Made by a program: the position numbers and the translations under genes. DNA of 52,311 nt from assembly GCA_031266175.1 (NCBI GenBank), contig JAISBN010000087.1, positions 1 through 52,311 of the forward strand, given 5' to 3'. This document shows, one piece after another, positions 1-52,311 of this stretch. The DNA is from Treponema sp. (GTDB lineage: Bacteria > Spirochaetota > Spirochaetia > Treponematales > Breznakiellaceae). The notes beneath the pieces are model-generated. The model saw only the letters and a program-made list of their open reading frames with translations, was not told the origin of the DNA and did not search any database. Each line of letters opens with the position of its first letter. Position 1 is the stretch's first letter.

Positions 1-126
1 AAGGCCGAACTGCGGCGGCGGGCATTGCTGTTCAACCCGGTGACCCTCAAGCGGGAGATGGACGAAGCACGGGAGCGGCTCTTGAAATTGGCCGCTCAAA
101 GGGGTATCACAGGAGAAACCGCTTGA
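1..126 (+). CDS. C-terminal fragment of a CDS cut by the window edge; possibly a transposase/integrase
   Basis: Frame 1 reads KAELRRRALLFNPVTLKREMDEARERLLKLAAQRGITGETA*; basic helical tail; family assignment uncertain. Confidence 0.35.
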   Translation, partial: KAELRRRALLFNPVTLKREMDEARERLLKLAAQRGITGETA

Positions 127-368
127 GCGGTTCGGCTGGATTTCTTAATTGTGGCGCACACTTTTTTCACTTAGATTTTATTTTGGCGCAATACGCCCCC
201 CGCACCGTCTGAATACCGGCGGCCCGCAAGGAACGCCGGCGGAGACGCGGGAAAGCAGCCCGCCGGTGAGTGTAACATCACAGCGGTATTTGCGACCCCT
301 TGATCGCCGGGTTAAAGCCGGGATATGCTGGGGTATGAAAAAAATTACCGGGCAGAAATAGGCGCGTT

Positions 369-1610
369 ATGGAACTGTGGAACCATTTGCGGGCCATGAT
401 TCTGGGGGACGCCTCAAAGTTTAATCTGACCATACGCCTTTGCATTGCCGCATCCTTCGCGTTTATCCAATGTATGCTGATATGGCTTACCGTGCTTCTG
501 TTTCGTGGTATCAAGAAAAAGATAAGCGTCCTGGTGGGAAAGTACATTCCTACCCTTACCATTAGAAAGTTTCGGATTCTGGAAAGCGCCCAAATTCTGG
601 GGGGGCTTTATTTTATCCTGCGGGCCCTTAAATATGTGGTTATCTTTGTCCAGCTTTTTCTTATTATCCCTTTGATATTCAGCCTCTTTGCGCCCACCCA
701 AAACCTGGCCGCTACCCTGTTCGGCTATGTGCTGACGCCCCTAAAACAGATACTTCACAGCCTGATCAGTTATATTCCCAACCTGATAACGATTGTTATT
801 TTTGTTCTGATAGCCAACTATGCCATCCGTTCCCTTAAATTTTTTGCCACCCGGATAGAACGGGAAAAACTGGTTATTCCGGGCTTTTACCCCGACTGGG
901 CCCAGCCGACCTTTAATATTCTGCGCTTTCTGATCTATGCGTTTACCATTGCGGTGATCTATCCCTATCTTCCCGGTTCGGATTCCCGGATCTTTCAGGG
1001 AGTCTCGGTTTTTGTGGGTATCATCGTTTCCTTCGGTTCCACATCGGCAATCAATAACCTGGTGGCGGGCATTGTACTGACGTATATGCGGCCTTTCAAA
1101 CTGGGGGACCGTATTCAAATCCAGAATGTTACCGGTTTTGTGGTAGAAAAGTCTCCGGTTATTATCCGGCTGCGGACCCACAAAAACGAATATGTTACCT
1201 TCCCCAACAGCATGGCCCTGACATCAAACATCATCAATTATCATACTTCCACCACTGAAAATGAACAGGGACTGATCCTGTACGCGGATATTACCTTTGG
1301 TTATACCACGCCCTGGGAAACGGTACACGAACTTCTTATCGCCGCGGCCCTTAAAACATCGCATGTCCTGGCGGAACCGAAGCCCTTTGTGCTCCAGACC
1401 AGCCTGGACGATTTTTATGCCCATTACCAGATTAACGCGTATACCAAAAACGCCGGCCAGGTACCGGCGATTTATTCGGAACTGTTTTCCAATATTCAAA
1501 GCGGTTTCAGGGAAGCGGGGCTTGATCTTACCGCCGCCCATTTCCGGATCAACCTGCCCACCGATGCCCGGCGAAATTTTACCGGACAAAAGAGCGGATC
1601 GCTTCCATAA
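369..1610 (+). CDS. MscS-family mechanosensitive ion channel protein
   Basis: 413 aa, several TM helices followed by an MscS core (GIIVSFGSTSAINNLVAGIVLTYMRPFKLGDRIQI...VTFPNSMALTSNIINY). Confidence 0.9.
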   Translation: MELWNHLRAMILGDASKFNLTIRLCIAASFAFIQCMLIWLTVLLFRGIKKKISVLVGKYIPTLTIRKFRILESAQILGGLYFILRALKYVVIFVQLFLIIPLIFSLFAPTQNLAATLFGYVLTPLKQILHSLISYIPNLITIVIFVLIANYAIRSLKFFATRIEREKLVIPGFYPDWAQPTFNILRFLIYAFTIAVIYPYLPGSDSRIFQGVSVFVGIIVSFGSTSAINNLVAGIVLTYMRPFKLGDRIQIQNVTGFVVEKSPVIIRLRTHKNEYVTFPNSMALTSNIINYHTSTTENEQGLILYADITFGYTTPWETVHELLIAAALKTSHVLAEPKPFVLQTSLDDFYAHYQINAYTKNAGQVPAIYSELFSNIQSGFREAGLDLTAAHFRINLPTDARRNFTGQKSGSLP

Positions 1611-3468
1611 ATAGTTCCCCGTAACGTTTGAGCTTTATTTCGCCAATACCGGAAACTTCAAGAAACTGCGCCGCCGTTACGGGCCGCCTAGCGCACATGT
1701 CCCGCAGGGTTGCGTCGGAAAAAATAACATACGCCGGTACGGATGCTTCTTTTGCAAGCATGGTTCGTACTTCCTTAAGCCTGGCCAGCAGCGCGTCGTC
1801 AATCCGGGACGGTTCGCCGCTTTTAAGCAAAAGTCCCTGTCTGCCGGTCCGTTCCGCGGCGCCCCCCGATTCCGGGGCCCCGGATTTCGGCAGCATCATC
1901 GTTACCGCTGTTTCGCCCCGTAAAACGGAACGGGATTTTTCTGCCAGCAGCAGGACGGGGTATTCCCCTTCGGCCTTCAGATACTGCTGCCGTACCAGTT
2001 CATCGATCATCAGCCGCAGGCGGTGGGGATCTGTATCCGCCATGATCCCGTAGGTGCTGAGGGTATCAAGGCCCGCCCCGCGGAGTTTTTCGCTCTTTCC
2101 TCCCCGGAGTATTTCCGCCACCATGGATTTGCCGTACCGGATTCCCCGTTCCCCCAAACGGTATACGCAGGAAAGAATTTTTTGCGCCTCCAGGGTAAAG
2201 ACGGTTTCTTCGAATTCCGTAGTGCAGTTGGAACAGTTCCCGCAAAAAGCCGGGGCGGCTTCACCGAAGTATGACAGGAGCCGGGAGCGGAAGCAGTCCG
2301 AAGTGGTGGCATAAAACGTCATCTGTTTAAGAAGTTTTTCGTTATGTGCTATTATTGCGGGATCGCGGATTTCATCATCCCCTCCCCTGGTAATCAGGAA
2401 CTGGTTAATCCGCACATCCTGGGGACTGTAGAGCAGTATGCAGTCCGCCGCTTCCCCGTCCCGTCCCGCCCGCCCCGCTTCCTGATAGTAGCTTTCAATA
2501 TTTTTGGTCATGTTGTAGTGAATCACATAAGAAACATTGGATTTGTCAATTCCCATGCCAAATGCGTTCGTTGCCACCATGATGGGCTTCCGGTCATAAA
2601 TAAAATCATCCTGGTTTTCGTGCCGTTCCCTGTCGGAAAGTCCCGCATGATACCTGGTAACCGGAAAATCCCGGTCCGCAAGCCGCCGGTGAACATCTTC
2701 CACCGTATTCCTGGTGGCGCAGTAAATTATGCCGCTCTTGTCCTTGCGGGCCCGTAAACACTCAAGAAGGGCAAGATACTTATCCCTGGGTTTTTGTACT
2801 TCAAAGTAGAGGTTCGGACGGTTAAAGCCTGTACTGACGGCAAGCGGTTCGGCGAGCTTAAGCAGGCGGAGTATGTCTTCCTTTACTTTGGGAGTGGCGG
2901 TGGCGGTAAAGGCCGCTACCACGGGCCGGACCGCAAGGCCGCCGATAAATCCTGCGATGTCAAGATAACTGGTTCTGAAATCGTGGCCCCACTGGGAAAC
3001 ACAGTGGGCTTCGTCAACCACCACCAGAGATATGGGCAGCGCTGCCGAAAGCTGCCGGAAACTGTCACTGAAAAGCCGTTCCGGAGCGATGTACAGTATC
3101 GTGTATTCCCCCCGCAGGGCCCGGCTCATGGTATCGGCATAGGCGGGACGGGAGAGGGCGCTGTTAAGAAAAGCAGCGCTGATACCCGAACTCCAGAGAG
3201 CTTCTACCTGATCCTTCATCAGCGAGATGAGGGGCGAAACAACCAGGGTTAGGCCCGGCAAGAGGAGCGCGGGAATCTGGTAGCAGAGGGATTTTCCCCC
3301 TCCGGTGGGCATGATGGACAGGACATCCCTGCCTTTAAGGAGGGCGTCAATCACCTCCTCCTGACCGGGCCTGAAAAGGGTATAGCCGAAGTACTGTTTT
3401 AAAATACCGGCCTTATCTAAAACAGGGGATTCGGGGGCTGCCGGATGTGCGGGACCGGATTCATTCAC
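1579..3468 (-). CDS. recQ: ATP-dependent DNA helicase RecQ
   Basis: 629 aa; MPTGGGKSLCYQIPALLL, VVDEAHCVSQWGHDFR, QEAGRAGRDG, zinc-binding CGNCSNC, RQC and HRDC-like C-terminus. Confidence 0.95.
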   Translation of the reverse strand: MNESGPAHPAAPESPVLDKAGILKQYFGYTLFRPGQEEVIDALLKGRDVLSIMPTGGGKSLCYQIPALLLPGLTLVVSPLISLMKDQVEALWSSGISAAFLNSALSRPAYADTMSRALRGEYTILYIAPERLFSDSFRQLSAALPISLVVVDEAHCVSQWGHDFRTSYLDIAGFIGGLAVRPVVAAFTATATPKVKEDILRLLKLAEPLAVSTGFNRPNLYFEVQKPRDKYLALLECLRARKDKSGIIYCATRNTVEDVHRRLADRDFPVTRYHAGLSDRERHENQDDFIYDRKPIMVATNAFGMGIDKSNVSYVIHYNMTKNIESYYQEAGRAGRDGEAADCILLYSPQDVRINQFLITRGGDDEIRDPAIIAHNEKLLKQMTFYATTSDCFRSRLLSYFGEAAPAFCGNCSNCTTEFEETVFTLEAQKILSCVYRLGERGIRYGKSMVAEILRGGKSEKLRGAGLDTLSTYGIMADTDPHRLRLMIDELVRQQYLKAEGEYPVLLLAEKSRSVLRGETAVTMMLPKSGAPESGGAAERTGRQGLLLKSGEPSRIDDALLARLKEVRTMLAKEASVPAYVIFSDATLRDMCARRPVTAAQFLEVSGIGEIKLKRYGELFMEAIRSFVR

Positions 3469-4736
3469 CGGCGGCCCCCCGCGGAATATGCCGCCCTGCG
3501 GTAGGGATTACGCCGCTGGCGTAAAAATTTCTGGTACGCCGCGCTGCTTTGGTAATAACGGTCCAGACCCTTGAAAGAAGAGGACTCATCACAGCGGTAA
3601 AGTTCCATCAGGACAGGAAAAAGAGGCGAATTCATAATCGCTTCGGTACGGCTTAAGGGAAGCCGGGGCAGCGCCGCTGGGAGCATGTGGTTTTTTACGA
3701 GATACCATACATCGTCAACCAGGGCGGAAGGGAATTCCAGCCGTTTCAAAAAGCGTTTTGCCGTTTCCGCCCCCAGCTCGGCGTGACCGTCAAAACGGCG
3801 GCCTCCGGCGGATCCGGACAGGGGCTTTCCCGTATCGTGGAGGAGCAGAGCCAGAGACAGCCGCAGATCCTGCGTACCGGAAACCCCGGGTTTGCGGTAC
3901 CGGAAAGTTTCCAGCGTATGCCTCCAAGCGTTTCCTTCGGGGTGGAATTCTTTTGAATGTTCCGCGTCATCCAGCAGCGCCAGTTCCGGCCAGGTATCCG
4001 CCAGAAACCCCGCGGCCTTGAGCAGTTCCAGCCCCCGGTCCGGCCGGGAGGACAACAGCAGGGCGCTTAAAAGAAGACGCTGAACTTCTACCGGCGGCGT
4101 TTCCCGAAGAGCATCGTCCCTGTCCAGGACGGCGCAGAGCTCCGCCAGTACCGGTCCCAAAAGCTCACCGGCGGTATCGTAGCGGGACAGGATCAGCGCC
4201 GCCTCGCTCATCAGCCGGAAGCGTCCGGTTCCCGCGGTAAACGCCCGCTGCCACCGGGAAACGTCCCCTGCGGACGCCTTTTTATACAGCGTCCGCAGCA
4301 ACGGATACTGCGAGCGGGGATCAAGAAAAGCGCCGGTTTGAACATCCCGGTAAAAATCCAGCAGCGCAAATCCGGCGCCGGCAGCTGCGCTGGCACCGAC
4401 AGCTACACTGACACCGGCAGCTATGCCGACGCCTTTTCCCGGAACAGCCGCATAACCGGCGGCCTCGCCGATAGCGGCGGATTCCGTGTCCAGGCAGTTA
4501 AAGTACCAGGTACGGCCGTCTGTTTCCGCCGCGGCGTCCATCAGCGGGGCACCGGGAAAGCGGAGTTCGCCGAAAAAGCGGGCCAAATCGGCCAGCCCGG
4601 CGTTGGTTTCCATAAATCCGAAGGGAAGTTCCCCCAGTCCCAGATACCTGTCAACGGCGCTTACGCCCCGGAGGCGCAGAAAAAAGCCTCCGTTCAAAAG
4701 GGCTCTGAAAGGACCGTCGATTCGTTCCATCATCAA
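3465..4736 (-). CDS. HD-domain protein related to CCA tRNA nucleotidyltransferase / poly(A) polymerase, degenerate N-terminal domain
   Basis: HD motif (LALLLHDTGKPLSGSAGGRRFDGHAELGAE); 4-bp overlap with recQ; no clear NTase motifs in the N-terminus. Confidence 0.65.
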   Translation of the reverse strand: MMMERIDGPFRALLNGGFFLRLRGVSAVDRYLGLGELPFGFMETNAGLADLARFFGELRFPGAPLMDAAAETDGRTWYFNCLDTESAAIGEAAGYAAVPGKGVGIAAGVSVAVGASAAAGAGFALLDFYRDVQTGAFLDPRSQYPLLRTLYKKASAGDVSRWQRAFTAGTGRFRLMSEAALILSRYDTAGELLGPVLAELCAVLDRDDALRETPPVEVQRLLLSALLLSSRPDRGLELLKAAGFLADTWPELALLDDAEHSKEFHPEGNAWRHTLETFRYRKPGVSGTQDLRLSLALLLHDTGKPLSGSAGGRRFDGHAELGAETAKRFLKRLEFPSALVDDVWYLVKNHMLPAALPRLPLSRTEAIMNSPLFPVLMELYRCDESSSFKGLDRYYQSSAAYQKFLRQRRNPYRRAAYSAGGRR

Positions 4737-4872
4737 GGCTCCCCGGATATTGTTGTGTTAATAAGATTTATATCATGTACAAAAAAACGAATCAAGAGAC
4801 ATGCATGGAGGTTCGGACATTCTGCAAATGCCTATAATTCCGCCGCATAAAACGTTATGCGCAATTCTTGTC

Positions 4873-5397
4873 TTAAGGCTCCATCTCCGGCAGGTACTTC
4901 CAGTAACGCCGGGGCATAAACTGTCTTTGCAGGGCCGGGTTTACCCGGCTTTCGTTGTTTACCGAGCGGTGGTAGTTCTTCCACAGGTTTTCCCAGTCGC
5001 CGCTTGTTCCGTCGTTTTCCCCCGGACCCTCTCTGCCGGCGGTTTCCCCCGGATTGCGCGGGATCCTTTCCAGTACCGGCGGTTTCCCCTTCTCCCGGCT
5101 TAAAACCATTCCGCGTTTTTCATCGATAATCCGCCAGGGCGTCCCGCCAAAACGACGCAAAAAATGATCCGCCAGAAGGGGAAGGATGTAATAGTCCGGA
5201 GCGCACCTGGCGGTGTAACAGTTCCCTTCCGGCCGGAAACGGAGGAAGCCGCGAAGCCGGTCATATTCCTTCCACATTTTGTAAGCCGCATCCCCTTCCC
5301 TGCTGCTTCCCCGGCTGTCGGACAGTGCTTCCAGCTCCTCCAGAGAGATACCGCTGTCCGGTTCTTCGGGGGTTTCAAACAATTCAGCCTGATTCAT
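4873..5397 (-). CDS. TIGR03915-like putative DNA metabolism protein (DUF4130)
   Basis: 174 aa from MNQAELF; AAYKMWKEYDRLRGFLRF...YYILPLLADHFLRRFGGTPWRIIDEKRG; adjacent to a TIGR03916-like radical SAM gene. Confidence 0.8.
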   Translation of the reverse strand: MNQAELFETPEEPDSGISLEELEALSDSRGSSREGDAAYKMWKEYDRLRGFLRFRPEGNCYTARCAPDYYILPLLADHFLRRFGGTPWRIIDEKRGMVLSREKGKPPVLERIPRNPGETAGREGPGENDGTSGDWENLWKNYHRSVNNESRVNPALQRQFMPRRYWKYLPEMEP

Positions 5398-5416
5398 TGT
5401 ACCACCCCCGCAAACG

Positions 5417-6814
5417 CTAAAAGTCAAAGAGCGGCAGCTGCAAGCCGTCGCCCCCGGCCAGAATGTTCCTGAGACGTACCGGATCATCCGGCCGGCCGTA
5501 AAAAATTCCGCCCAGGCTGATAAAGTACTTTGCCCGTTTCAGAACCACCCCCAAACGGCGGAGGCCGTCAAAACTGAGCGGCCCGTTCCGGCGAAGTTCG
5601 ATGATACGCTGGGCGGAACGGACCCCCATTCCCGGTATCCGGAGGAGTTCTTCGTAGGAGGCGGTTTTAAGTTCCAGGGGGAAAAGGTCAAGGTGCTTCA
5701 ACGCCCAGGAAGACTTGGGATCCAGGGCGCGGTCCAGGTAGGGATCGCCGTCCAGGATTTCTTCCGGCCGGTAATGATAAAACCGCATGAGCCAGTCCGC
5801 CTGGTACAGCCGGTGTTCCCGGAGCAGCGCTGTTCCCGCCGCAGTCCGGTCCGCGCCGGGGGGAACCACCGGCGGAAGCTTACCCACGGGGGTGTACGCG
5901 GAGTAGTATACCCTGCGGAGAGAGTACTTCCGGTACAGGGCCGCGGCCAGGCCGACGATTGTCCGGTCATCTTCGGCGCTGGCGCCCACCACCAGCTGGG
6001 TACTTTGTCCCGCCGGGGCAAAGGCGGGAACATGCCTGTACCGGCCGCGGCCCTCTTCCGCCTCGCAGGAAGCCTGCTGTACTTCCCCCATGGCGCCGAA
6101 GATCACCTTGCCCGATTTCTGCGGCGCCAGGGCATGAAGGCTTTTTTCCGTGGGAAGCTCTATGTTGGCGCTGAGCCGATCCGCCCAGCGGCCCGCCTGG
6201 CGGATGAGCCGTTCCCCCGAACCGGGAATGATCTTAAGATGGATGTAGCCGCCGTAGCCCGCCTGGGTCCGCAGCCGCCTTGCCACATCGATCAACTTTT
6301 CCATAACGATGTCGGGATCCGAAAAAACCCCGGAAGAAAGAAAAAGTCCTTCAATATAGTTCCGGCGGTAAAATTCGCAGGTAAGCTGTACCAGTTCGCC
6401 GGGGGTAAAGGACGTCCTCTGTATATCCGCCGACACCCGGTTTACGCAGTAGACGCAATCATAGCGGCATACGTTGGAGTACAGCACCTTAAGCAGGCTG
6501 ACACAGCGCCCGTCCCCGGTCCAGCTGTGACACACTCCCGCGGGAACCCGCACCCCAAAACCAGTACTGCCAAAGGGAACGTTATTGTTCGGGGAAACGC
6601 GGTGTGTGTTTCCGAAGGAAGAGCCGCTTCCCGAGGAACTTTCGCCCCTGGAGGGAGAGTTCCTCCCTGAAGAGGCGCAACGTGTGCTTCTAAGGGAAGA
6701 TGGACTTCCCGAGGAAGCACACGAGGCGTCATATTTTGCCGCCCCTGCCAGGATGGTAAGTTTATCCGCCAAATCCATGGAATAACTATACGCATGTATA
6801 GTTATCTTTGTCAA
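5417..6814 (-). CDS. Putative DNA modification/repair radical SAM protein (TIGR03916-like)
   Basis: CRYDCVYCVNR radical SAM cluster motif, DGRCVSLLKVLYSNVCRYDC, C-terminal helix-hairpin-helix (LLRIPGMGVRSAQRIIELR); Ser-rich insertion near the N-terminus. Confidence 0.85.
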   Translation of the reverse strand: MTKITIHAYSYSMDLADKLTILAGAAKYDASCASSGSPSSLRSTRCASSGRNSPSRGESSSGSGSSFGNTHRVSPNNNVPFGSTGFGVRVPAGVCHSWTGDGRCVSLLKVLYSNVCRYDCVYCVNRVSADIQRTSFTPGELVQLTCEFYRRNYIEGLFLSSGVFSDPDIVMEKLIDVARRLRTQAGYGGYIHLKIIPGSGERLIRQAGRWADRLSANIELPTEKSLHALAPQKSGKVIFGAMGEVQQASCEAEEGRGRYRHVPAFAPAGQSTQLVVGASAEDDRTIVGLAAALYRKYSLRRVYYSAYTPVGKLPPVVPPGADRTAAGTALLREHRLYQADWLMRFYHYRPEEILDGDPYLDRALDPKSSWALKHLDLFPLELKTASYEELLRIPGMGVRSAQRIIELRRNGPLSFDGLRRLGVVLKRAKYFISLGGIFYGRPDDPVRLRNILAGGDGLQLPLFDF

Positions 6815-6827
6815 GAACGATTTTCCC

Positions 6828-7043
6828 CTAGACCAGGTACGATGTTCCCCGCTGTTGTACCACCGCGATAAAGTTTTTGATCGAGCGGTCTCCGGCTTTT
6901 TCGATGTCCCCGGGAAAATAGCAGCCGGGAAGCTCCCCGTTCCGGCGGTGGTAGTTCAGGCAGCGGCAGCAAATTCCCGCCCTTGCACAGTTAAACGAAC
7001 AGTTACAATTTTTCTTGTTTTGAGTGGATGTACAGTCAGCCAT
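6828..7043 (-). CDS. Small Cys-rich DUF6485-like protein
   Basis: 71 aa; CNCSFNCARAGICCRCLNYHRRNGELPGCYFP. Confidence 0.7.
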   Translation of the reverse strand: MADCTSTQNKKNCNCSFNCARAGICCRCLNYHRRNGELPGCYFPGDIEKAGDRSIKNFIAVVQQRGTSYLV

Positions 7044-7084
7044 GGCGTTCTCCTTTTTTCTATCTTGTATAAAGACGTATTAAA

Positions 7085-7345
7085 ATGAATGGCGGCACTA
7101 TGTCAAGTTCCCTGTTCAGGCCCCGGATCCTCCTGGCCAAGAACGAGGCAAAAGAGGCGGGGAAACACACCCTGCGGACCTTTAACAACGAGTTCATCCT
7201 CTACTCCACCCTGGTAAGCGATCAGGACAAGGTGGATCTGGGTAACCATCCCCACAATCCCCCTTCACCCATCCCGGACCCGCTGACCTGGCCGGAGTTT
7301 ATCATCAAGTTGCTGGGCATCCGGCTGCCGGCCATCATCCCATAA
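7085..7345 (+). pseudogene. Truncated hypothetical, probably the N-terminal part of the same family as the 28575-29304 gene
   Basis: ORF MNGGTMSSSLFRPRILL...PHNPPSPIPDPLTWPEFIIKLLGIRLPAIIP; ends abruptly before a hairpin and an LRR fragment; compare LLLPIPDDIRTPIPVP in the other gene. Confidence 0.4.
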
Positions 7346-7360
7346 TTTGGAATCCTTCAA

Positions 7361-7382
7361 GGCAAAACCTTTAGGTTTTGCC
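7361..7382. repeat. Perfect short hairpin GGCAAAACCT-TT-AGGTTTTGCC
   Basis: 10-bp perfect inverted repeat with 2-nt centre at the junction of two gene fragments. Confidence 0.8.
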
Positions 7383-7386
7383 CGGC

Positions 7387-8218
7387 CGGCGGGCGTTAAA
7401 CGTAAAGGAGTTTGCCCCCGGTACGGACAACACCAGGGAACCGTATATCGTCTCCCTTACCCTCCCCGCCGGGGTAACAAGCGTCAAAGCGAGTGATTAC
7501 AGCAGCCCCACCTTCAAAAACTTCACCACCCTGACCGAATTTAACGCCGCCGCCGTTGAAACCGTCGGCAACTATGCCTTCTACAACTGTACCCTGGAAA
7601 CGATAGACCTCCCCGCCTCACTCACGACAATCGGCGTCAACCCTTTTGTCCGCTGTACCAAATTAACGGCCATAAACGTTGATTCCGGGAATCTTGCCTT
7701 CCAGGGCCAAGGCGGGATGCTGCTAGACAAGGCCGAAACCACCCTGATTACGTATCCCGCCGCAACGGGGAGCATCGCAGGCGCCCTGTCGGGGATCATC
7801 ACTGTAGGTAACGATGCCTTCTACGGCTGTACCGCCCTGCCAACGGTAAGTCTCCCCGTGGTCCAAACCGTCGGCGACGATGCCTTCTACTACTGTACCG
7901 GCTTGACAACGGTAAGCCTCCCAGCGGCCACAAGCATCGGCAGGGGAGCCTTCTGCTATACAGGCAGCAAGGCCCTGACTGTCACCCTGGGCCCCGCGGC
8001 CCCTACGCTGGGAGCGGAGATGTTTATGTTGGCGCAGCCAGGCCGTCGCCGTCACGGTCCCCTCCGGCGCGACAGGGTACGGCTCGACGCCCGGTGACAC
8101 CGCCGACGTATGCTGGGGCAACGGCTTCCGGGGCGGCGGCTGGACCGGGAGCGCCTTTGTTGACGGCGATACGGTCAGCGGCAACGTCAACCTGGCGATT
8201 ACGTACGACACGCCGTAG
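7387..8218 (+). pseudogene. 5'-truncated, frameshifted BspA/TpLRR-type leucine-rich repeat protein
   Basis: Repeats TVGNDAFYGCTALPTVSLP / TVGDDAFYYCTGLTTVSLP; homologous C-terminus (SQAVAVTVPSGATGYGSTPGDTADVCWGNGFRGGGWTGSAFVDGDTVSGNVNLAITYDTP*) continues in another frame after ~8030; no signal peptide. Confidence 0.75.
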
Positions 8219-8229
8219 CCTCGTCCGGT

Positions 8230-8270
8230 GCCCCCGGAGAACCGGCAAGGCCTGCCGGATCTCCGGGGGC
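8230..8270 (+). terminator. Rho-independent terminator after the LRR remnant
   Basis: GCCCCCGGAGA-A-CCGGCA-AGGCC-TGCCGG-A-TCTCCGGGGGC followed by gcccttttcttt. Confidence 0.75.
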
Positions 8271-8312
8271 GCCCTTTTCTTTCCCCGGGTTTACCGGTAT
8301 TCTTTACTAAAG

Positions 8313-9074
8313 ATGATTCGCCTGAAGAACGACAGACAAATAGCGGGGATCCGGGCATCCTGCAAAATGCTTTCCGCCATGTACCGGGAACTGGTTCCCT
8401 TGGTCAGGCCCGGGGTGGTAACCAGGGACCTAGACCACTGGACCCGGCGCTGGATTACAGCCGCCGGGGGCGTACCCGCTTTTCTTGGCTACGGGTCGAA
8501 AAAAAATCCCTTCCCCGGGGCGCTTTGTGTTTCGATTAACGACGAGGTGATCCACGGGATCCCTTCGAAGCGGAAGATCGCCGAAGGGGACCTGGTGTCC
8601 CTGGACTGCGGCATAAATCTGGGGGGCTTTATCAGCGATCAGGCGGTAACCGTGGAGGCGGGAAAGGCGAGTGACGCGGCCCGCCGGCTTAACGCAGCCA
8701 CCCGGGAATGTCTTAGGCTGGGCCTCGGGGCGGCAAAGGCCGGCGACAGGCTGCTCCGGATTTCCCGGGCCGTGGAAACTCGGGCCAGGGAGGGCGGTTA
8801 CGGCGTGGTAACCCGGTACTGCGGCCATGGGGTGGGCCTGGAGGTTCACGAGGATCCCCAGGTGCCCAATGTTCCCCGGGGGCCCAATCCGCGGCTTTCC
8901 GGGGGCCTGGTGATTGCGGTGGAACCGATGATCACCGCCGGTACCGGTGATGTGGAACTGCTGGACGACGGCTGGACCGTGGTGACCGCCGACGGACAGC
9001 TCTCCGCCCACTGGGAACATACCCTGGCCGTCTGCGGCGATAGGGTGGAAATTCTTACCGAAGAAGTGGGATAG
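8313..9074 (+). CDS. map: Type I methionine aminopeptidase
   Basis: 253 aa from MIRLKNDRQIAGIRASCKMLS; GVPAFLGYGSKKNPFPGALCVSINDEVIHGIPSKRKIAEGDLVSLDCG; GHGVGLEVHEDPQVPN; internal start chosen within the longer ORF. Confidence 0.95.
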   Translation: MIRLKNDRQIAGIRASCKMLSAMYRELVPLVRPGVVTRDLDHWTRRWITAAGGVPAFLGYGSKKNPFPGALCVSINDEVIHGIPSKRKIAEGDLVSLDCGINLGGFISDQAVTVEAGKASDAARRLNAATRECLRLGLGAAKAGDRLLRISRAVETRAREGGYGVVTRYCGHGVGLEVHEDPQVPNVPRGPNPRLSGGLVIAVEPMITAGTGDVELLDDGWTVVTADGQLSAHWEHTLAVCGDRVEILTEEVG

Positions 9075-9124
9075 CGGGATTGTAACTTTTGCTGTGTAAC
9101 AATTATTATATTTAATATAGGAGT

Positions 9125-10651
9125 ATGGAAAGAATGGATCTTATGAAGAAGCTTTCAAGTAAAAATTTCTTTGTTTTTAATCTGGTACTGCTGGGGGCCC
9201 TCTTTGGCTTTGCCCTGGCGTTTTTAACTTTTTCCTGTACCCAGCCGGGCAACAAAGCCCAGGCCCAGGGGGCGTCCACGGTGGTCGTACCCCAGGATGC
9301 CCTTTCGGCGGCGGAAAATCTCCAGACCGCGTTCCGGGCAATTTCGGACAAGGTGCTGCCCTCGGTGGTGGAGCTGAAGACCGTATCGATCCGCCGCCAG
9401 CAGGTTCCCAATTTTAACGGCATCCCCTGGGAATTTTTCTTTGGTCGCCCCGAAGAACGAGAAGACGGAAACAGGGAACGGGAATTCCGGTCCCAGGGAC
9501 TGGGGTCGGGGATCATAGTCCGTAAGGTCAACGGTTCCGGCTCAAAGCCCGCTACCTATTATGTCCTTACCAATTACCATGTGGTGGGGGACGCCAATGA
9601 AATTTCCGTAGCCTTAAACGACGGCGCCGAATATCCCGCGGAACTGGTGGGCAAGGACGAACGGAAGGATCTGGCCATGGTTTCTTTTCAGTGCGGCGAC
9701 GATCTGCCCCTGGCGGTGCTGGGCGACTCGGAATCGGTCATGGTCGGGGACTGGGCTATTGCCATCGGAAACCCCCTCGGTTTTATGTCGTCCATGACCA
9801 TGGGCATCGTCAGCGCGGTGGGAAGAACCGGGGGGCCGGCGGGCAACATCAACGACTTTATCCAGACCGACACCTCCATTAACCAGGGGAATTCCGGCGG
9901 CGCCCTGGTCAATATCCGGGGCGAGGTAATCGGGATTAATACCTGGATTGCTTCCAGTTCCGGCGGCGGCTCCGTGGGACTGGGTTTTGCCATTCCCATC
10001 AATAACGCAAAACGTTCCATCGACGAGTTTATCAACAAGGGTGAAATCAGCTACGGCTGGCTGGGGGTATCCCTGATCGATCCTGACCGGGAAGTGATCC
10101 AGGCCTTAAACCTTTCCGGAAAACGGGGCGCCCTGGTTTCGCAGATGTTCCTTGGTTCCCCGGCGGAACGGGGCGGCATTCAGCCCGGCGACTTTATTAC
10201 CGCCCTGAACAGCAGGGAAGTGCGGGGGATGAATCAGCTTACCCTGATGGTAGGGGAATTGCAGCCCGGTGAGCGGGCGAATTTCCAGGTGATCCGGGAC
10301 GGCGTTCAGCGGAACATACAGGTCCGCATTGAAACCCGGAGCAACAATGTGGCGGCGGAAAATTCCAAGCTCTGGCCCGGCGTCTATGTGATCCCCCTTA
10401 CCCCCTCCATCCGGGAAAGCCTTAAGCTTGACGCCAAAACCGAAGGCCTTTATGTGGGCCAGGTAATTGCCAGAAGCCCCGCCGCGGTGGTGGGCCTTTC
10501 CCGGCAGGATATTATTACCGCGGTAAACGGGGAAAAGGTAAAGGACCTTGCCTCCTTCTATAAGGTCATGCGCGAAAAGGCGGGCAGGGACATCTGGTTT
10601 GACGTTATGCGGGGGGATTCAACCCTGGAAACTCCCAAGTACAAACGGTAA
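9125..10651 (+). CDS. Periplasmic serine protease of the HtrA/DegP/DegQ family, trypsin domain plus two PDZ domains
   Basis: Signal anchor; catalytic NYHVVGDA, DLAMV, QGNSGGALVN; tandem PDZ. Confidence 0.93.
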   Translation: MERMDLMKKLSSKNFFVFNLVLLGALFGFALAFLTFSCTQPGNKAQAQGASTVVVPQDALSAAENLQTAFRAISDKVLPSVVELKTVSIRRQQVPNFNGIPWEFFFGRPEEREDGNREREFRSQGLGSGIIVRKVNGSGSKPATYYVLTNYHVVGDANEISVALNDGAEYPAELVGKDERKDLAMVSFQCGDDLPLAVLGDSESVMVGDWAIAIGNPLGFMSSMTMGIVSAVGRTGGPAGNINDFIQTDTSINQGNSGGALVNIRGEVIGINTWIASSSGGGSVGLGFAIPINNAKRSIDEFINKGEISYGWLGVSLIDPDREVIQALNLSGKRGALVSQMFLGSPAERGGIQPGDFITALNSREVRGMNQLTLMVGELQPGERANFQVIRDGVQRNIQVRIETRSNNVAAENSKLWPGVYVIPLTPSIRESLKLDAKTEGLYVGQVIARSPAAVVGLSRQDIITAVNGEKVKDLASFYKVMREKAGRDIWFDVMRGDSTLETPKYKR

Positions 10652-10743
10652 AAGCCAGGAGGGGGAGCGCCTTTTTTGTAAAAGCCCGCAAATGCCGCCG
10701 GGGCTTTACCGTTGCCGGCGGGCTGCTCCCCCTGGCTCCATAA

Positions 10744-10776
10744 AATGTTCTGCTTTTGTACCAAAAGCAGAACATT
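10744..10776. terminator. Perfect 15-bp inverted repeat between convergent genes, possible bidirectional terminator or palindromic element
   Basis: AATGTTCTGCTTTTG-TAC-CAAAAGCAGAACATT. Confidence 0.65.
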
Positions 10777-10824
10777 GTTATTCCGCCACCCCCACGTCTG
10801 CCTTCAGGCAGGCTATGTTTTCCC

Positions 10825-11934
10825 TTACTTTCCTTCCAGTTTTTTTAGCATTAAAAGAAATTCAGCCCCGCCTATGGTTCCGGTTCCGTTAAAATTTCTC
10901 CCGTCCCTCAGGGCCATGAATTCCCGTTCAATACAGCCTAACACCGCGTCGAAAAAGATCGACCGCCGGAGCAGATCCGGAATGGGGCTTCTGTCGGGGT
11001 AACGGGAAGAGTACCGGGTTAAGATGCTTTTGTCCGCCCGGTTTTCCGCCAGAAGCCGCCAAAGGTACCAGGCCGCGCCGGAACGGAATACCGTATCATA
11101 GACGGCCGGCGGGACCGTAAAGGCGGAAACATCGACGGCGGAAATATCCTGGCCCGGGGGTATCACGGAATTCTGTACCAACAGGGCAAACAAATCGGCG
11201 GCGCTGAGAGATGTTTCCCCTTCGGCAAAGTAGAGCAGCGCCGTTTCGGTTCTGCTGAGGGTAATCGCGTCCTCCCAGGTAATGGAACTTTTAAGGCCTA
11301 TCTCCGCGGTTTGGGGGGAAGTTCCCGGATCAAGGTTACGAAGCTGCCAGGCGGCGTTTCTCACGTCCCCGTAGGTGCTGCGGTAGACGGGGCCAAGCCG
11401 GGGGAGCGCGCTGTCAAAGGCGGCTACCGCTTCACGGTAGTTTTTTTGCTCCATCCGAATCCTGCCCAGCTCTATGTGGAATTCCGCTTCCCGGCCGAGA
11501 AAGCCCCCGCCCCGGGCTTCGGTTAAAGATTCCTCGCAGAGGGAACTTCGTTTTTCAGGGTCCCCTTCCAGCCGGATGGCAAGAACCCGCCCTTCAATAC
11601 TGCCGGGATAAAGGGATTCCGCTTTCTTAAACTGGGCTTCGGCTTCCCTGGTTTTTCCCTCTATAAGGAAAAGCCTGCCCGACCACGCGGCGACCCTGCC
11701 TTCAAAGGAACGGTTTTTGATGTTGTTTTTTTCCAGATCGCCGATTTTTTTTCTGGCCGTATCGACGGCGCTTTTTTCCGCTTCCCTGTCCAGGGGAACA
11801 ATAAATTCCGCCAGCCCCGCTTCGTCCCCGCCGGAACTATAGAGCAGATCCCTCTGTAAACTCTGGCAGCCTGCCAGCAGCAGAACAGCTATCACGGGAA
11901 AAAGCGGAAACGATCTGCGGATAAGCCTGGTCAT
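10825..11934 (-). CDS. Lipoprotein with TPR-like helical repeats
   Basis: Lipobox VLLLAGCQS; helical repeat-like EAQFKKAESLYPGSIEGR. Confidence 0.65.
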   Translation of the reverse strand: MTRLIRRSFPLFPVIAVLLLAGCQSLQRDLLYSSGGDEAGLAEFIVPLDREAEKSAVDTARKKIGDLEKNNIKNRSFEGRVAAWSGRLFLIEGKTREAEAQFKKAESLYPGSIEGRVLAIRLEGDPEKRSSLCEESLTEARGGGFLGREAEFHIELGRIRMEQKNYREAVAAFDSALPRLGPVYRSTYGDVRNAAWQLRNLDPGTSPQTAEIGLKSSITWEDAITLSRTETALLYFAEGETSLSAADLFALLVQNSVIPPGQDISAVDVSAFTVPPAVYDTVFRSGAAWYLWRLLAENRADKSILTRYSSRYPDRSPIPDLLRRSIFFDAVLGCIEREFMALRDGRNFNGTGTIGGAEFLLMLKKLEGK

Positions 11935-11989
11935 ACGATCCTCCTGCCTATGGGCCTTTTAAAAACCCCGGTTTTTAAAGGTTTTCTTA

Positions 11990-14698
11990 CTATTGTTTAA
12001 ATCTCCAGCGGTAGAGTTTGTTGTCCATCCCCGCGGCGGCGCAGTCTATGGTACCGTCGGCGTCCAGATCCGCAAAGGCGGGCCTGCCCCAGGCGGTGAG
12101 GGGGAACCCTTCGATGGATATAAGATTTCGGGAATACCCGTAAATAGCGTTCCCTTCTCCGGAAATGAAAATTTCCGGGATGCCGTCTTTATCCACGTCG
12201 GCGGTCATGATACAGCCCTCTTCCCTGACGGTTAAGTCCGGCGCCTGCTGTTCCGCCGTACGGCCGTCCAGATCCACCCGGAACAGGGAACCTTGTTCCG
12301 CCGCCGCCCACAGATATTTGCCGTCCCAGACCGGCTGCAGGTAAAACACCCCCGGCAGTTCCAGGGGAAAACCGGGAAGGACGGAACCCTGTTCGGTGTA
12401 GACCGAAAGTTCCCCCGCCATGGTGATAAAGGCGACCAGGGTTCCGGAGGACCGGCCGTTCAAACCGGGATTCTGGCCGCCGCTTAAGCCGGAGTCCCGA
12501 AACAGCAGGGGGGAGCCATAGGCTATGCCCGATGCATAAAGGGGCCAGGCTTCATGGGGACTACCGCCGGTATTGCAGAGGTAGATTTCTCCCAGGAAGC
12601 TCTTGGGATACAGAGTCATGAAAGAGTCCCCCCCAAAAGAGGGCGGAGACAGGATAGGGGAGTCGAACTCCGTTTCAAGTTTAACAATACGGGCGGAACT
12701 GTCTATGGTGTACAGAACCCCCCGGCCGCCGGCTTCTTCCACGGGAAGGTAGATCCTGCCGTCCCATGCGGCGGGGGCGCAGCTGAGTTTAAGCCCCGTA
12801 ATGACCGGGAAGGGAGGCGAAGGTTCCATGTTTCCGTTGACTAATGTTACAAGCCCCCGGGAACTCACCACCCAGGCGGCGCTTTCTTTCATGGTCCTTG
12901 GCGAAAGCCCTTCCGCCGGAAGCACCCAGACCGGATCTTCTCCCCTGAGTTCGTAAATTTTGTGATCCGCGGGATTTACCGACAGGGCGTCGGCGCCCCG
13001 GGAAACGAGCAGCCTGCTTTCGCTGCCGCCCTTGTTCAGCACCGAGTAGACCGCATTGCCCGTTCTGCCGCCCAGGGCAATGGGATACCCCGGTACGCTT
13101 TCAAGTCCCTTGACGGATCCCGGTTCCGCCGACAGGGTCAGGGTCAGGACCTTGTCCTTGATCCTGACCCGCATCAAGCCCTGACGGTACATTCTGAGGA
13201 TTGACGCCGGAGCGCTTCCTCCCTTCAGGAAAAAAGGCAGGGACCGGTTCAGTGAATAGAAGAGCGAAAGCGACGCGTTGCCGGAACCGGAATCGGCCGG
13301 CGAGAACAGGCTGCTGTTCTCATCACTGTTGGTAAGTTTATGCCAGATATCGGTCTTTGCCAAAAGCTGATTCTGTTGACCGGCCGTTACCACGGCCAGG
13401 ATGTTCTCGGGTGATTCGGAAACCAAAAGCCAATCTTCATGAACCGTGTAGTACGGCTCGGGCAGCCGGACGTCAACAAGACGGAGGATACCGTCCACAA
13501 AAGCCGGCAGTTCCATCTGGGGTATGCGGTTTCCGTCCAGCACCAGACGGGTATCTTCCCGTAAAAAGATAGAACGGAAGGCTTTGTTAAACACCGCCTG
13601 CCGCTTTGTTTCGTCCGTGACTTTTACCGCAAAGACCGGCGCGGGCCGGTCCTCAAGGCCGAAGACGGCAAATTCGTCGCCGGTCCAGGAATACAGAATA
13701 TCGTCCAGGGTTAAGCCCAGCAGGGCTTTGGCGGCCCGGTCGGCGGTAACCAGGGTATTCTCAAGGCCGTCCTGTACTTCCGCCGCCGCCGCCAGCAGTT
13801 CCCGAAAGGTCAAAGAAGAAAGGGCGGTACAGTACTGGGTTGTATCGGGCAGGATGTTTGCCAGGGACGGAGGAACCGAATTTTTGGAGAGCACCGTTTC
13901 AAAGGCCCCGCTGTCCGTATCCACCGGGGTAACGATGCTGATATCCAGCTGCTTCGGTTCAATGACAATGCCCGTCTCGATAAAATTCGGGAGCTTTAAC
14001 ATGGTAAAGGCCCGGGTTAACAGGGGATTGTTTTCCCCCAGGACGGAAGTAAGGGTTGTGGACGACAGGAGCAGGGAAATATCCTGCTTTTTCATGGTAA
14101 AGACTTTTTTTTCCGCGCTGGTACCGGGTAAAAGGGCTTCGGCAAACAGCGCTTCGTCATTGGAAAAAACCAGCAGGTTCCGTTTGCGGCTGATGTAAAA
14201 AACCGAATCACCGGAACGGTATTCAAAACGGCCTTCCGCATACCGCAGTTCTTCCGGTACTTTGGCGGAGCGGGTTATCAGGGGAAGGAAGCGCAGCAGG
14301 GGCGCCGCAAAGGCCGAGTCCCACGCGGCGATCAGTGCGCCCTTCCGGAAGGGGGTATCGAGCAGGGCGGCGGAAAGGGAACCCCGGAACATAAAGCGGA
14401 ACCAGGGTTTCCGGAGGATCCCGCTTTCCTTAACGCGGCTTAAAACCGGAGTAAGGGAAGCCAGCGCGGGATTAACCATCAGCTCCGGCAGGGATTCGTG
14501 TTCCAGAATTTTGGACCCCAGCTCCACCGGGGCGGGAATCTCCGCGTACAGGGAAAAGGTATCGGGAATGGCCGACCCGGGAGAGATGCGCGTCAGAAAA
14601 AAGAACAGTTCCGCGGCCAGGGGAACGGCAATCAGAATAAAAAGAATGAAGCGGAGTAATTTAAATTTTCGTTTTTTCTTCGGCGCTTGATCCGGCAT
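11990..14698 (-). CDS. Large membrane-anchored hypothetical with C-terminal beta-propeller/FG-GAP-like repeats
   Basis: 902 aa; basic N-terminus plus one TM; C-terminal ADVDKDGIPEIFISGEGNAIYGYSR and ADLDADGTIDCAAAGMDNKLYRW. Confidence 0.65.
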   Translation of the reverse strand: MPDQAPKKKRKFKLLRFILFILIAVPLAAELFFFLTRISPGSAIPDTFSLYAEIPAPVELGSKILEHESLPELMVNPALASLTPVLSRVKESGILRKPWFRFMFRGSLSAALLDTPFRKGALIAAWDSAFAAPLLRFLPLITRSAKVPEELRYAEGRFEYRSGDSVFYISRKRNLLVFSNDEALFAEALLPGTSAEKKVFTMKKQDISLLLSSTTLTSVLGENNPLLTRAFTMLKLPNFIETGIVIEPKQLDISIVTPVDTDSGAFETVLSKNSVPPSLANILPDTTQYCTALSSLTFRELLAAAAEVQDGLENTLVTADRAAKALLGLTLDDILYSWTGDEFAVFGLEDRPAPVFAVKVTDETKRQAVFNKAFRSIFLREDTRLVLDGNRIPQMELPAFVDGILRLVDVRLPEPYYTVHEDWLLVSESPENILAVVTAGQQNQLLAKTDIWHKLTNSDENSSLFSPADSGSGNASLSLFYSLNRSLPFFLKGGSAPASILRMYRQGLMRVRIKDKVLTLTLSAEPGSVKGLESVPGYPIALGGRTGNAVYSVLNKGGSESRLLVSRGADALSVNPADHKIYELRGEDPVWVLPAEGLSPRTMKESAAWVVSSRGLVTLVNGNMEPSPPFPVITGLKLSCAPAAWDGRIYLPVEEAGGRGVLYTIDSSARIVKLETEFDSPILSPPSFGGDSFMTLYPKSFLGEIYLCNTGGSPHEAWPLYASGIAYGSPLLFRDSGLSGGQNPGLNGRSSGTLVAFITMAGELSVYTEQGSVLPGFPLELPGVFYLQPVWDGKYLWAAAEQGSLFRVDLDGRTAEQQAPDLTVREEGCIMTADVDKDGIPEIFISGEGNAIYGYSRNLISIEGFPLTAWGRPAFADLDADGTIDCAAAGMDNKLYRWRFKQ

Positions 14699-14700
14699 CG

Positions 14701-16011
14701 TTATTTTTCTCCCTGCTTTTTTATTCCCAGGTCTTTCAGCGCTTCCGCGACGGCTTCGTTCCGGGCTTTTGCTACCGCGCCGGGATGGATGGCGGAGATA
14801 GGCTCGCTGCTGCCCCCCGCTCCGGTAAGGACCGACACATGATCCGCCGGATAATGGGAAAGGGTCTGGGCAAAGGGTATAAAGAGGCTTTCAAAGTTAT
14901 CGATAAGCCATGCCGCGCGGCCCGGGGATACCGGACCCTGCCGGTTTTCTCCGAATCCTCCGGCCCCGGCTTTTCCCGCTTTGTCCCGGCCCGTCTCCTG
15001 GATGGTTTTAAGGGTTACTTCCAGCTGGTCCATTTCCGCCTTGGCTACCTGGAACCAGGAAGCTACTTCCGCCCCGGCGTTAAGCACCGCCTTTTCTTTG
15101 GCCGCCGCCGCGGGAATTAAAATTTCCGCCCGGTAGCGGTTCCGCTGTAACTCAATCTTTTGCTTTTCCGCCTCCAGTTCGGCGGTTACCCCCGACACCC
15201 TGGCCCGGGCATTAGCCGCTTCCTGTTCCACTCCCACCTGTTGGCGCTGGAGTTCTTCCGCCAGATTAACCCGTACTTCCGCCTTAAGCCGGTCCAGTTC
15301 GTTCCGCAGATTCTTCACTTCCGTTTCCGCCCGGCGCTCTTCCGCCTGTTCCGCGGCCACGGCCTTTGCTTCCGCCTGGGCTTCCCTGGCCCGGGTTTCC
15401 GCGTTGGCGGACTGGATCCGCTTAAGAAGCGCGATATAAAGGTCCGGCTCTTCAACGCCGGGAAGCCGGTGATCGTCCACATCGGCGATGTTCATGGTGG
15501 TGATCTCCAGTCCGATATTTTCCAGGTCGTTCTTGCAGACATTGATCATCCGGGATACCAGAACATCCTTGTCCTTCATTACCTGTTCGGGGGTCATGCT
15601 GGCGATGGAATCCCGCAGATGTCCCTCGATGATGTCCCCGGCAATGGTCGCCAGTTCTTTCCGGTCCGCCGCCAGGTTAAGAATCCGGGTAACGGCATGG
15701 GACCGGCCCGTTTCGTTTCCCGCGATGGCAAAAGACACGGTGGCCTTGACGTTCAGGGGAACGATCCCCGCGGCAATGGCGGAATCCACCACCACTTCAA
15801 TAGTGATGGGAGTCAGGTCGAATTTGCTAAACCGCTGGACCAGGGGGATCACAAAAGCCCGGCCTCCGGAAAAGGTCCTGAATCCCTTGGGCCGTCCCGA
15901 ACCGGTGACCACCCCCAGTTCATTGCCTCCCACGATTTTCATGTTGGTGATAAGCTGAATGATGATGGTAATTCCGGTCAGTCCTCCCAGAACGATGGCA
16001 AAGAAAATCAT
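14701..16011 (-). CDS. Flotillin-like SPFH/Band 7 protein
   Basis: N-terminal TM, SPFH domain, long Ala/Glu coiled-coil (ETRAREAQAEAKAVAAEQAEERR). Confidence 0.88.
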   Translation of the reverse strand: MIFFAIVLGGLTGITIIIQLITNMKIVGGNELGVVTGSGRPKGFRTFSGGRAFVIPLVQRFSKFDLTPITIEVVVDSAIAAGIVPLNVKATVSFAIAGNETGRSHAVTRILNLAADRKELATIAGDIIEGHLRDSIASMTPEQVMKDKDVLVSRMINVCKNDLENIGLEITTMNIADVDDHRLPGVEEPDLYIALLKRIQSANAETRAREAQAEAKAVAAEQAEERRAETEVKNLRNELDRLKAEVRVNLAEELQRQQVGVEQEAANARARVSGVTAELEAEKQKIELQRNRYRAEILIPAAAAKEKAVLNAGAEVASWFQVAKAEMDQLEVTLKTIQETGRDKAGKAGAGGFGENRQGPVSPGRAAWLIDNFESLFIPFAQTLSHYPADHVSVLTGAGGSSEPISAIHPGAVAKARNEAVAEALKDLGIKKQGEK

Positions 16012-17324
16012 TGGGCGCCTCCTGCTTCGGGCATAATCAGGGACTTTACGTCTACCCCCAGGGCAGAGGCAAAGGTTTTAAGAAAATCGGCAAAGGCCCG
16101 GGGGCCCCGGTTTACCGCGCCGGAAAAACCTTCGTCATCGTTCATCACGACATAGTTGTCTACTTTGACGTTCCGGGCGGCCTTTATATAGGTTTCGTAG
16201 AGCAGGGGCAGCTTTTCCTGGAGGAACAGCACGGCCTGGGCGTCGCTGCCGTATGCGGCTAAAAGGGCGGTTTTGGTTTTAAGGATTTCGTTCCGGGCGG
16301 CCCGCCTGATGGCCACCGCTTTCTGTTCGCCTTCGGCGATGATCCTCGCTTCCTCTTCCAGGGCTTCCGCCTCCAGGGTTACCGCCGTCTGGTTTTTAAG
16401 TTTTTGCAGTTCCACCAGCATCTTCTGAACCCCGGCTTCTCCGGAGTTGGCCGCTTCGGCGATGGCCTGATCGGCCTTGAAAGAAGCTTCCTTAATAAGC
16501 CCCGCGGACTCCCGGCGGTATACTTCCAGTTCCCGCCGGGCAACGATGATCGCTTCGTCCGCCTTGTTCCGGGCAACTTCAATGCGGCGGTGGGCGTCAC
16601 TTTCCGCCTGTTCCGCAATGGCCCGCAGCCGGGATTCTTCTATTTCAACCTGCCGCCGTTTTTCCGCCAGGGTTTTCTGCGCCAGGTTGGCGATATAATT
16701 CGAGGTGTCCCAGATTTTCTGCAGGGACACGGAAACCACCTTCATCCCGAAGGAATGAAGGTCCGAGTTGATGTCGGCCAGCAGCTCCGCCCGGAACTGG
16801 GCTCGTTCACCGATATTGCTGTCGTCCCCCGTTTCCCCCGCGTCTTCCATGCCGATAGCCTGGAGGGGCGTGGCCTTGTTCAGCGCGCCGCGAAAGTTTC
16901 CCACCAGGGTCTGCTGGACCTGATCGTGAATCTGCCGGCTGTCCTTTCCCATCAGCCGTTCAACGGCGCTGTAGAGCATCGCCTCGTCGTCATCGTCGAT
17001 ACAGACGCAGGCGGTGGCGTCGGCTCCCACGGTAATCCCGTTGGCGCTGTTCACCCCCTCCACCCGGACATTGATGGGAAACACGTCCAGGTCCAGGGAA
17101 CCGATGGCCTGGAAGTAGGGGATGACCGTGGTACGGCCCCGGTTGACGGAAAAGCCGAAGTTTTTGCCGTTCCGCCTTGTTTTACGGCCCGTGACTACCA
17201 TGATTCGGTCGGGCAGCGATACGTGGATGATTGATTTGAGGAGGGCGATAAGGACAATAAACGCCAGTATTCCCAGCCCGCCGAAAATCAGGCCGTAAGC
17301 GTTTTCCCAGAACATGTTCCACAT
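16008..17324 (-). CDS. Second flotillin-like SPFH/Band 7 protein
   Basis: IALLKSIIHVSLPDRIMVVTGRK; coiled-coil LAEKRRQVEIEESRLRAIAEQAESDAHRRIEVARNKADEA; 4-bp overlap with the other flotillin gene. Confidence 0.88.
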   Translation of the reverse strand: MWNMFWENAYGLIFGGLGILAFIVLIALLKSIIHVSLPDRIMVVTGRKTRRNGKNFGFSVNRGRTTVIPYFQAIGSLDLDVFPINVRVEGVNSANGITVGADATACVCIDDDDEAMLYSAVERLMGKDSRQIHDQVQQTLVGNFRGALNKATPLQAIGMEDAGETGDDSNIGERAQFRAELLADINSDLHSFGMKVVSVSLQKIWDTSNYIANLAQKTLAEKRRQVEIEESRLRAIAEQAESDAHRRIEVARNKADEAIIVARRELEVYRRESAGLIKEASFKADQAIAEAANSGEAGVQKMLVELQKLKNQTAVTLEAEALEEEARIIAEGEQKAVAIRRAARNEILKTKTALLAAYGSDAQAVLFLQEKLPLLYETYIKAARNVKVDNYVVMNDDEGFSGAVNRGPRAFADFLKTFASALGVDVKSLIMPEAGGAQ

Positions 17325-17442
17325 GGAATCCTCCTTATAATAACTTTTCCCGCCGCCGGACGGCGTTTACCTTCGGCCGGGCATGAAGGCAAAGTGTTCA
17401 GGTGACAGTCTTGCCCATCTTGAGAGGCCGCCGCTTTCCCCG

Positions 17443-18120
17443 TTACTCAAGGGGCTCAACCCAGTATACATCATTATCGTATTCAACGATACGGACCGTT
17501 TTCCCCTTGGGAAGCTGTACCCCGGCATCCCGGCACCGGACGTAAAGTTCCGTTTCCCTGCCAAACTGCCGTACCGCGGCTTTGGAAATTTGTCCCCCCT
17601 CCAGGGGAAGGAGCAGGACCCCCGTTTCCATCAGAAATTCATCGGGCTTGATGGAAGAATCCAGGTCCCGCCGGATAAACCGGCGGAGGAGCCGGGCAAA
17701 GACCGCTATGAGCGATCCCATGACACAGGCCCAGACCAGGCCCCCGGTCCGGGAAAGGCCGGTAAACCAGGCAAAAAGTCCCGTGGGGCCAAAGCCCAGG
17801 GAAAAGTATACCACGGTCCGCAGCAGCCCCATGACGGCCGTTAGCGCCCTGACGCCGGCGTCCCCGGGACTGAGGTAGGAACCGTGGTCATGGTCCGCGT
17901 TATCCCCTCGGGAGTCGTTATGCCCGCCCGGGCCATGATAGCCGCCACCGGCGCCGTCGTCCGTATGTCCGGCGCCGTGATCGCCGGCGTCCGCATAATC
18001 GTCCGCGTGTCCGTCATGACCATGCCCGCCGGCGTGGTCCAGGATTCCCAGGAAATCGATAACGGTAACCCCTATCCCAAAAACGGTCAGGGCGGAATAG
18101 AGGATAAATAAATTTCCCAT
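17443..18120 (-). CDS. NfeD-like membrane protein with a His/Asp/Gly-rich segment
   Basis: Hydrophobic helices and OB-like C-terminus (VGTAVRQFGRETELYVRC-like KAAVRQFGRETELYVRCRDAGVQLPKGKTVRIVEYDNDVYWVEPL); DHAGGHGHDGHADDYADAGDHGAGHTDDG segment; downstream of flotillin genes in the same orientation cluster. Confidence 0.6.
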   Translation of the reverse strand: MGNLFILYSALTVFGIGVTVIDFLGILDHAGGHGHDGHADDYADAGDHGAGHTDDGAGGGYHGPGGHNDSRGDNADHDHGSYLSPGDAGVRALTAVMGLLRTVVYFSLGFGPTGLFAWFTGLSRTGGLVWACVMGSLIAVFARLLRRFIRRDLDSSIKPDEFLMETGVLLLPLEGGQISKAAVRQFGRETELYVRCRDAGVQLPKGKTVRIVEYDNDVYWVEPLE

Positions 18121-18316
18121 GGGGGTATACTATCCAATTACCGGGGTACTATCAATGGCGAAGGCGGTTACCATGGTATCAGGCCGCCCGCCCGGCGGCC
18201 GGGTCCCGGCGCGAAAGGCGGCGGGGGAAGATGGGTGTATACCAAATATACCGATACGCCGTAGGCAGTCAAGGAAACCGGCGGCCGGGCACATGCCGGT
18301 GTTATCGGATGCCGGT

Positions 18317-18670
18317 TTAATAGTTATTGTAATCCAAAGATTCAACAATAACTTTCTTGACAGCGGACACCAAATGTGAAGCAATTTCTTTTTTGATATC
18401 CACAGGAAGACTTTTGAGGCAATCTTTCGTGGTGACTTCTCTTTTTCCCGGTGTTTTGCCGGGGTCTTCAATAAATAGGCGAAAAGAATCTACCCGCAGA
18501 GCGGTGGCAATTTTTTCTATTTTCTCGAAAGAGGGTATCCGTCTTCCCATTTCGATCTCACTTATATAGTTGCCGCTTGAATCACATAATTCGGCAAGGG
18601 CCATTTGGGATATTCCTAATTTATTCCTGTAGTTTTTGACATTTTGGATAAAAATTTCCTGTAAGCGCAT
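18317..18670 (-). CDS. XRE-family HTH transcriptional regulator
   Basis: NVKNYRNKLGISQMALAELCDSSGNYISEIEMGRRIPSFEKIEKIATALRV, classic XRE/Cro HTH. Confidence 0.9.
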   Translation of the reverse strand: MRLQEIFIQNVKNYRNKLGISQMALAELCDSSGNYISEIEMGRRIPSFEKIEKIATALRVDSFRLFIEDPGKTPGKREVTTKDCLKSLPVDIKKEIASHLVSAVKKVIVESLDYNNY

Positions 18671-18676
18671 AACTAT

Positions 18677-18689
18677 AGTCTAATAGACA
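18677..18689. promoter_or_regulatory. Operator-like palindrome O1 (aGTCTAATAGACa)
   Basis: GTC-N5-GAC palindrome centred at 18683 in the divergent intergenic region. Confidence 0.65.
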
Positions 18690-18711
18690 AGTACGGCTAA
18701 TATAATTCAAC

Positions 18712-18724
18712 TGTCCTATTGACA
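18712..18724. promoter_or_regulatory. Operator-like palindrome O2 (TGTCCTATTGACA), overlaps the -35 box
   Basis: GTC-N5-GAC centred at 18718; includes TTGACA (18719-18724). Confidence 0.7.
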
Positions 18725-18747
18725 TATTTAACGGCTTCAATTATACT
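18719..18747 (+). promoter_or_regulatory. Sigma70-type promoter of the glycosyltransferase gene
   Basis: TTGACA (18719-18724), 17-bp spacer, TATACT (18742-18747). Confidence 0.75.
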
Positions 18748-18759
18748 GTCTATCAGACA
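18747..18759. promoter_or_regulatory. Operator-like palindrome O3 (TGTCTATCAGACA), overlaps -10 end, predicted TSS and first base of ATG
   Basis: Perfect 5-bp arms, centred at 18753. Confidence 0.7.
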
Positions 18760-19862
18760 TGAAATTTTTGACTATCATCCCAACCTACAATGAGGTTGAA
18801 AATATAGAACCGCTTGTACACGCTCTTTTCGGACAAATCCCCCAAGATGCCGGAATCCTTGTTGTCGATGACAATTCGCCGGACAGAACAGCTGAAACAG
18901 TTGAAAACCTGATCCCCCGTTATCCTCGCCGGTTACATCTCTTAAAACGTCCCGGAAAAAAGGGACTGGCTCAGGCATACATCGCCGCTTTTGAATGGGG
19001 GATCACCCGTGGTTATGAATTGTTCCTTGAGATGGACGCCGACTTCTCGCATAATCCGGCTTATATTCCCGGCATGCTCAAAGCAATACAGACCCATGAT
19101 GCTGTTATTGGTTCCAGGAATATAAAAGGCGGCGCCGTTGAAGGATGGTCTTTTTGCCGTACAGTACTTTCCAAAGGCGGCTCCCTCTATGCCCGAATGA
19201 TATTGGGCTGCCCCGTTAAAGATTTAACCGGCGGCTTTAATATGTGGACTAAGAACGCTTTGAAACAGATAAGCCTAAATCGTATTGTTTCAAAAGGGTA
19301 TCTTTTCCAAGTCGAAATGAAATATCGTGCCCACATCGCCGGGTGTTCCATAAAGGAAATCCCGATACTTTTCTCCGACAGAAAGTACGGCATATCCAAG
19401 ATGTCAAAAAAGATTTTTCTGGAAGCGTTACTAAATATTTGGAAAATCAAAAAAGCCGCAGGCAAAGATACAGCTCTTGATCAATCTATAAAATTTTTTG
19501 TGACGGGCGGACTGGGAACTATCACTAATTTGATCATCTTTTTTCTCTGCACAGATCTTGCAGGGCTGCCGGAAATCCCCGTTAGTATAGCCTGTTTTTT
19601 TATTGCCGCAAGCCAAAATTATGTTATCAATCACAGCTGGTCTTTCAGGGCTTCCAAAGAAAAAACAGTTTTATCCGTTACAAAATGGGGTGCATTTCTA
19701 TGCGTTTCTCTTTTAGGGCTTGGCGTAAATATTGCCGTATTGAATTTTGTTTTTGCATATTTTTCTCTGCCCTATAAATTTATTGCCCAGATCTTTGGCA
19801 TTACGGCGGGGATGGGGGTAAATTTCGCCGTATCAAAAATGGTTGTATTCAGGAGGGAATGA
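18759..19862 (+). CDS. Polyprenol-phosphate glycosyltransferase (GT2, DPM/GtrB-like) fused to a C-terminal GtrA domain
   Basis: MKFLTIIPTYNEVENIEPLV, EMDADFSHNP, DLTGGFNMW; four hydrophobic helices with SQNYVINHSWSFR typical of GtrA. Confidence 0.88.
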   Translation: MKFLTIIPTYNEVENIEPLVHALFGQIPQDAGILVVDDNSPDRTAETVENLIPRYPRRLHLLKRPGKKGLAQAYIAAFEWGITRGYELFLEMDADFSHNPAYIPGMLKAIQTHDAVIGSRNIKGGAVEGWSFCRTVLSKGGSLYARMILGCPVKDLTGGFNMWTKNALKQISLNRIVSKGYLFQVEMKYRAHIAGCSIKEIPILFSDRKYGISKMSKKIFLEALLNIWKIKKAAGKDTALDQSIKFFVTGGLGTITNLIIFFLCTDLAGLPEIPVSIACFFIAASQNYVINHSWSFRASKEKTVLSVTKWGAFLCVSLLGLGVNIAVLNFVFAYFSLPYKFIAQIFGITAGMGVNFAVSKMVVFRRE

Positions 19863-21187
19863 ACATTAAGCAGATTCTTTTTTGTTACCCGACAGCTTGT
19901 TCGATAGTACTCGAAAAGAAATATTTTTGGATGATAATTCTTTTTACCCTTTTGGCCGTTAGATGGCTGTATCGTTTTATTAATGCCACACTTTGGGCAG
20001 AAGATGGAGCCCTTTTCTTATCCCAGGCTTTTCAGTTTGGATATAAATCTCTAGGCATGCCGTATGCCGGATATTTTCATACTTTACCGAGGATAATAGC
20101 CTATTTTGCAAGCTTTCTCCCATCGCTATTCGTTTCACATTTTATAATACTAAGTTGTTTTGTTTTTACATACTATACTATTTCTAAAATTTTCTCTGAT
20201 GATTATGAATGGATCATACCAAAAATTTATTACCGGGGTTTATTGGCGGTTTTACTTGTACTGGTACCCGGAACACAGGAAGCCTACGGAAACATTGCAA
20301 ATCTGCATTGGGTTTTGTATATGTATCTGGCTGTCCTTGGATTAAAAAGACCGGATTCTAAATTTACAATTCCGGAAATATGCATAACGGCATTAGCTGT
20401 ATTATCAGAAGGAGCAACTTTAACATTGTTACCGTTATATTGTATGCGGCTGGTTTTCCAATTTTTAAGAAAGCGGGGCATTTATTTTTATATCCAGGAA
20501 ATGCTTATGGTTGTTTTTATTCTTCTCCTTGGGGTAATCAATTTTTCAATTCGAGAACAGTCAACAGTAAATGTAAATTTAATTTTTCTCTTGAAGATTT
20601 ATATAAAAACTACCGTTTGTGAATTTTTATCTTATCCCTGGCTCTACTCAACATTATATAAAGTGCAAAGTAAATATTGGATAGTTCCGGGTTTTTATTT
20701 GTCTGCTTTTACGATTTTTTGGTTAGTAAAAAGACCCAGAAAAGAGGATTTTTGGATTCCTGTTTTCTTTTTTGGTTCGGTCTTATTATATCCTGTCATG
20801 ATCGGGGTTGTAAGACCCGGCAGCGCCTTTTCTGAAGGTTCCTGGTGGCTGTTTATGCGTTATGGTTTTCCTGCCGGATTTAGCGGGTATATTTTCTGGG
20901 TTTGGTTTTTATCCGGCTTGAGATTAAAAAACGCGAGTTTTGTAAATTTTGTATTTGTATATTTAACGTTGATGTCTTTTGTTTTTTCTTTACATTCAGG
21001 TTTTTTCATTCAACCGGCAAAGCAAACAAATTATTTTTTTATTCATTCTTCTGAGATCGATAATGTAAGAACTAATAAAGAAAGTAAACAGATAGTTATT
21101 CCCATTGAACCTAAAGACTGGGCCATGTCCATTGGATCTGGCCAAACAAAAATATTAATAAACCCAAATACGGCAGATCGACGGTGA
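19859..21187 (+). CDS. Polytopic membrane protein, candidate GT-C-like (GtrC-type) glycosyltransferase
   Basis: 442 aa, many TM helices; extracytoplasmic-loop-like NATLWAEDGALFLSQAFQFGYKSLGMPYAGYFHTLPR; 4-bp overlap with the GtrB/GtrA gene. Confidence 0.65.
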   Translation: MNIKQILFCYPTACSIVLEKKYFWMIILFTLLAVRWLYRFINATLWAEDGALFLSQAFQFGYKSLGMPYAGYFHTLPRIIAYFASFLPSLFVSHFIILSCFVFTYYTISKIFSDDYEWIIPKIYYRGLLAVLLVLVPGTQEAYGNIANLHWVLYMYLAVLGLKRPDSKFTIPEICITALAVLSEGATLTLLPLYCMRLVFQFLRKRGIYFYIQEMLMVVFILLLGVINFSIREQSTVNVNLIFLLKIYIKTTVCEFLSYPWLYSTLYKVQSKYWIVPGFYLSAFTIFWLVKRPRKEDFWIPVFFFGSVLLYPVMIGVVRPGSAFSEGSWWLFMRYGFPAGFSGYIFWVWFLSGLRLKNASFVNFVFVYLTLMSFVFSLHSGFFIQPAKQTNYFFIHSSEIDNVRTNKESKQIVIPIEPKDWAMSIGSGQTKILINPNTADRR

Positions 21188-21199
21188 AATAGACATAAG

Positions 21200-21510
21200 T
21201 CAGGCTGTGAACCCCTTCATCCCCTGGAAATCAAAATTATCCTTCACTACAGCCAGGGGGACGGGGCTGACGGCGGTTCCTGACCCCGGATGGGCGGAGA
21301 TATAATCGTTAATATATTCCACAATGTTGGCGTTGGCGGAACTGGGACTGCCGCCTCCCCCGCCGTTACCACATTCGTCTAGTTTTCATCGGCCAGGATG
21401 AAGGGGAGCTCGTACGGAGCATGGGGCTTAAGAGTTTCCCGCACCGCTGCCCGAAATATTCCCGAAGGCGTACCAGGAGGGTCACAAACCCGTTACCGTA
21501 GACCTTAATG
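21200..21510 (-). pseudogene. Decayed coding remnant of unknown family
   Basis: Reverse strand reads ...APYELPFILADEN / DECGNGGGGGSPSSANANIVEYINDYISAHPGSGTAVSPVPLAVVKDNFDFQGMKGFTA* across different frames with an internal stop. Confidence 0.5.
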
Positions 21511-21539
21511 CGGTCGTCTCCTTAACGGTGTACCGGCCC

Positions 21540-21885
21540 GGTTCTCACTCATGAACCGGTACACCATTAGCGGGATTCCCCTTGTACGAAGGTGACGCGA
21601 ACTACCGTTCGGCCGCTTTTTTAGGATTTCATTCGCCGTCCGTAACGCCTTGGCTTCCTTCCGCAGCCGGGTCAGCTCCTCGTCCTGTGGCCATCCGTGA
21701 CCGGGAAAGGGCGGCAAGCCCGCCCCAGCCGTTCCCCGGGCTTGCTGTATTCGTCGGTACAGCAGCTTTTCGTTGATCCCTAAATTCGATGCTGCCCGGG
21801 GCATACCGGTTTCTCATGTTTCTCTGCCAGGGCTACACGCGCTTATCTTTGTGTCTACCAGACAGGGTTAGGTCCACTTTAGGGC
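21540..21885 (-). mobile_element. IS3-family element remnant (left end, degenerate orfA and start of orfB)
   Basis: AASNLGINEKLLYRRIQQAR...DEELTRLRKEAKALRTANEILKK is IS3 OrfA-like; frameshifted; terminal-like TGGACCTAACCCTGTCTGGTAGACACAAAGAT upstream on the minus strand. Confidence 0.7.
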
Positions 21886-21940
21886 GGTTAGATTTGGCAA
21901 CGCCAACAAAAAATGGTAGTAGACCCCACGGGTAAATAAT

Positions 21941-22023
21941 TTCCTTACAGAACGAACCTCGTAAATAATGCAACGCTTACAAGATACCCCGCCCTTCAGG
22001 CCTTCAGGGCGGGGAGGTTCATT
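21941..22023. repeat. 83-bp dispersed hairpin element, copy 1 (IS200/IS605 right-end-like)
   Basis: TTCCTTACAGAACGAACCTCGTAAATAATGCAACGCTTACAAGATACCCCGCCCTTCAGGCCTTCAGGGCGGGGAGGTTCATT, near-identical to 25379-25461. Confidence 0.85.
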
Positions 22024-22098
22024 TTATCCAAAATTTCCCCCCGATGTATTGCATTTAACGATAGTATTCGTTATATTAGGTGATAAGGAGAAGATGGA

Positions 22099-22581
22099 AT
22101 GCCGAAAACACCTAAAACGCCCGCGCCCAAAACGCCCAAAGTGACTGCGCCTAAGACGGCTGTGTCTAAAACGCCCGCGGCCAAAATGCCTAAAGCGCCC
22201 GCGGCCAAAGCGCCTGTGGTCAAAACGCCTAAGGCGGTTGTGTCTAAAGCGTCTAAAACGCCCGCGGTCAAAACCCCTAAGACGTCTGCGGTCAAAACGC
22301 CTAAGGTGCCTGCGATCAAAGCGCCTAAGACGCCTACAGCTAAAGCGCTCGCACAATCAGCGAAAACTGAACTGGAAGTGCGAAGGGAAGCAAACCGCCT
22401 GCGTCAGCAGCGCTTTCTTGAAAATCACCGGGAAGAAATCAACCGGCAGAGAAAAGAACGCTATGCCGCCAGGATACAGGACTCCCGGTGCCCCCGGTGC
22501 GGCAAAAAACTGCGGTCAAACAAGTTTGTATTGTGCAAAGACTGCCTTGAAAAAGCAAAGGAATATAACAAAAAAACATAA
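22099..22581 (+). CDS. Histone H1-like Lys/Pro/Ala repeat protein with C-terminal Cys4 zinc ribbon
   Basis: KTPK/KxPAxK repeats (MPKTPKTPAPKTPKVTAPKTAVSKTP...) encoded by a 15-bp periodic DNA repeat; C-terminus CPRCGKKLRSNKFVLCKDC. Confidence 0.75.
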   Translation: MPKTPKTPAPKTPKVTAPKTAVSKTPAAKMPKAPAAKAPVVKTPKAVVSKASKTPAVKTPKTSAVKTPKVPAIKAPKTPTAKALAQSAKTELEVRREANRLRQQRFLENHREEINRQRKERYAARIQDSRCPRCGKKLRSNKFVLCKDCLEKAKEYNKKT

Positions 22582-22597
22582 AATCCGCGGCGGGTCT

Positions 22598-22630
22598 TTC
22601 CCGAACAGTTCTGTAGAGACTGTTCGGGAA
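22598..22630. terminator. Perfect 12-bp hairpin between convergent genes
   Basis: TTCCCGAACAGT-TCTGTAGAG-ACTGTTCGGGAA. Confidence 0.7.
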
Positions 22631-22688
22631 CGGAACGGCCGTTTCCGGTGTTCCGGCAAAGCGGGCTTATCCGTTTAGCGGTACGGCG

Positions 22689-22901
22689 TCAGGCTACGGA
22701 AAAGGCGGCGGCGGCCAGTTCAGAAAGATATCCGGTTTTTACGCACAGGTCAAAAAGATGGCGGTCGATAAAATCTTCCTGAATTTTTTCATAGCCTTCG
22801 CTTACCTTGGTAAGCCTGATTGCGTACCCCTCGTCGGTTTCCTTAAGGATGTCCACATATTCCGACCGGCCGGGCCGGCTTCTTATCGTGTATCGTTTCA
22901 T
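22689..22901 (-). CDS. Small conserved-looking hypothetical (70 aa)
   Basis: MKRYTIRSRPGRSEYVDILKETDEGYAIRLTKVSEGYEKIQEDFIDRHLFDLCVKTGYLSEL; GAGG-like RBS upstream; start chosen inside the longer ORF. Confidence 0.6.
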   Translation of the reverse strand: MKRYTIRSRPGRSEYVDILKETDEGYAIRLTKVSEGYEKIQEDFIDRHLFDLCVKTGYLSELAAAAFSVA

Positions 22902-23203
22902 AGTTTCCTCTTTAAAGTTAACAGGAGCGGAATCGCCACTCCTGTCAGACGGGCATGAACGCAAAGCGTCCATGCCCTTTATTTTTATTATCGGAGGAAT
23001 TCGGGGCCGGCTTAGCGAAAAACCTGCCCATTCCGCGCCGCCGCACAGCGAGGGATATACGGTCCGCTTACAGGCTGATCCCGGCGCCATATCAAGCGGT
23101 TTTTGCCGAATTCCTCAAGACCCTAAAAAGCCGTTAATCCCCGGAATGGACTCTTCTTTTTTCGCCGATTTTCTGTTATAGTGTAGTATATTCAGGTTTA
23201 GAT

Positions 23204-25363
23204 ATGGCAAAACAAAAAGCGGTATACGCCCCCGGGGAGCTTGACAAGGTCCGAAGCAGGCTTGGAAACATTGACCAGAACGAAGCCAAGCGCATGACCA
23301 GGATTTTGGGCGGCGAGGTGGGGTACGAGAGGACCCGCGAACAGGAAGCGGTAAAGCACAAACCCCAGCATGTCCGGAACGAAACCGTCGATGTCAACAT
23401 CGGCAATAAGCCCCTGCGGCGGGTGGAAACCGCCGGCCTTAACGGCCCGGAAACGGTCCGCCCGGAGACCCGCAAAAAAAAGGTCCGAAAGGACGATCCC
23501 GCCGACGATCCCCAGACGCCGGTAAAATCAAGCTATTGGGACCGGATAAAAATAGACAAATACTGCGGCCAGATGGAATTTGAAATAAAAAGTTCCTCCC
23601 AGGTTTTGGTTTCCATGCTTTCCATCCTGAACGAACCGCCGGATTATGTCAGCCCGGTTTTTGTCAACAAGCGGATGAACGATTACTACAAACGCATTGA
23701 ATTGCTGGTTGCCTCGGTCCGGTCCCTCCTGCCCAGAAACAACCTGAGGCGCAACGAACGCTTCAAAAAGGCATCGCCCTTTGCGTTTTCCGTTCTTGAT
23801 ACGATCCGTTACTGGAATATCGATCAGATCTCCAACACCCTTTCCAGAATTCAGGCCCACCCCAGGAGCGCCAAGGCGGCGGATTTTTCCGAAATACTCA
23901 GGAGCATCTATAAACCCCTGTACATTCTGGAACAGCTGGATCCGGAAACCCACATCAAGGGATCCTTCAAGCTGCTCTACAAGGTTCTGTATCTGGAGAA
24001 CCCCACGGAAGCCAAGGGAAAATACCAGGACCTGATCCGCAACGCCCTGGTATCCTACGGCATTATCCGCCGGGACATACGGTTCCAGCTGTATCCCCTG
24101 CTGCTTAAACTGGTGTCCCATTGCTGGCTTCCCTATGATGTTTTTTTTCAGGAACGGAAAAACCGGCTTAAGCATTTTTTGCAGGTGAACGAGCGGGACC
24201 GGATTACTCCCCAGGCGGGAAATGCCTCCACCGGTGATCAGGCTTCGGATCCTGCCGGGGAAACGGCGGAAACCCCGGAGGTGGCGGAAGCCGCGGAAAT
24301 TGCGGAAGAGCCTTCTGAAGCCCGGGAAGTTTTTGACGAAAGCGCCATGGACGAACCCCTGACCGAAGAAGAGCGGGTAAAGAAGCAGATCCGGGAATCG
24401 GAGAGCAGGGCCCTGGAACGGGGTCTTTCCTCCCTGGAAGTGCTCTTTCCCAAGGCCGGCTGGGAACGGATCAGCCTGTACCCGGATTTCTATCCCTATT
24501 TTTTCGATGTCTTCCATTTTAAAAAGGGCGTGGAATTGATAGCCCCCACGGATCCCCTCCAGCAGGTTTATGTCCTGGTCCGGGTTATTGAAGAGCTTTT
24601 TTTCGGGCTGCGATACACTGTTTTCGGGGTTATCATGGGACCGGACGGCAGCCCCGAACGGATTGATGAACCCATTAACCGAATCATCAACAACTGGCAG
24701 AAGCTGACCGAAACCAGCTTTGACAAGGAATATCTGCCCCGGCTCGGCGAGTACTGCCGGCTTCTGGAAAATACCGCCGAATCAAGGACCAGTAATTTTG
24801 CCAAACGGCTTCTGAACGAACTGTACTGGATAAAGCGGCTGTACTTTCTGCCCTACTACCGGTTTGATTCGATCATGCCTCCGCCGTTCCAGAAAAACTC
24901 CGTAGAAGCGCTGTATCCTGAAGTACGCTCCCTGCGCAGATACCTTACCGCCGTGGCAGCGGGGATAGAGCAGGGAAACAAGCGGGGGGGAGCGGAAAAC
25001 CGTTCTCCCTGCGACGGCATCGACAACCCCTGGGATTCCTATGTTTTTCAGGTGCCGAATCCTCTTTCCAGGCGGCTGGACGCTCTTTTGTCCCCCAAAA
25101 AACGGAACAACGCTTCGCTGATTTTCTTTACCCTGGCCGTCACGGTAACGCTGGATCATCTCTTAAACAATGAAAACAGCTGGGCCTACGGGGACCGGAT
25201 GGGCTTTCTCTTCCGCAGTGAAAACGGCGAGGGGATCCGGCCCCTCTTCGGGGTCGACGCCAAAATCGATACGGAAGCGCTTTTTAAACAGGCCCTTAAA
25301 AAACGCCAGGCCGCGGCGGACAGGGAAGAAGAAGAACGCCGGGCCGCGGAGATTAACGTTTAG
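23204..25363 (+). CDS. Large cytoplasmic hypothetical protein, probably spirochete-conserved
   Basis: 719-aa uninterrupted ORF with coding-like composition and no TM; acidic central linker. Confidence 0.7.
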   Translation: MAKQKAVYAPGELDKVRSRLGNIDQNEAKRMTRILGGEVGYERTREQEAVKHKPQHVRNETVDVNIGNKPLRRVETAGLNGPETVRPETRKKKVRKDDPADDPQTPVKSSYWDRIKIDKYCGQMEFEIKSSSQVLVSMLSILNEPPDYVSPVFVNKRMNDYYKRIELLVASVRSLLPRNNLRRNERFKKASPFAFSVLDTIRYWNIDQISNTLSRIQAHPRSAKAADFSEILRSIYKPLYILEQLDPETHIKGSFKLLYKVLYLENPTEAKGKYQDLIRNALVSYGIIRRDIRFQLYPLLLKLVSHCWLPYDVFFQERKNRLKHFLQVNERDRITPQAGNASTGDQASDPAGETAETPEVAEAAEIAEEPSEAREVFDESAMDEPLTEEERVKKQIRESESRALERGLSSLEVLFPKAGWERISLYPDFYPYFFDVFHFKKGVELIAPTDPLQQVYVLVRVIEELFFGLRYTVFGVIMGPDGSPERIDEPINRIINNWQKLTETSFDKEYLPRLGEYCRLLENTAESRTSNFAKRLLNELYWIKRLYFLPYYRFDSIMPPPFQKNSVEALYPEVRSLRRYLTAVAAGIEQGNKRGGAENRSPCDGIDNPWDSYVFQVPNPLSRRLDALLSPKKRNNASLIFFTLAVTVTLDHLLNNENSWAYGDRMGFLFRSENGEGIRPLFGVDAKIDTEALFKQALKKRQAAADREEEERRAAEINV

Positions 25364-25378
25364 TAATACCGAAAGTCA

Positions 25379-25461
25379 TTCCTTACGGAACGAACCGCAT
25401 AAATAATGCAACGCTTACAAAATGCCCCGCCCGTCAGGCCTTCAGGGCGGAGAGGTTCATT
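25379..25461. repeat. 83-bp dispersed hairpin element, copy 2
   Basis: TTCCTTACGGAACGAACCGCATAAATAATGCAACGCTTACAAAATGCCCCGCCCGTCAGGCCTTCAGGGCGGAGAGGTTCATT; between convergent genes. Confidence 0.85.
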
Positions 25462-25463
25462 CC

Positions 25464-26162
25464 TCAAGAAATAAGAAGCGTCTTGGGATCCAGCTTAAGC
25501 GCCAAATGTTCCAGATTCCCCGAATCCCGGTCTTTGGAAGCGGTCAGTTCGATGTGCTCCCCCCGGGGTTCCATGACGATGATGACATCCAGCAGATCCG
25601 CGTAGTCCTTGATTACCGCGGGAATGTTGTTCCGGTCATAGAAGGGCTCGGGTCCCTTGACGTTGCAGGAATACCAGAAGGACACTCCCAGTTCCCCGGC
25701 GCCGGCCTTTACCGCTTCCATCCGTTCCCGGGTGGTCCGGGTAAAGTCAAAGCCGTCAACGATAATTGAATCGGCGGTAAAACCCCCGTCGCGGATCAGG
25801 GCCTTAAGGCTCTGTAAAATCTGGGAACCCGTAACCCCGTCCTGGCCAAAGTTAAGGAGCACCCGGTTTTTGACCAGCTCGTCCTTAACGTCCCGGACAT
25901 GATCCAGGTTTTTCTTTTTGGTAAACTCGTCAAAAATATCCTCGTACCAGGAAAGGACATAGTCCGCATGCTGGGTAAAGGAAACGTGGATCACCTTTTT
26001 GCCCTGAAGCAGCTTGTCCAGGGCAATCTGTACCAGTACCGAGGTCTTGCCGATCCCCGAAAGAGAGGCGATGACGCCGATTTCGCCGGGCCCAAGGCCG
26101 CCGTGGATTGATTTTTCAAAAATGCGCACCGGACTGCGCTGTACCAGCTCTTCCTTAATCAT
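25464..26162 (-). CDS. RecA/DnaB/KaiC-like P-loop ATPase
   Basis: Walker A-like [20 protein letters not shown]; Walker B-like SIIVDGFDF; overlaps the EF-G stop by 4 bp. Confidence 0.7.
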
Positions 26163-28249
26163 CTTTGGCCCTCTCTTTTCTTCTGCTCAAAATCTTTTAC
26201 CAGCGCTTCGCCGATGCTGACCGGCACCTTGCCGTATTTTTCAAATTCCATGGTGAATTCCGCCTTACCCTGGGTCAGGGATCTGAGTACCGTGGAATAC
26301 CCGAACATTTCGCTTAAGGGAACTTCCGCTTCCACCCGGGAAAAGGTTCCGTCTTCGGTGGAGGAAGAAATTATACCACGCCTTTGATTAATGGAAGCAA
26401 AAATATTTCCCTGGAATTCGGTGGGACCTTCCACGGCCACTTTCATGATGGGTTCCAGAATGCAGGGCCTTGCCTTGCCGTAGGCTTCCCGGAAAGCGCC
26501 GATGGCCGCCATCTGAAAGGCGATGTCCGAGGAGTCCACCGGATGGGACTGGCCGTCGTTGATCACGCAACGGATGTTAACGATGGGGAAGCCGATAAGG
26601 GAGCCCTTCTTGACGGCTTCCTTAAAGCCCTTGTCGCAGCTGGGAACAAATTCCGTGGGAATGGCGCCGCCCTTGATAAGGTCCACAAATTCATAGTCCC
26701 CCTCGGACCAGGGTTCCATGTAACCCGCGACCCGTCCGTACTGGCCCGAACCGCCGGTCTGCTTTTTGTGGGTATAGTTGAAGTCCGACCGGGCGGTAAT
26801 CGTTTCCCGGTAGGCCACCTGGGGCATGCCGGTATCCACCTCGCATTTGTATTCCCGGCGCATCCGCTCGATGTACACTTCCAGGTGGAGTTCCCCCATG
26901 CCCTGGATAATCGTCTGGTTCGATTCGGGGTCCACATAGGTCCTGAAGGTGGGATCCTCCTTGGTAAAGCGGTTCAGGGCCTTGGCCATCTGGTCGGCGC
27001 TCTTTTTGTCCCTGGCGGTGATGGCCAGGGAGATAACCGGCTGGGGAACGTACATGGAGGACATGGCATAGTTCAGGCCGCCCCCGCAAAAGGTATCCCC
27101 CGAAGCGCATTCAATACCGAAAAGGGCCACAATGTCGCCGGGGGAACCCTCGTTAATGTCTTCCATATTGTCCGAGTGCATCCGCACCAGGCGTCCCACC
27201 TTGAACTTTTTCCGGGCCCTGGTGTTCACAAGCTCGTCGCCCTTTTTCAGGGAACCCTGGTAGATCCGCACATAGGTAAGCTGGCCGTACTGGCCGTCTT
27301 CCAGCTTAAAGCCCAGGGCCACAGTGGGCTTTTTTTCGTCCGCGCTTAATTCCATGCGTTCCTCGTGGTTGTCCAGGTCCAGGGCATGGTTTGTTACCTC
27401 CGCGGGATTGGGGAGGTAGTAGGCAACTCCGTCCAGAAGGGGCTGAATCCCCTTGTTTTTGTAGGCGGACCCCACCATGACGGGAACAAACTTTTCTTCC
27501 AGGGTCCCCCGGCGGATGGCGGAGCGGAGCAGCCCTTCGTCAATCGCTTCGCCGCCCAGGTACTTTTCCGCCAGTTCATCGCTGAACATGGATACCGCGT
27601 CGATCAGCTCTTCCCGGTGTTTTTCCGCGTCGTTTTTAAGATGGGGGGGGATTTCCGCACTGCGGATTTCGGTTCCCGCGTCGCCGTCAAAGTACACCGC
27701 CTTCATGGTAATCAGGTCCACCACCCCTTCAAGCCTGTCTTCCAGGCCGATGGGAAGCTGGATCATCACCGCGTTCAGGCCAAGCTTTTCCCTGAGCTGG
27801 TTCTTTACTTTAAAGGGATTGGCCCCGGTCCGGTCGCATTTGTTGACAAAGGCGATCCGGGGCACGTGGTAGCGCTTAAGCTGGCGGTCCACGGTGATGG
27901 ACTGGGACTGGACGCCCCCCACCGCGCAGAGGACCAGGATAGCCCCGTCCAGGACCCGCAGGGACCGTTCCACTTCGATGGTAAAGTCCACATGCCCGGG
28001 GGTATCAATCAGGTTAACGGTATAATCCTTCCATTCAACCTGGGTGGCCGCGGACTGGATGGTGATTCCCCGTTCCCGTTCCAGTTCCATATGGTCCATG
28101 GTAGCCCCCACTCCGTCCTTGCCCCGGACTTCGTGGATGGCGTGAATTTTATTGCTGTAAAAGAGGATCCGCTCCGACAGGGTCGTTTTCCCCGAGTCGA
28201 TATGAGCGCTGATTCCAATGTTCCGCATCTTGGTAAGGTCGATGCCCAT
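26159..28249 (-). CDS. fusA: Elongation factor G, spdEFG1/mitochondrial EFG1-like
   Basis: [82 protein letters not shown]. Confidence 0.93.
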
Positions 28250-28346
28250 GAGTACTGCTCCTTAAGGTGAAGTCAAAAAAACAGAAAAACGCAAAAGACT
28301 TCGATAATTAGGATAATATAGCAAGGTTTTCTATAACTTTCAAGTG

Positions 28347-28445
28347 CCCAAAACCCTGGAACACATGGTGGATACGGTACTGGCCTTTTCGGGTAAGCTG
28401 GCTGGTATTTTTTACCGCAATGTCAAAAAAGTCAAAAAAGTATAA
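28347..28445 (+). pseudogene. C-terminal-region fragment resembling RadA/Sms
   Basis: PKTLEHMVDTVLAFSGKLAGIFYRNVKKVKKV* resembles the RadA motif GPKxLEHMVDTVLYFEGD; no upstream ORF. Confidence 0.45.
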
Positions 28446-28472
28446 GAGGCCGAGCTTCGAGTTTTTAATTTT

Positions 28473-28553
28473 ACCACGGACGGACACAGACCAACACGGA
28501 CAAAATATAAACTTGAAATTAAAAGTCCGTGTTTGTCCGTGAAGGTCTGTGGT
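28473..28553. repeat. Imperfect inverted repeat of CACGGAC/CACAGAC-type units (29-bp arms)
   Basis: ACCACGGACGGACACAGACCAACACGGAC ... GTCCGTGTTTGTCCGTGAAGGTCTGTGGT. Confidence 0.8.
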
Positions 28554-28574
28554 TGAATTAACTCCGCTTACTGT

Positions 28575-29304
28575 TTACGGCACGATGGCGCTTATCATGG
28601 TTCCCCAGGGGCCGGGCTGGCCTTTGCCGTTCTCGAAGCGGGCGGCGATGTAACAGGTTTTGCCCGAGGCTTCGGGAGGGAATTCGATGAGGTCGTACTC
28701 GCGGCGGGTGAAGAACGACGAGGTGAGGTCTTCGGGGCTTTGGGGTACCGAGGTGAGGATGAAGAAGTTGGGCGCGAAGCGGCGGGCCATGATGACCTCG
28801 CCGGGGACGAGGACGCCGCCTTCGGTGAGGGCGTAGTAGACGCGGACGCCGTAGTCGGATTTGGCGCCGCCCAGGTCGGTGGCGGTGAAGCGGCGGAAGC
28901 CCAGGGTGTGGGGCGCCCATTTGTTGATTTCGATGCCGGGCTGGTCGACGGGCACGGGGATTGGGGTGCGGATGTCATCGGGGATCGGCAGCAGCAGCTG
29001 GACAAGATTCGCGTTGGTCAACGGCGGGACAAGGAAGTAGCGCCAGCGCCAGTCGCGCATCATGGCTTCGAGGGCTTCGAAGGCTTCTCTGCACTGTTCG
29101 GTGATGACGGGGGTGTGGGGCGCTGCCCTGGGCCTGTTTGAGGAGGTCGACGCAGATGCTGGTCTGCGAGTTGAGCATGGCGCGCTCGGTGACGGGAATG
29201 TTCCAGGCTTCGGCTTGGGTGGGGGTGACGACGGTCAGCCAGTCCTGGGACATCGCAAGCATTTGGCTCCGCTTGCGGGGGAGCCAATCGGTACCATGGG
29301 CCAT
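28575..29304 (-). pseudogene. Frameshifted hypothetical protein (starts MAHGTDWLPRKRSQMLAMSQDWL)
   Basis: Reading continues from ORF 28975..29469 (DWLTVVTPTQAEAWNIPVTERAMLNSQTSICVDLLKQAQGSA) into ORF 28575..29063 (HTPVITEQCREAFEALEAMMRDWRWRYFLVPPL) after one extra base in a short C run near 29119-29125. Confidence 0.7.
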
Positions 29305-29308
29305 TGGG

Positions 29309-29406
29309 TAACTCCCCGCGCGGCGGGGGTAACATTCCGCGTTCTGCGGGTAACTCCCCGCGTCTTGCGGGTAACTCCCCGCGCCCCAGGGATAACGCCC
29401 CGCGGG
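29309..29406. repeat. ~4.5-copy 21-bp tandem repeat
   Basis: taactccccgcgcggcggggg / taacattccgcgttctgcggg / taactccccgcgtcttgcggg / taactccccgcgccccaggga / taacgccccgcgggcac. Confidence 0.9.
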
Positions 29407-29419
29407 CACGGCGGCGGTA

Positions 29420-30526
29420 CTATGGCGAATAGATAAGTCCCATTGCTGTCCATTTACCGTTGTGACCAACAGCCGTTATTGTTTCAGATCCGCCGACGGC
29501 CTGTTCCTGCGCCGGAGTCAATGAATTCCATCCTATCCACGAATCCGCCTCGCCAGCAAGCAAGCCGGTATTAACCTGAAGAATGGTACAAGTGGCAGGA
29601 TTAGTACCGTTCGTATACGTTCCATATATTAGGGCCCGCCAGGGAGAACCACCGGTAGCGCTAAGAGATATAGTAAAAATACCAATACCACTATTGGCAT
29701 CTATTTGCATATAATAGCCGTTAAAACCAGGGTAGGCGGTTTTCCATATTCCCGTGAATGACGCAGTAGTATTCAATTCTGCGAAGGTTCCGTTCATGCT
29801 GCTATAGACGCCCGCAAAATTCGCGACGGTCATTTTCCCGGTTCCGTTGATAACCGCAATCCCCTCATTGCCTGTATACGCGCCTCCGGTAACTGTCCAT
29901 ATCGCGGCCTTCGTTCCGTTAACCCAGGTATATCCTCCGTTGTTATAAGGAACCTCGTTTTCCGTGGCGGTCCATATATCATTCTTAAAAGTAACCAGAA
30001 CGGCAGCATAGGGGAATACCGGGTCTCCGTTTTCCTTCTGCTCCATGATCCATATAACGGGAGTTACATCATTGCCAAAGGGATTTGAACCGCTGGTACC
30101 GGCGTCATAGGCCGTGATGGTGAAATCCCGGGTGTAGGGAACCGACTCCGCCGCTCCGTTCGCAATCGTGGCGGTAACGGTAAGCGTACCCGCGGTGGAT
30201 GCTGTCAGGGAAGCGCCGGAGATAAGCGCCCCCGTAGGTCCCGCGTTCTTAACGGTCCAGGTGATGGTCTTGTTGGTGGCGCCGGCGGGCTCGACGGTAC
30301 CATGGAGTGTAAGCGGGCGGCCCGCAATGGCCGCTGTCGGTACGCCGGTAATGCCCGTAACGCCGACAAAGCCGCCGCCGTCTTTATTTTTATACAGGGG
30401 GGAGACGGCTTCCTTCATCCAGGGGTTCTCGCAGGCCGTAAAGACGGCGGCCGTAAGGACGGCAAGGGCCAGGACCGCCGGGACGCGGGGCAAAGGCTTC
30501 CGTGTCTTTTTCAAAAAATTACTCAT
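29420..30526 (-). CDS. Lipoprotein with an Ig-like (Big-type) domain
   Basis: Signal/lipobox AAVFTACENPW; GVTGITGVPTAAIAGRPLTLHGTVEPAGATNKTITWTVKNAGPTGALISGASLTASTAGTLTVTATIANG. Confidence 0.7.
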   Translation of the reverse strand: MSNFLKKTRKPLPRVPAVLALAVLTAAVFTACENPWMKEAVSPLYKNKDGGGFVGVTGITGVPTAAIAGRPLTLHGTVEPAGATNKTITWTVKNAGPTGALISGASLTASTAGTLTVTATIANGAAESVPYTRDFTITAYDAGTSGSNPFGNDVTPVIWIMEQKENGDPVFPYAAVLVTFKNDIWTATENEVPYNNGGYTWVNGTKAAIWTVTGGAYTGNEGIAVINGTGKMTVANFAGVYSSMNGTFAELNTTASFTGIWKTAYPGFNGYYMQIDANSGIGIFTISLSATGGSPWRALIYGTYTNGTNPATCTILQVNTGLLAGEADSWIGWNSLTPAQEQAVGGSETITAVGHNGKWTAMGLIYSP

Positions 30527-30814
30527 TGTACTCTTCCTTGATAGTGGAATACAGTGTAAAAAGCCCTCCCGCTCAAAGCGCGCCGGGCAACGCCCGGCAG
30601 ATTGTCACATCGGTCTTTGACTCGGGGGCCGCTTTTACATCTATGCCGGTTAACCGTGTACCGTCTTTGCGGGGGTCGGTGTGTGTACCGGAGGATGGGC
30701 CGCTGTTTTGGGACGCGGCGCGGCAGGGTGGCGGAGGATGATTGCCGGTACGGAGGGGAAGGGGCAAACCTGACGGTTTGTCCCGGTATCAACGCAGAGG
30801 TCAGGCGTTAGGTA

Positions 30815-30851
30815 CTTGACACGCTGTGTTTTGTTTAAAGTATAATGTGAG
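30815..30851 (+). promoter_or_regulatory. Possible sigma70-like promoter reading into a non-coding, structured region
   Basis: TTGACA (30816-30821), 19-bp spacer, TATAAT; no convincing ORF downstream on + strand. Confidence 0.4.
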
Positions 30852-30876
30852 CCGTGCCGCTTTGCGGAATTACCGT

Positions 30877-30899
30877 GGAGTTTTGCTTCGCAAAACTCC
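30877..30899. repeat. Perfect hairpin GGAGTTTTGC-TTC-GCAAAACTCC
   Basis: 10-bp arms, 3-nt loop; flanked by an outer TGCCGC/GCGGCA pairing. Confidence 0.75.
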
Positions 30900-31199
30900 G
30901 GCGCGGCAGGTTTCAGGCTTGGCTTGGTCGAAAGCATGGGAGTAGTATAGCTGGTTTTGCAATTTTGCGCAATACCCCAGCCTGAAAATTTATTCTTGCG
31001 GGGGGAAAAGGGGCTCAGCTAAAATACGGCTGTTTCCCCGGCGCGCTCCAGGGCTTTTTGGCACAACTCCGGGGTAATTCGTATGGTGGATTGCTGTAAT
31101 AACTCGATGAATGTTTAATCCGGGGTATAAGCAACTGAAGCTGGCCGCATACCGCCAAGGCAAAGAGTGGCGTCTCCCGGGCGCGAGGAAGGGGGCGGC

Positions 31200-31241
31200 A
31201 AAAAAAGTGCCGGGCGCCTTAAGACGCCCGGCACTTTTTTT
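31200..31241. terminator. Strong bidirectional Rho-independent terminator downstream of enolase
   Basis: AAAAAAAGTGCCGGGCG-CCTTAAGA-CGCCCGGCACTTTTTTT. Confidence 0.92.
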
Positions 31242-31261
31242 GTACCCCCGGCAGTCCGCGG

Positions 31262-32644
<1,383 letters not shown>

Positions 32645-32686
32645 TTAGAGTATATTTTTGGCATATACTGCGCTACGGAGTTTTTC

Positions 32687-33739
32687 ATGGATCAGATACT
32701 GGTTGTCGACGACAACCTTGCCAATCTAAAAAATATACAGTTACAGCTTTCGGATCACTATCAGGTAGTTCTGGCAAAATCCGGGGTCCAGGCCCTGCAG
32801 ATCTGTATCCAGAGAATCCCCGATTTGATACTTCTGGATGTGGACATGCCCGAAATGGACGGTTTTGAGACCTTAAGCCGGATTAAGGACAATGTCCTCT
32901 TAACCAGAATCCCGGTGATCTTTCTTACCGCCAACCATGACATGGCTACGGAAATACGGGCCCTGGAATCGGGGGTGGTGGACTTTATCACCAAGCCGGT
33001 GGAAAAAAGCATCCTTCACCACCGGCTGCAGCTCCACCTGAACCTGGCCCGGTATCAGCAGCATCTGGAAGAGACCGTCAAGGAACTGGAAGACAGCATT
33101 GTTCTTTCGTTTTCGGAAATGATTGAAAGCAGGGACAAGAATACGGGGGATCATGTCCAGAGAACCCGGATTTACGTAACCCTCCTGGGCCGGGAGCTTA
33201 TCGCCCAGGGCCGTTTTGCCGGTGAACTGAACGAAAGGGAACTGTCCCTGATAACCAGGGCGGCCCTGCTCCACGACATCGGTAAAATCGGCATCAGCGA
33301 TACGATCCTGCTTAAACCAGGCAGGCTTGACGACGTGGAATTTGACATCATGAAAACCCACACCACCATAGGCGCGGAAATTCTGGAAACCATGTACAAG
33401 CGTACTCCCACCCAATACTATTTAAAATACGCCAAACAGATCGCCGAAGGACACCATGAAAAATACGATGGTTCCGGCTATCCCCACGGGATTAAGGGGG
33501 AAGCCATTCCCCTCTGCTCCAGAATTATGGCGGTGGCGGATGTGTACGACGCGGTGGTGGCGGACAGGATATACCGGAAAGCAATGACCTCCCAGGAAGC
33601 CTACAATCTTATTGAGGCGGGCAAAGGCACCCACTTTGATCCGGCGGTGATCGACGCGTTTATAGCCGTCCGCGGCGAAATGGAGGCGGTGGCCAGAAGG
33701 CGCTCCGCCAAAACCGAAGCTGCCCAGGTTTCGTCATGA
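32687..33739 (+). CDS. Response regulator with HD-GYP domain (RpfG-like, predicted c-di-GMP phosphodiesterase)
   Basis: MDQILVVDDNLANLKNIQ, LLDVDMPEMDGFE; HDIGKIGI; HHEKYDGSGYPHGIKGEAIPLCSRIMAVADVYDA. Confidence 0.92.
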   Translation: MDQILVVDDNLANLKNIQLQLSDHYQVVLAKSGVQALQICIQRIPDLILLDVDMPEMDGFETLSRIKDNVLLTRIPVIFLTANHDMATEIRALESGVVDFITKPVEKSILHHRLQLHLNLARYQQHLEETVKELEDSIVLSFSEMIESRDKNTGDHVQRTRIYVTLLGRELIAQGRFAGELNERELSLITRAALLHDIGKIGISDTILLKPGRLDDVEFDIMKTHTTIGAEILETMYKRTPTQYYLKYAKQIAEGHHEKYDGSGYPHGIKGEAIPLCSRIMAVADVYDAVVADRIYRKAMTSQEAYNLIEAGKGTHFDPAVIDAFIAVRGEMEAVARRRSAKTEAAQVSS

Positions 33740-36093
33740 AAAAATCTCTCTGGATGCGGATACTGTTCTTTGGCATCGTTCCTTTCATCGTTACCTATAT
33801 CGGATTTTCCGCGTTTATTATGCGTCAGGTGTACCAAACCCAAATCAAAAAAGCCGCTCAGGAGCTCCACAAGCTGGCGCTGTACAACAGCGTCAATCTA
33901 AAAAATTTTTATGAGGTGATTGAACTTTCCGCCCAGATTGCCGCGGCGGAGCTGGAAAAAATCGATCCCGAAAGCCCGACGGCCCGGGATATGGGCGAAC
34001 ATATTCTTGCCGCCCGTTTTCGCAAGCCCCAGGTGATTAACGCGTGGCTTGCCTTTGAACCCAATGCCTTTGACGGCATGGACGCCCTTCACGCCGAAGA
34101 TTATCCCGGGGCTCCTTCGGGACGGTATATCCGGTCCCTGACCAAAAAGGGCTCGTTCTGGGAAGAATCGCGTACTATTGATGAAACAGGCCTGGAAGAC
34201 GAGGAGCAGTACCGCGCGGCCATGGATACGGGCGCCGTTTTTACCGATCTGGGGGGCCGCCATCTTCTGGGGAATTACGGTGTCGGCGTGGTCAGCAGGA
34301 TGGGCGTGGTATCGCCGGTCTTCCGGAACGGCCGCATAATCGGATGCGTGGGGCTGGATGTGGAACTTAACGAGCAGACCCTGGGGGAAGAGATTCTGCC
34401 CCCGGCGGTTTCCGCGATATTCCTTCCCAGCGGCAGGCTTGGGTATTCCATCCGGACGGAAAACGTGGGAAAAGACCTGGAAGTCCTGGGGTTTTCCGGG
34501 GGTGAACGGATCAGGGATGCCATGGGCAGGGAAGAACCGGTTTACCTGTACAATGAATATTCAGGGATTTCCCGGGTCAGGAGCTTTAGTTATTTTTACC
34601 CTGTTCAAATAAACGACAGGCTTCTGTATATTGCCACTTCCATACCGCAGCAGGATGTCTGGCTGAACACGATCCAGGGCATTAAGCCCATCGGAATTTC
34701 GCTTTTTGCCAGCCTTGTCGTTTTTACGGTGTTCCTGTTCTTCCTTTCCCGGGCCATTTCGACGCCGCTTAAAAAACTGACCTCCGCCTGCGAGGCGCTG
34801 GCTTCGGGAAACCTGGACGCCCGTATCGACCTGTCCCGGTCCGCCGATGAACTGGGGATGATCACCAAATCCTTAAGCCGCATGGCGGAACAGTTCAGAA
34901 CCAGTAAAATGCTCCAGCGGCGCTATCAGGACCGGATCGACATTATTATGGAAATTCATCAGGCCCTGTTCCGCGGCAACAGCCTGTCCGAAGCTTTTTA
35001 CGGGGTGCTTGCGGTAACGGCGGAATATTTCGGCATTTACAAGGCCGCGCTGATCTTTATTGCCGGCGAAAGCCCCCTGATCAGGGCTGTGTATCCTTCC
35101 CAAAAATCCGCCGAAGGGAAGGGCGAATTCTTTAACCACAATCTGGTCGTTAATCTTCTGGGAAACAAACAGCACGTAACCATGAACTACGGCGTCCTGA
35201 ACGCCATGCAGCTTCCCTTTGTTGATTTTAAAACAAAGGCGCTGTGCATTCTGCCCCTGCGGACCAACGATATGCTGCGGGGTTACATTATCATGGAAGG
35301 AAAAGAACCGGAAGCCTTTGTCCATGACGATACCACCCTGATCTTCATGACCAGGACCCTTTCCGGTATCCTTGACTGTAGAACGGCCTGGGAACAGGAA
35401 GCCCTTGCGGAGGACGGCAAAGAAGACAAAACGCTGGAGCCGGTCAGGTTGCCGGGAATTCTGCCGCCGGAAAATGCCGCCCTGTTTCTGGAAAAGGCAA
35501 AGGTCATCCAGAACCTCAATATAGAGCAGGGCCTGCTGCTTATCGGCGGCGAAAAGGAAAAGTATACGGAGTTGCTGCAGGTAACAATCAAGGTTATTAC
35601 CGGGGGAATTCTTACGATGCGCAGCCTGTACCGGCAGGACCTGCCCGGTTTTGCCATAGAAGTGCACGGCATGAAATCGGCGCTGTACAGCATCGGCGCG
35701 GAACCCCTGGGAGATGAAGCTCGGCAGCTGGAATTTGCCGCCAAATCCGACGACGGCGCGTACTGCGCGGAAAACTATCCCGCCTTCGAAGAAAAGCTGC
35801 GGACCCTGTCCCGGAACCTGGCCGCCCTTTTTCCCCGGCAGGAGCGGGGTTCCCGGACAGGCAGCGCGCAGGAACTGCGGGAACTGCTGGAAAAAGCCCT
35901 GGACGCCTGCGGCAACTTTGACTCCGCGGAGGCCGACAAAATCCTTGTATCCCTGACGGAACTTAAGTGGGATGACCAAAACATTGCCGGAACCCTGGCG
36001 GAAATAGGGAACGATCTTGAAAACCTGGAATATGACGACGCGGCGGACAAGATTTCCCGGCTGCTGGAAACCCTGGGAAACGGCTCCTCATGA
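33736..36093 (+). CDS. Membrane sensor protein: Cache-like periplasmic domain, HAMP, GAF-like region, C-terminal Hpt domain, no histidine kinase domain
   Basis: TM-Cache-TM-HAMP (STPLKKLTSACEALASGNLDARIDLSRSADELGMI); Hpt motif FAIEVHGMKSALYSIGAEPLGDEARQLEFAAKSDD. Confidence 0.75.
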   Translation: MKKSLWMRILFFGIVPFIVTYIGFSAFIMRQVYQTQIKKAAQELHKLALYNSVNLKNFYEVIELSAQIAAAELEKIDPESPTARDMGEHILAARFRKPQVINAWLAFEPNAFDGMDALHAEDYPGAPSGRYIRSLTKKGSFWEESRTIDETGLEDEEQYRAAMDTGAVFTDLGGRHLLGNYGVGVVSRMGVVSPVFRNGRIIGCVGLDVELNEQTLGEEILPPAVSAIFLPSGRLGYSIRTENVGKDLEVLGFSGGERIRDAMGREEPVYLYNEYSGISRVRSFSYFYPVQINDRLLYIATSIPQQDVWLNTIQGIKPIGISLFASLVVFTVFLFFLSRAISTPLKKLTSACEALASGNLDARIDLSRSADELGMITKSLSRMAEQFRTSKMLQRRYQDRIDIIMEIHQALFRGNSLSEAFYGVLAVTAEYFGIYKAALIFIAGESPLIRAVYPSQKSAEGKGEFFNHNLVVNLLGNKQHVTMNYGVLNAMQLPFVDFKTKALCILPLRTNDMLRGYIIMEGKEPEAFVHDDTTLIFMTRTLSGILDCRTAWEQEALAEDGKEDKTLEPVRLPGILPPENAALFLEKAKVIQNLNIEQGLLLIGGEKEKYTELLQVTIKVITGGILTMRSLYRQDLPGFAIEVHGMKSALYSIGAEPLGDEARQLEFAAKSDDGAYCAENYPAFEEKLRTLSRNLAALFPRQERGSRTGSAQELRELLEKALDACGNFDSAEADKILVSLTELKWDDQNIAGTLAEIGNDLENLEYDDAADKISRLLETLGNGSS

Positions 36094-37091
36094 GACACCT
36101 TTTTATCATCGATCCCGCTCCGGGGCTTTCGGGCGGCATTGATGAAATCGAGAAGGACATTCACGACTACTTTGCCGCCAACCCCAGACGGCATTACGCC
36201 GTACATTTCTGCCGCTGGAGGCGGGACGCCTCCGGGTATACCCAGCGTTATGTAAGCCATGCCCGGGAAATGGTCCGGGTATATGCCATAGGGGGCAGCA
36301 ACACCTTTTTTGAAGTGATCAACGGAGCCGTGGGATTACCCAATGTCCAGGTTGCGTGGTATCCCCTGGGTAAAGCCAGTTCCGTGTTTTTCGGCGGCGA
36401 CAATCTGAACTTTTTCCAGTCCCTGCAAAATTTGACCCTTTCGCCGGTGATCACCATAGATACCATCCGGGCCGGTAATCATTACATAGCCGTCAACGCC
36501 TTTATCGGCGCCGAAGCCGAAGCCTGCCGGGCGGGGGACAGGCTGGCGGAGCGTTTTAAACTGCCCAGAAACGCCGCCTATTTTGCCGCAAGCCTGTTCA
36601 ATGTCCTTTTGGGCAGGTATAACCAGTTCTACTCCCTGGAAACAGAGCACGAGAAGGCCGAAGGAGTATACAACAGCATTCTGGTAAGCAACGCTCCTAC
36701 CGGCGGCATGGGCTTAAGGCCCGCCGCGGATTCCCTGTTCAACGACGGTTACATGGATGTCTATGCCATTAAACGCATACCCCGAACCAGGGTGTTTGCC
36801 GTGATCCAAGACTATGAGCAGGGCCTGTACCGGAACTGGCCCCAGTATATCAGCCATTACCGGTGCAGGGAATTCCGGATTTCATCGGATTCCGTCATGA
36901 CCATTTCCCTGGACGAAAGCCTGTTTTACGGCAACGCCGTGGATTTCGAGATTTGTCCCTATTCGCTGGACTTTGTCTGTCCGGCGGGCCTGAGTGTTCC
37001 CATAATTCACGCGGATACGACAGACCCCGAGGAAGAGTTTACCATCGAAGATTTTACCGGCGGCCCGGATTCCGGCGAGGCCGTCGAGTGA
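36090..37091 (+). CDS. Diacylglycerol kinase/lipid kinase-like (DAGK_cat/YegS-type fold) protein with degenerate active-site motifs
   Basis: [21 protein letters not shown] in place of GGDGTxx[27 protein letters not shown] and [27 protein letters not shown] resemble the C-terminal DAGK half. Confidence 0.7.
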
Positions 37092-39487
37092 GTACACAGC
37101 CGGGCGATTACGGCCATAACAAAGCGTATCACTACGCGGCGCTTATCGGTTATGCCGGCCTGGGAATTTATCTGTTCATATCGATTTTTTATATGTTCAT
37201 CTTCGGTATAAGCGCCGCCGAGTGTGTTATCCGAATTGTTTCAAATCTGGCCTTTGCTGTTTTTTTTACCTGGATACTTTACTTTAGCGGTTTTTCCCGT
37301 CACACAATAGCATGGGTTTCTCCCGCGGTCTTTTTTACTTTTATAAGCGTTGCGGCCCTAATCCTGAAGGGAGATCCCCTGTATCCTTTCCTGGTTATCA
37401 TAGACATGATGATCGCGTTCTGCTATCTGGACTACCGGGCTTTTCTGAAATTCCAGATCTTTTCCAGCGCCGTTCTGGTAATTGTATTACTGTTTCTCCG
37501 GTATCCCCTGGCGGGCAGCGTTTCCCGGTATATAGAAGTGTCGGGGGTGGTAACTTACCTTATGTGCGGCTTTTTGCTGTATTCCTTTGCCCGTTTCCTT
37601 CTTAAGATTATCGCCGACGTGGAGCGCTCAGGAATTACCTTTGCCTCCCTGATGGAGACTACATTTTCCTTTATGGTGATTATCAATAACAACGCGGAGG
37701 TGGAGTATTTAAGCGATTCCCTGGCGGGATGGCTCGCCATCAGCGATAAAACCCATGTCCGCGGACGCCCGCTGCTGGACTTCCTGCCCCCGGGGGAACT
37801 GCGCATGCTGTTCCAGGAAATCCTGGAACAGCCGGGGTATGTGGAACGGCACTTTTCCGTTATCCAGCGGGGAACGCCGGCCTACTTTCTGCTCCGTTCC
37901 TCCCGGCTGCCAGGGGGAACAGTAGCCCGTATCTTTGAATGGACCGATATTACCCCCATCATGGAGGCAAAAAACCTGGCCGAATCCGCGGACCGGGCAA
38001 AGAGCAATTTCCTGGCAAACATGAGCCACGAAATCCGCACGCCCATGAACGCGATCATCGGCATGACGGATCTGATGCTGACCAATCCCTTAAGCGAAGA
38101 GCAGATTACCAGGGCGGATACAATCAAGGGATCGGCCTTAAGCCTGCTCCATATCATTAACGACATTCTGGACTTTTCCAAGATTGACGCCCAAAAAATG
38201 GAGGTGGTCTCCAAGCCCTTTGATTTTACCGCCATGCTGAGCGATACGCTGAACGTGATCAACATCAAGTCTTCCGAAAAGGGGCTGGCCCTGGTAGCAT
38301 CGGTTTCACGGAATGTGCCGCCGGTGATAACAAACGACGAGATTAGGCTTAAGCAGTGCCTTATCAACATCCTTAACAACGCGGTTAAATTTACCAAAGA
38401 AGGGGCGGTTATTCTGAGCGCCTGGACCGAACCCCTGTTCGGCAGTGAAGGCGGGGACGCGTACCGCCTGAATTTTACCATCAGCGATACGGGCCAGGGA
38501 ATCAAAAAAGAAGACTTAAGCCAGCTCTTTACCGAATTCCAGCAGCTTGATACCCACCGGAATCACGCCATAGAGGGAACCGGCCTGGGGCTGGCCATAA
38601 GCCGGCGGCTGCTGGAACTGATGGGCGGAGAAATTACCGTGGGCAGCGTATACGGCGAAGGCACGACCTTTTCGTTCTACGTGGTCTGCCCGGGCAGGCC
38701 CCACGGCTTTCTGGCGGAAGTGGAACGGCCCGCGGAAAAGCGGGTCCTGGTGTACGAACCCAATACCTACAATGTGGAAGGCATGGAGTTTATGCTTCGG
38801 GACTTGGGAATACAGTATACGATTTGTACCGATCTTGAACACGCCAGGGAAGAATACCAGGCAGGCTCCTTTAGCCATGTCTTCTTTGACACCAGCGTCA
38901 AGGAAGGATTCCGGGAATTCCTGGATATGGATACCCCCACTAAATTTATCCTGCTTAAGGAAATTTCGGAAAAATACGACAAGGAAATCCCCAATGCCCT
39001 GAACAGGCCCGTTTTGATCACCGCTTTAGCGGATGCCCTGAACGGCAAAAAGAACTACGAACACCGCAGAATCAAGGAAGACGGAGGATCCTTTATGGTT
39101 AAGGATACCCTGGTTCTGGTGGTGGACGATAACCAGGTAAACCGTATGGTAGCCGAAGGCCTGCTCCGCCGTTACGGCGCGGAGGTTGATACCGCCTGCG
39201 GAGGGGAAGAAGCCATAGAACTTGTCAAAAAACAGCATTACGACATTGTTTTTATGGATCACATGATGCCCGGCATGGACGGTATAGAGACAACCCAAAA
39301 GATCCGTTCCCTGGGGGATCATTTTACCCGGATTACCATTATTGCCCTGACCGCCAATGCCATCTCGGGGATCAGGGAAACCTTTCTAAGGGAGGGGATG
39401 GACGATTTTCTTTCCAAACCCATCATGGTGAAGGATCTAAAAGCCATCCTGCGTAAACATCTGCCGCTGGAAAAAATCGTCCTGTAA
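37088..39487 (+). CDS. Hybrid sensor histidine kinase (multi-TM, PAS-like, HisKA, HATPase, degenerate receiver, receiver)
   Basis: GTG start overlapping previous stop; [65 protein letters not shown]...[13 protein letters not shown]. Confidence 0.9.
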
Positions 39488-39569
39488 CTTGTTTGAAAAC
39501 CCAGCCGGATTGCCGCACAGGCCGGCAGCTCTCCCTTAACAATCCCCGCAAATTACCGATATTGGGAAT

Positions 39570-40508
39570 ATGAAAAGAATAGCCACGATATGTATGCTGA
39601 TTTCGGCGGCGGTTCTGGTTTCGGCCCAGTCCGATGTTAGAACCGGAACGATTAACCAGGGGATCTTTTACCAGGAGGGCATTGCCTCCTGGTACGGCGG
39701 TGAATTTAACGGAAAACCCACCGCTTCGGGAGAAATTTTTAACGATTCCCAGTTTACCGCGGCCCATCCGTTGCTGCCCTTCGGTACCATGCTTAAAATA
39801 ACCAACCGGCATAACAACAAGTCCGTTACCGTGCGGGTAAATGACCGGGGACCCTTTGTAGCCGCCAGGATTATTGATCTGTCCCGGGCCGCGGCGGCGC
39901 AGCTTGACATGATTAGCACCGGTACAGCTCCGGTTATTGTAGAAAGCCTCGACGTGGTTACCCTGTCCGCCGGCCCCCGGACCGCAGCGCCGGCGGACGC
40001 CGCACTCCAGGCCCAAGCCGCCGTGCCGCCGGCAGTGGCGGCGCCGATAACTCCGGCGGCAACAGCGGCGCCGGTAAGCCCGGCGCAAACGGCGGCGTCT
40101 GCTGTAATACCGGCAGCGTCCCCGCAGGCGGTAAGTCCCGGCGATCTACAGCCCGGGGACGCGCTCCAGGTCCGGTCCGCTTCGGTGGAACCCTACTCCA
40201 GCCCGGCTGCGGTTCCGGGAACCCTTCAGCCCGCTCCGGGTCCGGTTCCGTCGGCGCAGCTTAAACCGGGGATTCCCGCATCCGACACGGGAAAATACTA
40301 CCGCGTTCAGGTAGGATCCTATAAGCAGCCCCGCTACGCGGTGGAAGCCTTTGAAAAACTAAAAAAAGCGGGCCTCCACCCTGCCTACGAAAAACACGAT
40401 GAATATTACCGGGTTGTTCTTTCCGGACTCCGCCGGCAGGACCTGGGGATGGTAACGGAACGGCTCGGCCAGGCAGGCTTTAGCGAAGCGCTCCTGCGGG
40501 AAGAATAG
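39570..40508 (+). CDS. RlpA-like septal lipoprotein family protein with Pro/Ala-rich linker and SPOR domain
   Basis: GIASWYGGEFNGKPTASGEIFN, LPFGTMLKITNRHNNKSVTVRVNDRGPF; C-terminal SPOR (YYRVQVGSYKQPRYAVEAFEKLKKAG). Confidence 0.88.
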   Translation: MKRIATICMLISAAVLVSAQSDVRTGTINQGIFYQEGIASWYGGEFNGKPTASGEIFNDSQFTAAHPLLPFGTMLKITNRHNNKSVTVRVNDRGPFVAARIIDLSRAAAAQLDMISTGTAPVIVESLDVVTLSAGPRTAAPADAALQAQAAVPPAVAAPITPAATAAPVSPAQTAASAVIPAASPQAVSPGDLQPGDALQVRSASVEPYSSPAAVPGTLQPAPGPVPSAQLKPGIPASDTGKYYRVQVGSYKQPRYAVEAFEKLKKAGLHPAYEKHDEYYRVVLSGLRRQDLGMVTERLGQAGFSEALLREE

Positions 40509-40546
40509 CGAACACAGGCGAAAGCCCGGCGCTGGCGGCAAAATCA

Positions 40547-41773
40547 TCAGGTTCGTGCCAGCTGGCTCCGGTAAGCGCTGATATAGGGCTCCAGGAGCCG
40601 CCGTTTTTCCCCCCGTTCTTTTTCGTAGTACGTGCCCCCCACGGTAAAACAGCAAAAACCCCCGGCGGCTGCGGCGGGGATGCAGATTTCCCGCAGGTCT
40701 ATACCGCTCTCTTGTCCCGCCGCCAGGGCTTCGGCAAGTCCGGCGATAACCTGTCCGGTAAAGTTGTCCCCGCAGCCGGTGGTGTCTCCCCGCCGTTCGG
40801 GACAGGCCGCCAGCTCCTGGTTCACTTTTTCGCAGACCGGCAGCGCCGTCAGGTCCGCTTTTTGGAACAGGCCGCGGCCTACTCCAAAAGCGCCGGCCCT
40901 TTGCGTTGTGCCGGACGCGGCGCAGAACAGCAGCGGCTGCCGGCCCCGGGTAATGACCGCCGCGCCGCAGCCTTGTTCCAGGAACCAGGCTGCCGCTTCC
41001 CGCACGGTGGGTTTTCCCGATGTTTTAAGGGCTTCTTCCTGATCCGCCAGCAGCAGATCAATATAAGAATAGGCGTCGTCCTGTATTCCGAGCCTCCACT
41101 TTTGCCCCGGACTTTCAAGTTCGCTGCGATAATCGTAGACCAGGTTGACTTCGGTTACCGCGCCGCGCCGGCGGGCTTTTTTTAACAGCGGGGTAAGTCC
41201 GTCGTGAAGATGCGGAGTAAGGGCCGTTCCCCCAAAGGCGGCAAGGGCGGCGTCAAAAAAATCCTCCGTCAGATCCGCGGGATAAAATTCATCCAGCGAA
41301 CCTTTGCGGTAGACAAAGGTACGCTCCCCGCTGCCGTTATCGTACCGGGGATCGGAAAGTACATCCACCCGGGAATTGGGACAGTCTTTACGGAGGAGCC
41401 TTACATCCGCAAAGGGAAGGGCGGAAAATTTTTCTTCCAGCGCATCGCCTGTTTCATCGCTGCCCCTGACGCCGTAGTACCGGACGGCAAAGGCCGCGTC
41501 CGCCAGCATTTGGGCGGCATGGGCCAGGGATACCGCCGAGGGTCCGCCAAGGTTCCGGGTATCGGGGGTTTTGCCGCCGTTAAGCAGGGCCATCACCTCG
41601 TCATAGGGCTTACCCATAAACCGTTCCAGGGCGCTGGAAAACACCAGCCGGCCCGGGGTTAACCCGCCGTCACCTGTTGTTCCGGACATGGCCGTCCGGT
41701 AACCGGGGCCGGAAAAATCTTCGTCCGCATAGATACAATCCAGAATGCCGCAGCCTGTTCCGTGGATGTTCAT
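40547..41773 (-). CDS. PfkB-family carbohydrate kinase
   Basis: GAVITRGRQPLL-like segment and GDTTGCGDNFTGQVIAGLAEAL (PfkB signature). Confidence 0.82.
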   Translation of the reverse strand: MNIHGTGCGILDCIYADEDFSGPGYRTAMSGTTGDGGLTPGRLVFSSALERFMGKPYDEVMALLNGGKTPDTRNLGGPSAVSLAHAAQMLADAAFAVRYYGVRGSDETGDALEEKFSALPFADVRLLRKDCPNSRVDVLSDPRYDNGSGERTFVYRKGSLDEFYPADLTEDFFDAALAAFGGTALTPHLHDGLTPLLKKARRRGAVTEVNLVYDYRSELESPGQKWRLGIQDDAYSYIDLLLADQEEALKTSGKPTVREAAAWFLEQGCGAAVITRGRQPLLFCAASGTTQRAGAFGVGRGLFQKADLTALPVCEKVNQELAACPERRGDTTGCGDNFTGQVIAGLAEALAAGQESGIDLREICIPAAAAGGFCCFTVGGTYYEKERGEKRRLLEPYISAYRSQLART

Positions 41774-42243
41774 GGTTTTTTTCTCCGCTTGCCGGTAATT
41801 TCATCAATATGAATCTTCCAGACCCCCGTAAACTTGAGCATCCTTGCCGTTTCCTCCTCAAAGGCGCCCATGTTTCCCGGGGTAAACCGCTCGCTGATAA
41901 GCCTAAGGCCGCGGATTTTTTCATCATCCTCTAAAACTTCGTACACGGTCCCGATGACGACAGCCGATTCATAGACCACGGTAAAATTATCCTGGGGGAA
42001 TTCGGCGCTGCCCACAAAGGAAACGCAGACGCTGGACTGCCTGCGGAGGTTCACGGCCTTGTGGCCTTCCAGGGCGCCGTGAAAGTACAGCCAGTCCTCG
42101 TCCCGAACCAGGGACAGGGGTACGCCGTAGGGTACCCCGTCGCCGTCCACCGTTGACAGGACGCCGTAAGGGGCCTGGTCCAAAAAAACAAGCGCCTCGT
42201 TTCGGGATGCCGCCCGGTCCTTTCGCCGCATTTCGTAGTGCAT
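41770..42243 (-). CDS. Pyridoxamine 5'-phosphate oxidase-family (NimA-like) flavin protein
   Basis: APYGVLSTVDGDGVPYGVPLSLVRDEDWLYFHGALEGHKAVNLRRQSSVCVSFVG. Confidence 0.82.
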   Translation of the reverse strand: MHYEMRRKDRAASRNEALVFLDQAPYGVLSTVDGDGVPYGVPLSLVRDEDWLYFHGALEGHKAVNLRRQSSVCVSFVGSAEFPQDNFTVVYESAVVIGTVYEVLEDDEKIRGLRLISERFTPGNMGAFEEETARMLKFTGVWKIHIDEITGKRRKKP

Positions 42244-42246
42244 AGC

Positions 42247-42891
42247 CTAAAACCCCAGATCCTTCCCGATCAGGATCACTTTGATCCGGCCCGCGGGTTT
42301 ACAGATCCGGGTAATGACAAACTGGGCGCAGATGCTGTCCCGGCTCTTACAGTCGCCGCAGGCGCCGTTTATATTACAGGGAGTTTTAACCGCGGGAAAG
42401 CGCTGGATATTAAGGGGCGCCGCAAGATGCCGGGCCCGGCTGACAGCGTCATCCAGGGTTTTTACCACCTTGTTGATCCCCGTTACCACGATTACCTGTT
42501 TCGGACCGTAACAGAGCGCCGCCACCCGGTTGCCGTTACCGTCAATATTAACCAGCTGGCCGTCTTCGCTTAAGGCGTTGGTACCCATCAAAAAGGTATC
42601 GCAGAGCAGGGCCTGCCGCATCAGGTCTACCTTTTCTTCCGGACTTTTTGCCGCATCCCGGTTAATCAGCCTGTAGCCCCGTTCGGCAGCCTGGCTGTAG
42701 AGATCCAGCGCCTTGGCTGTCGCGGAACCGCCCCAGGCAATAACGTGATCCCGGGGAATAAGGGAAAAAACCTTTTCGGTTGCTTCGGGAATATCGTTAA
42801 CATACCAGGCTTCAAAATACCGTGCTTCCAGCGCTTTGACCACCAGGGGCCCCAGCTTGTCGTTCCGTAAATCATACATTGATTTTTCCAT
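42247..42891 (-). CDS. LUD-domain (LutC/DUF162-type) protein
   Basis: IPRDHVIAWGGSATAKALDLY...GTNALSEDGQLVNIDGNGNRVAALCYGPKQVIVVTGINKVVKTLDDA. Confidence 0.85.
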   Translation of the reverse strand: MEKSMYDLRNDKLGPLVVKALEARYFEAWYVNDIPEATEKVFSLIPRDHVIAWGGSATAKALDLYSQAAERGYRLINRDAAKSPEEKVDLMRQALLCDTFLMGTNALSEDGQLVNIDGNGNRVAALCYGPKQVIVVTGINKVVKTLDDAVSRARHLAAPLNIQRFPAVKTPCNINGACGDCKSRDSICAQFVITRICKPAGRIKVILIGKDLGF

Positions 42892-42948
42892 AACCGCAAA
42901 CCTCCTTTTTCACTATACCAAAGAAGACTTTTTCGTTACTATGGGGTT

Positions 42949-43950
42949 ATGCCCGCAATACAAGTGCCGCCTGTGGAGTTGTCTGCAAAGACGCTGTCCG
43001 GGGACCGTAAAGCCGCCGTTCTGGCCAACAGTATTTGCGTTTTATTTTGGGGCTTTTCGTTTATCTCCATAAAAATTACCGTTCCGGTTTTTCCTCCCAT
43101 GACTCTGGGGGCCGTTCGTTTTGCCATAGCCATCGCGCTGCTCTTTGTTATGTACCGGCTGGCGGAAAAGCCTGACGGCGGCAGCCGCGGCAGGCTGAAA
43201 GAGGATATGCCCTTCCTTGCCGGATCGGGCCTGGCGGGGGTTACGTTTTATTTTTTCTGCGAAAACAACGGCGTGGCCCTGGTTACCGCGTCGGAAGCTT
43301 CCCTCATGGTAGCGCTTATTCCGGTCCTGACCATGATCACCGAATGGTGCGCCGCGAAACTGCTGCGCACAAACAGCAGGACCCTGAAACGGCGGCATTG
43401 GCTGGGGGCGTTTATTTCCGTAACCGGAATAATCCTGGTAGTACAGGTTTCTTTTGCCCTTTCGGGAAATATCTCCGGCTATCTTTTCATGGGAGGAGCG
43501 GCCCTGTGCTGGGTATTGTACGGTTTTTTGACCAAGCCTCTTTTCAGCCGGAACCGCTCACGGATTTATATCGTCTTCTGGCAGAATTTTTTCGGCTTCC
43601 TGGGCTTTCTTCCCTTTGCCGCCCTGGAATATAAAGCCTGGGGAACGCCTGACGCGATCGTCATTCTGCATGTACTTTTTTTGGCGATCTGCTGTTCCGC
43701 TCTGGGCTATTGGCTTTATGCCCATGCCCTTAAAGTATTGGGCATATCCGTTTCCGCAGTTTTTATCAACCTGATACCGGTGGTAACGGTTATCGCCGGG
43801 TTTTTTATCCAGGGAGAACGGCTGTCGGGCCTCCAGTGGGCGGGAGCGGCCCTGGTGCTTACGGGGGTATATTTGGCTGTTTCACCCCAACATCCATTTC
43901 CCGAAACCGCGGCAAAAGGCCATCGGGCCCATGGAGCCCCGCCCGCATAA
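42949..43950 (+). CDS. EamA/DMT-family transporter
   Basis: 10-TM pattern; ICVLFWGFSFISIKITVPVFPPMTLGAVRFAIAI; GERLSGLQWAGAALVLTGVYL. Confidence 0.88.
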   Translation: MPAIQVPPVELSAKTLSGDRKAAVLANSICVLFWGFSFISIKITVPVFPPMTLGAVRFAIAIALLFVMYRLAEKPDGGSRGRLKEDMPFLAGSGLAGVTFYFFCENNGVALVTASEASLMVALIPVLTMITEWCAAKLLRTNSRTLKRRHWLGAFISVTGIILVVQVSFALSGNISGYLFMGGAALCWVLYGFLTKPLFSRNRSRIYIVFWQNFFGFLGFLPFAALEYKAWGTPDAIVILHVLFLAICCSALGYWLYAHALKVLGISVSAVFINLIPVVTVIAGFFIQGERLSGLQWAGAALVLTGVYLAVSPQHPFPETAAKGHRAHGAPPA

Positions 43951-43970
43951 TATGGCTTCGCGGCAATATA

Positions 43971-44465
43971 CTAAATAACGCCTTCCAATTGTAACAGTTT
44001 TGTTTTTGCTGCAATGCCGCCCGCGTATCCCGTAAGACTACCGCTTTTCCCTATTACCCGGTGACAGGGAATTAAAACAGAGATGGGATTATGGCCGACC
44101 GCGCCGCCGACTGCCCGGGCAGACATATGCCTGTCTTTGTTTTCCAATTCAAATTGTTTTGCCAGTTCCCCGTAGGTTGTGGTTTTCCCATAAGGAATTT
44201 TACAAAGATTATTCCATATTGATTTTTGAAAGGGGCTTCCTTTAGGCATAAGCGGCGGCATGAAACCCGGTTTTTTGCCTGAAAAATAAACATCCAGCCA
44301 CTTCCGGACATCTTCAAATACAGGCAGATTTTGTTCCGAAACATCTTTTCCCAATGTTTTTGCAAAATATTTTTGCCCCTCAATCCAGAGGCCGCAAATA
44401 TTTTTACCATCGCTTGATACGGTGAGCGTCCCCACCGGCGATTTAATTTTGTGAATGTATTCCAT
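43971..44465 (-). CDS. ogt: Methylated-DNA--[protein]-cysteine S-methyltransferase
   Basis: IPYGKTTTYGELAKQF...ARAVGGAVGHNPISVLIPCHRVIGKSGSLTGYAGG. Confidence 0.95.
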   Translation of the reverse strand: MEYIHKIKSPVGTLTVSSDGKNICGLWIEGQKYFAKTLGKDVSEQNLPVFEDVRKWLDVYFSGKKPGFMPPLMPKGSPFQKSIWNNLCKIPYGKTTTYGELAKQFELENKDRHMSARAVGGAVGHNPISVLIPCHRVIGKSGSLTGYAGGIAAKTKLLQLEGVI

Positions 44466-44511
44466 GATTTTCTCCTTATCTGTATTTTGATGGGTCCATT
44501 AAAAACGTTCT

Positions 44512-45537
44512 TTACTGTACCTTGAATTTGGATACTTCCACCGCCAGATCATTGGTGTTTTCCCTGTTGGAGGCGCTGATGCCGTTGATCCGGCTGACCG
44601 CCCCGTTTATCTGGTCCGCGCTCAGGGCCATTTCGTTAATGCTGTTGATTATTTCCGACTGTTTGGCTATCTCCCGAATATCCTGTGATACCTTCTCAAG
44701 GCCCGAACGGCCCGTTTCGGAAGCTTCTATCAGTTCCGTTACGTTTTCCGTATTCCGGATAAGGGTCCGGGTGACGCTTTGTATGTTTGCCAGCATCTCT
44801 TCAATGGCCGACGATGACCGGGAAACACTGTCGGTCTGCTGTTCCACATGGCCGTTCAGCCTGTCGATATTAACCGTAACCTGTTCCATGGTCGCGTTGG
44901 TTTCGGTAATGCCGGCGGCCTGATGCATCACTTTGCTTTTGATGTTCCGGGTATTGGCGGTAATCTGGTTAATTGCCGCGGCAGTTTGTTCCACGCTGGA
45001 AGCCAGCTCGTTCCCCACGCCGGAAAGAACTCTGCTTTTATCTTTAATGGTAATAATCAGCCAGCCCCAGTCTTCCTGATAGGTCATGTTGCTGTACTCG
45101 GTCCGCCGGGTTTTCCAACATTTCATAAAAGCCGGATCATAGCCCGACACATCGGACTCATCTCCCAGGGCGGAAAATTCTTCATCCCCCGGCGGAACGC
45201 TGCCGTCGATAATGAAAAGAGAGGTATCGCCGTTCACCGGACCCATGGTATAAAGATATTTGGCGGTGGAATAGTTTTTGACGGTTAAAAGCTCAATCCT
45301 GGTTTTTTCATAAAACGGATCTTCCGCATCCATGGTAGAAAGCAGCCTTTCAAAAGCATCGCCGTCAATCAGCGAAGCGGCTTCTTCGGTCATAAAAACA
45401 CCCTGCTCTATAAAAAACCGGGATACTGTTCTCGATGTCTGGTACATGGCTATGATCGACGTGACCGCGCACAACGCAAAAACAAACAGGCAAAAGGAAA
45501 GGGCAAAACGGAACCTGATGGAATGCAGTAATTTCAT
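44512..45537 (-). CDS. Methyl-accepting chemotaxis protein-like, internally deleted (no TM2/HAMP, no hairpin tip)
   Basis: MKLLHSIRFRFALSFCLFVFALCAVTSIIAMYQTS; ...EDWGWLI|ITIKDKSRVLSGVGNELASSVEQTAAAINQITANT...; IREIAKQSE|IINSINEMALSADQINGAVSRINGIS. Confidence 0.8.
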   Translation of the reverse strand: MKLLHSIRFRFALSFCLFVFALCAVTSIIAMYQTSRTVSRFFIEQGVFMTEEAASLIDGDAFERLLSTMDAEDPFYEKTRIELLTVKNYSTAKYLYTMGPVNGDTSLFIIDGSVPPGDEEFSALGDESDVSGYDPAFMKCWKTRRTEYSNMTYQEDWGWLIITIKDKSRVLSGVGNELASSVEQTAAAINQITANTRNIKSKVMHQAAGITETNATMEQVTVNIDRLNGHVEQQTDSVSRSSSAIEEMLANIQSVTRTLIRNTENVTELIEASETGRSGLEKVSQDIREIAKQSEIINSINEMALSADQINGAVSRINGISASNRENTNDLAVEVSKFKVQ

Positions 45538-45539
45538 GG

Positions 45540-46847
45540 TTATGCTCTCCAAACTATCCATAAAAACAGCGCCGATACGGAAGTTGTCAGCACCGTAAAA
45601 GGAAGGCCGATTCTGATCCACTGGACAAAGCTTAATTTGACATTTTGTTTTCGCAGGATGCCTGCGGACACTACGTTGGCGGAGGCCCCAAAGGGCGTCA
45701 GGTTCCCCCCCATGCAAGAGCCGATAAGCAGGGCAAACAGGTACAGTTCCGGCTTTAAGGAAAGTTCCTGCGCCAGCGAAGCCGCCACGGGAAGCATGAC
45801 GACAATGTAGGGCACGTTGTCTACAAAACCGGAAATAAGGGTAGATACCCCCAGGATAAGAACAAAGCCCAAAAGGACGTTGGAACCCACGATGCGTGAA
45901 AGAAAGGCGGCAAAGTCTTCCAGCAGCCCCACCGAGGCAACGGCTCCCACCACCACGAAAATACCGATAAGGAAAAAGGCCGTATCCCAGTCCAGGCCCT
46001 TTACCAGTTCCAGAACCCTGGCGGAACTTTCCTTCTGTATCCACCGGTACCAGATAATGCCCGCCAGGGCCAGGACAACGACGATAAGCCCCGAAGCCAG
46101 GGAAATGCCGCCGTAGAAAAAGGAAGCGCCGGCCAGGCCCAGGATCATCAGAATCAGAAGCCAGGCGGGAACCATGGAGCGGATGGTTTCTTTTTCCACG
46201 GTAACTTTTTTCCCGCCGTTTTTGGCAAAGATCCGGTAAAAGAACAGGGCCCCCACGATTAAGCCCGCCTGGACGGCAAAGAAGATCGCGGGTTTTCCTT
46301 CGTAGACAAAAAAGTCATTGAAACCGTAATTCGCATAATCCGCAAAGATCATCGAAGGGGGATCGCCCACCAGGGTGGCGGTCCCCTCCAGGTTTGCCAT
46401 AACCGCCAGGCCCACCATAAAATTCCCGGGGTTAAGCTTAAGCTTGTTACAGAGCGCCAGGGCGATAGGGGCCATCACCAGCACGGTGGCAACGTTTTCC
46501 ACGAAGGCGCTGATAATCCCCGTCATGACCAGGATCAGCACCATGGCGACACCCACATTGGGGGAATGGTTAACGATGGAATCGGCAATCACCGCGGGAA
46601 CCCTGGAATAGATAAAAAGTTCGGCAATCACCAGGCTTCCCACAAAGATCATCAGAACGTCCCAGTTGATAAGTTCGGTTCCCGCTTCCCGGATAAGGGA
46701 AAGGATTGTATCCCCCGGGGTAAGGGACCGGAACAGTATCATCAGCAGGGCCGCCCCCAGGGCACTCCAGGACTTTCTGTCGGGGAAAATAACGATAAGC
46801 GCGTACATCAAAACAGCCAGGCCAAGCACAATCCATTTGACGGGCAT
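45540..46847 (-). CDS. ArsB/NhaD (SLC13/citrate-type) family permease
   Basis: GNLTPFGASANVVSAGIL, VATVLVMAPIALALCNKLK, NLEGTATLVGDPPSMIFADYA; >10 TM. Confidence 0.88.
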   Translation of the reverse strand: MPVKWIVLGLAVLMYALIVIFPDRKSWSALGAALLMILFRSLTPGDTILSLIREAGTELINWDVLMIFVGSLVIAELFIYSRVPAVIADSIVNHSPNVGVAMVLILVMTGIISAFVENVATVLVMAPIALALCNKLKLNPGNFMVGLAVMANLEGTATLVGDPPSMIFADYANYGFNDFFVYEGKPAIFFAVQAGLIVGALFFYRIFAKNGGKKVTVEKETIRSMVPAWLLILMILGLAGASFFYGGISLASGLIVVVLALAGIIWYRWIQKESSARVLELVKGLDWDTAFFLIGIFVVVGAVASVGLLEDFAAFLSRIVGSNVLLGFVLILGVSTLISGFVDNVPYIVVMLPVAASLAQELSLKPELYLFALLIGSCMGGNLTPFGASANVVSAGILRKQNVKLSFVQWIRIGLPFTVLTTSVSALFLWIVWRA

Positions 46848-46916
46848 AACAACTCCTTTTAAATTATGCTGCTTTAGACTATATTAAAACATATAAAGAG
46901 ATAAAAAGGATAGCTC

Positions 46917-47735
46917 ATGATTATCGGCATAGATATAGGCAGCACTACCACAAAAGCGGTTTCCATCCACGGCGGCCGGGTGATCCACAAAATCAAAACC
47001 AGGGCCCTGGACGCGGTAACCTCCGCCACCGGAGCTTTCGGCAAGATGATCGTGGAAAACAGCATCAAAATCGGCGACATAAAACGGATCATGATAACCG
47101 GAGCGGGAGCTACCAAGCTGAAGGATGATCTCTTCGGCATACCCACCGGCAAGGCTGATGAAATCAAATCCATCGGCATCGGGGGCATGTTTCTGGCGGG
47201 CAGGGATAACATCATCATCGCCAATGTGGGTACTGGTACGGCGATTATTGACGCCCGGGGCGACAGTATTTCCCACATGGGCGGTTCCGGTGTGGGGGGC
47301 GGCACAATCCTGGGGCTGGCGAAAAAACTGCTTTCCCTGTCGGAATTCAGCGGGGTAATGGAACTGGCGGCCCAGGGAAGGCTGAACCAGGTAGACCTGC
47401 TGATGGAAGACATTATGGAAACGGGCTTAAGCTTTCTGAACAGGGAAAGTACCGCCTCCAACTTCGGGAAAATGCTGGACAGCGCCCGGAACGAAGACAT
47501 TGCCCTGGGGCTGATCAACATGGTATATCAGGTAATCGGCATGCTTGCGGTCTTTGCCGCGAAAAGTAAAAATACCAGCCAGGTCATGGTTACCGGAAAC
47601 GGCAGCGGCAACCTGATTGGCCGGCGGATACTGGGTGAAATTACCGCCATGTACAATGTACATTTTGAATACCCGGAAAACGCCGAATACACCACCGCCA
47701 TTGGAGCGGGCCTTTCCTGGGAACAGTGCCTGTGA
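46917..47735 (+). CDS. coaW: Type II pantothenate kinase
   Basis: MIIGIDIGSTTTKAVSI; ITGAGATKL; ANVGTGTAIIDA; GGSGVGGGTILGLAKKLL. Confidence 0.85.
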   Translation: MIIGIDIGSTTTKAVSIHGGRVIHKIKTRALDAVTSATGAFGKMIVENSIKIGDIKRIMITGAGATKLKDDLFGIPTGKADEIKSIGIGGMFLAGRDNIIIANVGTGTAIIDARGDSISHMGGSGVGGGTILGLAKKLLSLSEFSGVMELAAQGRLNQVDLLMEDIMETGLSFLNRESTASNFGKMLDSARNEDIALGLINMVYQVIGMLAVFAAKSKNTSQVMVTGNGSGNLIGRRILGEITAMYNVHFEYPENAEYTTAIGAGLSWEQCL

Positions 47736-48085
47736 AGATACTGCGCCAGCTTGCGATTATTCTGCTGTTCGGCTGCGCTGGGGAGGTCCTTTCCCGCTTT
47801 TTACCGGCGAGGCTTCCTGCCAGCGTTTGGGGACTTCTCCTGATGCTGATTTTTCTGGGCCTGCGGATTTTAAAGCCCGAACATCTGGGAGCAAGCGCCG
47901 ATTTCCTCAGCGCCAACATGGCTTTTTTCTTTCTGCCCGCGGCGGTAACTATCCTTGAAAATTTCGGACTCCTGTGGCCGGTACTGTTCAAGTTTATTGT
48001 GATATGCTTTGCCGGAGCGGCGGTGACCTTTGCCGTTAGCTACAGTACGGTGCGGCTTATCAGGTTTCTTATGGAGAGGCGTTGA
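47726..48085 (+). CDS. CidA/LrgA-family holin-like protein
   Basis: LAIILLFGCAGEVLSRFLPARLPASVWGLLLMLIFL...FLPAAVTI; GTG start, overlaps coaW end. Confidence 0.85.
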   Translation: MPVKILRQLAIILLFGCAGEVLSRFLPARLPASVWGLLLMLIFLGLRILKPEHLGASADFLSANMAFFFLPAAVTILENFGLLWPVLFKFIVICFAGAAVTFAVSYSTVRLIRFLMERR

Positions 48086-48771
48086 TTATGGAAGCCTTCT
48101 TGTCGCTGCCCGCGGTGGGCATTGTTGTCAGCATTATCTGTTTTGGTATCGGCTGCCGGATTAGGGAAAAACTGCCCTCCCCCCTGACTAATCCCCTGAT
48201 CATCGCCAATATACTGATCATCCTGGTGGTGATCTATACGCCCCTGACTATTGAACGGTACCGGAAGGGCGGGGATATTATCACCATGTTTATTATCCCC
48301 GTGACGGTAATACTGGCCCTGCGGATCTACCGCCAGCGGGAACTGCTCAAGGCCAACATACTGCCGGTTTTTGCGGGCTGTCTTGCCGGTTCCCTGGCCT
48401 CGCTGGGTTCCGCCCTGGGCCTCTGCCGGCTTTTGGCCGTTGATCCGGTGGTGACGGCATCGCTGCTTCCCAAATCGGTAACCACCGCGATTGCCCTGGA
48501 ACTGTCCGCCCGAGGGGGAGGACTCGCCGGACTTACCATTACGGCGGTGATTGTCACCGGCATGTTCAGCGCCGTTCTTTCCCCTTTATTGATAAAGACC
48601 CTGCGCCTGAAGGATCCCCTAGCCGCGGGAATCGCCATCGGAACCTCGGGCCACGCCATAGGAACCGCCGCCGCCCTGGAACTGGGAGAAGTTGAGGGCG
48701 CCATGAGCGGACTTGCCATGGCCCTGTCGGGGATCATCACCAGCCTTCTCTTCGTTCTTCTGTTCCGGTAG
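48082..48771 (+). CDS. LrgB/CidB-family protein
   Basis: LLPKSVTTAIALELSARGGGLAGLT...GTSGHAIGTAAALELGEVEGAMSGLAMALSGI. Confidence 0.9.
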   Translation: MIMEAFLSLPAVGIVVSIICFGIGCRIREKLPSPLTNPLIIANILIILVVIYTPLTIERYRKGGDIITMFIIPVTVILALRIYRQRELLKANILPVFAGCLAGSLASLGSALGLCRLLAVDPVVTASLLPKSVTTAIALELSARGGGLAGLTITAVIVTGMFSAVLSPLLIKTLRLKDPLAAGIAIGTSGHAIGTAAALELGEVEGAMSGLAMALSGIITSLLFVLLFR

Positions 48772-48835
48772 GCCTGCGGCGGTTCATCAGCCGGGATCCG
48801 TGACTGGTATTTTTCCCTCATTTTTGGTACAGTAA

Positions 48836-50830
<1,995 letters not shown>

Positions 50831-50897
50831 ATGATTCTTCCCTCGCCGAAACCGCATTGCTCTTGCATATCCCATATATCCGGCGCTATACTGGCCC

Positions 50898-51325
50898 ATG
50901 GGCAAAAACCAGGTCATTGCGGGGATTATATCGGATAACCAGGACCCCGACGGATTAAACCGGATCCGGGTCTATTTTCCCTATCTGGAAGGGCCCGGGT
51001 ATGCGACTGGATACCCTACCAGACAGTTATGGCGGGGGAAGAAACCGGGACGGCGGCCCTGCCCGAAGTGGGAAGCATCGTCTTTGTCAACACGCTGGAC
51101 AAATACCGGACCAAAATGATAGCGTTCGGGACCTTGTATACCGAAAAACATCGACAGCGAAGCGGAACTGGTTACCTTTGAGACCGACAAAGACTATACG
51201 GCGGAAGCCAAAGGGGAAATCACCCTGAGGGCGGAAAAAATAACCATTACGGCGGAAGAAGAGTTCAACGCGGACGGGGAAGCGATACAGGTAAAATCAG
51301 AAAAGCCGCTGGAACTAAACGGCGA
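50898..51325 (+). pseudogene. Frameshifted, truncated phage baseplate V / VgrG-like (gp5 OB-fold) protein
   Basis: VIAGIISDNQDPDGLNRIRVYFPYLEGPGY, then DWIPYQTVMAGEETGTAALPEVGSIVFVNTLDKYRTKMIAFGTLY and KNIDSEAELVTFETDKDYTAEAKGEITLRAEKITITAEEEFNADGEAIQVKSEKPLELNGDVE in other frames; ends in IS3 sequence. Confidence 0.75.
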
Positions 51326-51560
51326 TGTGGAACTCCCGGTTCAAGATGTTTTCACAGACCGGAAGCCCGTGCCGGGAGTTGGTCGTCGGGATAAACTTCC
51401 GCCTCCCTTTGGCGTTTAAGCCGTTTTTCCGCATCAATCGGGCCGCTTTCTTAAGGCTTACCCGCTTCCCGCAGCTCTTCCGCAGCTCCTCCCTCACCCG
51501 CGGACTGCCGTACCGATAGTGGCGCTGCTCTTGTATCCGGCGAATAAGGTCCATGTATAA
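51326..51560 (-). mobile_element. IS3-family OrfB (transposase) internal fragment
   Basis: LIRRIQEQRHYRYGSPRVREELRKSCGKRVSLKKAARLMRKNGLNAKGRRKFIPTTNSRHGLPVCENILNREF is IS3 OrfB-like. Confidence 0.8.
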
Positions 51561-51774
51561 GTGGTACAAAAGCGATGCAAACAGGCGGAGATGAGGTGGT
51601 ATGAGGCCCATGCGCAAGAGATGGTAACGCTTAAGGCCAAGGAAGAAAGCGGGAATAGGGGCGCATCGGTTCGGGATTTTATCATGGCTGCCTAAATGCC
51701 CCGAAAAAAAATTGCTGATGCGGGCGGTTGACAAGTCCCCGGTTCCCGGCATAAGGTTCTATATTGGAAGAATT

Positions 51775-52311
51775 ATGAGCGATCCTATTCAGAGCGATCC
51801 TATACAGCCGCCTCCTACAACAGTACAGAACATCGTTTTTGGGGCTATCCTTATCACCCTCTTTGTCCTGGTTTGCCGGCTTTTCGCGCCGTTTTTCACC
51901 GTCCTCCTCTGGTCCATCCTGTTTTATGTGCTGGCTGCCCCCATTTATCAACGGATAACCAAAAAAATGAATTTTTCCACATTTTGGGGAAAAATCCTTC
52001 GGAACATCCTGGCCGCTTCGTTTTCCCTGGGAACCATCGTCCTCATCCTCATTCCCCTGGCCTTTGTGGTTTCCCAGTTTTTCAGGCAAATTATGGAGAT
52101 GATCCGCATGGCCCGGGATTTTTTTAGCACCAAACCCGGAACGGTGAACGAAACCCTGGAATATGTCTCGCATTTAATAGACGAGCTGACGTCCGGCGTG
52201 GTTGTCATCCGGCCCGATGAAATCCAGCGGCGCATCGTACTGCTCCTCAGCGCCAGCCTTCAAAATTTACTCCAGATAAGCAGTACCGTAGCCAAGGACG
52301 TTGGCTCTTTT
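51775..52311 (+). CDS. AI-2E/PerM-family transporter, N-terminal part (runs off the window)
   Basis: NIVFGAILITLFVLVCRLFAPFFTVLLWSILFYVLAAPIYQRITKK...NILAASFSLGTIVLILIPLAFV. Confidence 0.8.
   Translation, partial: MSDPIQSDPIQPPPTTVQNIVFGAILITLFVLVCRLFAPFFTVLLWSILFYVLAAPIYQRITKKMNFSTFWGKILRNILAASFSLGTIVLILIPLAFVVSQFFRQIMEMIRMARDFFSTKPGTVNETLEYVSHLIDELTSGVVVIRPDEIQRRIVLLLSASLQNLLQISSTVAKDVGSF

Follow-up and report, generated by a model that had tools for sequence, protein, structure and literature searches.

Between an XRE-family regulator gene (xre) and a divergently transcribed glycosyltransferase gene, a Treponema genome carries three evenly spaced palindromes that, together with the regulator, very probably make up a self-contained switch, in which the XRE protein acts on its own three-operator array and controls both itself and the divergent gene. 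We examined this locus in a contig of 52,311 nucleotides (the whole of which we call the window) and across related genomes, where it belongs to a large family of XRE modules with members in 143 of 201 genomes and up to 17 copies per genome (E value threshold of 1 × 10−15). The array is kept with xre while the gene that it faces changes, and the half-sites of the operators differ with the class of the XRE protein.

The three operators share the form GTC-N5-GAC, with centre-to-centre spacings of 35 and 35 bp, and lie between xre on the reverse strand and a DPMS-GtrA-type glycosyltransferase gene on the forward strand (Table 1). A previous sequence-only reading of this DNA had described these palindromes, with O1 just upstream of the xre start, O2 over a TTGACA box, O3 over the end of the −10 box, the predicted start site and the first base of the glycosyltransferase ATG, and a 17-bp promoter spacer; each of these placements and all coordinates proved exact, with O1 6 nt upstream of the xre ATG.

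Table 1 Coordinates of the switch module and adjoining cassette genes in the window.
Feature	Sequence	Positions	Strand	Remarks
xre		18317–18670	−	117-aa HTH_3 regulator, predicted cognate binder
O1	AGTCTAATAGACA	18677–18689		centre 18683; overlaps predicted xre −10; 6 nt upstream of xre ATG
O2	TGTCCTATTGACA	18712–18724		centre 18718; contains target −35; about 43 bp upstream of predicted xre start
O3	TGTCTATCAGACA	18747–18759		centre 18753; spans −10 end, predicted start site and A of target ATG
Predicted xre −10 box	TCTATT	18682–18687	−	inside O1; 11 nt before ATG
Predicted xre −35 box	TTGAAT	18705–18710	−	abuts O2; outside any operator
Target −35 box	TTGACA	18719–18724	+	inside O2; conserved in core loci
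Target −10 box	TATACT	18742–18747	+	ends 6 bp short of the O3 centre in 15 of 20 core loci
Glycosyltransferase (target gene)		18759–19862	+	GT2 fused to GtrA/DPMS transmembrane domain; membrane protein
Second cassette gene		19859–21187	+	442 aa; overlaps glycosyltransferase stop by 4 nt (ATGA)

Among 100,000 dinucleotide shuffles of positions 18671–18761 (91 bp), 99,328 contained no GTC-N5-GAC and 672 contained one, compared to three in the real sequence, and a within-sequence test for three evenly spaced, mutually similar palindromes reached z = 8.8, more than in any other module tested. Single sites are not exceptional: TGTC-N5-GACA, with up to one mismatch allowed, does not exceed its chance frequency in the window, and the 2.58-Mb genome holds 9 exact copies compared to 15 for a reversed control. 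The genome scan that the sequence-only reading had called for thus found no enrichment of this form, and a pattern scan for the perfect form GTCTAWTAGAC found a single occurrence in the genome, which is O1. As the single motif is not enriched and the triple never arose in shuffles, the significance sits in the array, which is real and local. A fourth palindrome, TGTCTACCAGACA (21852–21864), shares 12 of 13 bases with O3 and lies 3.1 kb downstream, past the cassette; with a position weight matrix score of 10.0, compared to 13.5–18.1 for O1–O3, it could be a chance occurrence or an auxiliary site. An RNA element at the locus was also considered, and dropped because 18000–22300 has no Rfam match.

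The XRE protein belongs to the HTH_3 family (Pfam E value 1.1 × 10−12, 48.2 bits against a gathering cut-off of 23) and has its helix-turn-helix at residues 11–61 followed only by two C-terminal helices (residues 81–87 and 90–112), leaving no C-terminal S24 peptidase or oligomerisation domain. Its start methionine is invariant in 14 sequences and its structure model reaches a pLDDT of 85.7. By both sequence and fold its nearest solved relatives are C.BclI, C.AhdI, NHTF and SinR, with NHTF the top structural match and SinR among the closest structures.

Scanning genome contigs with this protein returned 13 relatives at 49–60% identity, nearly all from metagenome-assembled genomes (MAGs) named Treponema or Spirochaetaceae/Spirochaetota, whose termite-gut origin we read from their isolate names. 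In a family-wide search, a clear gap separates a core group above 155 bits from paralogues below 140, and after removal of duplicates the core set comprises 23 readable loci, 20 of which can be aligned. The window XRE is of this core type, with three GTC-N5-GAC sites spaced within the 34–36 bp of the family definition and a divergent target promoter. Outside the family, a phylum-wide sample of 297 genomes contains the core type once, in the record of locus L019, and by inspection more distant XRE members have related arrays.

Orthologous intergenic regions, whose alignment the sequence-only reading had proposed, bear out the link between array and regulator. In 22 of the 23 core loci the three-site array keeps essentially the same position with respect to the xre start, with pair spacings of 34–36 bp except for one of 35/32, while the divergent gene differs at nearly every locus and encodes beta-barrel-like, lipoprotein, solute-binding or CsgG/LpoB-like proteins. 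Two of these 22 arrays, in L019 and L021, are weak or shifted. L014 has a core XRE without an array; in L014/L044 this lack of an upstream array may reflect loss or rearrangement. O1 is the most conserved operator, and many relatives have a weak right arm in O3; at O2, half-site columns average 1.62 bits compared to 0.42–0.47 in the flanking spacer columns. Matches to the glycosyltransferase itself occur in 42 further genomes, and at the 29 homologous loci that we read the 150 bp upstream of the gene contain no GTC-N5-GAC. The array thus travels with xre and not with the target, and a conserved pairing of glycosyltransferase and module was not found in the orthologues read.

Beyond the core group, half-sites differ among paralogue classes (GTC, AGC, TGC and GGC). 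The per-sequence triple-palindrome test worked for most core loci, not for single paralogues. Roughly 110 non-core modules were read, and palindromic motifs were instead fitted at the level of classes and compared with shuffles. Fitted class motifs score 34–43 (34–37 for the GTC/GAC, GAGC/GCTC, TATGC/GCATA and TTAGC/GCTAA motifs) compared to 15–21 in shuffles, so that paralogue arrays reach significance for whole classes and not for single sequences. The motifs are aTGTC-TAATA-GACAt in the core class (spacing 35/35 bp), gAGC-TAATA-GCTc in the TDPxYI class (GAGC/GCTC, 31/33), TATGC-TAATA-GCATA in the TSTSYIGEIEIN class (31/32), TTAGC-TAATA-GCTAA in the IGNR class and TTGnC in the NHI class (24/41). 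The TTG-start class, whose xre carries a normal Shine–Dalgarno sequence, has no clear array at that place (22.8, compared to a background of 17–18). With O1 located by the central CTAATAG only, GN or SN at helix-turn-helix residues 33–34 are accompanied by GT half-sites (16 of 19 modules) and TS or AS mostly by TG, an association that is significant but confounded by phylogeny and is used here in a supporting role only. This co-diversification of XRE classes and half-sites points to the XRE protein as the cognate binder of the array, which it almost certainly is.

Several individual modules deserve mention. Members L149, L154, L160 and L162 of the TDPxYI class are repeatedly paired with MBOAT-like acyltransferases (confirmed by Pfam for L154 and L162), and L154 and L160 have near-perfect GAGCTAATAGCTC operators. 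The genome that contains the window also has more distant XRE genes (L062, L064 and L065; G000 C48, C74 and C126), which again are divergent to exported or lipoprotein-like genes. Distant relatives in other spirochaetes (L220, L226 and L227) adjoin what by inspection are DNA methyltransferase-like genes, a hint of ancestry among restriction–modification (R–M) controllers.

Promoter geometry is conserved in the core group, with O2 on the target −35 box, O3 on the predicted target start and O1 on the likely xre −10 box. The glycosyltransferase promoter (TTGACA-17-TATACT) matches the sigma-70 consensus at 11 of 12 positions. In the 20 core loci that can be aligned, the right half of O2 holds the target −35 box, the spacer measures 16–18 bp and the distance from the −10 end to the O3 centre varies from 3 to 7 bp. 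On the opposite strand, TTGNAA-like xre −35 columns beside O2 are conserved (C in 19 and A in 18 of the 20 loci); TCTATT stands at the same −10 position in about half of them, and in most core loci this or a similar hexamer lies within O1, ending 7–13, mostly 9–12, nt before the ATG. The xre promoter matches at only 6–8 of 12 positions, which counts against the proposed switch.

We propose that the region of the divergent promoters holds three copies of the palindromic operator of XRE, to which the protein binds, presumably as a dimer. Occupancy of O2 and O3 would block RNA polymerase at the glycosyltransferase promoter, and occupancy of O1, over the xre −10 box and start, would limit synthesis of XRE itself; because O2, at about −43, borders the xre −35 box, mild self-activation might occur at low XRE levels. 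Such a switch would be private to its locus, as one member of a large module family in termite-gut treponemes. The position of the sites over the target −35 box and start and over the xre −10 box supports both repression and autoregulation, and together with the array following xre and the co-diversification of classes and half-sites it favours the view of the sequence-only reading that XRE is probably a cognate, autoregulating repressor. Since the 35-bp spacing amounts to 3.3 helical turns, the sites do not share one face of the helix, which does not favour simple side-by-side cooperativity.

The same layout could serve an XRE that mainly activates its target, or that both activates and represses. 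The XRE protein NceR protects three sites at the ompA promoter of Neisseria, one of them within the −35 region, and activates ompA (PMC10470515), and C.Csp231I activates and represses its own promoter (PMC4824078). We regard this as improbable for the window, as its target promoter is already near-consensus and needs no activator, and O2 and O3 cover the −35 box and start site, the usual place for repression.

The predicted leaders of the two transcripts qualify this repressor switch further. Core xre genes lack a Shine–Dalgarno sequence (median duplex ΔG of 0.2 kcal/mol compared to about −6 to −12 for most targets, a contrast somewhat inflated as target starts were picked partly by their Shine–Dalgarno), and with the −10 box so close to the ATG, xre is predicted to be translated from a near-leaderless mRNA across the core group. 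The window glycosyltransferase likewise has no Shine–Dalgarno; its ATG is at 18759–18761, with no other start codon on the stretch from the −10 box onwards, and the predicted leader is 4–6 nt. As its coding region appears fused directly to O3, the target mRNA would also be near-leaderless. Other predicted core targets start at least 103 nt from the xre ATG and have a Shine–Dalgarno leader, which makes the near-leaderless target a predicted peculiarity of the window. The leaderless glycosyltransferase mRNA put forward in the sequence-only reading therefore stands as a prediction for this one gene and does not extend to the family, where it is the xre mRNA whose predicted leaderless character is conserved.

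Here, the module seems to have become attached to a glycosyltransferase operon within an AT-rich cassette (about 18300–21200), with a GC content of 34–43% over 18.5–21.0 kb compared to roughly 55% around it. The glycosyltransferase is recognised by Glycos_transf_2 (4.5 × 10−24) and GtrA_DPMS_TM (5.8 × 10−20) in Pfam; the 442-aa product of the second cassette gene has no family match and a neighbouring 225-aa protein no Pfam match. In a congener (G102, 68% complete), two flanking genes have 94–95% protein identity and the matching DNA is mostly 93–96% identical, falling to 84% nearest the break, and a different gene set, without the cassette, stands beside the gene for the 225-aa protein. Being AT-rich and absent from the matching place in G102, the cassette looks acquired or rearranged. 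Adjoining it, an ORF at 21505–21804 reads like a fragment of an IS3-type transposase OrfA. An ORF at 22099–22581 encodes 160 aa with KTPK/APK-type repeats followed by a cysteine-containing tail, without a Pfam match.

Might the fusion of O3 to the glycosyltransferase ATG be an assembly join, and the near-leaderless target an artefact? The sequence comes from a MAG, the join is found in no other genome read, and the other core targets are predicted to keep a leader; yet O3 is intact on both arms with the A of the ATG as its last base, the promoter, the operator and the reading frame fit together seamlessly, and GC is similarly low on both sides, which together make an artificial join quite unlikely.

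An N-terminal signal is present in 88 of 117 targets of the module family (75%), compared to 51 of 232 control ORFs (22%; p = 6 × 10−22), and a lipobox in 45 targets compared to 11 controls (p = 4 × 10−15), both called by simple rules. Ten example targets in Pfam include MBOAT acyltransferases, a DXD glycosyltransferase, CsgG/LpoB, a solute-binding protein, BspA-type leucine-rich repeats and NHL repeats. By these predictions, the module targets are mostly exported or envelope proteins. A leftover XRE antitoxin-like or phage immunity gene, with the glycosyltransferase as a coincidental neighbour, would account for the scores of XRE against phage repressor families, RstR (NF041951, its best NCBIfam model, at 38.4 bits under a cut-off of 80) and HipB/Y4mF (also below cut-offs), and for the IS-like fragment nearby. 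It is nonetheless highly unlikely: no toxin or phage gene was recognised next to the window xre, family targets are mostly envelope proteins, promoter geometry is conserved in the core group, and 50,697 phage records yielded only two weak partial matches (38–43% identity), which give no indication of a phage origin. That the palindromes belong to another, global regulator beside which xre merely lies is scarcely credible and was rejected on the genome scans, for although the shortness of the motif and the frequency of XRE proteins speak for it, the perfect motif occurs only once in the genome, TGTC-N5-GACA shows no genome-wide enrichment, the array follows xre across genomes and not the target, and half-sites change with XRE class.

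In the open-access literature, we found no description of this module family. On the reading of XRE as a local, self-regulating repressor, we tentatively suggest that termite-gut treponemes might hold sets of insulated switches, each next to its own surface gene and with operators diversified against cross-talk; each might even be bistable, giving combinatorial surface variation without DNA rearrangement, and modules could become attached anew to other envelope genes, of which the glycosyltransferase would be an example. If confirmed, the family would be a natural collection of more than 100 repressor–operator pairs in which protein and site have apparently changed together, useful for reading the XRE recognition code and as a source of orthogonal regulators, and would represent a new way to govern envelope proteins, lipoproteins among them, in uncultured spirochaete symbionts.

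Among known systems, CI and OR of phage lambda combine divergent promoters, three operators with OR2 at about −43 of the regulator promoter, from where CI activates its own promoter, and a near-leaderless regulator mRNA. The window module shares with it the divergent promoters, the number of operators and a middle site at about −43, and for xre a near-leaderless mRNA is predicted; it differs in its spacing (35 bp compared to about 24 in lambda), in lacking the CI C-terminal peptidase domain, Cro and a phage context, and in a target that is no second repressor. The likeness to a phage switch drawn in the sequence-only reading thus holds for geometry and not for origin, given the few phage matches and the closest structures, which are R–M controllers, NHTF and SinR. 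SinR/SlrR and RstR share the HTH_3 fold; they are regulators of global or phage type, and their different operators and partners set them apart from the window XRE.

NceR of Neisseria gonorrhoeae is likewise an XRE protein with three sites, predicted in our case, which in its case are protected and lie at an outer-membrane-protein promoter (PMC10470515); it differs in activating, and the available part of its description mentions no co-diversified family of private operators. The R–M controller C.Csp231I has CTAAG-n5-CTTAG operators, a leaderless C mRNA and dual self-control through two sites (PMC4824078). The window module is alike in its palindromic operators with an N5 core and its proposed self-regulation, and the xre sequence predicts a leaderless regulator mRNA; as in C proteins, palindromic operators stand at the regulator's own promoter (three sites in 22 of 23 core loci), and among solved proteins the controllers C.BclI and C.AhdI are some of the nearest in sequence and fold. 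It differs from R–M controllers in its three sites, 35 bp apart over a divergent promoter pair, in the extra C-terminal helices of XRE, in the mostly envelope targets of its family and in its setting, as no restriction endonuclease or methyltransferase gene adjoins the window xre, whose neighbours encode the glycosyltransferase and the 442-aa and 225-aa proteins. By analogy, the module would work like an R–M controller or a phage repressor switch, but it belongs to neither group.
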